Positions 1 through 36,641 of a DNA stretch of 36,641 nt are shown in pieces. A program made the translations under genes and the position numbers. The stretch is taken from positions 1 to 36,641 of the IMG/VR virus record IMGVR_UViG_3300030451_001097. One strand, written 5' to 3'. Each line of letters begins with the position of its first letter. The first letter of the stretch is position 1. The stretch comes from a virus. The notes under the pieces are model-generated. The model had not been told where the DNA came from. It was given only the letters and a program-made list of their open reading frames with translations, and searched no databases.

Positions 1-75
1 GATAGCATATACTCAAGACCAAGAACGTATAACTATAATAGTTGGAGAGATTTCTGTCCATGTGATGACTGTTAA
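1..75 (+). CDS. C-terminal end of the head-tail connector gene (partial copy)
   Basis: These 75 bases are the last codons and stop of the connector gene whose full copy lies at 35810-36397. The fragment exists only because the contig repeats its ends. It carries the C-terminal tail with the Cys-Pro-Cys-Asp-Asp-Cys ending. It should be joined with the right end when the genome is circularised and not counted as a separate gene. Confidence 0.9.
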   Translation, partial: DSIYSRPRTYNYNSWRDFCPCDDC

Positions 76-319
76 AATTTAGAGATATGCCTTGTTACGA
101 ATGTGAAAATGGATTATGGAAATTTGGTGAAACTGGCAAGTGTCAGTACGAAACTAAAAATTCGTGTGAAACTGCTAACAAGGACTACTATGCAAAGACA
201 TATAATGACTATCCACAGTCTGCAACTAACAACGCAAAGAGAGCTTTAAAGTGGGTAGAAGAAAATGGTTGGGGTTCTTGTGGTACTGATGTAGGAAAAA
301 AAAGAGCTAGACAATTAGC
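1..319. repeat. Left copy of 319-bp terminal direct repeat
   Basis: Bases 1-319 are identical to bases 36323-36641. Both ends lie inside genes (the connector gene and the following 156-residue gene) rather than in an intergenic site, so this most likely marks a circular or circularly permuted genome of 36,322 bp cut open at an arbitrary point by assembly. A true short direct terminal repeat cannot be excluded from the sequence alone. Confidence 0.95.
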
Positions 320-557
320 AAATAGAGAAAGTTTATCAAGAGATACCATAGCTCGTATGGCATCGTTTAAAAGACACCAACAACATAAAGATGTTCCTTA
401 CGATGAGGGCTGTGGAGGACTAATGTGGGATTGTTGGGGAGGTACGAGTGGAATTAATTGGGCTATTAGAAAGCTAGAACAAATAGACAAAGAAAAAAAT
501 ATACTTGACATATTATTTAATAATTTTATAAATAAACATGGCAGCAAACGAACATAA
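87..557 (+). CDS. Conserved phage protein with a Y-P-x-A-NNAKRAL-W-EENGWG domain
   Basis: 156 residues. Residues about 38-130 hold a strongly patterned block: NNAKRALKWVEENGWG, CGTDVGKKRA, SRDTIARMASFKRHQQ and GCGGLMWDCWGG. From memory, this block is widespread in tailed phages and is often joined to, or next to, capsid maturation proteases and portal proteins. Its biochemical role is not known to me. An N-terminal Cys-rich stretch (C3, C6, C19, C26) may bind a metal. It begins 11 bases after the connector gene and overlaps the next gene by 20 bases, so it belongs to the late virion operon. A truncated second copy lies at the right end of the contig. A head-assembly or packaging role is inferred from position only. 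Confidence 0.75.
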   Translation: MPCYECENGLWKFGETGKCQYETKNSCETANKDYYAKTYNDYPQSATNNAKRALKWVEENGWGSCGTDVGKKRARQLANRESLSRDTIARMASFKRHQQHKDVPYDEGCGGLMWDCWGGTSGINWAIRKLEQIDKEKNILDILFNNFINKHGSKRT

Positions 558-1173
558 AAATTTAACTGATGTAAACAGACACAACCCAAAAGGTTTTGAG
601 TCTGCTACAAATGATACGTTATTGAGCAAAACAGTTGGTAGTGGTACAAACAATACTGATGGTAGTTTGTTATGGGTAAAGAAAAACTTAATTAAAGTAG
701 ATTCATATGACATACAAGGTTATGCTACATTAAGCAATTCTAATTATCATTATGCAGCAAACATGACTGATGGTCAATCACCAAATCAGTATAATGTAGA
801 TTATGGTGCAAATACAATAGGTAACGCAACTTTAGATGTAGGAGATTTTTTTAAAGTAAAATTATTTGTTATGCATCAGGCGTGTACTTTAAACACAATA
901 ACAATGTGGGCAAATGCTACTACAGGAGCAACAATAACAGTTGCTTTGTGTAAACAAACTTTTGTTGCAGGTAGCACAGATACAGTAACACCTACTTTGT
1001 TAAACGAATTAAGCATAACAGGACAGTCAAGCAATGATAATTTACAGTCTGTAACTAATGCATCCCCTGAAACAAGTTTAGCAAAGGGTGATGTTTTGTT
1101 TGCTATGGTCAAAGCATCAAGTGCAGCAACGACATTTTTTAAGTTAGGAATAGGAGTAGGATATGACAATTAA
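538..1173 (+). CDS. Putative virion structural protein, beta-rich
   Basis: 211 residues, rich in Thr, Ala, Asn and Gly, with alternating hydrophobic strands. There is no signal peptide, membrane segment or catalytic motif. The start (MAANEHKNLTDVNRHNPKGFE) follows an A/T-rich leader without a Shine-Dalgarno sequence. The C-terminal half (about residues 95-211) reads like a small beta-sandwich with the ending FKLGIGVGYDN. It sits between head-connector genes and the lysis cassette and overlaps both neighbours, which suggests a minor virion or decoration component. The function is inferred from composition and position. Confidence 0.6.
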   Translation: MAANEHKNLTDVNRHNPKGFESATNDTLLSKTVGSGTNNTDGSLLWVKKNLIKVDSYDIQGYATLSNSNYHYAANMTDGQSPNQYNVDYGANTIGNATLDVGDFFKVKLFVMHQACTLNTITMWANATTGATITVALCKQTFVAGSTDTVTPTLLNELSITGQSSNDNLQSVTNASPETSLAKGDVLFAMVKASSAATTFFKLGIGVGYDN

Positions 1174-1342
1174 TAATAAAAATACAATGAAAGAAACGAT
1201 TGAAGATACAATACAAGTGGGGATGGCAAATGCAGGAGCAATAGGTATATCTTTAGCATCAGTAAATGAGGTGCTAACGACTGTATCTTTACTAATGGCG
1301 ATAGGGTTCTCAATATATAAATTTACAAAAACAAAGAAATAA
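1163..1342 (+). CDS. Small membrane protein, holin-like
   Basis: A 59-residue ORF starting with ATG at 1163, overlapping the previous stop by 11 bases and sharing an A with the next ATG (TAATG). The N-terminal third is polar. Residues about 19-52 are hydrophobic (GMANAGAIGISLASVNEVLTT, then VSLLMAIGFSIYKF), and the tail KFTKTKK is basic. One or two membrane spans with a basic C-terminus in a chain of overlapping late genes just ahead of the endolysin suggest a small holin or accessory lysis protein. The family is not recognised. Confidence 0.6.
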   Translation: MTINNKNTMKETIEDTIQVGMANAGAIGISLASVNEVLTTVSLLMAIGFSIYKFTKTKK

Positions 1343-1788
1343 TGGCAGACTTAGTAACAACCTTAACAGAGAGTGTAACCTTAAATGGTGCAATCAGAGG
1401 AACAACAAATACTGTAACAACAACTGGTATAAATAACGTGTATGAAAGAATCGTAACTTGTACGGCAGGACAAGCAACTTATTTAGCAGCTTTTGATACA
1501 AATTCTCATGGTTCAGCAGTTCAGATAGACAAAGAAGATGTTAGATATATTAGGATAACTAATTTAGCAACTTCTAATGTTGTTGAAATAGCAATAGTTG
1601 GCGAATCAACTTTATACCAAGTAGAATTAAAAGCAGGAGAATCACATATATTAGGTGCAGCAAACGCCGTAATGTTAGCAGAAGCAGATACTTCTCCTAG
1701 TTTTGGTACTATGAGATATTTACAAAACATACAAGTAACACCTACAGGTAGTGATACAGATGTAGAAATATTTATAGCTAGTGTATAA
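1342..1788 (+). CDS. Putative virion structural protein
   Basis: 148 residues, almost entirely short beta-type segments (VTLNGAIRG, RYIRITNLA, NVVEIAIVG, VEIFIASV) and very few Cys, His or Trp residues. No catalytic motif is visible. It is translationally coupled to both neighbours through single-base TAATG overlaps. The Thr/Ala/Asn-rich beta composition matches the nearby 211-residue protein and the 95-residue protein at 12.3 kb. A decoration, fibre-base or head-surface role is likely, but this is inferred only. Confidence 0.55.
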   Translation: MADLVTTLTESVTLNGAIRGTTNTVTTTGINNVYERIVTCTAGQATYLAAFDTNSHGSAVQIDKEDVRYIRITNLATSNVVEIAIVGESTLYQVELKAGESHILGAANAVMLAEADTSPSFGTMRYLQNIQVTPTGSDTDVEIFIASV

Positions 1789-1910
1789 TGGCTAAGATAG
1801 TATTTACTTACAGAAAAAAGAAAAACAAAAAAAGAAAGGGAGTACATTCTAAAAATGCTAGTGTAAATCAGAATGGCTACAAAAAACGTAAAAGAGGACA
1901 AGGCAAATAA
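1788..1910 (+). CDS. 40-residue highly basic protein
   Basis: Starts at the A of the previous TAA and ends in the A of the next ATG, so coding density alone argues that it is real. The 40 residues include about 16 Lys/Arg, with the blocks YRKKKNKKRKGVHSKN and YKKRKRGQGK. I recall similar short basic ORFs with a GVHxK ... RGQG pattern in other Bacteroidetes phages. The composition suggests nucleic-acid binding, for example packaged with the DNA, but no fold can be assigned. Confidence 0.7.
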   Translation: MAKIVFTYRKKKNKKRKGVHSKNASVNQNGYKKRKRGQGK

Positions 1911-2269
1911 TGAAATTTCAATACTTTAAGAAAAGCGAGTTTGCTTGTAAATGTGGTTGTAAAACTAACATGATTGACTTAGACTTTGTAGAAGATTTAG
2001 ATAGAGCTAGGTCGTACAGTAATATTAAATATAAAATAACATCAGGGTATAGGTGTCCAAATCACCCCCTGTCAAAAGAAAACCCGAAAAGCAGTCATAT
2101 AAAAGGTATTGCTGCTGATATAGAATGTAAAGACTCATATCAGAGAGCATTAATTTTAGGTGGTCTTGCAGAGGCAGGGTTTGTCAGAATTGGTTTGAGT
2201 AAGGAAGGGAATTTTATTCATGTAGATGCAGACCAAGATAAGGTACAACCAGTTATTTGGTTGTATTAA
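1910..2269 (+). CDS. Endolysin: M15-type zinc D,D-carboxypeptidase/endopeptidase
   Basis: 119 residues, the usual length of a minimal phage peptidase M15A domain. The zinc ligands fit the family pattern: H63 and D70 in S-S-H-x-x-G-x-A-x-D, and H104 in H-V-D, with Y47-R48 in the substrate region. This enzyme class cuts peptide cross-links in peptidoglycan. There is no signal peptide, so release depends on a holin, and candidate holin genes lie directly downstream and at 1163-1342. The N-terminal CKCGC motif is common in this group and may stabilise the fold or bind metal. Confidence 0.92.
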   Translation: MKFQYFKKSEFACKCGCKTNMIDLDFVEDLDRARSYSNIKYKITSGYRCPNHPLSKENPKSSHIKGIAADIECKDSYQRALILGGLAEAGFVRIGLSKEGNFIHVDADQDKVQPVIWLY

Positions 2270-2293
2270 TTACTAATTAAAATAAATAAAAAT

Positions 2294-2467
2294 ATGGAAA
2301 TGTTAAAAAAGATGTTTAACTCAAAAAAGTTTTGGTATACAGTTTCAGCAGTTTTAGTACCATTTGCAGCAGCAAAATTAGGTTTAACAGAAGCAGAAGT
2401 TGAAAAGGTTTACTATGCAATACTAACTTTAATTTTAGGTCAGGGAATTGCTGACATTAAAAAATAA
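2294..2467 (+). CDS. Small holin-like membrane protein
   Basis: A 57-residue ORF, ATG at 2294, overlapping the next ATG by one base. It has a basic start (MLKKMFNSKK), a first hydrophobic span FWYTVSAVLVPFAAAKLGL, a short acidic turn (TEAEVEKV), a second span YYAILTLILGQGIADI and a basic end. This two-span pattern with the closing LGQGIAD-IKK resembles small phage holin families that read LGQGLAD-K. It follows the endolysin by 24 bases. Holin function is a good inference from topology and context, not proven. Confidence 0.75.
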   Translation: MEMLKKMFNSKKFWYTVSAVLVPFAAAKLGLTEAEVEKVYYAILTLILGQGIADIKK

Positions 2468-2751
2468 TGAGTAAGATAGTAGATATGATAACAGGTAGCT
2501 TAGTAAAACAAGCTATCAACCCTATTACTGAATTAATAAAATCAGTATTAGAACTTTTCAAAGACACTAAAGGTAAGTATTCTTCTAAGAGAACTATAAG
2601 TGGTGTTTTAGTTATAGCTGCTAGTGCAGATATATCTTTAAATGGCATCACGATTATGAATTTGGGTTTAAGTTTTTTAGCAATCTTACCACTATTGTTT
2701 TCAGTATTTGAAAAAAATTGTCAAAAGGGCGATTGTAATCAGAAAAAATAA
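2467..2751 (+). CDS. Membrane protein of the lysis cassette (second holin or antiholin candidate)
   Basis: 94 residues, translationally coupled to the upstream holin-like gene. The first half (residues 1-40) is amphipathic and charged. Residues about 44-82 form two hydrophobic spans (ISGVLVIAASADISLNG, then IMNLGLSFLAILPLLFSVF), followed by a short Cys- and Lys-containing tail (KNCQKGDCNQKK). It is the last gene before a terminator. A role with the holin or endolysin is inferred. It could equally be a spanin-like or unrelated membrane protein. Confidence 0.6.
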   Translation: MSKIVDMITGSLVKQAINPITELIKSVLELFKDTKGKYSSKRTISGVLVIAASADISLNGITIMNLGLSFLAILPLLFSVFEKNCQKGDCNQKK

Positions 2752-2760
2752 TTACATTTG
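2733..2760 (+). promoter_or_regulatory. Putative promoter for a short intergenic transcript
   Basis: TTG at 2733-2735, a 17-base spacer, then TACATTTG at 2753-2760, which matches the Bacteroidetes -7 consensus TAnnTTTG exactly. The spacing is shorter than the 19 bases found in the best promoters here. Transcription would begin at about 2765 and meet the terminator at 2809-2834 after about 70 nt. Confidence 0.4.
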
Positions 2761-2764
2761 CACT

Positions 2765-2834
2765 TCTATCAACCTATTCTGGTTGAAAATTGTTTTTAGT
2801 TTCAAGAGTGGGGTGTTAATAACATCCCATTTTT
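2765..2834 (+). ncRNA. Candidate small non-coding RNA of about 70 nt
   Basis: The stretch lies between an exact -7 box (2753-2760) and a rho-independent-type terminator (2809-2834). It contains a 5' hairpin (TCAACC at 2769-2774 pairs with GGTTGA at 2781-2786, six-base loop), a U-rich linker, then the terminator stem. No ORF of useful length is present. A promoter, a 5' hairpin and a terminator within 80 bases is the layout of a small RNA. The stretch may instead only be the 3' end of the lysis transcript. Confidence 0.35.
2809..2834 (+). terminator. Rho-independent terminator after the lysis cassette
   Basis: TGGGGTGTT (2809-2817) pairs with AACATCCCA (2821-2829) through nine pairs including one G-U, around a 3-base loop, followed by five T. 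It separates the late virion/lysis transcript from the metallophosphoesterase gene. Confidence 0.8.
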
Positions 2835-2890
2835 GTTTTAAAAGCACCTATTATTTTGCATACTTTTAGCAAAACTAAAAATTAAAAATC

Positions 2891-3985
2891 ATGACAGAAA
2901 AAAGAAAAGGTAAAAGATTAAGACTATCTGCAGAAGAAGCAGATTTAATATATGAGTTCAGAGGAACTGATGTAGACAACATAAATGGCAATACTGCACT
3001 AGACCTACATTTAAAAGAGAGGGGTATAGACAAGAAAGAAGTAGTTAGTGTTAAGCATTGGCAAAACATGAAAGGAGAACTTAGGTTCTCTATAGTAACA
3101 AAAGAAGAGTATGGTATTGCTGAAGACCAAATATTAGATAAGATAACAGACCTAATAGAAGACTACTCTCCAACCTACACAAAAATAGAAAGAGATAAAG
3201 ATAGTAATCACTTACTTGTTGTAAATCCTGCTGATATACATATAGGTAAATATGCTAAAGAATTAGAAACTGGTAGTGCATATGACTGTGAAACTGCTGT
3301 AAATCGTGTTTTAGAGGGCATACAAGGACTTTTGCAGAAGTCAGAAGGGTTTGCTATAGAAAAGGTTTTGTTTTGCATAGGCAACGATATTTTGCATATA
3401 GACAATGTATATAATCAAACAACAGCAGGTACAAGGCAAGATGTTGATGGTAAATGGTGGGAGCATTTTGAGATTGCATTGATGCTTTATGTAAAATGTA
3501 TAGAAATGTTAAGGCAAATAGCACCAGTAGATGTACTACACAGTATGAGTAACCACGATTATCAGTCAGGTTTTCATTTAGCTCATGCATTAAAGAGTTG
3601 GTTTAGAAAAGATGATGATGTACAGTTTGATATTAGTGTGGCACACAGAAAATATTATCAGTATGGTAGTAATCTAATTGGTTTAGAGCATGGTGATGGT
3701 GCTAAAATGATGAACCTACCTCTTTTGATGGCACAAGAACAACCAAAAATGTGGTCTGATACTAAGTATAGGTATTTTTACTTACATCATATACACCATA
3801 AAGTAAAGCACAAGTGGTTAGATGCTAAAGATTATGTTGGTGTTACTGTAGAATATCTAAGAAGTCCATCAGGAACAGATAGTTGGCATAGCAGAAAAGG
3901 TTTTACTGGTGTGCCTAAAGCTGTAGAGGGCTTTTTACATGAGAAAAAATCAGGTCAAGTAGCAAGAATCACACATTATTTTTAA
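2891..3985 (+). CDS. Calcineurin-like metallophosphoesterase
   Basis: 364 residues. The C-terminal two thirds show the ordered metal-binding motifs of this superfamily: D-I-H-I-G (about residue 116), G-N-D-I-L-H (about 164), S-N-H-D (about 220), H-G-D-G (about 267) and H-H-I-H-H (about 299). The N-terminal ~100 residues are charged and begin with a possible helix-turn-helix-like segment. Members include DNA nucleases of the SbcD/Mre11 type and phage phosphodiesterases. A DNA-processing role fits its place before the replication operon. An A-rich leader (ACTAAAAATTAAAAATC) precedes the ATG, and a weak -7 box (TACTTTTA, 2861-2868) lies 23 bases upstream. Confidence 0.85.
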   Translation: MTEKRKGKRLRLSAEEADLIYEFRGTDVDNINGNTALDLHLKERGIDKKEVVSVKHWQNMKGELRFSIVTKEEYGIAEDQILDKITDLIEDYSPTYTKIERDKDSNHLLVVNPADIHIGKYAKELETGSAYDCETAVNRVLEGIQGLLQKSEGFAIEKVLFCIGNDILHIDNVYNQTTAGTRQDVDGKWWEHFEIALMLYVKCIEMLRQIAPVDVLHSMSNHDYQSGFHLAHALKSWFRKDDDVQFDISVAHRKYYQYGSNLIGLEHGDGAKMMNLPLLMAQEQPKMWSDTKYRYFYLHHIHHKVKHKWLDAKDYVGVTVEYLRSPSGTDSWHSRKGFTGVPKAVEGFLHEKKSGQVARITHYF

Positions 3986-4001
3986 AATTTTGTTAAAAAA
4001 G

Positions 4002-4032
4002 TTTGGTAGTTAATTTCAATTTTATACTTTTG
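4002..4032 (+). promoter_or_regulatory. Strong Bacteroidetes-type promoter for the replication operon
   Basis: TTTG at 4002-4005, exactly 19 bases, then TACTTTTG at 4025-4032. This is a full match to TTTG-N19-TAnnTTTG. The ATG of the first operon gene lies 27 bases downstream, behind an A-rich leader. Confidence 0.8.
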
Positions 4033-4058
4033 CTCATTATTAACTAAAAATAAAAAAA

Positions 4059-4490
4059 ATGAGTAGAAAAAATAAAACAATTGAACAACCAGAAGAAACA
4101 AAAGAAACTAGAAAAGATGCCTTAAGAAGATTATTCTTAGACAACAATTTAGTTGAAGAAGATGTTTACAAAGACAAAAGAGGTTTTGTCATAATCACAA
4201 GAACTGGTATAGATAAAATTGTAAGCAAACAGGGTATTACTGTAGCATATGATGTTATAAAGTTAGATGCTGATGGTGTTGTAATAAAAGCTGTTGCTAC
4301 AATGAAAACAAAAAACAAAGATGTTCGTAACATGATGTCTTTTGGTGAAGCTGCAGATGCTAATTTAATGGGAGGTGGTAAAAAGTTTCCTGTTGCAATG
4401 GCAGAAAAAAGAGCTATGTCAAGAGTTGTTCTAAAGATAGCAGGGTTTTATGAGCAAGGTGTCTTTGGACAAGATGAGATAGTAGATTAG
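4059..4490 (+). CDS. Conserved phage protein, possible Rad52-like recombination factor
   Basis: 143 residues with a charged N-terminus, a central run of beta strands (FVIITRTGIDKIV, ITVAYDVIKL, VVIKAVATM) and then the conserved helix PVAMAEKRAMSRVVLKIAGF preceded by SFGEA. This strand-strand-strand-helix order with an A-E-K-R-A helix resembles the core of Rad52-type annealing proteins. I recall homologues beside replication genes in Bacteroidetes phages. The assignment is tentative: no finger-loop or DNA-binding residue can be confirmed by eye. It is the first gene after the 4.0-kb promoter and couples to the next gene at TAGTG. Confidence 0.65.
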   Translation: MSRKNKTIEQPEETKETRKDALRRLFLDNNLVEEDVYKDKRGFVIITRTGIDKIVSKQGITVAYDVIKLDADGVVIKAVATMKTKNKDVRNMMSFGEAADANLMGGGKKFPVAMAEKRAMSRVVLKIAGFYEQGVFGQDEIVD

Positions 4491-4744
4491 TGAATGATGA
4501 CTTGTTAGATTATTTGTTAGATGGTAAGCCATGCGAGATAACTTTATTTCAAATGGCTACCATTGAAACAAGAATACACAGGTCAGCCTTACCACTAGAT
4601 GAACAACAAGAAATCTTAAATAAATTACCAACTTATACTGAATTAGAAGCAGAAGAGGTTATACTATATATTTTAGAGAACCAAGTACCTAGCGACCCTA
4701 AAGACCAATATAAACAGATGGTAAGAAATGGTATGTTTAAATGA
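4490..4744 (+). CDS. Hypothetical early protein with a GTG start
   Basis: 84 residues, acidic and mostly helical by composition. The start is GTG at 4490, overlapping the previous TAG stop by one base. The next in-frame ATG would remove about 21 residues that look as well ordered as the rest. No known family is recognised. It overlaps the downstream HTH gene by four bases (ATGA), so it is part of the replication operon. Confidence 0.6.
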   Translation: MNDDLLDYLLDGKPCEITLFQMATIETRIHRSALPLDEQQEILNKLPTYTELEAEEVILYILENQVPSDPKDQYKQMVRNGMFK

Positions 4745-4983
4745 CAAAAAAATATAAATTCCAACAGATAAGAGAAGCTCATAATGAGTTTGAAGCATTT
4801 TTAAGAATTAAAGGAATGTCTACTAGACAGTTTTCTTTTTTACTTGATATAAGCGAAGTAACTGCTAGAAGATATATTTTAGACACTACCTTATTAAGAT
4901 ACTATCACATGAAAATTATATCCGACCACTTTAATATGAGTGTAAAAGATGTAATAGATATAATAGAATACGATTTAAAATAA
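4741..4983 (+). CDS. Small helix-turn-helix DNA-binding protein
   Basis: 80 residues. Residues about 25-60 read as a helix-turn-helix (MSTRQFSFLLDISEVTARRYI), as in XRE-like regulators, with a second helical part (KIISDHFNMSVKDVIDIIEY). No other domain is present. It overlaps the upstream gene by four bases. It may be an early regulator or a DNA-binding accessory of replication. The target site is unknown. Confidence 0.65.
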   Translation: MTKKYKFQQIREAHNEFEAFLRIKGMSTRQFSFLLDISEVTARRYILDTTLLRYYHMKIISDHFNMSVKDVIDIIEYDLK

Positions 4984-4989
4984 TAAAAC

Positions 4990-5424
4990 ATGAACAATAA
5001 AAGAAAACTAAAGTTTAGTAGTTACTTTCACGATGTAATTATTAGAGAATTAGAAAACAAATTTAATGTAAAAGAAGATGAAATATTTTTAGGTTCAAGA
5101 AAGAAAAACTTTATACAAGCTAAACGTATGTATATATTTGTACTTAGAACAATATTTGATTTGTCTTTAGAAGAGATTGGTGGTATAACTAATCTGCATC
5201 ATGCATCTGTCCTGTATCATTATAGGCAAGTAGAGTTTTTCTACAAAACTTATATAACTGATTCAGAAACTTATAAAACAATTTTAAGTAAGATAGATAG
5301 TGTAACATTAGATGAGAAGATTGATGCTCTGGAAAAACAAAACAGAGTAAACAATTTAGAATTAACCAAATTATATAACTTAAAAAAACAAAGAAATGAA
5401 AAAAGAGAAAAATTATTTGCCTAG
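4990..5424 (+). CDS. DnaA domain IV-like DNA-binding protein without an ATPase
   Basis: 144 residues. Residues about 18-80 follow the pattern of the C-terminal DNA-binding domain of DnaA: AKRMYIFVLRTIFDLSLEEIG, then a signature helix HHASVLYHYRQVE matching the D-H-A/S-T-V-x-Y-x-x-x-x-V-E form. No Walker motif or AAA+ region is present. The last 40 residues form a charged coiled-coil-like helix. Stand-alone domain IV proteins could bind DnaA boxes to recruit or block host DnaA. It sits in the replication operon and overlaps the next gene by 29 bases. Confidence 0.75.
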   Translation: MNNKRKLKFSSYFHDVIIRELENKFNVKEDEIFLGSRKKNFIQAKRMYIFVLRTIFDLSLEEIGGITNLHHASVLYHYRQVEFFYKTYITDSETYKTILSKIDSVTLDEKIDALEKQNRVNNLELTKLYNLKKQRNEKREKLFA

Positions 5425-5650
5425 TAGCATTAAAGAGATAAAAACTCAATATGGTTCTATGCTTGTAGCTAACTTTAAAATGGATGAGCTTAAAGCTATA
5501 GAAAATAAAGGGTGGGTATCACTTGTAATATGTGAAAGAAAAGAACCTTCTGAAAAAGGTGCTACTCATTATGCTTATGAGAATACATATGAGCCACCAA
5601 AACAAGAAACAGTAGACAATACTAAAACAGAAGAAGATTTACCATTTTAA
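5396..5650 (+). CDS. Putative single-stranded-DNA-binding-like protein with an SSB-type acidic tail
   Basis: 84 residues. The body has short strands (SMLVANFKM, GWVSLVICERKEP, ATHYAYENTYEP), and the protein ends in a flexible acidic tail finishing EEDLPF. This closely copies the DDDIPF tip that SSB proteins use to recruit partner enzymes. It is too short for a full canonical OB fold plus linker, so it may be a reduced or divergent SSB. Position among replication genes supports this. The start was chosen because an A-rich stretch precedes ATG 5396. It overlaps the DnaA-like gene by 29 bases. Confidence 0.6.
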   Translation: MKKEKNYLPSSIKEIKTQYGSMLVANFKMDELKAIENKGWVSLVICERKEPSEKGATHYAYENTYEPPKQETVDNTKTEEDLPF

Positions 5651-5656
5651 TAATAT

Positions 5657-5713
5657 AGAGGGGAGGTTGGCAATATTGCCTTTCATAATGTTAAATGTTT
5701 TTGCCTTCCCTCT
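5657..5713 (+). terminator. Long structured RNA element ending in a U run (terminator or attenuator)
   Basis: AGAGGGGAGG (5657-5666) pairs with CCTTCCCTCT (5704-5713) over ten positions including one G-U, with a run of T immediately after. The 37-base interior holds the perfect palindrome GGCAATATTGCC (5669-5680). GGCAA can pair with either of two TTGCC copies (5676-5680 or 5701-5705), giving alternative folds. It lies directly ahead of the initiator gene start (ATG 5726), so it could control readthrough or translation of that gene. Confidence 0.55.
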
Positions 5714-5725
5714 TTTTTTACAACT

Positions 5726-6382
5726 ATGAAAGAGAAACCAAGTTACTATGCTATAATATCTGCAGAGGTCAGATATGATAAAAAATTATCAGCCAATGCG
5801 AAACTGTTGTATGGTGAGATTACTTGCCTAACAAATGAGAATGGTTTTTGCTTTGCAACTAACAAGTATTTTGCTGACCTTTATGAGAAGAGTAAAGTAA
5901 CGATTTCTAAATGGATAAGCGAATTAGTGGTAAATGGTTATGTATCAACAAGTTACACTTATAAAGAAGGTACTAAAGAAATTGATAAGAGGTATATAAG
6001 TATTCTTAAAGGGGGTATTAAAGAAAACTTAAAGGGGGGTATTAAAGAAAACTTAAAGGATAATAATACAAGTATTAATAATACAAGTATAATAAAAGAA
6101 AAAATAATAAAAAGAAAAAATTTTATTGTTCCTTTAGTTAGTGAGATAGAAGACTATTGTCGTTTAAGGGATAATGGAATTAGTGCAGAGCAGTTCTATG
6201 ATTTTTATCAGAGCAAAGGTTGGATGGTTGGTAAGACTAAGATGAAAGATTGGAAAGCTGCTATTAGAAATTGGGAGAGAAACCGAAAAAAAGATGTAAA
6301 GGGCATGAGCAAAATACATTCTCATTTACAAAAGAACATAAATGTTAAACAAAAATTAAAAAATAAATATGAAATTAATTAA
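5726..6382 (+). CDS. Replication initiation protein (helix-turn-helix, replisome-organizer type)
   Basis: 218 residues. Residues 1-95 form a winged-helix/HTH_36-like domain (YYAIISAEVRYDKKLSANAKLLYGEI, ATNKYFADLYEKSKVTISKWI, VNGYVST). A low-complexity linker (residues about 96-125) contains GGIKENLK twice and NNTSI twice. The C-terminal part (VPLVSEIEDYCRLRDNGISAEQFYDFYQSKGWMVGKTKMKDWKAAIRNWER) is typical of phage initiators related to DnaD-like replisome organizers. The linker repeats are exact at DNA level and may be the origin, as in lambda O. It overlaps the next gene by 14 bases. Confidence 0.8.
   Translation: MKEKPSYYAIISAEVRYDKKLSANAKLLYGEITCLTNENGFCFATNKYFADLYEKSKVTISKWISELVVNGYVSTSYTYKEGTKEIDKRYISILKGGIKENLKGGIKENLKDNNTSINNTSIIKEKIIKRKNFIVPLVSEIEDYCRLRDNGISAEQFYDFYQSKGWMVGKTKMKDWKAAIRNWERNRKKDVKGMSKIHSHLQKNINVKQKLKNKYEIN
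6011..6058 (+). repeat. Tandem 2 x 24-bp perfect repeat in the initiator gene
   Basis: 6011-6034 and 6035-6058 are identical 24-mers beginning GGGGGTATTAAAG, in frame as GGIKENLK twice, with a partial flank on the left. Together with the adjacent 15-bp repeat and an A/T-rich tract, this resembles the iteron plus unwinding-region layout of origins that lie inside initiator genes. Confidence 0.9.
6061..6090 (+). repeat. Tandem 2 x 15-bp perfect repeat next to the 24-bp repeats
   Basis: TAATAATACAAGTAT occurs at 6061-6075 and again at 6076-6090, encoding NNTSI twice. It is followed by an almost pure A/T tract (about 6091-6125) that could be a DNA unwinding element. Two different exact tandem repeats side by side in one linker is unlikely to be a protein requirement alone. 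Confidence 0.9.
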
Positions 6383-6746
6383 AACAATGACAAAATCAGA
6401 ATTAGTTATAGAAACAATAGATATAATTAGCAAAACTTACATTGAGTTAGGTCAGCACAATGTAGAAGAAGAAACATTAGAGGTGTTGGCAGAAAGTTTA
6501 GCTGATGATTTACAAAGAGTATACAAAAACTTTTATATAGAAGATGCTAAAAATGCATTTAGCTTGGGTGTAAGAAGTCAGCACAATGGTGATTTTATAC
6601 ACTTAAACGTACCAACTTATATGAAGTGGTTAAGACAGCACAAGCAGTTAATATGGGATGCAAGAGCAAAGGTAGATAGTGGAGCTGACCCTAAACAAGT
6701 GCCACACTATAGACCTGAACCTAAACAATTAACAACTAATTCTTAA
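6369..6746 (+). CDS. Hypothetical protein downstream of the initiator, possible replication accessory
   Basis: 125 residues, mainly helical: ELVIETIDIISKTYIELG, ETLEVLAESLADDLQRVYKNF and IEDAKNAFSLGVRSQ. These lead into NVPTYMKWLRQHKQLIWDARAK and a Pro-rich tail. The pattern (helical N-terminus, then a conserved N-V-P-T-Y-x-K-W-L) recalls proteins paired with initiators in Bacteroidetes phages, perhaps a helicase-loader partner, but I cannot name a family. An alternative start is the second Met (6387). It overlaps the initiator gene by 14 bases. Confidence 0.6.
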   Translation: MKLIKTMTKSELVIETIDIISKTYIELGQHNVEEETLEVLAESLADDLQRVYKNFYIEDAKNAFSLGVRSQHNGDFIHLNVPTYMKWLRQHKQLIWDARAKVDSGADPKQVPHYRPEPKQLTTNS

Positions 6747-6813
6747 TAAATATATTTTATAAAAAATAAAAATTAAAAAAAAACATTAAGTTTGTAAAAA
6801 CAAAAAATAAATT

Positions 6814-7194
6814 ATGTCAGGAAAAAGTAAATATTACTATGAGTTTGATAGAAACACATCATCAACAACAAACATTAACCCTAAAATGAGGATGAGTAAA
6901 GAAGAATTAGGTTTAGAAAAAAAGCATGAAACTGTTACAGGTGGATTATTTCCAACAGGAGTAAGACAAGAGAACAGAGATAACAGAGTGCCTTATTACT
7001 ACAAAGGTAGAAATGGTTATGAAGCAAGAAAAGTTTGTGATAACTTTGATTTGCCTTACCACTTAGCAACTGCCACAACCTACATCTTACGAAGCTATCA
7101 CAAGCATGATACACCAGTAGATTGCCTAAAGAAAGCTATAGCTCATTTAGAATTTGAGCTAGAGAAGATACAAGATGCAAAAGCCAATCTTTAG
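6814..7194 (+). CDS. DUF3310-like protein
   Basis: 126 residues. Residues about 60-120 show the DUF3310 pattern: YYYKGRNGYEARKVCDNF, LPYHLATATTYILRSYHK, then DCLKKAIAHLEFELEKI. DUF3310 members are sometimes labelled nucleotide kinase-like, but no kinase motif is present here and the function is not established. The N-terminal half is charged and probably flexible. A -7 box (TAAGTTTG, 6787-6794) 20 bases upstream could give an internal promoter, although no good -33 element accompanies it. It overlaps the next gene by 20 bases. Confidence 0.75.
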   Translation: MSGKSKYYYEFDRNTSSTTNINPKMRMSKEELGLEKKHETVTGGLFPTGVRQENRDNRVPYYYKGRNGYEARKVCDNFDLPYHLATATTYILRSYHKHDTPVDCLKKAIAHLEFELEKIQDAKANL

Positions 7195-7420
7195 AGTATT
7201 TGTAAAATACAATATAAGAAACAAAGGAAAAGCAACTAGAGGTAAGAATGGTGTAATAGATACATTTGCACTAACAGATGACAAAAAAGTTATAGAACAA
7301 GATGAGGTTATAAAAAACAGAATATGTTATCTAAATAAAAAAAGATTAGAAAAAGTAGTGATAACAATAACAGATGTAGAGGTAGAAGACCAGTATGGTT
7401 TTACAACAGATAGATTTTAA
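7175..7420 (+). CDS. Hypothetical small basic protein
   Basis: 81 residues, basic and beta-prone (IFRVFVKYNIRNKGKATRG, KVVITITDVEVEDQYG). It begins within the last codons of the DUF3310-like gene, a 20-base overlap that suggests coupled translation. No motif or family is recognised. The even mix of strands and the Lys/Arg content are compatible with a small nucleic-acid-binding fold, but this is not evidence of function. Confidence 0.55.
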   Translation: MQKPIFRVFVKYNIRNKGKATRGKNGVIDTFALTDDKKVIEQDEVIKNRICYLNKKRLEKVVITITDVEVEDQYGFTTDRF

Positions 7421-7422
7421 TT

Positions 7423-7632
7423 ATGCCTAAAATTAGAAAGATAAAAACATCAGACAGAAAAGATAGCAGAGGTGGTGGTTATGCTAAAAGAAAGTTTACT
7501 TTTGAAGAAGCAGAAGCAATAAGAGAAGAATATAAAAGAGAAGGGGGGAGTATATCGGGGGTAGCCCGAAAATACAATGTATCTCAACCACTTATGTACC
7601 AACTTATCAAAGGTACAACTTATAATGAATAA
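7423..7632 (+). CDS. Small helix-turn-helix protein (resolvase-type HTH)
   Basis: 69 residues. A basic flexible N-terminus (PKIRKIKTSDRKDSRGGGYAK) is followed by a clear HTH: FEEAEAIREEYKREGGSISGVARKYNVSQPLMYQLIKG, as in HTH_7/resolvase C-terminal domains. No catalytic domain accompanies it, so it is a stand-alone DNA-binding protein, perhaps an early regulator. Two G runs (6 and 5 G) sit inside the gene near 7543-7560. It overlaps the nuclease gene by eight bases. Confidence 0.7.
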   Translation: MPKIRKIKTSDRKDSRGGGYAKRKFTFEEAEAIREEYKREGGSISGVARKYNVSQPLMYQLIKGTTYNE

Positions 7633-7972
7633 AGAAGCAACTGTACAATCTTCTTTTTGTACATATATTAAGTTGCAATACCCAAATCTTAGATACTGTG
7701 CCAGTTTAGGTGGCATAAGAACATCAATGAAACAAGCAATATTAGCTAAGAAGACTGGCTATGTTAAGGGTTTCCCTGATATGCAAATACTAAAAACAAA
7801 TAAACAATATGCAGGACTCTTTATAGAAATAAAAGCAGATAAGAAATGCTATCCAACTAAACATCAAAAAGAATGGATAGAAGATTTAAACGAACTTGGT
7901 TACTATGCTGTTGTTTGTAAAGGTCTTGATGAGTGCATTGAAACTTTAGAGTGGTACATGAAACTGCTGTGA
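7625..7972 (+). CDS. VRR-NUC domain nuclease
   Basis: 115 residues from ATG 7625, an upstream extension being unlikely because this ATG couples to the previous stop. The PD-(D/E)xK nuclease pattern is visible: an E near residue 4, G49-F-P-D52, E68-I-K70, then Q81-x-x-W84. This fits the minimal viral VRR-NUC family, structure-selective nucleases thought to act on branched DNA such as Holliday junctions. The last codons contain two GAAACTGC repeats spaced by 11 bases (7960-7978), the second lying across the stop codon. Confidence 0.88.
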   Translation: MNKEATVQSSFCTYIKLQYPNLRYCASLGGIRTSMKQAILAKKTGYVKGFPDMQILKTNKQYAGLFIEIKADKKCYPTKHQKEWIEDLNELGYYAVVCKGLDECIETLEWYMKLL

Positions 7973-7978
7973 AACTGC
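7960..7978 (+). repeat. Two GAAACTGC iterons, 11-bp period
   Basis: GAAACTGC starts at 7960 and 7971, so the copies face the same way one helical turn apart. They straddle the VRR-NUC stop codon and lie 116 bp ahead of the 8.1-kb promoter. The same pair arrangement recurs ahead of the 9.65-kb promoter. Confidence 0.8.
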
Positions 7979-8086
7979 TAGGTATTTTGAATAGTGCATT
8001 TTGACTAAAATTTTCTTAAACAACTAAAAACTAAGTAGTTATATTTTGCGACAAATTGTCTTATTAACATTTTTTTAAAATTAATG

Positions 8087-8116
8087 TTGATTATTAAATA
8101 TTTTTTTATACATTTG
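8087..8116 (+). promoter_or_regulatory. Early promoter P8.1 with composite upstream region
   Basis: TTG (8087-8089), 19 bases, TACATTTG (8109-8116); the ATG lies 29 bases further on. Upstream, in order, are ATTTTGAC (7998-8005), the dyad GACAA-A-TTGTC (8050-8060) and TTAACATTTTTTT (8064-8076), all shared with the promoter at 9.65 kb apart from the dyad's right arm. This marks co-regulation of the two small-gene operons. Confidence 0.75.
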
Positions 8117-8144
8117 TCAAAAAAAACAATTAAAAACAATTAAT

Positions 8145-8423
8145 ATGTATAACTACGAACAACATTTTAAAGACATGGTAAGCAATTGCTGTGGTGATAG
8201 TATGGAAGAGCTACAAGAGTTTTGCTATGTATGTGATACAAGAACAAAAAACCCTATAATTGATGGAGGAACGCATTGCAATACTTGTAAAGAAGAGAGA
8301 GATGTGATAGAGAGATACGTTTGCAATTGTTGTAATGAGATATGCGAACCAATAGAAGATTATGAATACGACCAATTACGAATATATGAATTACAAGAAG
8401 CTAAATATGATTGCAGAACTTAA
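8145..8423 (+). CDS. Cysteine-rich early protein, zinc-ribbon-like
   Basis: 92 residues with 13 Cys. Three likely metal clusters are NCC/CYVC near the N-terminus, HCNTC in the middle and YVCNCCNEIC in the second half. Pairs of C-x-x-C spaced by 20-30 residues suggest two zinc ribbons or treble clefs. It is the first gene of the P8.1 operon, so probably made early. A host-takeover or nucleic-acid-binding role is possible but only inferred. It overlaps the next ORF by 17 bases. Confidence 0.6.
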   Translation: MYNYEQHFKDMVSNCCGDSMEELQEFCYVCDTRTKNPIIDGGTHCNTCKEERDVIERYVCNCCNEICEPIEDYEYDQLRIYELQEAKYDCRT

Positions 8424-8628
8424 ACAAAAACAAGAACTAGACAAATTGTATAGACAAAATACAATTGATATGAATAACTATTTTGCATATAGTGGTAAAC
8501 AAGAAAGAAAAAATAGGTTTACAAAAATATTTGAGGAATATAATTTTAATAAAAATATTAGAGTAAATAATGATATGTCAAAATATGTTTTGAAGAAGGA
8601 CAAAAAAAGTTTAACTAAAATTAAATAA
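8407..8628 (+). CDS. Hypothetical small basic protein
   Basis: 73 residues from ATG 8407, chosen over in-frame ATGs at 8362 and 8386 because it gives the shortest overlap with the Cys-rich gene (17 bases). The sequence is rich in Lys, Asn, Tyr and Glu, predicted helical and without a recognisable motif. It is followed after one base by a small membrane protein gene. Nothing indicates its role beyond membership of the early operon. Confidence 0.5.
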   Translation: MIAELKQKQELDKLYRQNTIDMNNYFAYSGKQERKNRFTKIFEEYNFNKNIRVNNDMSKYVLKKDKKSLTKIK

Positions 8629-8629
8629 A

Positions 8630-8770
8630 ATGGAAATTATATTAACAGTATTAATTATTTTAGGTACTTATAGTTTTGGTTTTTTTAGTGGTGTAATAAA
8701 CACAACAGAAACTAAAGAAATACAAAATGAAGATTACAAAAATGATGTAATACACTGGAACAGTAAATAA
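8630..8770 (+). CDS. 46-residue single-span membrane protein
   Basis: ATG 8630 lies one base after the previous stop, inside an A-rich leader. Residues 2-22 are a hydrophobic span (EIILTVLIILGTYSFGFFSG), followed by a polar tail of about 24 residues. An early small membrane protein could be a superinfection-exclusion or host-interaction factor, but no family is recognised. Confidence 0.55.
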   Translation: MEIILTVLIILGTYSFGFFSGVINTTETKEIQNEDYKNDVIHWNSK

Positions 8771-8797
8771 ATTAATAACAAACTAAAAACAATTAAA

Positions 8798-8980
8798 ATG
8801 AAAAAAGAAATATTACTACAAATAGAAATGTTTGATGATGGTTGTATGTCAGCTTACGAATTAGTTAAAAAAATAAAACAAATAATTAAAAATGATAATG
8901 AAAGAGAACAACAAAGAAAAGTATTAAACAATATATTTGATATATATGGTGATGTCTTTGTAAAAAATAATAATAACTAA
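8798..8980 (+). CDS. Hypothetical small helical early protein
   Basis: 60 residues. ATG follows the recurrent leader ACTAAAAACAATTAAA, which supports a real start. It is mostly helical and charged (EILLQIEMFDDGCMSAYELVKKIKQII, EREQQRKVLNNIFDIYGDVF) with an Asn-rich tail. No family is recognised. Confidence 0.55.
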   Translation: MKKEILLQIEMFDDGCMSAYELVKKIKQIIKNDNEREQQRKVLNNIFDIYGDVFVKNNNN

Positions 8981-8994
8981 AAACAAATAACATT

Positions 8995-9081
8995 ATGAGT
9001 AATAAATTAGAAATGGGTACATTTTCTGATACTACTTTAACCTATCTTTTATTCTTTGCAATTCTCTTTGGGGGGTGCTAG
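8995..9081 (+). CDS. 28-residue hydrophobic ORF ending in the G-tract
   Basis: ATG 8995 is preceded by the same recurrent ACTAAAAAC-type leader seen before neighbouring genes, the main reason to call it. The product has a polar N-terminus (MSNKLEMGTFSDTT) and a hydrophobic C-terminus (LTYLLFFAILFGGC). Its last codons and stop lie inside the first G runs of the G-rich element. It may be a tiny membrane peptide, a leader peptide whose translation affects the G-tract, or the remnant of a longer gene. Confidence 0.35.
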   Translation: MSNKLEMGTFSDTTLTYLLFFAILFGGC

Positions 9082-9105
9082 GGGGATAGGGGGGTGCATG
9101 GGGGG
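9070..9105 (+). repeat. Four-run G tract, G-quadruplex type
   Basis: On the + (coding) strand: G6 (9070-9075), TGCTA, G5 (9081-9085), ATA, G6 (9089-9094), TGCAT, G6 (9100-9105). It can also be read as two imperfect 19-20-bp tandem units, each starting GGGGGGTGC. All loops are five bases or shorter, so it meets the usual G-quadruplex pattern with ample margin, in both DNA and the mRNA. It lies 36 bases ahead of the SH3-like gene. Confidence 0.85.
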
Positions 9106-9141
9106 TATCAACTTAAAAACAATAACTAAAAACTAAAAACT

Positions 9142-9420
9142 ATGAAAACTATAACAACTAACCAAGCTAAACAGCTTATATATAATAATAACTGCAAGAT
9201 ATTTAGTGTAGAGTTTATCAAAAAAGATGGCTCACATAGACTAATGACTGCAAGACTACAAGTGCAAAAAGGTGTTAAGGGTGTTGGGTTGAGGTTTAAT
9301 CCTGATGACCATAACTTAATAACTGCCTTTGATATGCAAAAAGGAGAATTTAGAATGATTAACTGCAATACTTTAGTATCTTTGTCGGCTAATAAGCAAA
9401 AGTATCTTATAAGCGATTAA
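9142..9420 (+). CDS. Early phage protein, SH3-like beta-barrel type
   Basis: 92 residues. The pattern IFSVEFIKKDGSHRLMTARLQV, KGVKGVGLRFNPDDHNLITAFDMQKGEFRMINCNTLVSL matches a family of short all-beta phage proteins usually labelled SH3 beta-barrel fold-containing, as I recall it. The biochemical role is not known. The leader is the recurrent ACTAAAAACTAAAAACT before ATG. It is the last gene of this operon: a clear terminator starts 22 bases after its stop. Confidence 0.7.
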   Translation: MKTITTNQAKQLIYNNNCKIFSVEFIKKDGSHRLMTARLQVQKGVKGVGLRFNPDDHNLITAFDMQKGEFRMINCNTLVSLSANKQKYLISD

Positions 9421-9442
9421 AATACTTGTGTTAATACTAATT

Positions 9443-9472
9443 AAGAGCATATATTATTTATGCTCTTTTTTT
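9443..9472 (+). terminator. Rho-independent terminator of the first early operon
   Basis: AAGAGCATA (9443-9451) and TATGCTCTT (9459-9467) form a perfect nine-pair stem with a seven-base loop, running into a T stretch. It ends the operon that began at P8.1. Confidence 0.9.
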
Positions 9473-9644
9473 TATTTGTAACTGTTGCGAAACTGCCGCG
9501 AAACTGCCGAAACTGCTACGAAACTGCTAGAAATGTTGTGGCTGACCTTAAAAAATTTTGACCCCCCTCTAGTGTCTAATCTAGTAACTTGTTAAATGTC
9601 AATATATTACATGACAAATTTACATGATATTTTTTAACATTTTT
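9473..9644. promoter_or_regulatory. Non-coding regulatory region with iterons between two early operons
   Basis: Apart from short chance ORFs there is no gene between 9421 and 9698. The region holds the terminator, then four GAAACTGC copies (9489-9527), ATTTTGAC followed by a C run (9555-9567), TCTAGT twice (12-bp period, around 9569-9586), GACAAATT (9613-9620), TTAACATTTTTTTT (9634-9647) and a promoter. The order of elements repeats that seen before P8.1. Confidence 0.6.
9489..9527 (+). repeat. Cluster of four GAAACTGC iterons
   Basis: Identical octamers start at 9489, 9500, 9509 and 9520 (spacing 11, 9 and 11), all in the same direction, each preceded by C and outside any gene. Helical phasing and the non-coding position point to a protein-binding array, for a regulator, an initiator or a packaging protein. 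Confidence 0.85.
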
Positions 9645-9675
9645 TTTGTTGTTTTGTCAAAAAGTTATATATTTG
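9645..9675 (+). promoter_or_regulatory. Early promoter P9.65
   Basis: TTTG (9645-9648), exactly 19 bases, TATATTTG (9668-9675). This is a full consensus match, 24 bases ahead of ATG 9699. The leader AATTAAAAACAATTAAAA is nearly the same as at P8.1. Confidence 0.82.
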
Positions 9676-9698
9676 TATCAAATTAAAAACAATTAAAA

Positions 9699-9899
9699 AT
9701 GGCAAACTTTAAACAATTAGATGATATTTATTACAATGTTAATAGTATTATTGATGATTTATTAGAACTACAAAACAAATTAAGCAATAAAGAAAAAATA
9801 AAACATCCTTTATTATTGCAAATTTGTGAATTAGAAAAACAATTAACAGAAATAAACATATTAAGATTAGATGAATTATATAAAAATAAAAACAACTAA
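9699..9899 (+). CDS. Small coiled-coil early protein
   Basis: 66 residues, highly helical with leucine-rich heptads (INSIIDDLLELQNKL-type spacing, LQICELEKQL, LRLDELYKN) and a Lys/Asn tail. There is no DNA-binding motif and no membrane span. It is the first gene after P9.65, so likely among the earliest transcribed. Function unknown. Confidence 0.6.
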   Translation: MANFKQLDDIYYNVNSIIDDLLELQNKLSNKEKIKHPLLLQICELEKQLTEINILRLDELYKNKNN

Positions 9900-9910
9900 A
9901 AATCAAAATT

Positions 9911-10138
9911 ATGCAACATTTTAAAATAACTAACATACATACAAACAAAGCAATTAATTTAAACTATACAGAACTTCAGCAAATGATGAGCAAAAATAGA
10001 AAAGACTTTTTTTATAATTACACTATACAAAGAGTAAATAAAAAAAGCATATTAGATAATATAATCGCCTTTTTTATTGTAGCTATCGGTTCTATTGGAT
10101 TACTTTTATTAGGTTCAATTATGGACACTTACCTTTAA
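9911..10138 (+). CDS. Small early protein with a C-terminal membrane anchor
   Basis: 75 residues. Residues 1-48 are polar and basic. Residues 49-70 (NIIAFFIVAIGSIGLLLLGSIM) form one hydrophobic span near the C-terminus, as in tail-anchored proteins. It starts 11 bases after the previous gene behind an ACTAAAAATC leader. A host-membrane or superinfection role is possible but not shown. Confidence 0.6.
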   Translation: MQHFKITNIHTNKAINLNYTELQQMMSKNRKDFFYNYTIQRVNKKSILDNIIAFFIVAIGSIGLLLLGSIMDTYL

Positions 10139-10162
10139 TTATTAACTAAAAACTAAAAACAA

Positions 10163-11116
10163 ATGAAAAGAATATATAATAGCAACGCACAAGTTTTTCA
10201 CCTATTTGCAAATAAATTGCAAGATGAGGCAAAAACATCTACAAGAAACGTATTTTTTAATAAAGATAGCATTTATAGTTATGGTTACCACTATAAGCTA
10301 GGGCTTCACCTAGATAACAATGCTATGTTAATCAATAACAAAGGTTATTCAATCACAACTTCAAAACATATAAGCGAACTATCTCAAGCAAGTAGACACA
10401 AAACAATTTTCTATTCTCAAAATGTTTTGATTTATGAAGTGTTACCAAGATTAGAAGATTATGCTAAAAAAGTAGTAAACGCCAGAAAAGAAGTAACAAA
10501 AGCATACTATATTGATATGCTTAACTATATATATAACAGCTTTGTAGATTTTCAAAAATATTGCATAGATAATAAAATTAATAAGATTATATGGAGTAAA
10601 GAAAATAGAATTAATTTAATAGTAGATAAAAGGAGTAAAGAATATAAAAGAGTAAATTTTATTTATGATAGTATTAAGGGCAATATTAAAGAGCTAGAAA
10701 GCCAAATAAAAGCAGCTAATGAGAAACAAAAGAAAAAAGAAAAGCAAAGGCAAAAAGAACAAACAAAACTCTTCAGAGATAATAAGATTACATTTGCAAG
10801 ACTTAATTTTGATTTGCTTAAACTTGTAGAGATGCACAGCCACACGGCAAACCACGACAGGCAAGAAGATTTCTACATAGCTACTAGCCAAAATGTAAAG
10901 CTATCTATTGAAGAAAGTAATGAAGCAATTAAAAAGCTAGAGCAAATAAACTACAATGCTGATTTAATAAATAAGCATTTAAAAGGGCAAAGAATAAAAT
11001 ATTATACAATAACAGGAGCTAAACAAAATGCTTTAATTGTAGGATGCCACAAAGTTAAATTTGAAGAGATAAAGAGAATTAAAAAACAATTAATTAAATA
11101 CAATTTATACAACTAA
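10163..11116 (+). CDS. Large early protein with a conserved N-terminal YSYG-containing domain
   Basis: 317 residues, the largest early gene. Residues 1-75 (NAQVFHLFANKLQDEAKT, NVFFNKDSIYSYGYHYKLG, then NAMLINNKGYSITTSKHIS) match a pattern I recall in many unrelated phages and some plasmids, with H-x-(F/W)-A-N and I-Y-S-Y-G-x-H as hallmarks. Its function is not established. Residues about 170-205 are a very basic coiled coil (many K/E/Q). The C-terminal third holds a further mixed domain. It sits in the P9.65 operon between small accessory genes, behind the recurrent ACTAAAAACTAAAAAC leader. Confidence 0.65.
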   Translation: MKRIYNSNAQVFHLFANKLQDEAKTSTRNVFFNKDSIYSYGYHYKLGLHLDNNAMLINNKGYSITTSKHISELSQASRHKTIFYSQNVLIYEVLPRLEDYAKKVVNARKEVTKAYYIDMLNYIYNSFVDFQKYCIDNKINKIIWSKENRINLIVDKRSKEYKRVNFIYDSIKGNIKELESQIKAANEKQKKKEKQRQKEQTKLFRDNKITFARLNFDLLKLVEMHSHTANHDRQEDFYIATSQNVKLSIEESNEAIKKLEQINYNADLINKHLKGQRIKYYTITGAKQNALIVGCHKVKFEEIKRIKKQLIKYNLYN

Positions 11117-11128
11117 AAACCAAAAAAA

Positions 11129-11332
11129 ATGAATAAAAAAGAACATCAACTTAATTTTAATAGTGAAGAGATAAATTTAATTTTAAAAGCTATGCACAAG
11201 ACATATCCAATATTAGACAATTCACCATTTGCAGAATTAAAAGATAAAAGAAAAATATTAACTGATATAGGAAATAAACTTTATAATGCAAAACAAAAAC
11301 TAAATTGCAATAAATTTATATCTTTACATTAA
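11129..11332 (+). CDS. Hypothetical small early protein
   Basis: 67 residues, helical and basic, starting behind the leader ACTAAAAACCAAAAAAA. The body (EHQLNFNSEEINLILKAMHKTYPI, KDKRKILTDIGNKLYNAKQKL) has no recognised family motif. It has the style of small helical regulators or inhibitors found in early phage operons. Confidence 0.55.
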   Translation: MNKKEHQLNFNSEEINLILKAMHKTYPILDNSPFAELKDKRKILTDIGNKLYNAKQKLNCNKFISLH

Positions 11333-11351
11333 TTAACTAAAAACTAAAACA

Positions 11352-11576
11352 ATGTACACAAACGCAAAAGCAATTCTAAACGATAGACAGTTAATGACTG
11401 ATGTCATTTACTTCAATGACTTTAATAATAGAGATGAAGAAGAACAACAAATAAATACAAAAAAATCTTTATTAGCTGACAGAGATATTCTTTTTAAATT
11501 ATCCAGTATGAATAACAGAGAAATAAGAGAATTATTTTTAGATATTCTAACAATAGAAAGCAAAAGAATAAATTAA
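11352..11576 (+). CDS. Hypothetical small acidic early protein
   Basis: 74 residues, rich in Asp, Glu, Asn and Ile, with two probable helices (AKAILNDRQLMTDVIYF and NNREIRELFLDILTIESK). It is the last gene of the P9.65 operon, 22 bases before a terminator, and has the recurrent leader ACTAAAAACTAAAACA. No family is recognised. Confidence 0.55.
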   Translation: MYTNAKAILNDRQLMTDVIYFNDFNNRDEEEQQINTKKSLLADRDILFKLSSMNNREIRELFLDILTIESKRIN

Positions 11577-11597
11577 ATAACATAATTAAACAATATT

Positions 11598-11629
11598 AAA
11601 AAGGAGCTTTTAATAGTTCCTTTTTTTTT
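11598..11629 (+). terminator. Rho-independent terminator of the second early operon
   Basis: AAAAAGGAGCT (11598-11608) pairs with AGTTCCTTTTT (11615-11625) through 11 pairs with one G-U, six-base loop, then more T. It closes the early region ahead of the 700-bp gap. Confidence 0.88.
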
Positions 11630-11790
11630 ATATATACTTTGCTATCAATTTATATTTTAATTGCTTTAAATAGCTTCTAAAGTGTGTTTAATAGCTTTGT
11701 TTGTATACGTTAATTAATTATTTAGATGTTAATCTTTGTTTGACAAAATAAGTGTTTAGTCTACTTTTTTTTCTTTTGATACACTCAAAC

Positions 11791-11820
11791 AGATAAAAAA
11801 AGATATAAAAAGATATAAAA
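11791..11820. repeat. Three 10-bp A/T-rich repeats in phase with the helix
   Basis: AGATAAAAAA (11791-11800) is followed by AGATATAAAA twice (11801-11810, 11811-11820). The ten-base period of A-tracts favours intrinsic DNA bending and suggests a binding or unwinding site. Confidence 0.7.
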
Positions 11821-11883
11821 ACAAAGTATTTGTATCAGTTTAGGTTCAAACTAGAACCAATTTAAAGAGTTTTTCCAAACTTT

Positions 11884-11906
11884 TTTTGTGACAATGTGTC
11901 AGAAAA
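11884..11906. promoter_or_regulatory. 23-bp dyad, operator-like
   Basis: TGACA-ATG-TGTCA is flanked symmetrically by one mismatched base and then TTTT on the left and AAAA on the right. This two-fold symmetric site resembles an operator for a dimeric regulator. Stand-alone HTH proteins are encoded at 4741, 7423 and 31078, but no link can be drawn from sequence alone. Confidence 0.5.
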
Positions 11907-11957
11907 TAAAAAGGGAGATTTCAATTCCGTCAATTTTGGAGTCCTCTCTTTTTAGCC
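11905..11957 (-). ncRNA. Candidate minus-strand small RNA ending at a terminator-like stem
   Basis: From the minus-strand promoter, transcription would begin near 11956 and run left into a stem formed by AAAAAGAGAGG and its partner TCTCCCTTTTT (ten pairs, one mismatch) with a U-rich end, giving about 50-60 nt. No ORF is present on that strand. It would be the only convincing minus-strand transcript in the genome. Confidence 0.35.
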
Positions 11958-11960
11958 ACA

Positions 11961-11990
11961 CAAACGTACATAACAAAAACCAAAGTTCAA
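11961..11990 (-). promoter_or_regulatory. Minus-strand promoter, consensus match
   Basis: Read on the minus strand: TTG (complement of 11988-11990), exactly 19 bases, TACGTTTG (complement of 11961-11968). This is as good a match as the promoters of the early operons, but points left into a region without genes. Confidence 0.5.
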
Positions 11991-12045
11991 TTTTATAACT
12001 ACTCTATAATAGTTACTAAAAAAATTTAGAAGTTCAATTTTATAA
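11984..12045. repeat. 15-bp direct repeat flanking a dyad
   Basis: AGTTCAATTTTATAA occurs at 11984-11998 and 12031-12045 (47-bp period). Between them TAACTA and TAGTTA form a six-base dyad. The left copy overlaps the -33 part of the minus-strand promoter, so a protein bound here could block it. Confidence 0.75.
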
Positions 12046-12079
12046 TTAGTATGTTTAGTGCAAAATCGTTAGTTGCGAT

Positions 12080-12199
12080 ATGAGCAACAATGATTTCTAT
12101 AAGGTTAGAACGAGAAGAAGTGTTAGTATACTTCTTAGAGTTCGTGAAGGTACTGATTTTTTATTTAAAAAACACATGGTTTTTGGAAATAAATTTTAA
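12080..12199 (+). CDS. 39-residue basic small ORF in the early/late gap
   Basis: ATG 12080 to TAA 12197-12199. The product is basic (NNDFYKVRTRRSVSILLRVREGTDFLFKKH) with nine Lys/Arg. No strong promoter or A-rich leader lies directly ahead (TTGCGAT precedes ATG), so expression is doubtful. It could be a small nucleic-acid-binding peptide or chance. Confidence 0.3.
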   Translation: MSNNDFYKVRTRRSVSILLRVREGTDFLFKKHMVFGNKF

Positions 12200-12246
12200 T
12201 TTAATATTTATATAAAAATAAGGAATTAAAAAAATGGTTATATTTA

Positions 12247-12254
12247 TATCTTTG
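12247..12254 (+). promoter_or_regulatory. -7 element of the putative late promoter
   Basis: TATCTTTG matches TAnnTTTG and lies 29 bases before ATG 12284. No -33 TTG is found 19 bases upstream. A promoter lacking -33 would be expected to need an activator, which fits late genes. Confidence 0.45.
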
Positions 12255-12283
12255 CAAGAAATTAATTTTTAAAAAGAAATATA

Positions 12284-12571
12284 ATGAGTTCATACGATAC
12301 TGACAATACCCTACTATTTGAGATGTTAGGGAAAGGTAGTGGAACTGAAGTGTTCACCACTACTGCACAAACTTCTAAAGATTTTTATGCAATCTACTTT
12401 GTACAAGAAAGTGTTATATCATCTATAACAGCACCAGAGGTAACAAATGCTTCTGCTCTTGTAACTACAATTCCAGCAGGGATGACATTATTCATGCGAG
12501 TAACAGCAATCACTTTGACATCAGGTCTAGCGATAGGTTATTCAGAGCATGATGGTAATGTAAATGCATAA
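12284..12571 (+). CDS. Small putative virion protein, first late gene
   Basis: 95 residues, beta-rich, with Thr/Ser/Ala-rich strands (TEVFTTTAQTSKDFYAIYFVQES, SALVTTIPAGMTLFMRVTAITLTSGLAIGYSEHD). The closing part resembles the style of the 211-residue protein at 538-1173 (also ending in a G-x-G-Y/G-Y-S turn). It directly precedes the long fibre gene, so it may be a fibre base or decoration component. No family can be named. Confidence 0.55.
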   Translation: MSSYDTDNTLLFEMLGKGSGTEVFTTTAQTSKDFYAIYFVQESVISSITAPEVTNASALVTTIPAGMTLFMRVTAITLTSGLAIGYSEHDGNVNA

Positions 12572-12606
12572 TAAGTAAAACACTTTAGTAATTAAAAAAT
12601 ATAACG

Positions 12607-15600
12607 ATGCTATCACTAGGTAATAAACTATCTCTTACTACACAACCTATATATAAATTTGTAAACGAACATTCTGTTGATTTTGATGGAGTAGATGATA
12701 GGATTATTACTGATGCAGATGCAGTTGCACAACCTACTACTTATTCTTTCTGGTGTAAGTCAAGTGAGACAGGACAGAATAATGGTGTGTTTGGACATGG
12801 TAGTATTAATATAGGTGCTTTTCATATCAACGCATTTGGTGGTGATAGACCAATATTATTTTTAGAAAGTAATTATTATAGATATTGGGTTGCTACTGAT
12901 GCACAAGATGATGGCGAGTGGCATCATTGGGTAGTTTATGCAGATACAAATGACATAACAAATTCTAAGCTATATATAGATGGTGTTTTACAAAATCCAT
13001 CTGCAACTGTATCATCAGGTAGCACTACTGCTTATACTGAAAGTTTAACAATAGGTGGCGACAGACTATCAGGTGGTAATTCTTATGCGGGTAAGATAGA
13101 TGAGTTTGCAGTTTACGATAGAGAACTTACTCAAGCAGAGATTACTCGTATGTATAATACATACTACTCACCAAATAGAATTGCAAACGGGAATTTTGCA
13201 CAGATTGGAAACGAAGAAGTAACTAATGGAGATTTTAGTCAAGAAGGTAGTGAAATATTATCACAACCTGTTGATTTACAAACTGATTTTTCTGCTAATT
13301 CAGGAGGTGTAATTGTTGATGCAGATACTTTTACTACAGCAGGTGGTACATTAGATGGTATAGTAACTTCTACTATTTTAACAATAGGAAAAAATTATAA
13401 AGTAATTGTAAGTGGAGATACTACAAGTTCAGGTTTTACTTTAGGAGATTATAGTGGTACAGGAACTGAATATGGTAGTGGTTTTGGAACTCATTATTTT
13501 ACTGCTACACACGCAAGATTATGGGTTAGACAAACTACATCAGGTACTACAAACATTACAAGTTTTAGTATAAAAGAGATTGGGCAAGATTGGACAATAG
13601 AAAATACTTGGACAATAGGAGATAGTGTTGCAAATGGTAATGGTGCAAATGGAAGTTCCGAACAATTAATACAAAATAATGCTACTACAATAGGTAAAAT
13701 ATATAAAGTAAGTTACGAAATTTTAAACTACGTTAGTGGCTCTGTATTTTTGCCTAATGTTGGTTCTGTTCAATCAGGAAATGGTATTTATACGGAATAT
13801 ATTACTGCAACACAAACAGATTTAAAAGTTACAGGAAATAATTTTAATGGCTCTATAACAAACATATCAGTCAAAGAAGTAGGGCAGCATTGGGATTTTG
13901 ACACAGGGTGGTCTACAGATGGTAGTAGTGCTTTATGGACAGCAGGTGGCAGTCAATATGCTAAATTAACTCAAGATACAAATGCAATAATAGATTCAAG
14001 AGAACACAGAGTTACTTTTGATTTAGTAGACACTAATAATTTAGGTGTTTTTGTAAGGTTAAATGGCGGTAGTTTTTCTTCTAAACAAAGTGGTACAGGT
14101 AGTTTTTCTGTAAATCTTACTTCAGGAACAGGAAGTAACAGATTAGATTTTGAAATAGGTGGGGATTATGCTACAAAAAGTTTATCTATAGACAATATAG
14201 TAGTACAAGAACTAAAGCATGATGCTACAAACCTTATGCTTAATGCAGGAGATTATCAAAGTGCAAACCCATTAATCACTTCTACTAAGAGTATGGAGTT
14301 TGATGGTGCAGATGATTACTTAACAGTATCAGATAATAGTAGCTTAGATTTTGCAGCAGGTTTTTCTGTTAGCTTTTGGGTATATCCTCAAGCAGCAGAT
14401 GCAAATGACAGAATGGTTTGTAAAGGTGTTACTGGTACAGGAGAATGGATGATTAGTTTTGGTGCAGGACAAGCAGTAAGAGTATATACAAAAGATGGAG
14501 ATAATGTTGTTAAAGATTTTACTTCTGCTAATACTTTAACATTAAATGAGTGGGCTATGGTTACTGTAGTTGTAAATAGAACTACAAATTATTTACAAGT
14601 ATATAAGAATGGGGGTAACCTTAGTGAAAGTTCTGCATCTTGGACAAGTGGATGGTCTACTTCAGCAGCTTTAACTATGGGTGTTAATAGTTCTTTAGCA
14701 GGAGATTTTGATGGTAGGATGACTGAAGTAGGAATATGGAATAGAGAATTAACATCATTAGAAGTAGCATCATTATACAATCAGGGTATGCCTACTAATT
14801 TACTTGTAAATAGAAACAACTATCAATCAGGTAATCCTACATTATTTAATACTAAGCAAGTTGATTTTGATGGTGTTGATGATGTTTTAAACATAGGCAA
14901 TCCATCTGTACTTAATTTTACTTCTGATTTTACTATTTCAATGTGGATAAGGTCTAATGTAAATACTGATTCTTATAATGGATTGTTTACTAAATATGGT
15001 GGTAGTGCAGGTTGGGATTTAATTTTGTCAGCAGGTAAAGTAAGAATGGCTCTTAGAGGAACCTCAGCTATTGATACAGGGGGAGGTTCAGGTTCAGATT
15101 TAAGAGATGGTAATTGGCATCATATTGTAGCAGTAAATACAAATTCAGATATAAAACTTTATTTAGATGGAGTTTTAATACAAACGCAAACAGGTACTTG
15201 GACACCTACAACAACAACGAATGATGCTTTAATAGGCGAAAGAGGTGGTATACCTAATTTTGATGGAGATATTAGTCAAGTAGGTGTTTGGACAGGTACA
15301 CTAACTGCTGATGAAGTATCTTCTTTATACAATCATGGTTTACCTATTGACTTAACTACAGACCAAGCAGCTTATGAATCTTCAGCTAACTTAACAGGAT
15401 ATTGGAGAATGGGTAGTGGTACATTAGATAACTATCCAAGTATAGGATATTTGACTTATGGTGTTATAGCAGACCAAACAAATGCTACTTTAGGTAGTGA
15501 AATAGTTGTAAATGGAGATTTTGCAACAGATTCAAATTGGACAAAACAAGATGGTTGGACAATATCAGGTGGCAAAGCTCATAGAGATGGTACAGGAATT

Positions 15601-18120
15601 ACTAATACTGCAATTACACAAGATATAAGTGTAACATCAGGTAAGGTGTATAAACTTAGCTATGATAGAACTTATATATCAGGTGGTGGGCAAACTAATG
15701 TGTATTCTGATTTTGTATCAGATGGTGTAAACGAAACTAGAGGTAGCTATCAAGATACAACACAAGAAACAGTAACAATAGTTTCTTATTTTTCTCCTAC
15801 TTATACAGGTACTTTGACTTTAAGAGTATATGGTATTGGAACTTTTACAGGTAGTTTTGATAACGTATCTGTAAAAGAATTTGGTGGCAACCCTGCAATA
15901 ATGACTAATATGAACAAAAGTGATATTGAGAATGGCAGTCCTTATGCTAATTTTGTACAGAATGGTAATTTTACAACAGATACTATATGGACTAAAACTA
16001 ATGCTACTATTGATACTAACACAAACAAAGCTACTGTAACAATAACAGGTGGTGGTTTTTCATCTATTAGTCAAAGTTTAAGTTTTATAAATGGTAATGT
16101 ATATAAAGTTACTGCAACTATAAATGGTACATCAGGCAAACAAATAAGATTCCAAGATAATGGTAATAATACAGGTGGTTTAACAAGTGTAAATGGACTT
16201 GTAAATATGACAGGAAGCGACCAAAACATAGAGTTTACTTGGACTGCAAATGCAGATTCTCAAGAAATTGCTATAGCTAGAAATACAGGTAGTGGCGATT
16301 ATAGCTATACAGTTTCTAACGTAACAATATTAGAAGTAAACACAGGATTACAGGGATATTGGAAAATGGGTGATGGTACTAATGATGAGTACCCTATAAT
16401 AGTAGACCAAGTTACACCTGATTTAAGTAGTGAACACATAACAGGTTTTACTAATGGTACTACTTATCCTTTTACAACTTTTACAACTTCAGGTAATAAT
16501 ATTACAAGTGCTATTGTATCTTCTGCTTTTGCAGGTGCAGTATCAAATGCTATAAGTGTAACATCAGGACAGATATATAAAGTTACTTTTGATTATACTA
16601 AAAATAGTGGAGATGATTTAAGAGTTGTATTTAGTAGTGTAGTATCAGGTGCAGGTACACAAATAAGTAATAGTGAATTAATAAGTGCTAGTGGTTCATA
16701 TACTAAATACTTCACAATAACATCTACTACTACAGGTTACTTACAAATGGGTACAGGTAATAGTGGGCATTCTTTAAATGTTAGTATTACAAATGTTAGT
16801 GTAAAAAATTATCAAGGAAACCCAGCAACTATGACAAATATGTTAGAGGGTAATATCACTAACCAATATCCACTAACAAAGATTAGAAACTACTATAGAA
16901 TGGGGGATGGTATTATGGATGGTTATCCTACCATACAAGACCAAACAAGTCCTAATCTTGCACATATACCTACTTCTAATGTAGTTACAAATTCTGAAAC
17001 ACCTTCTATTTTACAAGCAGTAACTACAACTACAGGAATTGCAGACCCTTTTGGTGGAACTAATGCAATAAGATTGAACGAAACTACTGCAAATTCTAAT
17101 CATTATGCTGGATTTAGCACTCCTGTTGTTAGTGGTAAAAATTATACAGTTTCTGTATTTGTAAAAAAAGGTTCTTATGATACTATAAGACCTTATACAC
17201 AAAGTGCATATTTGGTAGGTAATGCAACTTTAAATTTCAATGATTTAAGTGTTTCTACAAATGTAACTGCTTATGTTGAAACTTACGAAAATGGTTGGTA
17301 TAGACTTGTTTGGAAACCTACTCAATGTACTCAAACAGGTAATATGTTAGTTTATGTTACAGTAAAAGATTTGTCAGGTTATGCAGGAAACACAAGTAAC
17401 TATGTTGATGTATTTGGTGTTCAAGTAGAAGAACAAAATCAAGCTACTGCATACATAAAGTCAGATGGTATAGCAGCAGTAAGAAAATCATCTACTACTA
17501 ATATAATAACCTATTCAGAAGATTTTACACAAAGTGCTTGGACAAAAAATGATGTAACAATAACAAGTAATTCTACTACTGCACCTAATAGCACTTTAAC
17601 TGCTGACAAAATAACAAAAGATGGTGTTAGTGCTAATGATAGAATTAAAGTAAATGATGCTACTATAAGTAATAGTACAGTTTATAATATAAGTGCTTAT
17701 GTTAAAAATGATACAGTTATAGTAGGTGGTCGCACAACTTTAGCAGTAAGAATTTCAGGTGGCACTTTATTTAGAAAAGGTTATCAATGGAATGGTAACA
17801 CTTTATCTTTTGCTTCTAACTTTGCTAGTGGAACTAGAACAAACGAAATTTTAGAAAACGTAGGTAATGGATGGTATCGTATAGGTTTTTCTTTTACAAG
17901 TGATGGTACAGTAGCAGATATTGAATTAGATGTTGATAGACAAAATGCAAGTGATACTACATCTTTATTTGCTTGGGGTGTTCAGTTAGAGCAGCAAACA
18001 CAAGCAGAAACGTATGCTAAGACAACAGGATTACCTGTAACAATAGATTTATTTACAGAAAACAACTATGGTACTATGACTAATATGTCTGCATCAGATA
18101 TAGTAGAAGATACACCTTAA
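12607..18120 (+). CDS. Giant tail fibre / receptor-binding protein with LamG and carbohydrate-binding-like modules
   Basis: 1,837 residues. After a short anchor (MLSLGNKLSLTTQPIYKF), three LamG/ConA-type domains are visible at about residues 25-190, 560-735 and 750-910. Each opens with F-D-G-x-D-D and contains W-H-H or equivalent and L-Y-x-D/N-G. Beta-sandwich modules of the N-G-D/N-F...W-x-I type lie at about 195-550, 965-1095, 1118-1245 and 1270-1405. Two longer modules (about 1435-1615 and 1632-1808) each end G-W-Y-R-(L/I)...(V/W)-G-V-Q-(V/L)-E. A motif M-T-N-M...(S/D)-x-I...P recurs three times (about 1098, 1405, 1822). Lectin-like domains imply binding to cell-surface glycans. No depolymerase active site is evident. 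Confidence 0.85.
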   Translation: MLSLGNKLSLTTQPIYKFVNEHSVDFDGVDDRIITDADAVAQPTTYSFWCKSSETGQNNGVFGHGSINIGAFHINAFGGDRPILFLESNYYRYWVATDAQDDGEWHHWVVYADTNDITNSKLYIDGVLQNPSATVSSGSTTAYTESLTIGGDRLSGGNSYAGKIDEFAVYDRELTQAEITRMYNTYYSPNRIANGNFAQIGNEEVTNGDFSQEGSEILSQPVDLQTDFSANSGGVIVDADTFTTAGGTLDGIVTSTILTIGKNYKVIVSGDTTSSGFTLGDYSGTGTEYGSGFGTHYFTATHARLWVRQTTSGTTNITSFSIKEIGQDWTIENTWTIGDSVANGNGANGSSEQLIQNNATTIGKIYKVSYEILNYVSGSVFLPNVGSVQSGNGIYTEYITATQTDLKVTGNNFNGSITNISVKEVGQHWDFDTGWSTDGSSALWTAGGSQYAKLTQDTNAIIDSREHRVTFDLVDTNNLGVFVRLNGGSFSSKQSGTGSFSVNLTSGTGSNRLDFEIGGDYATKSLSIDNIVVQELKHDATNLMLNAGDYQSANPLITSTKSMEFDGADDYLTVSDNSSLDFAAGFSVSFWVYPQAADANDRMVCKGVTGTGEWMISFGAGQAVRVYTKDGDNVVKDFTSANTLTLNEWAMVTVVVNRTTNYLQVYKNGGNLSESSASWTSGWSTSAALTMGVNSSLAGDFDGRMTEVGIWNRELTSLEVASLYNQGMPTNLLVNRNNYQSGNPTLFNTKQVDFDGVDDVLNIGNPSVLNFTSDFTISMWIRSNVNTDSYNGLFTKYGGSAGWDLILSAGKVRMALRGTSAIDTGGGSGSDLRDGNWHHIVAVNTNSDIKLYLDGVLIQTQTGTWTPTTTTNDALIGERGGIPNFDGDISQVGVWTGTLTADEVSSLYNHGLPIDLTTDQAAYESSANLTGYWRMGSGTLDNYPSIGYLTYGVIADQTNATLGSEIVVNGDFATDSNWTKQDGWTISGGKAHRDGTGITNTAITQDISVTSGKVYKLSYDRTYISGGGQTNVYSDFVSDGVNETRGSYQDTTQETVTIVSYFSPTYTGTLTLRVYGIGTFTGSFDNVSVKEFGGNPAIMTNMNKSDIENGSPYANFVQNGNFTTDTIWTKTNATIDTNTNKATVTITGGGFSSISQSLSFINGNVYKVTATINGTSGKQIRFQDNGNNTGGLTSVNGLVNMTGSDQNIEFTWTANADSQEIAIARNTGSGDYSYTVSNVTILEVNTGLQGYWKMGDGTNDEYPIIVDQVTPDLSSEHITGFTNGTTYPFTTFTTSGNNITSAIVSSAFAGAVSNAISVTSGQIYKVTFDYTKNSGDDLRVVFSSVVSGAGTQISNSELISASGSYTKYFTITSTTTGYLQMGTGNSGHSLNVSITNVSVKNYQGNPATMTNMLEGNITNQYPLTKIRNYYRMGDGIMDGYPTIQDQTSPNLAHIPTSNVVTNSETPSILQAVTTTTGIADPFGGTNAIRLNETTANSNHYAGFSTPVVSGKNYTVSVFVKKGSYDTIRPYTQSAYLVGNATLNFNDLSVSTNVTAYVETYENGWYRLVWKPTQCTQTGNMLVYVTVKDLSGYAGNTSNYVDVFGVQVEEQNQATAYIKSDGIAAVRKSSTTNIITYSEDFTQSAWTKNDVTITSNSTTAPNSTLTADKITKDGVSANDRIKVNDATISNSTVYNISAYVKNDTVIVGGRTTLAVRISGGTLFRKGYQWNGNTLSFASNFASGTRTNEILENVGNGWYRIGFSFTSDGTVADIELDVDRQNASDTTSLFAWGVQLEQQTQAETYAKTTGLPVTIDLFTENNYGTMTNMSASDIVEDTP

Positions 18121-18132
18121 AAAATTAAAATT

Positions 18133-18381
18133 ATGATATATACAACACCAAATACAAGTTTATTGACAGAAGTAGATGCAGAAGGAAACCCTGTATGTGA
18201 TTTCTCACAAATTATAGAGGATTCTCCTGCAACTGTAAGAAAGTCATTAGATGGCACATTATTTATTGCTAAATTTATCGGCGAAACTCCATCTTTTTTA
18301 GAAGGATTAACTCAATATACTCATAAAGAGATATTAGCAATAGTAAGAGGTTCTGATTGGACACCTGAAGACTCTGAATAA
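18133..18381 (+). CDS. Hypothetical small protein between fibre and terminase
   Basis: 82 residues, acidic (YTTPNTSLLTEVDAEGNPVCDFSQII, LDGTLFIAKFIGETPSFLEGL, DWTPEDSE). It starts 12 bases after the fibre gene. It may be a fibre chaperone or minor virion protein because of that position, but no motif is recognised. An exact -7 box (TATATTTG, 18399-18406) follows it, just before the terminase gene. Confidence 0.5.
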   Translation: MIYTTPNTSLLTEVDAEGNPVCDFSQIIEDSPATVRKSLDGTLFIAKFIGETPSFLEGLTQYTHKEILAIVRGSDWTPEDSE

Positions 18382-18410
18382 CATTTGTTTAATTTTATTA
18401 TATTTGCTTA

Positions 18411-18827
18411 ATGAGTGAACAAGAAAGCAAAGAGCTTGGTGGTCTTGCAAGAACTAAAAGAGCAAACATAAATGAAGTTTACAACAATACACCAAAAGCT
18501 AATCTACCGAAAAAATCTCATGCTAGAGAGATGGCTAAAATTAGTAGGACTTCTGTTGCATATGCATTAGAAGGACAGCCAGTAAAAATAAAGATGGCTT
18601 TGGATTTGTTGTTTGATGAAGACCCTAGAGCTTATATAGATGCTATAGCGAAACTGCTGAACTATGCAGTACCAAAACTTTCTTCTACAGAAATAAAACA
18701 CGAAAACGATAAGAAAATTGAAATCAAATTAGAAGATGGTGCTACTCTTGAAGATATTAAAAGACAACTCAAAGAAATAGAACAAGATAGTGCTAGTGAT
18801 ATTGATTTTGAAGAAATAAATGAGTAA
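18411..18827 (+). CDS. Putative terminase small subunit
   Basis: 138 residues immediately upstream of, and overlapping (8 bases), the large terminase gene. The N-terminal half is basic (SKELGGLARTKRANINEVYNN, PKKSHAREMAKISRTSVAYALEG). The centre is helical (KMALDLLFDEDPRAYIDAIAKLLNYAVPKLSSTEI), as in small terminases that recognise the packaging site, and the tail is acidic. Recognition rests on gene order plus this pattern. One GAAACTGC copy (18650-18657) lies inside the gene, read in the frame A-K-L-L rather than E-T-A. Confidence 0.7.
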   Translation: MSEQESKELGGLARTKRANINEVYNNTPKANLPKKSHAREMAKISRTSVAYALEGQPVKIKMALDLLFDEDPRAYIDAIAKLLNYAVPKLSSTEIKHENDKKIEIKLEDGATLEDIKRQLKEIEQDSASDIDFEEINE

Positions 18828-20253
18828 TAAGGAGCAGCTTAAATATGCACTTAATAAAACTCTATGTGAAATGTCATTCTATGAGTTTTTTAAACAAGCA
18901 TGGCATATTGTAGAACCTGCTATAGAACTATCAAGTAATTGGCATCATAAATATATTTGCAATGCTCTGCAAGAAGAAGCAGAGAGAATAATTGCAAAAA
19001 AACCAAAAACAAAAGACATAATAATTAACGTACCCTTTCGTTCTACTAAATCTCTTATTGTTACTGTAATGTTTCCAGTATGGGCTTGGATAAAAGACCC
19101 TAAGCTAAGATTTATAACCTCTTCATATTCTGCTAACCTATCTATAGAACTTGCAACTAAAAGCAGAGATATAATATTTAGTGAGTGGTTTAAGTCAAGA
19201 TGGGGAGAGATATTTCATATAAAGAAAGACCAAAACCTAAAAGAAAGATATGAGAATAATCATATGGGTATGCGAAGAGCAACATCTGTTGGAGGTACTG
19301 TAACAGGACAGGGAGGAGATTTCCTAATTGTAGATGACCCTTTATCACCACAAATGGCAAACTCTGCAACAGAAAGAGAAAATGCTAATGAGTGGTATAG
19401 AACAACATTTTATTCAAGACTTAACAGTCCAAAGATTGGTGTAAGAATAATTATTATGCAAAGAGTACACGAAGATGATTTAAGTGGTTTTTTGTTAGAC
19501 AGAGAAACAAGATTAAACTACAATCACATATGTATACCTGCAACTGTAGATGGTATTGTAAAGCCAAAGAAGTTAGAAAACTTTTATGATAAAGATGGTT
19601 TGTTTTGGAAAGAAAGATTTGGTCAAGATGTTTTAGATGACTATAAAAAATCTTTAGGTAGTTATGGTTATGCAGGTCAGCTTATGCAAACACCTACACC
19701 CCTAGATAGTGGTATGATAAGACAAGAATGGTTTAAGATTGATAGATACAGAGAAGATGGTGTTGTAAATTTTGTTATAGACCCTGCATATACTGCAAAT
19801 CAAAAGAACGACCCTTCAGCACTACTTGCATACATATACAAAGACAATAAGTGGCAAATAATAGATTGTGTAAATGTACACAAAGAATTTCCTGACTTAG
19901 TAAAATTTATTCCTGAATGGGTAACTAAAAATGGTTACACAAACAAAAGTAGAATATTTGTAGAACCAAAAGCATCAGGTAAATCTATAGTACAAACATT
20001 AATTAGAGAAACTGGTTTAAATGTAAGAGAAGATAAACCACCAACTAAAGATAAAGTAGCAAGAGTAGCAGATATTTCTGCAACATTAGAATCAGGTAGA
20101 GTAGGTTTGTTACAAGGCAGATGGAACAACGAATTTTTAGACCAACTAACTAAATTTCCATCAGCAAAGCATGATGACATGGTAGATTGTCTTGTAATGG
20201 CTGTAAACAAAGAAATTTGGACAGGAAAAGGAAAAGTAGTATACTTTAGCTAA
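18820..20253 (+). CDS. terL: Terminase large subunit (packaging ATPase and nuclease)
   Basis: 477 residues. ATPase: a P-loop of the form V71-P-F-R-S-T-K-S (the usual Gly before Lys is Thr76), an adenine-region Q/W-rich start and Walker B FLIVDDP (about 168-174), followed by a coupling region. Nuclease: acidic residues in V-I-D-P-A (about 318), F-V-E-P-K (about 381) and H-D-D-M-V-D (about 451), the RNase H-like arrangement of phage terminases. It drives ATP-dependent filling of the prohead through the portal encoded at 34467. Length and motif order are normal for the family. Confidence 0.96.
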   Translation: MSNKEQLKYALNKTLCEMSFYEFFKQAWHIVEPAIELSSNWHHKYICNALQEEAERIIAKKPKTKDIIINVPFRSTKSLIVTVMFPVWAWIKDPKLRFITSSYSANLSIELATKSRDIIFSEWFKSRWGEIFHIKKDQNLKERYENNHMGMRRATSVGGTVTGQGGDFLIVDDPLSPQMANSATERENANEWYRTTFYSRLNSPKIGVRIIIMQRVHEDDLSGFLLDRETRLNYNHICIPATVDGIVKPKKLENFYDKDGLFWKERFGQDVLDDYKKSLGSYGYAGQLMQTPTPLDSGMIRQEWFKIDRYREDGVVNFVIDPAYTANQKNDPSALLAYIYKDNKWQIIDCVNVHKEFPDLVKFIPEWVTKNGYTNKSRIFVEPKASGKSIVQTLIRETGLNVREDKPPTKDKVARVADISATLESGRVGLLQGRWNNEFLDQLTKFPSAKHDDMVDCLVMAVNKEIWTGKGKVVYFS

Positions 20254-20311
20254 ATTTTTCTATAATTCTAAAAATTGTGTATCAATTTCTGCAGATGTAT
20301 GTAATTTTGCA

Positions 20312-20319
20312 TAGATTTG
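20312..20319 (+). promoter_or_regulatory. -7 element ahead of the tail module
   Basis: TAGATTTG matches TAnnTTTG and lies 24 bases before ATG 20343, in the only sizeable gap (89 bases) between the terminase and tail genes. No good -33 TTG is present at 19 bases. It could be a secondary late promoter. Confidence 0.35.
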
Positions 20320-20342
20320 AATAAATTATAAGAAAATAAGGT

Positions 20343-20756
20343 ATGGAGTGTGAAAATAAGTACATAAATAAGGAACACGAAGCAAAAATTCAAGAGTATG
20401 TACTTTATATGAAGAAGTTGGTATATTTTGCTACAGAAGATACAGGTAGCAGAAAGTTTTTTGAATTTTCAGAGATATTAGAAACTGTATTTGCATATTC
20501 TAATAATTTTTATGAAACAATGGCAAAAAAAAGACATATGATAGAAGAATTTATGTTTTTAATACCAAACATGGCTTTTTACCTTAGTGTTGGATTTTTT
20601 ACTGGTTTAAAGAACAAAGAAAATGCAAAAGACATAGAAATGTGCATTGATAGACTGTCAAAGAAGACAGAAATACTAACTGGTGAATTAACAGATGTTT
20701 TATTAGATAATAAAGAAAAAATAGACATAATAGAAGAACTAAACATAGAATCATGA
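20343..20756 (+). CDS. Hypothetical protein preceding the tail chaperone gene
   Basis: 137 residues, largely helical with heptad-like stretches (HEAKIQEYVLYMKKLVYF, FFEFSEILETVFAYSNNFYETMAKK, KKTEILTGELTDVLLDNKEKIDIIEEL). A central weakly hydrophobic stretch (FMFLIPNMAFYLSVGFFTGL) might be a membrane or buried helix. It overlaps the tail chaperone gene by four bases, suggesting a tail-assembly role. No family is recognised. Confidence 0.55.
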   Translation: MECENKYINKEHEAKIQEYVLYMKKLVYFATEDTGSRKFFEFSEILETVFAYSNNFYETMAKKRHMIEEFMFLIPNMAFYLSVGFFTGLKNKENAKDIEMCIDRLSKKTEILTGELTDVLLDNKEKIDIIEELNIES

Positions 20757-21442
20757 TAGAAATTCAAATCAAAGAAGATAAATACGAAATACCTACTGAA
20801 TGGAAAGACATAACACTAGAATATTGGTGTGGTCTGTATAATATAATAAAAAAGTATACTGAAACTGCTCAAGGTGAAGATGAAAAAGAAATTGAAGAGC
20901 CAAAGTTAGATGAAGTTAAAGTGCTAAGAATGAATAGGGAAATATTCAAATATGTAACTGGTGTAAACGATGCGATGCTAAACCAGTTAGATTTAGAGAG
21001 TGTAAATACTGCTGTTGGAACTATAGGACAAATGATGGAAGAATATAAACCTAAAGGAATAGACAGATTTGAATTTGAGGGTGAGGTATACTTTTTTCCA
21101 AAAGAATTTTTAAAGAGAAACACTTTTGGTGATTATATAGAAGCTACACAGTTAGATGCAACCATACAAATGATGAAGCATGGTAAGTTTGATGTGTTAC
21201 CTGAACAAATGGCTATTTTGTGTAGAACAATAGATGAGAAGTACGATGATGATGCAATACCCTCCAAAACTGATAAGTTTAAGCAATTGACAATGGACAT
21301 CGTTTGGGAGTTCAGTTTTTTTTTGACAATGCAAAGCGTAAAATTAACAAGGACTTTCCAAATGTTTTTGGGGAAGGAAGGGGAAGAATTGGAACAGGCA
21401 AAGGAAGAGTTTCTACAGTTGGACTCTACACCAAGTTCATAA
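20753..21442 (+). CDS. Tail assembly chaperone, short form (gpG-like)
   Basis: 229 residues, acidic, helical, with no catalytic motif: KYEIPTEWKDITLEYWCGLYNII, EVKVLRMNREIFKYVTGVN, TIGQMMEEYKP, QLTMDIVWEFSFFLTM. It lies before the tail and tape-measure genes and overlaps a second frame by more than 100 bases, the hallmark of G/GT-type tail chaperones. A nine-T run (21316-21324) read as AGT-TTT-TTT-TTG contains heptamers of the X-XXY-YYZ form for a -1 shift. The fused product is listed separately. Confidence 0.8.
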   Translation: MIEIQIKEDKYEIPTEWKDITLEYWCGLYNIIKKYTETAQGEDEKEIEEPKLDEVKVLRMNREIFKYVTGVNDAMLNQLDLESVNTAVGTIGQMMEEYKPKGIDRFEFEGEVYFFPKEFLKRNTFGDYIEATQLDATIQMMKHGKFDVLPEQMAILCRTIDEKYDDDAIPSKTDKFKQLTMDIVWEFSFFLTMQSVKLTRTFQMFLGKEGEELEQAKEEFLQLDSTPSS

Positions 21443-21639
21443 AACCATATGGTTGGCTAAATAGTTTATATATGGTTGCAGAGAAAGGTATTTTTAGAGT
21501 TGATGGCATGAATGATGTAGATAGTGTAAAGAATACTAATCTATATAAAGTTTTAACATATTTGAGTTGGAATACAGCGAAGAACGACTATGAGATAGCA
21601 GTAAATGACAAGATACACAACCCAAATAAAGTAATGTAA
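21304..21639 (+). CDS. -1-frame extension of the tail assembly chaperone (gpT-like)
   Basis: Open in the -1 frame relative to the chaperone, without a good start of its own (the first candidate is TTG 21304, inside the other gene). A slip on the T run would join chaperone residue 191 to GAC 21325 and add 104 residues, making about 295 in total. The added part (LYTKFIKPYGWLNSLYMVAEKGIFRVDGMNDVDSVKNTNLYKVLTYLSW) resembles the C-terminal part of single-frame tail chaperones I recall in related phages. A sequencing error in the homopolymer would give the same picture. Confidence 0.7.
   Translation: MGVQFFFDNAKRKINKDFPNVFGEGRGRIGTGKGRVSTVGLYTKFIKPYGWLNSLYMVAEKGIFRVDGMNDVDSVKNTNLYKVLTYLSWNTAKNDYEIAVNDKIHNPNKVM
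21316..21325 (+). promoter_or_regulatory. Putative -1 ribosomal frameshift site
   Basis: Nine T then G. In the chaperone frame the codons are AGT TTT TTT TTG, so both T-TTT-TTT and T-TTT-TTG satisfy the slippery heptamer rule. Downstream the -1 frame stays open for 104 codons, to 21639. Confidence 0.65.
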
Positions 21640-21646
21640 TATATAT

Positions 21647-22801
21647 ATGGCAATAACAAGATTAAAAGATTTAGTAACAGTATTTGAGAGCAAGTGGACA
21701 TTTGGAGATTCTAAGTTTGGTTATGATGGTGAGGTAAACGAATCACACAACACACAATATCCTCTTTTACTAATAAACCCTCCACTATCTACTATGCCTG
21801 AAATTTATTCAGGTAGAGAAGAGTATGAGTTTGAAATAAACTTTTACAATTTATATCCACAAGCAGCACAGTCTGCAGTAACACTACAGCATAGATGGGA
21901 TAACCTACAAGATTTAGCTATGGAATGGTTTGACATGGTTTTAAAGAACTATCAAGACAATGTAGTAGATGTATATCTTAATGATGAGAGTGTAGAAATA
22001 GAAAGAGTTAAAGAAGTAGCTAATGATAGATTAGTGCAGATAAAGTTTACATTTACTATGAGTGCATTTTCTAAATGCTTTAGACCAGTATCTTCTTATC
22101 CATCTGACATTGCTAATTTAGTAACATGGCTTAGAGCAGATAGTGGATTAACTTTTGACATACCAACTAAACAAGTAAGTGCATGGACAAATCAAGTTAA
22201 AATCAACTCAACAAATGTATTACAAGCTACTAAATCAAAACAACCACTAAGATATGGTTATGATGGTGCAAATGACAAAGCTAGAATAGAATTTAATGGC
22301 ACATCTAACTATATGACCACAGAAGGAGATTCTCCTATTGGTACTCAATTTACTATGTTCTTTGTGGCACAGAACACAAGTCTTACTGCAGGATATGAAG
22401 GTAGATATTTTAGTTATGCTGATGGTAATAGTGTTTTACATTTTGGGTCAAAAAATTCTAAATTTAATGGAACTTTTAGTGATGCAAGTGGTAATGGTGG
22501 AGAGGTGTCTACTACAAATTTAATATCTAGAAATTATCATATTGCTGTAGCAAAATTAGAAAACAAAAGACTATATGTAGAAGCTAATAATTCAGGTTTT
22601 AGTTCTATACAGGTTGCTAATTATGACAACACAACAACATATGACCAATCTGATTTTACTTTAGGTTATAGAATATCTGCTGCTGCAACTAACTATTTAA
22701 AAGGTAATTTACAAGAGGTTATTATTTACAATGCTCTTTTAACTGATAAACAAATAGCAGAAGTAAAAACATATTTAAACAATAAATTTAAAATATATTA
22801 A
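21647..22801 (+). CDS. Tail protein fused to a ConA/LamG-like lectin domain
   Basis: 384 residues in two parts. Residues 1-145 (MAITRLKDLVTVFESKW, NESHNTQYPLLLINPPLSTMP, REEYEFEINFYNLYPQAAQ, VQIKFTFTMSAFSKCFRP) look like a tail terminator or neck-type protein. Residues about 148-384 form a ConA-like jelly roll (LVTWLRADSGLTFD, ARIEFNGTSNYMTTEG, FTMFFVAQN, HIAVAKLENKRLYVEANN, LKGNLQEVIIYNALLTDKQI). The C-terminal domain is a glycan-binding type. Located between the tail chaperone and further tail genes. The N-terminal assignment is an inference from position and size. Confidence 0.7.
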   Translation: MAITRLKDLVTVFESKWTFGDSKFGYDGEVNESHNTQYPLLLINPPLSTMPEIYSGREEYEFEINFYNLYPQAAQSAVTLQHRWDNLQDLAMEWFDMVLKNYQDNVVDVYLNDESVEIERVKEVANDRLVQIKFTFTMSAFSKCFRPVSSYPSDIANLVTWLRADSGLTFDIPTKQVSAWTNQVKINSTNVLQATKSKQPLRYGYDGANDKARIEFNGTSNYMTTEGDSPIGTQFTMFFVAQNTSLTAGYEGRYFSYADGNSVLHFGSKNSKFNGTFSDASGNGGEVSTTNLISRNYHIAVAKLENKRLYVEANNSGFSSIQVANYDNTTTYDQSDFTLGYRISAAATNYLKGNLQEVIIYNALLTDKQIAEVKTYLNNKFKIY

Positions 22802-22803
22802 TT

Positions 22804-24870
22804 ATGGCTACAATAAATGGAAGTATACATGATTCTTTTTCACCTGTATCAACAACACAGAGTGCTTTAGATTTAAGCTATAACAATAGGTCAAATTATT
22901 TAGTAAGTGCTAATGTACCTAAAAGGTATCAGGTAAGATGGGAAGGTGCAGGAGTAAACGAATCATACACACCAACTAAAACAGCAGGAACTTTAACTAC
23001 AGGAGATATTGTAAACATGGTTTTTTATGTTTATGGCACAACACAATATGTAGATGGTGCTTATCCTGCTAGTTTAAACAATTGGGATTTAGTAGCTAAA
23101 ATAAAAAAGTCAAGAGATTTAGCTAATAAAAAATACAACAACGATGGTTCTATTTTAAACAACCAAAGATTTACAGTTGATATTAGTCAATTGTGTCAAG
23201 ACATACTGTCATATAGTTTAGTGCCTATTGGTAAAGGAACTTGGCAAAGTAGTTTGTGGGGAGGTATGAATGGTGGTCAAACAAAACAAGATAATGTAAC
23301 ACAATCTGTAAGTGTATACAATGTAACACCAAATGGTACATATAGACATATAAGAGTTGTAGCAAAACCTGAAATTATATTGAGCAATGGTCTTATAACA
23401 GAAGCTACTAATACAGTAACATTTAATGATATTGCAGTTATAAATTCTGTAGGTCAATTTGAAAGAGATAGTATATTTTATTATAATCAATACACAATAC
23501 AAAAAGCTCCTGCAAATTCTAGTAACCCTAGAGGGTTTTTAAGTTTTTGTCCAAACTTTACACAAACATCAAGCGTAGCATTAAGAAAAAATGTTAGAAC
23601 AGATGATGAAGCTGAATGGTTGTATTGGTGGCAAAGAAACATGGGTGAAACTGCTGACCAAACTACAAAGGCAAGGTTAAAGGTAGAAACCTTTACAAGT
23701 AATGGTTCTGCACAAAACACAATGTATTTATCTGATTTTAATTCTAATTTAGACACAGAAACAGTTAGTAATGTAGAGGTTTTTAGGGTGAATCAGAAAA
23801 AAATGTGTGTGCAAAACGTATCACCTTCTTTTATAAATGCAAATGCACAAGATGATAGTGGCAATGCTTTAACAAATCAAATAGATAGTAACACATCATA
23901 TTATAGGACACATTTAGAGTATATAAATGCTGAAGATAATTTAGTTCAAAATGGAAATTTTGCAAATGCAGGAACAGATTGGAACGCTAACTTAAACTGG
24001 ACAATTACAACAGGAGAAGCTACAAGTGCAGGAGCAGCAGCAGACATAAATCAAGGTACTTGGAGTCCTTTATCAGGTCAGGAATATATGGTTACTTTTA
24101 CTATAAAAAGTATAAGTTCAGGAGGTTTTAGGTTTCAGCTTGGAGGAGTTTTTGGAACAACAAGAACAACTGTAGGAACATTTACAGAAATAATAACTAC
24201 AACAGGCACAGACAGATTAAGAATATTTAGTATGTCAAGCGCTAATGGAGCTGTTACTGACATACAAGTTCAAAAAAACCCAACAACTGTAAGAGCAACA
24301 GAATATAGATATTTTAATATAGACAGAGAAGATGCTAAACTACCTTATAATTTTGTAAGGTTTTATTGGTTAAATAGATTAGGAGGTATAGATAGCTATA
24401 CTGCTAAAAGAAGTGTTGTTGAAAGCATATCTGTAAATAGAGATACAATAGAAACGCAAAGTGCAGATAGAACATGGTATCAAAATAGTTTAGATGGTTC
24501 TGGTGCAACAATAGCAGATGCAGATTATATATCTAACACAATGAGAGGTGGTAATTTATATAAGGGTGGCAGAGAAGTTTTAAATGTAAATGCAAATAGA
24601 AATAATAGTGTGTATACAGAGCCACTTAACAAATCTACTGCACAATGGTTAGAAGAGATAATGACTTCACCTAATGTGTGGATAGAAATGGATACAGATG
24701 CTACAGCAAGAGGTAATACTATAAATCCTTATCAAAGACCATCTACAAAAGAATATATACCAGTAATAATTACTAATGGAAGTGCTGAAACTGTTAATCA
24801 AGAAGCAGGGCTTGTAAGTTTTAATATTGAATACACTTTAGCACACAAAGTACAAACACAGAGAAATTAA
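22804..24870 (+). CDS. Large tail protein with an inserted carbohydrate-binding-like domain
   Basis: 688 residues, beta-rich throughout. The body (MATINGSIHDSFSPVSTT, YQVRWEGAG, FTVDISQLCQDILSYSLVPIG, then FVRFYWLNRLGGIDSYTAKRS) resembles tail or baseplate proteins of Bacteroidetes phages. Residues about 377-495 (NLVQNGNFANAGTDWNANLN, SGQEYMVTFTIKS, TDRLRIFSMSSANGAVTDIQV) form a separate beta-sandwich of the same kind as the modules in the giant fibre. The flanks would join sensibly without it, so it looks inserted. It ends in the ATG of the next gene (one-base overlap). Confidence 0.65.
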   Translation: MATINGSIHDSFSPVSTTQSALDLSYNNRSNYLVSANVPKRYQVRWEGAGVNESYTPTKTAGTLTTGDIVNMVFYVYGTTQYVDGAYPASLNNWDLVAKIKKSRDLANKKYNNDGSILNNQRFTVDISQLCQDILSYSLVPIGKGTWQSSLWGGMNGGQTKQDNVTQSVSVYNVTPNGTYRHIRVVAKPEIILSNGLITEATNTVTFNDIAVINSVGQFERDSIFYYNQYTIQKAPANSSNPRGFLSFCPNFTQTSSVALRKNVRTDDEAEWLYWWQRNMGETADQTTKARLKVETFTSNGSAQNTMYLSDFNSNLDTETVSNVEVFRVNQKKMCVQNVSPSFINANAQDDSGNALTNQIDSNTSYYRTHLEYINAEDNLVQNGNFANAGTDWNANLNWTITTGEATSAGAAADINQGTWSPLSGQEYMVTFTIKSISSGGFRFQLGGVFGTTRTTVGTFTEIITTTGTDRLRIFSMSSANGAVTDIQVQKNPTTVRATEYRYFNIDREDAKLPYNFVRFYWLNRLGGIDSYTAKRSVVESISVNRDTIETQSADRTWYQNSLDGSGATIADADYISNTMRGGNLYKGGREVLNVNANRNNSVYTEPLNKSTAQWLEEIMTSPNVWIEMDTDATARGNTINPYQRPSTKEYIPVIITNGSAETVNQEAGLVSFNIEYTLAHKVQTQRN

Positions 24871-27560
24871 TGAGCAACGTAACAATAGAGTTATTAGATT
24901 ATGTTTATGATGGTTCTAGTATAGACTGGGATAAAAGTGTTGTTGGAACATTAGATGTAACAAGTCATTCAGAGTTTCCATTAGCTTTAACTTTTGCTAT
25001 TTCAGATATAAAAGACATAAATTCTCGTAAAGGTACTTTTAGCAAAACCTTCAAAATACCTGCAACAAAAAACAATAATCAGTTATACAAAAGTATATAC
25101 TTAGTAAAATCTACAAGTGATAATAATTTACTAAACAAAAAATCATGTAGAATTGTAATAAATAATTTGTATTCTATAAATGGTTTGTTGGAACTTACAA
25201 GTATTGGTGGTTATGACAATCCACAATATTATTCTTGTGTTTTTTTTGGCAACAATATTACTTGGGCAAGTGAAATAGGAGAGAATTTATTAAAAGATTT
25301 AGGAACAGATGGTGATGCATGGGATAATCTAAAAGGAACAGATACTGGTAAAGATTTAGTTGTAAACAAAATTGGTGTATCATCTACTTGGGTTCAGGAT
25401 AATGCTATATACAAAGATGGTAATTTAACAACAAATGATATACCATTAGTTTATCCTATTGTATCTTATGGTGATTTTAATCCATCTGGTGAGCCACAAA
25501 CAATACAATTATTAAATAATTCATATGAACAGACTGGTTTTGGTGTTGCAAAATTAGGTTACTATGGTTTTAACAGTAGTGGTTTTGATTATGGTAATCC
25601 AGAACCTGTAGTAGATTGGCGACCATGTTTGTGGGTGTATGATGTTTTTAATGCAATATTTAATAATATAGGTTATACAATTTCTTCTACATTTGTTGAA
25701 ACTGCTGACTTTAAAAAATTATTATTTGCTTTACCTAATTTTAGATATAACAACGCACAAGACAGATATTTATTATATGGGTTTGAAAGTAGGTTTAGAA
25801 AAATATCGGCTAATAATGATGCTTTAATTAAAGATGGTGGTACAGATTATTTTAACATAAGTCAAACAGGTAATGGTAATACTGAACTTACACAGACTGA
25901 TTTAGTAAATATAACTAATACAAAAGATGCAAGTTCATATACTAAAGAAACAGACTTAAATGATTCAGGTTTAGATGGTAGTGGTATATATACTTTTCCT
26001 GAATATGGTAGGTATGATATAGAATTAGAAAATTTTGGATATTGGTTTGATAATGTTGTAGACCCTAGTTCAGGAGATGCAGGTGTTGATATAATTACTT
26101 CATCATTACAAATACAGTTACAAACAGTAGGCGAAAGCACTTGGAACACAATAGAAGAAGGTCTTTTAGATAGTGAATTAACTGTGCATGATGATAATGG
26201 TGCAAATACAGACCCTTCTGAAGGAGAAAGAGTATTTCCAAATATTAATTTTAACAGATACTTTAATAAAAATGATAAAATAAGATTAAGGTTAAAAAAT
26301 GTAATAAAACATAGTGGTGGTTCAGGCAATACTTGTGGTTTTAGATTATATTTATATGGTAGTAGTAGTATAAGTGCTAATAATGATGCAGGATTTGATG
26401 GTGTTTATAATATAAAGTTTAATCCAGAATTTGTAGAATATGGTCAAACATATGATTTAAAAAATGTAATAAATAAAGAGTACAAACAAATAGATTTTAT
26501 AAAGGGTGTTGCTCACGCATTTAATTTACAATTTACAACAGATGAAGTTGGCAAAATTGTTTATATAGAACCTTTTGATTCTTTTTATCAATCTTATTAC
26601 GATGCAATAGACTGGACATATAAGGTAGACAAAAGCCAAGAAATAAATGATGTGTTTGTAAAAGATAGTTTCAAAAGAGATATTATTTTTAAATACAAAA
26701 CTGATAGCAAAGATGCTAAAATAGAACAAAGAGGTAATGATTATTTTGAAAAAATATTAGATGAATATCCATTTAAAGAAACTTTATCTAATGAATTTGA
26801 AAGAGGTCAATCTGTTTTTGAAAATCCTTTTTTTGCAGGAACATTTAACGCAAAAGATAGGGATGTTTCTAAAACACCTAATCCTGTTTTTAATGCTTGT
26901 TTATGGCAAGAAAAAGAAGATGGTGGTTTTATTTCTCCAAATGATTTTGCAAGACCAGATAAGGGTTTTGATTTTTTACCAAGACTTTTATATTGGAAAA
27001 AATACAGTCCAGATATAGGTGGTAATTTTTGTTTTAAATATGCTGTAGCACAATTATTTAGTGGGACTTTTAAAGGAATTTTTGCAAAGTCAGGAGCAGT
27101 CAATGTTTTGTCTACTGTATACCCCCAAGCAACATCTATAAATAGAGAAGATGCGAGTAGTATGCTTTTAAGTTATGGTAATGTATATGTTACTGATTAC
27201 GATGATGTAAACAATACATATTCTGATGCTGTTATAGTAAAAGGTTTGTATCAAACATATTATGAAAAGATGATAGATATGTTAAAAGAAAACCCAAGAG
27301 TTAGAACTATTAGTCTTAATTTAAAAATTAAAGACATTGTTAATTTAGATTTTAGAAAGTTAGTTTATATAGATGGTTGTTATTACAGAATAAACAAAAT
27401 TAAAGATTACAATCCACTTAATAATACTACAACAAAAGTTGAATTAATAGAGTGGATAAATCTTGGAGATACAACAGCATATACACCTGCATTAAATAAA
27501 TATGATGGTAAATGGAATAACAATCCACCAACAGGTGGTGTTCAAAATATAACAAGATAA
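24870..27560 (+). CDS. Large tail/baseplate protein of Bacteroidetes-phage type
   Basis: 896 residues, the second largest protein. The N-terminus (SHSEFPLALTFAISDIKDIN, KGTFSKTFKIPATKNNNQLYK) follows a pattern I recall from tail proteins near the tape measure in Bacteroidetes phages. The middle is Gly/Asn/Asp-rich beta structure. The later part (YDLKNVINKEYKQIDFIKGVAHAF, FTTDEVGKIVYIEPFDSF, VNLDFRKLVYIDGCYYRINKI) resembles hub or distal tail domains that bind the tail tip. Translationally coupled to both neighbours. The exact structural role is not determinable by reading. Confidence 0.65.
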   Translation: MSNVTIELLDYVYDGSSIDWDKSVVGTLDVTSHSEFPLALTFAISDIKDINSRKGTFSKTFKIPATKNNNQLYKSIYLVKSTSDNNLLNKKSCRIVINNLYSINGLLELTSIGGYDNPQYYSCVFFGNNITWASEIGENLLKDLGTDGDAWDNLKGTDTGKDLVVNKIGVSSTWVQDNAIYKDGNLTTNDIPLVYPIVSYGDFNPSGEPQTIQLLNNSYEQTGFGVAKLGYYGFNSSGFDYGNPEPVVDWRPCLWVYDVFNAIFNNIGYTISSTFVETADFKKLLFALPNFRYNNAQDRYLLYGFESRFRKISANNDALIKDGGTDYFNISQTGNGNTELTQTDLVNITNTKDASSYTKETDLNDSGLDGSGIYTFPEYGRYDIELENFGYWFDNVVDPSSGDAGVDIITSSLQIQLQTVGESTWNTIEEGLLDSELTVHDDNGANTDPSEGERVFPNINFNRYFNKNDKIRLRLKNVIKHSGGSGNTCGFRLYLYGSSSISANNDAGFDGVYNIKFNPEFVEYGQTYDLKNVINKEYKQIDFIKGVAHAFNLQFTTDEVGKIVYIEPFDSFYQSYYDAIDWTYKVDKSQEINDVFVKDSFKRDIIFKYKTDSKDAKIEQRGNDYFEKILDEYPFKETLSNEFERGQSVFENPFFAGTFNAKDRDVSKTPNPVFNACLWQEKEDGGFISPNDFARPDKGFDFLPRLLYWKKYSPDIGGNFCFKYAVAQLFSGTFKGIFAKSGAVNVLSTVYPQATSINREDASSMLLSYGNVYVTDYDDVNNTYSDAVIVKGLYQTYYEKMIDMLKENPRVRTISLNLKIKDIVNLDFRKLVYIDGCYYRINKIKDYNPLNNTTTKVELIEWINLGDTTAYTPALNKYDGKWNNNPPTGGVQNITR

Positions 27561-27562
27561 TT

Positions 27563-27742
27563 ATGTCTACACCAAAAAATCAAATAACAAATAAAGGTAT
27601 AGCTAACGAAAGTGGCTTAGAAGTATATATGACTGTAACAATAAGTTCTGTTGAGTATCTTATACCCATAACAATGAAAGATAATTTTGGCAATGCTCAT
27701 AAAGTATTAAGAAGAAGAGAGAATCAAAAGATAGAAGATTAA
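27563..27742 (+). CDS. Hypothetical 59-residue tail-module protein
   Basis: ATG 27563, two bases after the previous stop; the TAA overlaps the next ATG by one base. It contains two beta strands (LEVYMTVTISSVEYLIPITMK) and a basic tail (KVLRRRENQKIED). Tight spacing on both sides supports a real gene. Probably a small tail-assembly component. Confidence 0.6.
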   Translation: MSTPKNQITNKGIANESGLEVYMTVTISSVEYLIPITMKDNFGNAHKVLRRRENQKIED

Positions 27743-28236
27743 TGAAGTTTACTAATACATATAAAAGATTTAGTAGTGTTTCACAAATACTAATTAAGGG
27801 TTTAAGAGATGCTTTAAAATTACAGCAATATTATGCTACAGGTAAATTAAGTAGAAGTTTTGTTGGTATACAAGAAAAGGGTAAAGGATTAATTTTAAAT
27901 ATAATTTCTAATAAAGATTATTGGAGAGTTGTAAATGACCCAAATGTTGCCTTTTCAGTAAACAGACAAAATATAATAAGATGGATGAACACAAAAGGTT
28001 TAGACAAAAGATTTGCAGGTGCAATTTACAGAAAATTAAAAAAAGGTAATTATGGTAAACCATATGTATACTGGCAAAAAGGTAACACATTAACAAGAAA
28101 AAACTTTGCAGGTATAGTGGCATCAGAAGAATCAAAAGCAGTAGCAAATGAATTAGCACCTGCTATAGGTAAAGATGTAGCAGAAATGATGAGAAAGGAA
28201 TTTAGAAAAATAAAACCAACAGCAGAAATAAGTTAA
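27742..28236 (+). CDS. Putative tail completion/neck protein (HK97 gp10-like candidate)
   Basis: 164 residues, basic. The pattern of helix (FSSVSQILIKGLRDALKLQQ), YYATGKLSRSFVGIQEKGKGLILNIISNKDYWRVVND and a long C-terminal helical end resembles gp10-type head-tail joining or tail completion proteins, which share a T-G-x-L-x-x-S-F segment followed by strands. It lies six bases before the tape measure. Confidence is moderate because the core motif is short. Confidence 0.5.
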   Translation: MKFTNTYKRFSSVSQILIKGLRDALKLQQYYATGKLSRSFVGIQEKGKGLILNIISNKDYWRVVNDPNVAFSVNRQNIIRWMNTKGLDKRFAGAIYRKLKKGNYGKPYVYWQKGNTLTRKNFAGIVASEESKAVANELAPAIGKDVAEMMRKEFRKIKPTAEIS

Positions 28237-28242
28237 GATATT

Positions 28243-30603
28243 ATGGCGACAAATACAGAAAAGATAGTAGTACAGGTAGTTGTACAAGGCGATAAACAAT
28301 TAGACAAGTTAAATAAAAAAACTAAAGGTGTTACAGTAGGTTTTACCAAAATGGTTACAGGTGTCTTTGCTGCTATTGCAGCATTTAGGCAAATTAACAG
28401 GGTTGCTAGTGATATGATAAAAACTTTTACCAAGTTTGAATTTGAAATGGCTAAGGTAAAAGCAATTACTGGTTCAACAGAAAAAGACTTTAAAAAACTT
28501 AGTGCTACTGCACAACAACTTGGTAGAACAACATTCTTTACTGCAGCACAAGTAGCAGAATTACAAGTAAATTTTGGTAAGCTAGGTTTTTCTACACAAG
28601 AAATATTAGATGCACAAGAAGCAACATTATTACTTGCTACTGCAACGCAATCAGACTTAGGTAGAGCAGCTATTGTGGCAGGAGCTGCTGTTAGAGGTTT
28701 TTCTTTAGATGCTAGTGAAACTGCTAGGGTTGTTGATGTAATGGCAAAAGCATTTACTAGCTCGGCACTTGATATAGAAAAGTTCCAAACATCTATGACA
28801 AAAGTATCTCCTATTGCTGCTGCAGCAAATATATCTTTAGAAGCTACAACTGCAGTTATGGGTACATTAACAGATGCAGGTATAGAAGCATCTATTGCAG
28901 GTACATCTTTAAGAAATATATTCTTAAAAATGGCAGACCCTACATCTGACTTGTCAAAACATTTAGGTTTTACAGTAAATAGTTCAGAAGATTTAGAAAA
29001 AGCATTAGTTAAACTAAATAGTGAATCATTAACAAATGCAGAAATGATGCAGCTTGTTGATTTAAGACAAGTAGCAGCTTTTGCAACTATGGTAAATGGT
29101 GTAGAAAACATACAAGAACTAACAGATGCTTTTGACAATGCTAATGGTTCTGCTAAAGAAATGGCAGATATTATGGCTGACACTTTACAGGGGGATATTT
29201 TAAAAGCTAAGTCGGCTTGGCAAGGATTTATTATTGCTGTAATGGAAGGTGGTAATAATATAAACGAAACTCTTAGAACAATAATTGGTGGTTTTGCTTT
29301 ATTAGTTAATAGGTTTACCGATGACATGAAAACTGCTGAACAAAGGTCAGTAGATATATTTCAAGAACAACAAAATATTGCTAAAACACAGAAAAAAGAA
29401 TTAAAAGAAATTCATGATATTGAAACTGAATTAGTAGACCAATTGCAATTTAGAATTAATGAATTAACAAAAGAAAACGAACAAAGACAAAAATTTGCTT
29501 TTGCTAACGAAGAACAAGAACAAAAAAGACAAAGAGAGGTTGCAGCTACAGAGTTAGCAATAAAACTACTTAGAGAAGAAATTGAAAGATTAAATAAAGT
29601 AGAGGGAGAAAGACTAAAGCTGCAAGAAATTGAAGAAGCTATAAGAAAAGAAAAAGAAAGAAGAGCAAAAGCAGCAGAAGCAGAAAGATTAGCTAAAGAA
29701 GAAGAAGCTGCAGAACAAAAAGCATTTCAAGAGAAAAAACAACAATTAGAAATTAATTTAACTGAACAATTAAATATTTTAAAGCAACAACTAATTAATG
29801 AGCAAATAACACAAGATGAATTTGATGCTTTAGCTTTTGAAAAAGAACAAGCACATTTAGCTAATATGTTAGGTTTATATACTCATTATGGTAAAGAAAC
29901 TGCTGACATAAATGCTGCAATTTTAGATAGTGAGCTTAAAAGAATATTAGAAATTGATAATGCAGAAAAAAAATCAGCAAAACAGCAAATAGACAATATG
30001 GAGTCTATTGGTAAGCAACTAATAATGGTTGGTGAACAAGAAGAAGAATTAATTGGCTTAAAAAGATTAGGAATTAAAATATCACAAGCAGCAGCAGTTG
30101 CAAAAAGTGCTGAAGCTGCAGTTGATGCTGTAAGGGCTGTTACAAGTGCAGCAGCAGATTCACCATGGTATTTAAAAGTTATAAATGTTCTTGCTGTTTT
30201 AGCTGCAGTAACATCTGGAGTTGCTAATGCAAGAGCTTTAATGTCTGACACATTTGCTGATGGAGGTATGGTGCATGGTAGGTCACACGCACAAGGAGGT
30301 GAAAAGTTTGCAGTAGGTGGTAGAGTAGTAGAATTAGAGGGAGGTGAAGCAGTTATAAATAAACGTAGTACAGCTATGTTTAGAAATCAACTATCTGCAA
30401 TGAATGTTGCAGGTGGTGGAGTAAAGTTTGCAGATGGTGGTTTAATGAATATGCCATCATTTGCACAATCACAGTTTAATGCAACAAGTCAAGCAGGTAT
30501 GATGGGTGCAATTGGACAAGGAAGTAAAGTAGTCGTAGTAGAATCAGATATATCACAAGTACAAAATACTGTGTCTGTGATAGAAGCTGAAGCAACATTT
30601 TAA
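28243..30603 (+). CDS. Tail tape measure protein
   Basis: 786 residues. The N-terminal ~330 residues contain the TP901-type tape measure core: FEFEMAKVKAITGSTEKDFKKL, FTAAQVAELQVNFGKLGFST, TATQSDLGRAAIVAGAAVRGFSLD, GIEASIAGTSLRN. Residues about 370-600 are a long charged coiled coil. A hydrophobic Ala-rich segment (about 600-670) follows, then a Gly-rich C-terminus (MVHGRSHAQGGEKFAVGGR, VELEGGEAVINKRSTA). The family rule of roughly 0.15 nm of tail per residue suggests a tail near 118 nm. This is the main evidence for a siphovirus-like particle. Confidence 0.93.
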   Translation: MATNTEKIVVQVVVQGDKQLDKLNKKTKGVTVGFTKMVTGVFAAIAAFRQINRVASDMIKTFTKFEFEMAKVKAITGSTEKDFKKLSATAQQLGRTTFFTAAQVAELQVNFGKLGFSTQEILDAQEATLLLATATQSDLGRAAIVAGAAVRGFSLDASETARVVDVMAKAFTSSALDIEKFQTSMTKVSPIAAAANISLEATTAVMGTLTDAGIEASIAGTSLRNIFLKMADPTSDLSKHLGFTVNSSEDLEKALVKLNSESLTNAEMMQLVDLRQVAAFATMVNGVENIQELTDAFDNANGSAKEMADIMADTLQGDILKAKSAWQGFIIAVMEGGNNINETLRTIIGGFALLVNRFTDDMKTAEQRSVDIFQEQQNIAKTQKKELKEIHDIETELVDQLQFRINELTKENEQRQKFAFANEEQEQKRQREVAATELAIKLLREEIERLNKVEGERLKLQEIEEAIRKEKERRAKAAEAERLAKEEEAAEQKAFQEKKQQLEINLTEQLNILKQQLINEQITQDEFDALAFEKEQAHLANMLGLYTHYGKETADINAAILDSELKRILEIDNAEKKSAKQQIDNMESIGKQLIMVGEQEEELIGLKRLGIKISQAAAVAKSAEAAVDAVRAVTSAAADSPWYLKVINVLAVLAAVTSGVANARALMSDTFADGGMVHGRSHAQGGEKFAVGGRVVELEGGEAVINKRSTAMFRNQLSAMNVAGGGVKFADGGLMNMPSFAQSQFNATSQAGMMGAIGQGSKVVVVESDISQVQNTVSVIEAEATF

Positions 30604-30613
30604 AACTTAACAA

Positions 30614-30808
30614 ATGTTTGTTGATAAAAAAACTAAGTTAGAAAGATTAGCTATTTGTAAAAAATGTACTTTTTACAGAAACTTTTTAATGCTTAAAAGA
30701 CCAGTTATAAATATAGGTTCAAGATGTGGTAAATGCTCTTGTTTTCTAGATGCAAAGACATCACTAAAAGCTGACTGGTATGGCAAGTGTCCTGAAGGTA
30801 AGTGGTAA
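30614..30808 (+). CDS. Small zinc-ribbon protein (C-x2-C type)
   Basis: 64 residues: ERLAICKKCTFYRN, RCGKCSCFLDAKTSL, GKCPEGKW. Two C-x-x-C pairs plus further Cys residues form a compact zinc knuckle. I recall this R-x-x-I-C-x-x-C...C-x-x-C-x-C-F...K-x-x-L...C-P-x-G-K-W arrangement in Bacteroidetes phages between the tape measure and head genes. Function unknown; assembly or regulation is possible. Confidence 0.75.
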   Translation: MFVDKKTKLERLAICKKCTFYRNFLMLKRPVINIGSRCGKCSCFLDAKTSLKADWYGKCPEGKW

Positions 30809-30821
30809 TCAAAATAACAAT

Positions 30822-31097
30822 ATGAATATACAAGAAATAGCAAAATCTGTTGTAAAGACAGACAGAGAGATTATTATAAAATCTGTAGCAGAAAACATAA
30901 GTTACAACGCAAATTTTAGCCAACACAAAGGTGATGCAATAAATGTTATGTATAGTTTGTGGCATAAATATTTTCCTACACACAAACAAGATATTAATTG
31001 TTCATCGTGTAGAAATGCTGTTGTAAAGTTTTGGAATACAATGTGTGATGAGTGGTCAAAAGAAAAACCTAAAAAAAATGTCAAAAAGACAAAATAA
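30822..31097 (+). CDS. Hypothetical late protein
   Basis: 91 residues from ATG 30822; an in-frame ATG at 30780 would overlap the zinc-ribbon gene, and the later start has the A-rich leader AAAATAACAAT. The centre contains a short Cys motif (DINCSSCRNAVVKFWNTM) that recalls small phage proteins with W-x-x-C-x-x-C-V-x-K pattern. The C-terminus is very basic. It overlaps the next gene by 20 bases. Confidence 0.55.
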   Translation: MNIQEIAKSVVKTDREIIIKSVAENISYNANFSQHKGDAINVMYSLWHKYFPTHKQDINCSSCRNAVVKFWNTMCDEWSKEKPKKNVKKTK

Positions 31098-31401
31098 AGT
31101 AGATGTAGTATATGACTACTTAGAATTGTTAGATATAGAAATTTCTAAAAGGTTTGGTGAAACTGCTACACAAAAAGATATATTAAGACACTTAGTTGAA
31201 AGAGGTATGGTAGAACCTAAAAGACTAAGAAATTATATGCTAATAGCAGACTTTGACAGAAGGTTAGTGCATAATAAAGGTAACAGAACACATACCTTTA
31301 TGGATTTATCATATAAATATGATATTAGTGAAAGTCAAGCACAAAACATAGTATATAAATACAGAAAAAAATCTAAAGCATCTGAAAATATATCTTATTA
31401 A
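31078..31401 (+). CDS. HTH protein, possible Mor-like late regulator
   Basis: 107 residues from ATG 31078; the in-frame ATG at 31045 would add a Lys-rich extension and a larger overlap. The C-terminal part (RTHTFMDLSYKYDISESQAQNIVYKYRKK) reads as a helix-turn-helix of the kind found in Mor/C-type activators and other regulators of phage late genes. The N-terminal part is helical and may dimerise. An activator would fit the -33-less late promoter at 12.25 kb, but this link is speculative. Confidence 0.55.
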   Translation: MSKRQNKVDVVYDYLELLDIEISKRFGETATQKDILRHLVERGMVEPKRLRNYMLIADFDRRLVHNKGNRTHTFMDLSYKYDISESQAQNIVYKYRKKSKASENISY

Positions 31402-31458
31402 AAGTTTTTTCCACAAATTAGGTAGATTATAAGTCTATTAGATTCTAATTTTGCATCT

Positions 31459-32490
31459 ATGAATAACAAATGGTACAATATACAAGGAAAAGCAACAGAT
31501 GCTGTTGCAGAAATATACATTTTTGATGAGATTGGTGCATATGGAATAACTGCACAAGATTTTATTGCAGAAATGAAAGAGTACAAAGATACTCCTGTTA
31601 ATTTACGAATCAACTGTATAGGTGGTGATGTGTTTGATGGGATGGCTATGTACAATATAATAAAAAAGAGAGAAGCAAAAACTACTGCATATATTGAGGG
31701 TATAGCTGCAAGTATGGGTAGTGTTATAGCTTTAGCTGCTGATGAGGTAGTTATGGCAGAAAATTCTCTTTTTATGATACACAATGCTTGGGGTGGTGCA
31801 ATGGGTGGAGCAGAAGACATGAGAAAGACTGCATCAGTTTTGGAAAAAATTAGTAATGAAATTGCTAATATTTACAAAAGAAAAACAAGATTGTCGTTAG
31901 ATAGAATTACTGATATGATGGATGAAGAAACTTGGTTAAATGCTGAAGAAGCATATGAGCTTGGGTTTATAGATTCTATATCTGATTCTATTAAAGTAGC
32001 AGCTAAGTATGATGTTTCTAAATTCAAAAACATTACTACTGAACAAATACATAATAAATTAAATATTAACGTAAATAACAAAAAAATGACTGAAGAGTTA
32101 AAAAATTGGTTTAACAACAAAGTTGATGAAATTGTTGCTTCTGTAAAAGGAGCTGACAACAAATCAGAAGAGGTTGTTACTGAAGTCAATGTTATGCTTT
32201 CAGATAATGAAGAAATATCAAACAAATTATCTTCTTTTGAAGCAAGTGTAACTGACTTAAATGGAAAAATTGTTTCTTTAGAAGAAGAATTAACTTCTGC
32301 TAAAGGAGAAAACGAAACTCTTTCTACTGAAATAGAAAGACTAAATGCTTTATTGAACAAAGCAGATGCTAAAGGTACTGAAGTAGTAACTGAAGGCGAC
32401 CCTGCTGTAGTTGAGAATAAGACTGTTGATGCTAATGCAAGTTTTTACAATGCAATGGCTGAAAGAGTTAGAGCAAAATTTAATAATTAA
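31459..32490 (+). CDS. ClpP-like prohead protease fused to a scaffold-like C-terminal domain
   Basis: 343 residues. Residues 1-205 form a ClpP/SppA-fold serine protease: G55-G-D-V-F-D, the nucleophile S85 in G-I-A-A-S-M-G-S, H108 in M-I-H-N-A-W-G-G, and the E-E-T-W-L-N-A-E-E-A...G-F-I-D segment that carries the third catalytic position. Residues 210-343 are acidic and coiled-coil (EVNVMLSDNEEISNKLSSFEASV, SLEEELTSAKGENETLSTEIERL), typical of an internal scaffold. ATG 32086 (residue 210) has an A-rich leader and could start a separate scaffold. It is followed by the major capsid gene. Confidence 0.88.
   Translation: MNNKWYNIQGKATDAVAEIYIFDEIGAYGITAQDFIAEMKEYKDTPVNLRINCIGGDVFDGMAMYNIIKKREAKTTAYIEGIAASMGSVIALAADEVVMAENSLFMIHNAWGGAMGGAEDMRKTASVLEKISNEIANIYKRKTRLSLDRITDMMDEETWLNAEEAYELGFIDSISDSIKVAAKYDVSKFKNITTEQIHNKLNINVNNKKMTEELKNWFNNKVDEIVASVKGADNKSEEVVTEVNVMLSDNEEISNKLSSFEASVTDLNGKIVSLEEELTSAKGENETLSTEIERLNALLNKADAKGTEVVTEGDPAVVENKTVDANASFYNAMAERVRAKFNN
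32086..32490 (+). CDS. Possible internally initiated scaffold protein
   Basis: In-frame ATG at codon 210 of the protease gene, preceded by AATAACAAAAAA, the same A-rich leader that precedes other starts here. The 134-residue product is the acidic coiled-coil part alone. Lambda C/Nu3 is the known precedent. Direct evidence of use is lacking. Confidence 0.45.
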   Translation: MTEELKNWFNNKVDEIVASVKGADNKSEEVVTEVNVMLSDNEEISNKLSSFEASVTDLNGKIVSLEEELTSAKGENETLSTEIERLNALLNKADAKGTEVVTEGDPAVVENKTVDANASFYNAMAERVRAKFNN

Positions 32491-32511
32491 TAATCAAAAA
32501 ATAAATAAAAA

Positions 32512-33528
32512 ATGGCAACAGGAAACGTAGCAAATAAAGGTACTTTCGCAACTTATGGAGGTGCTAACTTAAATGAAATATTTTACGAGCCAGTATTTAG
32601 AAGTGATGATTTAATGCGTAACTACAGAGTTATACCTAATGTGAAGCATAAAATGAACGTATACACTTCTGCTGCTCTAACTAAAATTGTACAACCATAT
32701 TCAGGTTGTTCACCAAACAGTCAAGACCCAGTTAAACAATTTGACATTGACAATAAAACAATTACTGCAGGAAGATGTAGAGTTGCTTTAGAGCAATGTA
32801 CAGATGAGTTTTTTGGAACTTACATTGAAGAAATGTACAGAAATGGTGTAGATGTAATGAACCTAGAAGGTACTCAATTAGCAGATGCGATTGTAAATCG
32901 TGCAGTTAAAGGTATCGGACAAGATGTTGTAAGACTAGCTTGGGGTGGTGATGGTTCAACTACTAACTATACTGCATTTGATGGATGGATGAAGTTAATG
33001 GGTGCAGATGCAACTGTATTAGCAGCTAGAACTGAGTACGCAGGTACTGAAGCAGCTCCTACAGCAGCAGATGCAATTGGTCTTATTAGAACAATGTATG
33101 ATAATGCTCCTGCAAACTTACAACAAGTTCCTTCTGGAGATAAGAAAATTTTTGTAACTCCAAAAATCTTTAATGCATATTTAGCAAACTTAGAAGGTTC
33201 TTCTGCAGATTTAGCAATTGTTAATCAAGTAGATGGATTAAGAAGAGTTATGTTTAGAGGTGTAGAAATTGTACCTATGTATGAGTGGGATACTATCTTA
33301 GCTGATACTAACCCTACAATGTTTGAAAAAGGTGGTACTAACTACACTAATGGTGCTTGTTATTGTGCAACAGAGAACTTAATTTTAGGTTCTGATGTAA
33401 CTGACCCTGAAGGTTCATTTAAAGTATTCTATGATGATTTAGAAGAAAAAATGTTCTTTAGAGGTTACTTTAAGTTAGGTGTACAGTTCTTGTACCCTTC
33501 ACTTGTACAATGGGGAATCATTGAGTAA
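32512..33528 (+). CDS. Major capsid protein
   Basis: 338 residues directly after the protease/scaffold gene and before a terminator-type hairpin. The order and composition fit an HK97-fold major capsid protein: a flexible N-terminus (MATGNVANKGTFATYGGANLNEIFYEP), FFGTYIEEMYRNGVDVMNLEG, a spine-like helical part (DAIVNRAVKGIGQDVVRLAWGG), FVTPKIFNAYLANLEG and the closing FKLGVQFLYPSLVQWGIIE. The paired Cys residues (C70, C88, C96 region) are a curiosity. No individual motif is diagnostic, so the call leans on position and size. Confidence 0.85.
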   Translation: MATGNVANKGTFATYGGANLNEIFYEPVFRSDDLMRNYRVIPNVKHKMNVYTSAALTKIVQPYSGCSPNSQDPVKQFDIDNKTITAGRCRVALEQCTDEFFGTYIEEMYRNGVDVMNLEGTQLADAIVNRAVKGIGQDVVRLAWGGDGSTTNYTAFDGWMKLMGADATVLAARTEYAGTEAAPTAADAIGLIRTMYDNAPANLQQVPSGDKKIFVTPKIFNAYLANLEGSSADLAIVNQVDGLRRVMFRGVEIVPMYEWDTILADTNPTMFEKGGTNYTNGACYCATENLILGSDVTDPEGSFKVFYDDLEEKMFFRGYFKLGVQFLYPSLVQWGIIE

Positions 33529-33544
33529 AAACAATAATGTAATA

Positions 33545-33575
33545 TAGAGAGAGTGTAAAAGCTCTCTCTACTTTA
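33545..33575 (+). terminator. Hairpin after the major capsid gene
   Basis: TAGAGAGAG (33545-33553) and CTCTCTCTA (33562-33570) form a perfect nine-pair stem with an eight-base loop, followed by a T-rich stretch (CTTTACTTTTT). Strong hairpins after the capsid gene are common and often act as partial terminators or protect the abundant mRNA's 3' end. Confidence 0.65.
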
Positions 33576-33607
33576 CTTTTTAATAACTTTTAATAAATAA
33601 TAATAAT

Positions 33608-34189
33608 ATGGCTATAGATACAGGTTTAGGTGTTACTTGTACAGATTTACAAGCAACAGGTGGTATTAAGCAAATTCTTCTAAGGTCTTGGGCTTCTGCA
33701 GATGCAGTTGTTTATGGTAATGCAGCAGGTGAGCATGATATTGACAGTATTCTTACTTCTGGTTCTCCTGCAGCTTGGTTTGTTTTTGAATTTAAAAACG
33801 AAACTCCTGCAATGACTATAAATGCAACTAAAGAAAATGGTTCAACAGCTTTTGAGTGTGGTTTATCATTTATGCTACCAAAATTAGACAATTCAAGATT
33901 TGCAGAATTACAAGAATTATTAAATACTTGTATGATGGGAATTGCTATTGACACTAATGACAATGCTTTTGTTTTAGGTGTAAGTGAAAAATATGCAAAC
34001 GAAGATGTTCCTTCTAAAAACCAAACTTTCTTAAATTTAGCAAGTATGGAAGGTGGAACTGGAGCAGCATATTCTGATGAAAATGGCATTACAGTTAGCT
34101 TAATGGCAAGACAGTTTGAATTACCAAGAAAATATATTGGTACAATTACTGTTGATACATCAGCTTTAACTGCAACTACTGCAGCTTAA
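33608..34189 (+). CDS. Putative major tail tube protein
   Basis: 193 residues, no catalytic motif, beta-rich, with the pattern CTDLQATGGIKQILLRSWASAD, FECGLSFMLPKLDNSRFAELQELLN, GIAIDTNDNAFVLGVSEKY, NGITVSLMARQFELPRKYIG. Strands alternating with one central helix match tube-like proteins I recall from Bacteroidetes phages (an N-terminal G-G-I/V-K start and a closing strand pair). It is bracketed by strong hairpins on both sides, which suggests high expression as one unit. A head decoration protein is the alternative. Confidence 0.5.
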   Translation: MAIDTGLGVTCTDLQATGGIKQILLRSWASADAVVYGNAAGEHDIDSILTSGSPAAWFVFEFKNETPAMTINATKENGSTAFECGLSFMLPKLDNSRFAELQELLNTCMMGIAIDTNDNAFVLGVSEKYANEDVPSKNQTFLNLASMEGGTGAAYSDENGITVSLMARQFELPRKYIGTITVDTSALTATTAA

Positions 34190-34202
34190 TACTAATAAAT
34201 AA

Positions 34203-34255
34203 GATAATATAGGTTTGGTTCTGCCTGTAAAATAACCTATACTATCTTTTTTTTT
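34203..34255 (+). terminator. Strong terminator after the putative tube gene
   Basis: GATA-A-TATAGGTT (34203-34215) pairs with AACCTATA-C-TATC (34234-34246): 12 pairs with a single A-C mismatch and an 18-base loop, then nine T. The next gene starts four bases after the T run. Confidence 0.82.
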
Positions 34256-34258
34256 AAT

Positions 34259-34528
34259 ATGTGTGATTGTAATAAAAAAATTGTAGATTTATCACACTTA
34301 AAAATTTATAAAATTATGGCAACATACAAAGCAAAATTAACTTCTGGCACTACTTACAAAGGAGATTTTAGCATTTCTTGGGCATCAGCTACACAAGAAG
34401 AACTTGCGTATGCTTACGAAGAAGGGGGGCTTAGTAATTTAATAGAAAAAATAACAAAAACAAAAGATGAGTCAGAGAAAACAAGCAAGAAAAAGTCAAG
34501 TAAGAAAGCAGACTCTACAGAAGAGTAA
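34259..34528 (+). CDS. Hypothetical small protein ahead of the portal
   Basis: 89 residues from ATG 34259, or 70 from ATG 34316, which has the better A-rich leader. The body (MATYKAKLTSGTTYKGDFSISWASATQEELAYAYEEGGLSNLIEKI) has a beta then helical character, and the tail is Lys/Ser/Glu-rich. It overlaps the portal gene by 62 bases in another frame, so translation may be coupled. No family is recognised. Confidence 0.5.
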   Translation: MCDCNKKIVDLSHLKIYKIMATYKAKLTSGTTYKGDFSISWASATQEELAYAYEEGGLSNLIEKITKTKDESEKTSKKKSSKKADSTEE

Positions 34529-35807
34529 TACTTTTGAATTTGGTGTTTTTGATTTAGCAGTACCACAAAACGTAGAAGAACCACAAGACTTATCAAAGGT
34601 ATTAACTAAGTATATACCTTTTGGTAATAACAATTTATTTCCACAATATTTAGCAGAACTTAAACGTAAATCTTCTACACATAGAAGTGTATTAGCACAA
34701 AAGACTGTGTTTACAAGTGGTGCTAAATTTGTAACAAACAATCAAGATATACAAGCATATATAAAAGATGTAAATGCTGACAAAGAAACTTTAAGACAAG
34801 TTTATAAGAAGTTAGCTGATGATTACTATACTTTTGGTAATGCTTATGTAGAGGGTGTTTTATATGATGGTGGTGTAAACCTATACCATATAGATGCAAC
34901 TACTGTTAGAATGGCTAAAAACAAGAAAGAAGTATATGTACACCCAGACTGGGCAAAGTACAATACAATGAAAGACAAAACACAAACTATACCTCTTTAT
35001 CCTAATCTAAAAGGCAAAAGGTTTGTAATGCATTTTAAAGATTATGAACCTACATTTTCTTACTATGGTTTACCTGACTATGTAGCAGCACTTGACCACA
35101 TAGCTGTAGATTATGAGATAGGTAAATGGAATCACACTAAGTTTCAAAATGGTTTCCAACCTTCTGCTATTGTAGAAATATCAGGAGATATGGGAGAAGA
35201 AGAAGCAAAGAAATTAGTAAAAGAAGCACAGAAAAAGTTTGTTGGAGAAGGTAACAATGGCAAGATTATGTTTATTGTAAAGAATGGCGATACTTCACCT
35301 GCAAATGTTTCTATAATAAAAGATGACCAAGATGGTAGTTGGTTAGACTTACAAAAAATTACTGACCAAAACATAATTACAGCACACAGATGGCAACCTG
35401 CTTTATCAGGTATTGTTAGTTCAGGTAAGATGAACAACACAGGAAGTGAGATTAGAATTGCATATGATATGGCAATGACTACTGTAATTAAAGATACATC
35501 TGATTTATTATTAGATGGTATAAAAGACATACTTTTAAAAGAAATGGGCTTTGCAAGAGAAGACTTATTAATACAATATGAACCACCAGTATCTTTTGCA
35601 ACACAATTAGACCCTACTAAGATTCTTACAATTAATGAGCAAAGAAAAATGTTAGATGAGGACTTCCCTATGTTAGAAGAAGGAGATATGTTTATAACTG
35701 ACAGAGAGCAAATTATTGTAACTAGAGATAATGATGGAGATGGTAAAGGAGATAGTGAGAGTGAATTGCAAGTAACACAAGTTGAATCACAAAACGAAGA
35801 AGAATAA
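34467..35807 (+). CDS. Portal protein
   Basis: 446 residues. The start at 34467 lies inside the previous gene. The core (TKYIPFGNNNLFPQYLAELKRKSSTHRSVLAQK, DDYYTFGNAYVEGVLYDGGVNLYHIDATTVRM, GLPDYVAALDHIAVDYEIGKW, FQNGFQPSAIVEISGDM, MNNTGSEIRIAYDMAMTTVIK) follows the order of HK97-type portals, with the N-P-x-x-x-G-like head and the long C-terminal helical crown. Near the C-terminus, D-N-D-G-D-G-K-G-D is an EF-hand-like calcium-binding loop. It sits downstream of the capsid and tube genes rather than next to the terminase. Confidence 0.85.
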   Translation: MSQRKQARKSQVRKQTLQKSNTFEFGVFDLAVPQNVEEPQDLSKVLTKYIPFGNNNLFPQYLAELKRKSSTHRSVLAQKTVFTSGAKFVTNNQDIQAYIKDVNADKETLRQVYKKLADDYYTFGNAYVEGVLYDGGVNLYHIDATTVRMAKNKKEVYVHPDWAKYNTMKDKTQTIPLYPNLKGKRFVMHFKDYEPTFSYYGLPDYVAALDHIAVDYEIGKWNHTKFQNGFQPSAIVEISGDMGEEEAKKLVKEAQKKFVGEGNNGKIMFIVKNGDTSPANVSIIKDDQDGSWLDLQKITDQNIITAHRWQPALSGIVSSGKMNNTGSEIRIAYDMAMTTVIKDTSDLLLDGIKDILLKEMGFAREDLLIQYEPPVSFATQLDPTKILTINEQRKMLDEDFPMLEEGDMFITDREQIIVTRDNDGDGKGDSESELQVTQVESQNEEE

Positions 35808-35809
35808 AT

Positions 35810-36397
35810 ATGGCAAACGTAAATCAATATATACCTTTAGTAACAGCAGGAGAAGTAATTAGTAATAGTTTTACAAATGCAAATACAGACCCTGCACTTA
35901 TATCTAACAACACTATTTTGTTATCTGAATTAGCACATATAAAACCTGCTATAGGTAAAAAGTTTTATGAAGAGCTAAAGACACAACATAATAATGGCAC
36001 TTTAACTACTGCAAATCAAACATTAATGGATGATTTTATGACAAGAACTTTATGTTGGTTTGTAAGGTTTGAGGTTATAAACGAAGTACAAAGTAATAGT
36101 AGTAGCATGGGTATTGTACATAATGTAGATGAGTTTGCTACTATTGTAGACCCTTCAGAGTTAAATGCATACAAGCAAGATACATATAGAAAAGCAGAAA
36201 TATATTTAAAAGATATGATTGACTATATGGAAGATTCTGACCAAAATGGTTTATATCCTACATATGAGTCTGATAGACCTACAAGAGGATATGCTTACAA
36301 AAATCATGGTATTATTATGTATGATAGCATATACTCAAGACCAAGAACGTATAACTATAATAGTTGGAGAGATTTCTGTCCATGTGATGACTGTTAA
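35810..36397 (+). CDS. Head-tail connector/adaptor protein
   Basis: 195 residues, two bases after the portal gene. It is helical (NTILLSELAHIKPAIGKKFYEELKTQ, LMDDFMTRTLCWFVRFEVINEVQSN, LNAYKQDTYRKAEIYLKDMIDYME), as in head-completion adaptors, with the recognisable P-A-L/I-G-x-K-F-Y-E-E-L segment. A Tyr-rich tail ends in CPCDDC. The adaptor family sits under the portal ring and accepts the tail. The gene runs across the contig join; its last 75 bases are repeated at the left end. Confidence 0.65.
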   Translation: MANVNQYIPLVTAGEVISNSFTNANTDPALISNNTILLSELAHIKPAIGKKFYEELKTQHNNGTLTTANQTLMDDFMTRTLCWFVRFEVINEVQSNSSSMGIVHNVDEFATIVDPSELNAYKQDTYRKAEIYLKDMIDYMEDSDQNGLYPTYESDRPTRGYAYKNHGIIMYDSIYSRPRTYNYNSWRDFCPCDDC

Positions 36398-36641
36398 AAT
36401 TTAGAGATATGCCTTGTTACGAATGTGAAAATGGATTATGGAAATTTGGTGAAACTGGCAAGTGTCAGTACGAAACTAAAAATTCGTGTGAAACTGCTAA
36501 CAAGGACTACTATGCAAAGACATATAATGACTATCCACAGTCTGCAACTAACAACGCAAAGAGAGCTTTAAAGTGGGTAGAAGAAAATGGTTGGGGTTCT
36601 TGTGGTACTGATGTAGGAAAAAAAAGAGCTAGACAATTAGC
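36323..36641. repeat. Right copy of the 319-bp terminal direct repeat
   Basis: Identical to bases 1-319. It contains the end of the connector gene and the first 233 bases of the 156-residue domain gene. Confidence 0.95.
36409..36641 (+). CDS. 5' part of the Y-P-x-A-NNAKRAL-domain gene (second, truncated copy)
   Basis: The first 77 codons of the gene that is complete at 87-557, cut by the contig end. It is an effect of the terminal redundancy and should be merged on circularisation. Confidence 0.9.
   Translation, partial: MPCYECENGLWKFGETGKCQYETKNSCETANKDYYAKTYNDYPQSATNNAKRALKWVEENGWGSCGTDVGKKRARQL

Follow-up and report, generated by a model that had tools for sequence, protein, structure and literature searches.

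Two regions of an uncultivated phage genome carry the same short motifs in the same order ahead of an ATG. This raises the question of whether they are one control region that was duplicated or two copies of a more widespread site, and of what such a site does. The window, i.e. the whole stretch of DNA analysed, is an IMG/VR record of 36,641 bases that looks complete and has a 319-bp direct terminal repeat. Its genes, promoters and leaders are of Bacteroidetes type and the host, judged by these signals alone, would presumably belong to the same group. Each region belongs to a DNA site common to at least 100 uncultivated phages, a large group with Bacteroidetes-type signals, and the element looks like a site at which the phage either begins to copy its DNA or switches it on. 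It would predict the place of a replication start or an operon switch in these phages and would give an HTH family without prior study a concrete candidate DNA target.

Two regions with the same elements

The original prediction described two regions in which iterons precede a promoter, and all motifs it listed match the DNA letter for letter, including ATTTTGAC (7998 in region 1, 9555 in region 2), GACAAATT (8050 and 9613) and TTAACAT (8064 and 9634). The elements of the two regions are:

7960..7978, + strand: slot-1 iteron array, GAAACTGC at 7960-7967 and 7971-7978, 11 bp spacing
8050..8060, + strand: palindrome GACAAATTGTC, 59 bp before the -7 box
8087..8116, + strand: promoter 1, TTG at 8087, N19, TACATTTG at 8109; Bacteroidetes -33/-7 type
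8126..8144, + strand: A-rich leader 1, before ATG 8145
9443..9473, + strand: intrinsic terminator between the WYL_2 gene and array 2
9478..9527, + strand: slot-2 iteron array, GAAACTGC at 9489, 9500, 9509 and 9520; spacing 11, 9 and 11 bp
9613..9623, + strand: degenerate counterpart GACAAATTTAC of the palindrome, 55 bp before the -7 box
9645..9675, + strand: promoter 2, TTTG at 9645, N19, TATATTTG at 9668; Bacteroidetes -33/-7 type
9682..9698, + strand: A-rich leader 2, before ATG 9699

Region 2 includes a degenerate fifth iteron, GTAACTGT, at 9478, and the first iteron of slot 1 overlaps the last bases of the VRR-NUC coding sequence (stop codon 7970-7972). In the whole genome, exact GAAACTGC arrays occur only at 7960-7978 and 9489-9527. 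With the T of the -7 box set to -12, the approximate positions are -161 to -143 for array 1 and -191 to -153 for array 2. The iterons were correctly placed upstream of two promoters, at a distance of ca. 130-140 bp, and these promoters are of sigma-A type. Both fit the Bacteroidetes primary-sigma consensus, which comprises a -33 TTTG/TTG, about 19 bp and a -7 TAnnTTTG (PMC6847099, PMC9723704), while an A-rich leader is the normal Bacteroidetes translation start context (PMC6847099). In promoters of this class, transcription would start 4-5 bases past the -7 element. The TTTG/TTG-N19-TAnnTTTG arrangement with its leader is the same as in sigma-ABfr promoters with A-rich starts and represents nothing unusual (PMC6847099, PMC9723704).

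The two regions had been interpreted as an ancient duplication. Using local alignment of one region against the other, scored against 1000 dinucleotide shuffles, the score was matched by none of the shuffles (0/1000) for the whole regions and likewise by none (0/1000) for the iterons alone. The promoter and leader score was matched by 1/1000 (strict) or 13/1000 (lenient), and that of the stretch between iterons and promoter by 128/1000 (strict) or 358/1000 (lenient), which is not above chance. A control-type region is indeed present twice, but a duplication that gave rise to the entire region is not supported, given that the middle stretch aligns at chance level. Further, the slots after VRR-NUC and after WYL_2 are each found singly in other phages, and both together in others. 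Because the middle stretch does not align and the slots occur singly, it is safer to regard the two arrays as probable copies of one kind of site in alternative slots than as products of a tandem copy event. The 11-bp difference between the regions, about one helical turn, was correctly read for the TTAACAT tract, whereas the motif conserved in relatives, GACAAATT(GTC), lies 59 bp before the -7 box in region 1 and 55 bp in region 2.

Conservation of the array and linkage to a small HTH gene

Relatives were collected by Rep protein, by VRR-NUC protein and by DNA pattern; their contigs are metagenomic and fragmentary. The array is conserved: it was found in 51/51 of the protein-selected groups that contain VRR-NUC and extend at least 120 bp beyond it, with 2-6 iterons starting a median of 41 bp past the VRR-NUC stop. 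Across the conserved element, arrays contain 2-8 head-to-tail iterons in AT-rich flanks. The extended unit is TGAAACTGCY, with the core preceded by T in 92% of copies, and spacing is mostly 11-13 bp in the window's clade (mode 11 bp in slot 1) and 17-18 bp in clade B. Variant iterons (such as GAAATTGC five times or GTAACTGC four times, at 11 bp) are often found at loci without exact arrays. Across 23 records, many of them 30-38 kb long, each genome has a single array locus, apart from the window and one relative with two; the usual locus, one per genome, adjoins the replication genes. Arrays in L200 and L206 (1549) proved to be coding repeats (ETAETA) and were left out. A literature search for the repeat returned nothing relevant, no prior annotation of the element was found, and Rfam and tRNA searches were negative.

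Could the similarity of the two regions simply be a product of A/T richness? The middle stretch, which aligns no better than shuffles, would fit such a reading. For the iterons, however, it is refuted by the conservation of arrays in position and sequence among relatives chosen without using the repeat, and we give it next to no weight.

Proteins that might bind the iterons, together with genes flanking the arrays, are:

4741..4983, + strand: Cro/CI-type HTH-like protein (HTH4741); weak, under the Pfam cut-off
4990..5424, + strand: DnaA domain-IV-like protein, missing in some array-positive relatives
5726..6382, + strand: Rep protein, HTH_36 domain; contains a G-rich repeat of 24 bp (6005-6059)
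7423..7632, + strand: 69-aa HTH protein, invariant RKDxRGGGY arm and one HTH; best binder candidate
7577..7972, + strand: VRR-NUC nuclease, homologous part from near 7619
9142..9420, + strand: WYL_2 family gene, precedes array 2

An iteron-binding protein, as originally postulated, is probable, and among the proteins proposed for this role the 69-aa HTH protein fits best, with HTH4741 as second candidate. All 75 array-positive groups in which enough upstream sequence is available (75/75) have the gene for the 69-aa protein. The corresponding counts for groups with enough sequence are 76/76 for VRR-NUC, which is always linked to the HTH gene and the array, 45/45 for HTH4741, 62/63 for Rep and 42/47 for the DnaA-like protein. 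Binding by a DnaA-like or HTH_36 Rep initiator would make the array a classical iteron origin, and both genes are indeed situated farther up the same operon and encode DNA-binding domains. The DnaA-like gene is missing in 5/47 array-positive groups, however, and in array-positive L146/L147 the Rep N-terminus is swapped and HTH_36 is gone. This absence and this domain swap rule out both proteins as universal binders and leave an origin of that type highly improbable.

Another 80 loci were picked by the divergent HTH protein alone and gave 59 distinct genes followed by at least 400 bp of sequence. An exact array was found within 2 kb downstream in 47/59 (0.00 expected) and a relaxed array in 50/59 (0.04 expected), with no opposite-strand arrays (0/59); the upstream control yielded arrays in 5-6/65, some of them coding repeats. 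Overall, 185/196 distinct HTH genes are accompanied by an array and the exceptions are mostly short contigs. It is this gene-array linkage that suggests binding of the 69-aa protein to the iterons, the fold matches being weak. A first AlphaFold model was poor (pLDDT 68), while a deeper alignment gave pLDDT 78 overall and 81-91 over the HTH; a fold search with the latter returned no significant match. In Foldseek, ArdK on direct-repeat DNA recurs weakly (E 0.2-0.8). No homologues were found in GTDB species genomes, and cultured phages gave only weak partial Staphylococcus phage matches. Covariation of the iteron variants GTAACTGC and GAAATTGC with HTH residues was not found; MLLKGK-type proteins accompany both.

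G-run clusters upstream of the arrays

G-run clusters, defined as two or more runs of at least five G, were counted for unique arrays with at least 1.2 kb upstream. They were found post hoc, and the counts include related sequences and do not represent independent events. A sense-strand cluster lies upstream of 161/195 arrays, in 142 of the 161 at 300-499 bp before the array, compared with 0/195 for C-run clusters and none in shuffled sequences. Depending on the definition used, 23-34/195 arrays have no cluster. Among Rep relatives without HTH gene and array, 9/10 lack a cluster, the exception being L059. The window contains three clusters (6011-6039, 7543-7561 and 9070-9105) and no C-run cluster; two of the three precede arrays:

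7543..7561, + strand: G-run cluster 1 (G6, G5), inside the HTH gene, 398 bp before array 1
9070..9105, + strand: G-run cluster 2 (G6, G5, G6, G6), WYL_2 leader, 383 bp before array 2

An RNA G-quadruplex is predicted for 9060-9112 and none for 7535-7575.

Some clusters fall within the HTH gene, others within VRR-NUC or a leader. The median distance to the array is 396 bp for clusters downstream of the HTH gene (n=72), 415 bp for those inside it (n=63) and 496 bp for those upstream (n=37), so the spacing survives changes in gene content. Codon usage in the tracts is skewed: GGG makes up 62-65% of tract glycine codons (291/469 in HTH tails, 150/230 in the VRR loop) compared with 4-7% of control glycines (42/642 in the RGGG motif, 11/202 in VRR flanks, 19/499 in large window ORFs). 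This excess points towards selection on nucleotides, and the G-run element seems to be maintained as nucleic acid. A nucleotide-level G-run element held at a fixed distance from a protein-binding array across coding contexts would be unusual if true.

Possible functions of the element

Our leading, still tentative, reading is that the two regions mainly serve to initiate replication, each as a bipartite region that overlaps a regulated promoter. Such a region would account for the single locus, the AT-rich flanks, a location where the replication genes end, and the pairing of G-runs with iterons. Each region is one copy of a conserved cis-element that consists of transcribed G-runs, ca. 400 bp of any genes and then 2-8 iterons in AT-rich intergenic DNA. 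This element with its strandedness, spacing, conservation and HTH-gene linkage, as well as the promoter and operator sequences, is directly observed, whereas we infer three steps, namely HTH binding, R-loop formation and priming. The phage's 69-aa HTH protein would bind one iteron per monomer, and the G-rich transcript of the upstream operon would remain paired with its template as an R-loop, possibly with a G-quadruplex, whose RNA could prime DNA synthesis near the HTH-bound array. On its downstream side, the origin would be overlapped by an operator and a housekeeping-sigma promoter that serve the next operon. A bolder version, which we consider doubtful, holds that G-runs within phage coding mRNA form an R-loop/G-quadruplex and so prime synthesis some 400 bp downstream, where a dedicated small HTH protein occupies the iterons, with selection on nucleotides fixing the distance and forcing GGG glycine codons. 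R-loop priming is proposed by analogy with the G-tracts of mitochondrial CSB 2. GC skew is uninformative as an origin signal in a genome that has almost all of its genes on a single strand.

A number of observations speak against an origin. Downstream of most arrays there is a promoter, in many cases at a distance typical of the clade and with a phased operator, none of which a pure origin needs. The window holds two copies, the slot-1 cluster has only two runs with no quadruplex predicted for it alone, and the G-rich internal repeats of the Rep gene could themselves be the origin. Transcription control alone is a distinct possibility and ranks close behind replication initiation: an HTH protein made from the replication operon would bind the iterons and activate or silence the sigma-A-type promoter of the next operon, aided by a palindromic operator ca. 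60-75 bp upstream of the start site. A TTG-N17-21-TAnnTTTG promoter is found 115-160 bp past the array for 29/69 slot-1 arrays (0.6 expected) and 8/14 slot-2 arrays (0.1 expected). Between array and promoter, 28 GACAAATTGTC-like palindromes were counted where 1.4 were expected, most of them 55-59 bp ahead of the -7 box, along with 33 TTTAGAATNATTCTAAA-like palindromes (0.2 expected) at 61-62 or 72-73 bp; the 11-bp step in these distances is a prediction of helical phasing. HTH4741 type and palindrome type correspond only roughly. Both window arrays precede operon promoters, with a further promoter at 4025 having no array, and phage 186 Apl and plasmid ArdK likewise govern promoters from direct repeats. 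Against this, the array-to-promoter distance differs by clade (about 130, 145, 179 and 385 bp), with only 3/38 in clade B falling in the 115-160 bp range, and a simple promoter reading leaves the G-run cluster ca. 400 bp upstream of each array unexplained. Replication origins often overlap promoters, and replication initiation and transcription control may both hold together.

A cut or recombination site to which the HTH protein recruits the adjacent VRR-NUC, or terminase, is improbable. The G-runs would then halt a phage exonuclease in a strand-specific manner or serve it as a Chi-like signal, leading to recombination-dependent replication or packaging. In its favor, the linkage of HTH gene, VRR-NUC and array holds for every array-positive group with enough sequence, including those in which HTH and VRR-NUC have swapped order; a single-strand annealing protein co-occurs in 39/39 and an exonuclease in 30/32, and the HTH family is similar to phage HNH nucleases and transposases in their DNA-binding parts. 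Yet the terminase genes lie 9-10 kb away and gene linkage by itself does not prove joint action. Replication origins often overlap promoters, and replication initiation and transcription control may both hold together.

Several known systems come close to the element. Phage 186 Apl is a small HTH protein whose sites, head-to-tail direct repeats 10-11 bp apart, lie between early promoters (PMC7498355). Small HTH proteins and head-to-tail repeats are shared with Apl and lambda Xis-like recombination directionality factors, whereas the arrays described here have 9-13 or 17-18 bp spacing, a strict 8-bp core and a G-run partner and lie 120-400 bp from promoters; the 69-aa protein had no Apl/Xis match in Pfam, PHROGs or PDB searches. 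ArdK is an HTH protein on direct repeats (PMC9723621), an arrangement that the candidate system would share with the ArdK/KorA repressors (R388, RP4). ArdK operators adjoin the -35 box, unlike these arrays, and no significant sequence or fold match places the 69-aa protein in that family. As in phage and plasmid iteron origins, the array consists of short direct repeats with AT-rich flanks near replication genes, but the repeats are not conserved together with an initiator's DNA-binding domain (Rep of L146/L147 lacks HTH_36) and a distant G-run cluster at fixed spacing is added. The co-occurrence with a DnaA-like protein expected for DnaA-box arrays is likewise incomplete (absent in 5/47). In mitochondrial CSB 2, G-tract R-loops prime replication (PMC5027508). 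An interrupted sense-strand G-run tract at a conserved position near the proposed start of DNA synthesis is found here as well, at the level of sequence, with the difference that it lies ca. 400 bp from a repeat array and often in coding DNA.

Sequences between the iteron arrays and the promoters

In relatives of the window phage (e.g. the loci L121, L129, L145 and L175), the stretch between the iteron array and the downstream Bacteroidetes-type -33/-7 promoter holds a 17-bp palindrome, TTTAGAATNATTCTAAA, and 33 occurrences were counted in these gaps compared with 0.2 expected. In Bacteroidota genomes, the same motif adjoins TonB receptors, hemA, a solute-binding protein and an HmuY-like gene, and because of these neighbors the palindrome looks like a host Fur-family operator taken over by the phages.

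A short way downstream of array 2 in the window lies a C6 run (9562-9567), one of only three C-runs of at least 5 nt in the whole genome. In many relatives with an array in slot 1, after the VRR-NUC gene (e.g. L031, L032 and L172), the array is directly followed by alternating purine-pyrimidine stretches (ACGCACACACGC, GTGTGTGCGTG); the window has no stretches of this kind.

G-run clusters upstream of the arrays

In the window, with a GC content of 30%, and in most relatives, iteron arrays are preceded ca. 400 bp upstream by sense-strand G-run clusters whose coding context differs from case to case. Sense-strand clusters in the window are:

7543-7561 (+), G-run cluster
9070-9105 (+), G-run cluster
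6011-6039 (+), G-run cluster

Such clusters are likewise found in most relatives. In clade A (e.g. L124 and L043), G-runs in the gene for the HTH protein, the candidate iteron binder, encode its Gly/Arg-rich C-terminal tail.

Variation within Rep

The gene for Rep, the HTH_36-domain protein, carries an internal 24-bp tandem repeat (window 6005-6059, encoding GGIKENLK twice) which is kept in many relatives and possibly represents a gene-internal origin. The Rep proteins of L146 and L147 have the C-terminal domain in common with the other Rep proteins, but in them HTH_36 is replaced by an unrelated N-terminus. This N-terminus found no match in Pfam, and its presence in place of HTH_36 is a module swap.
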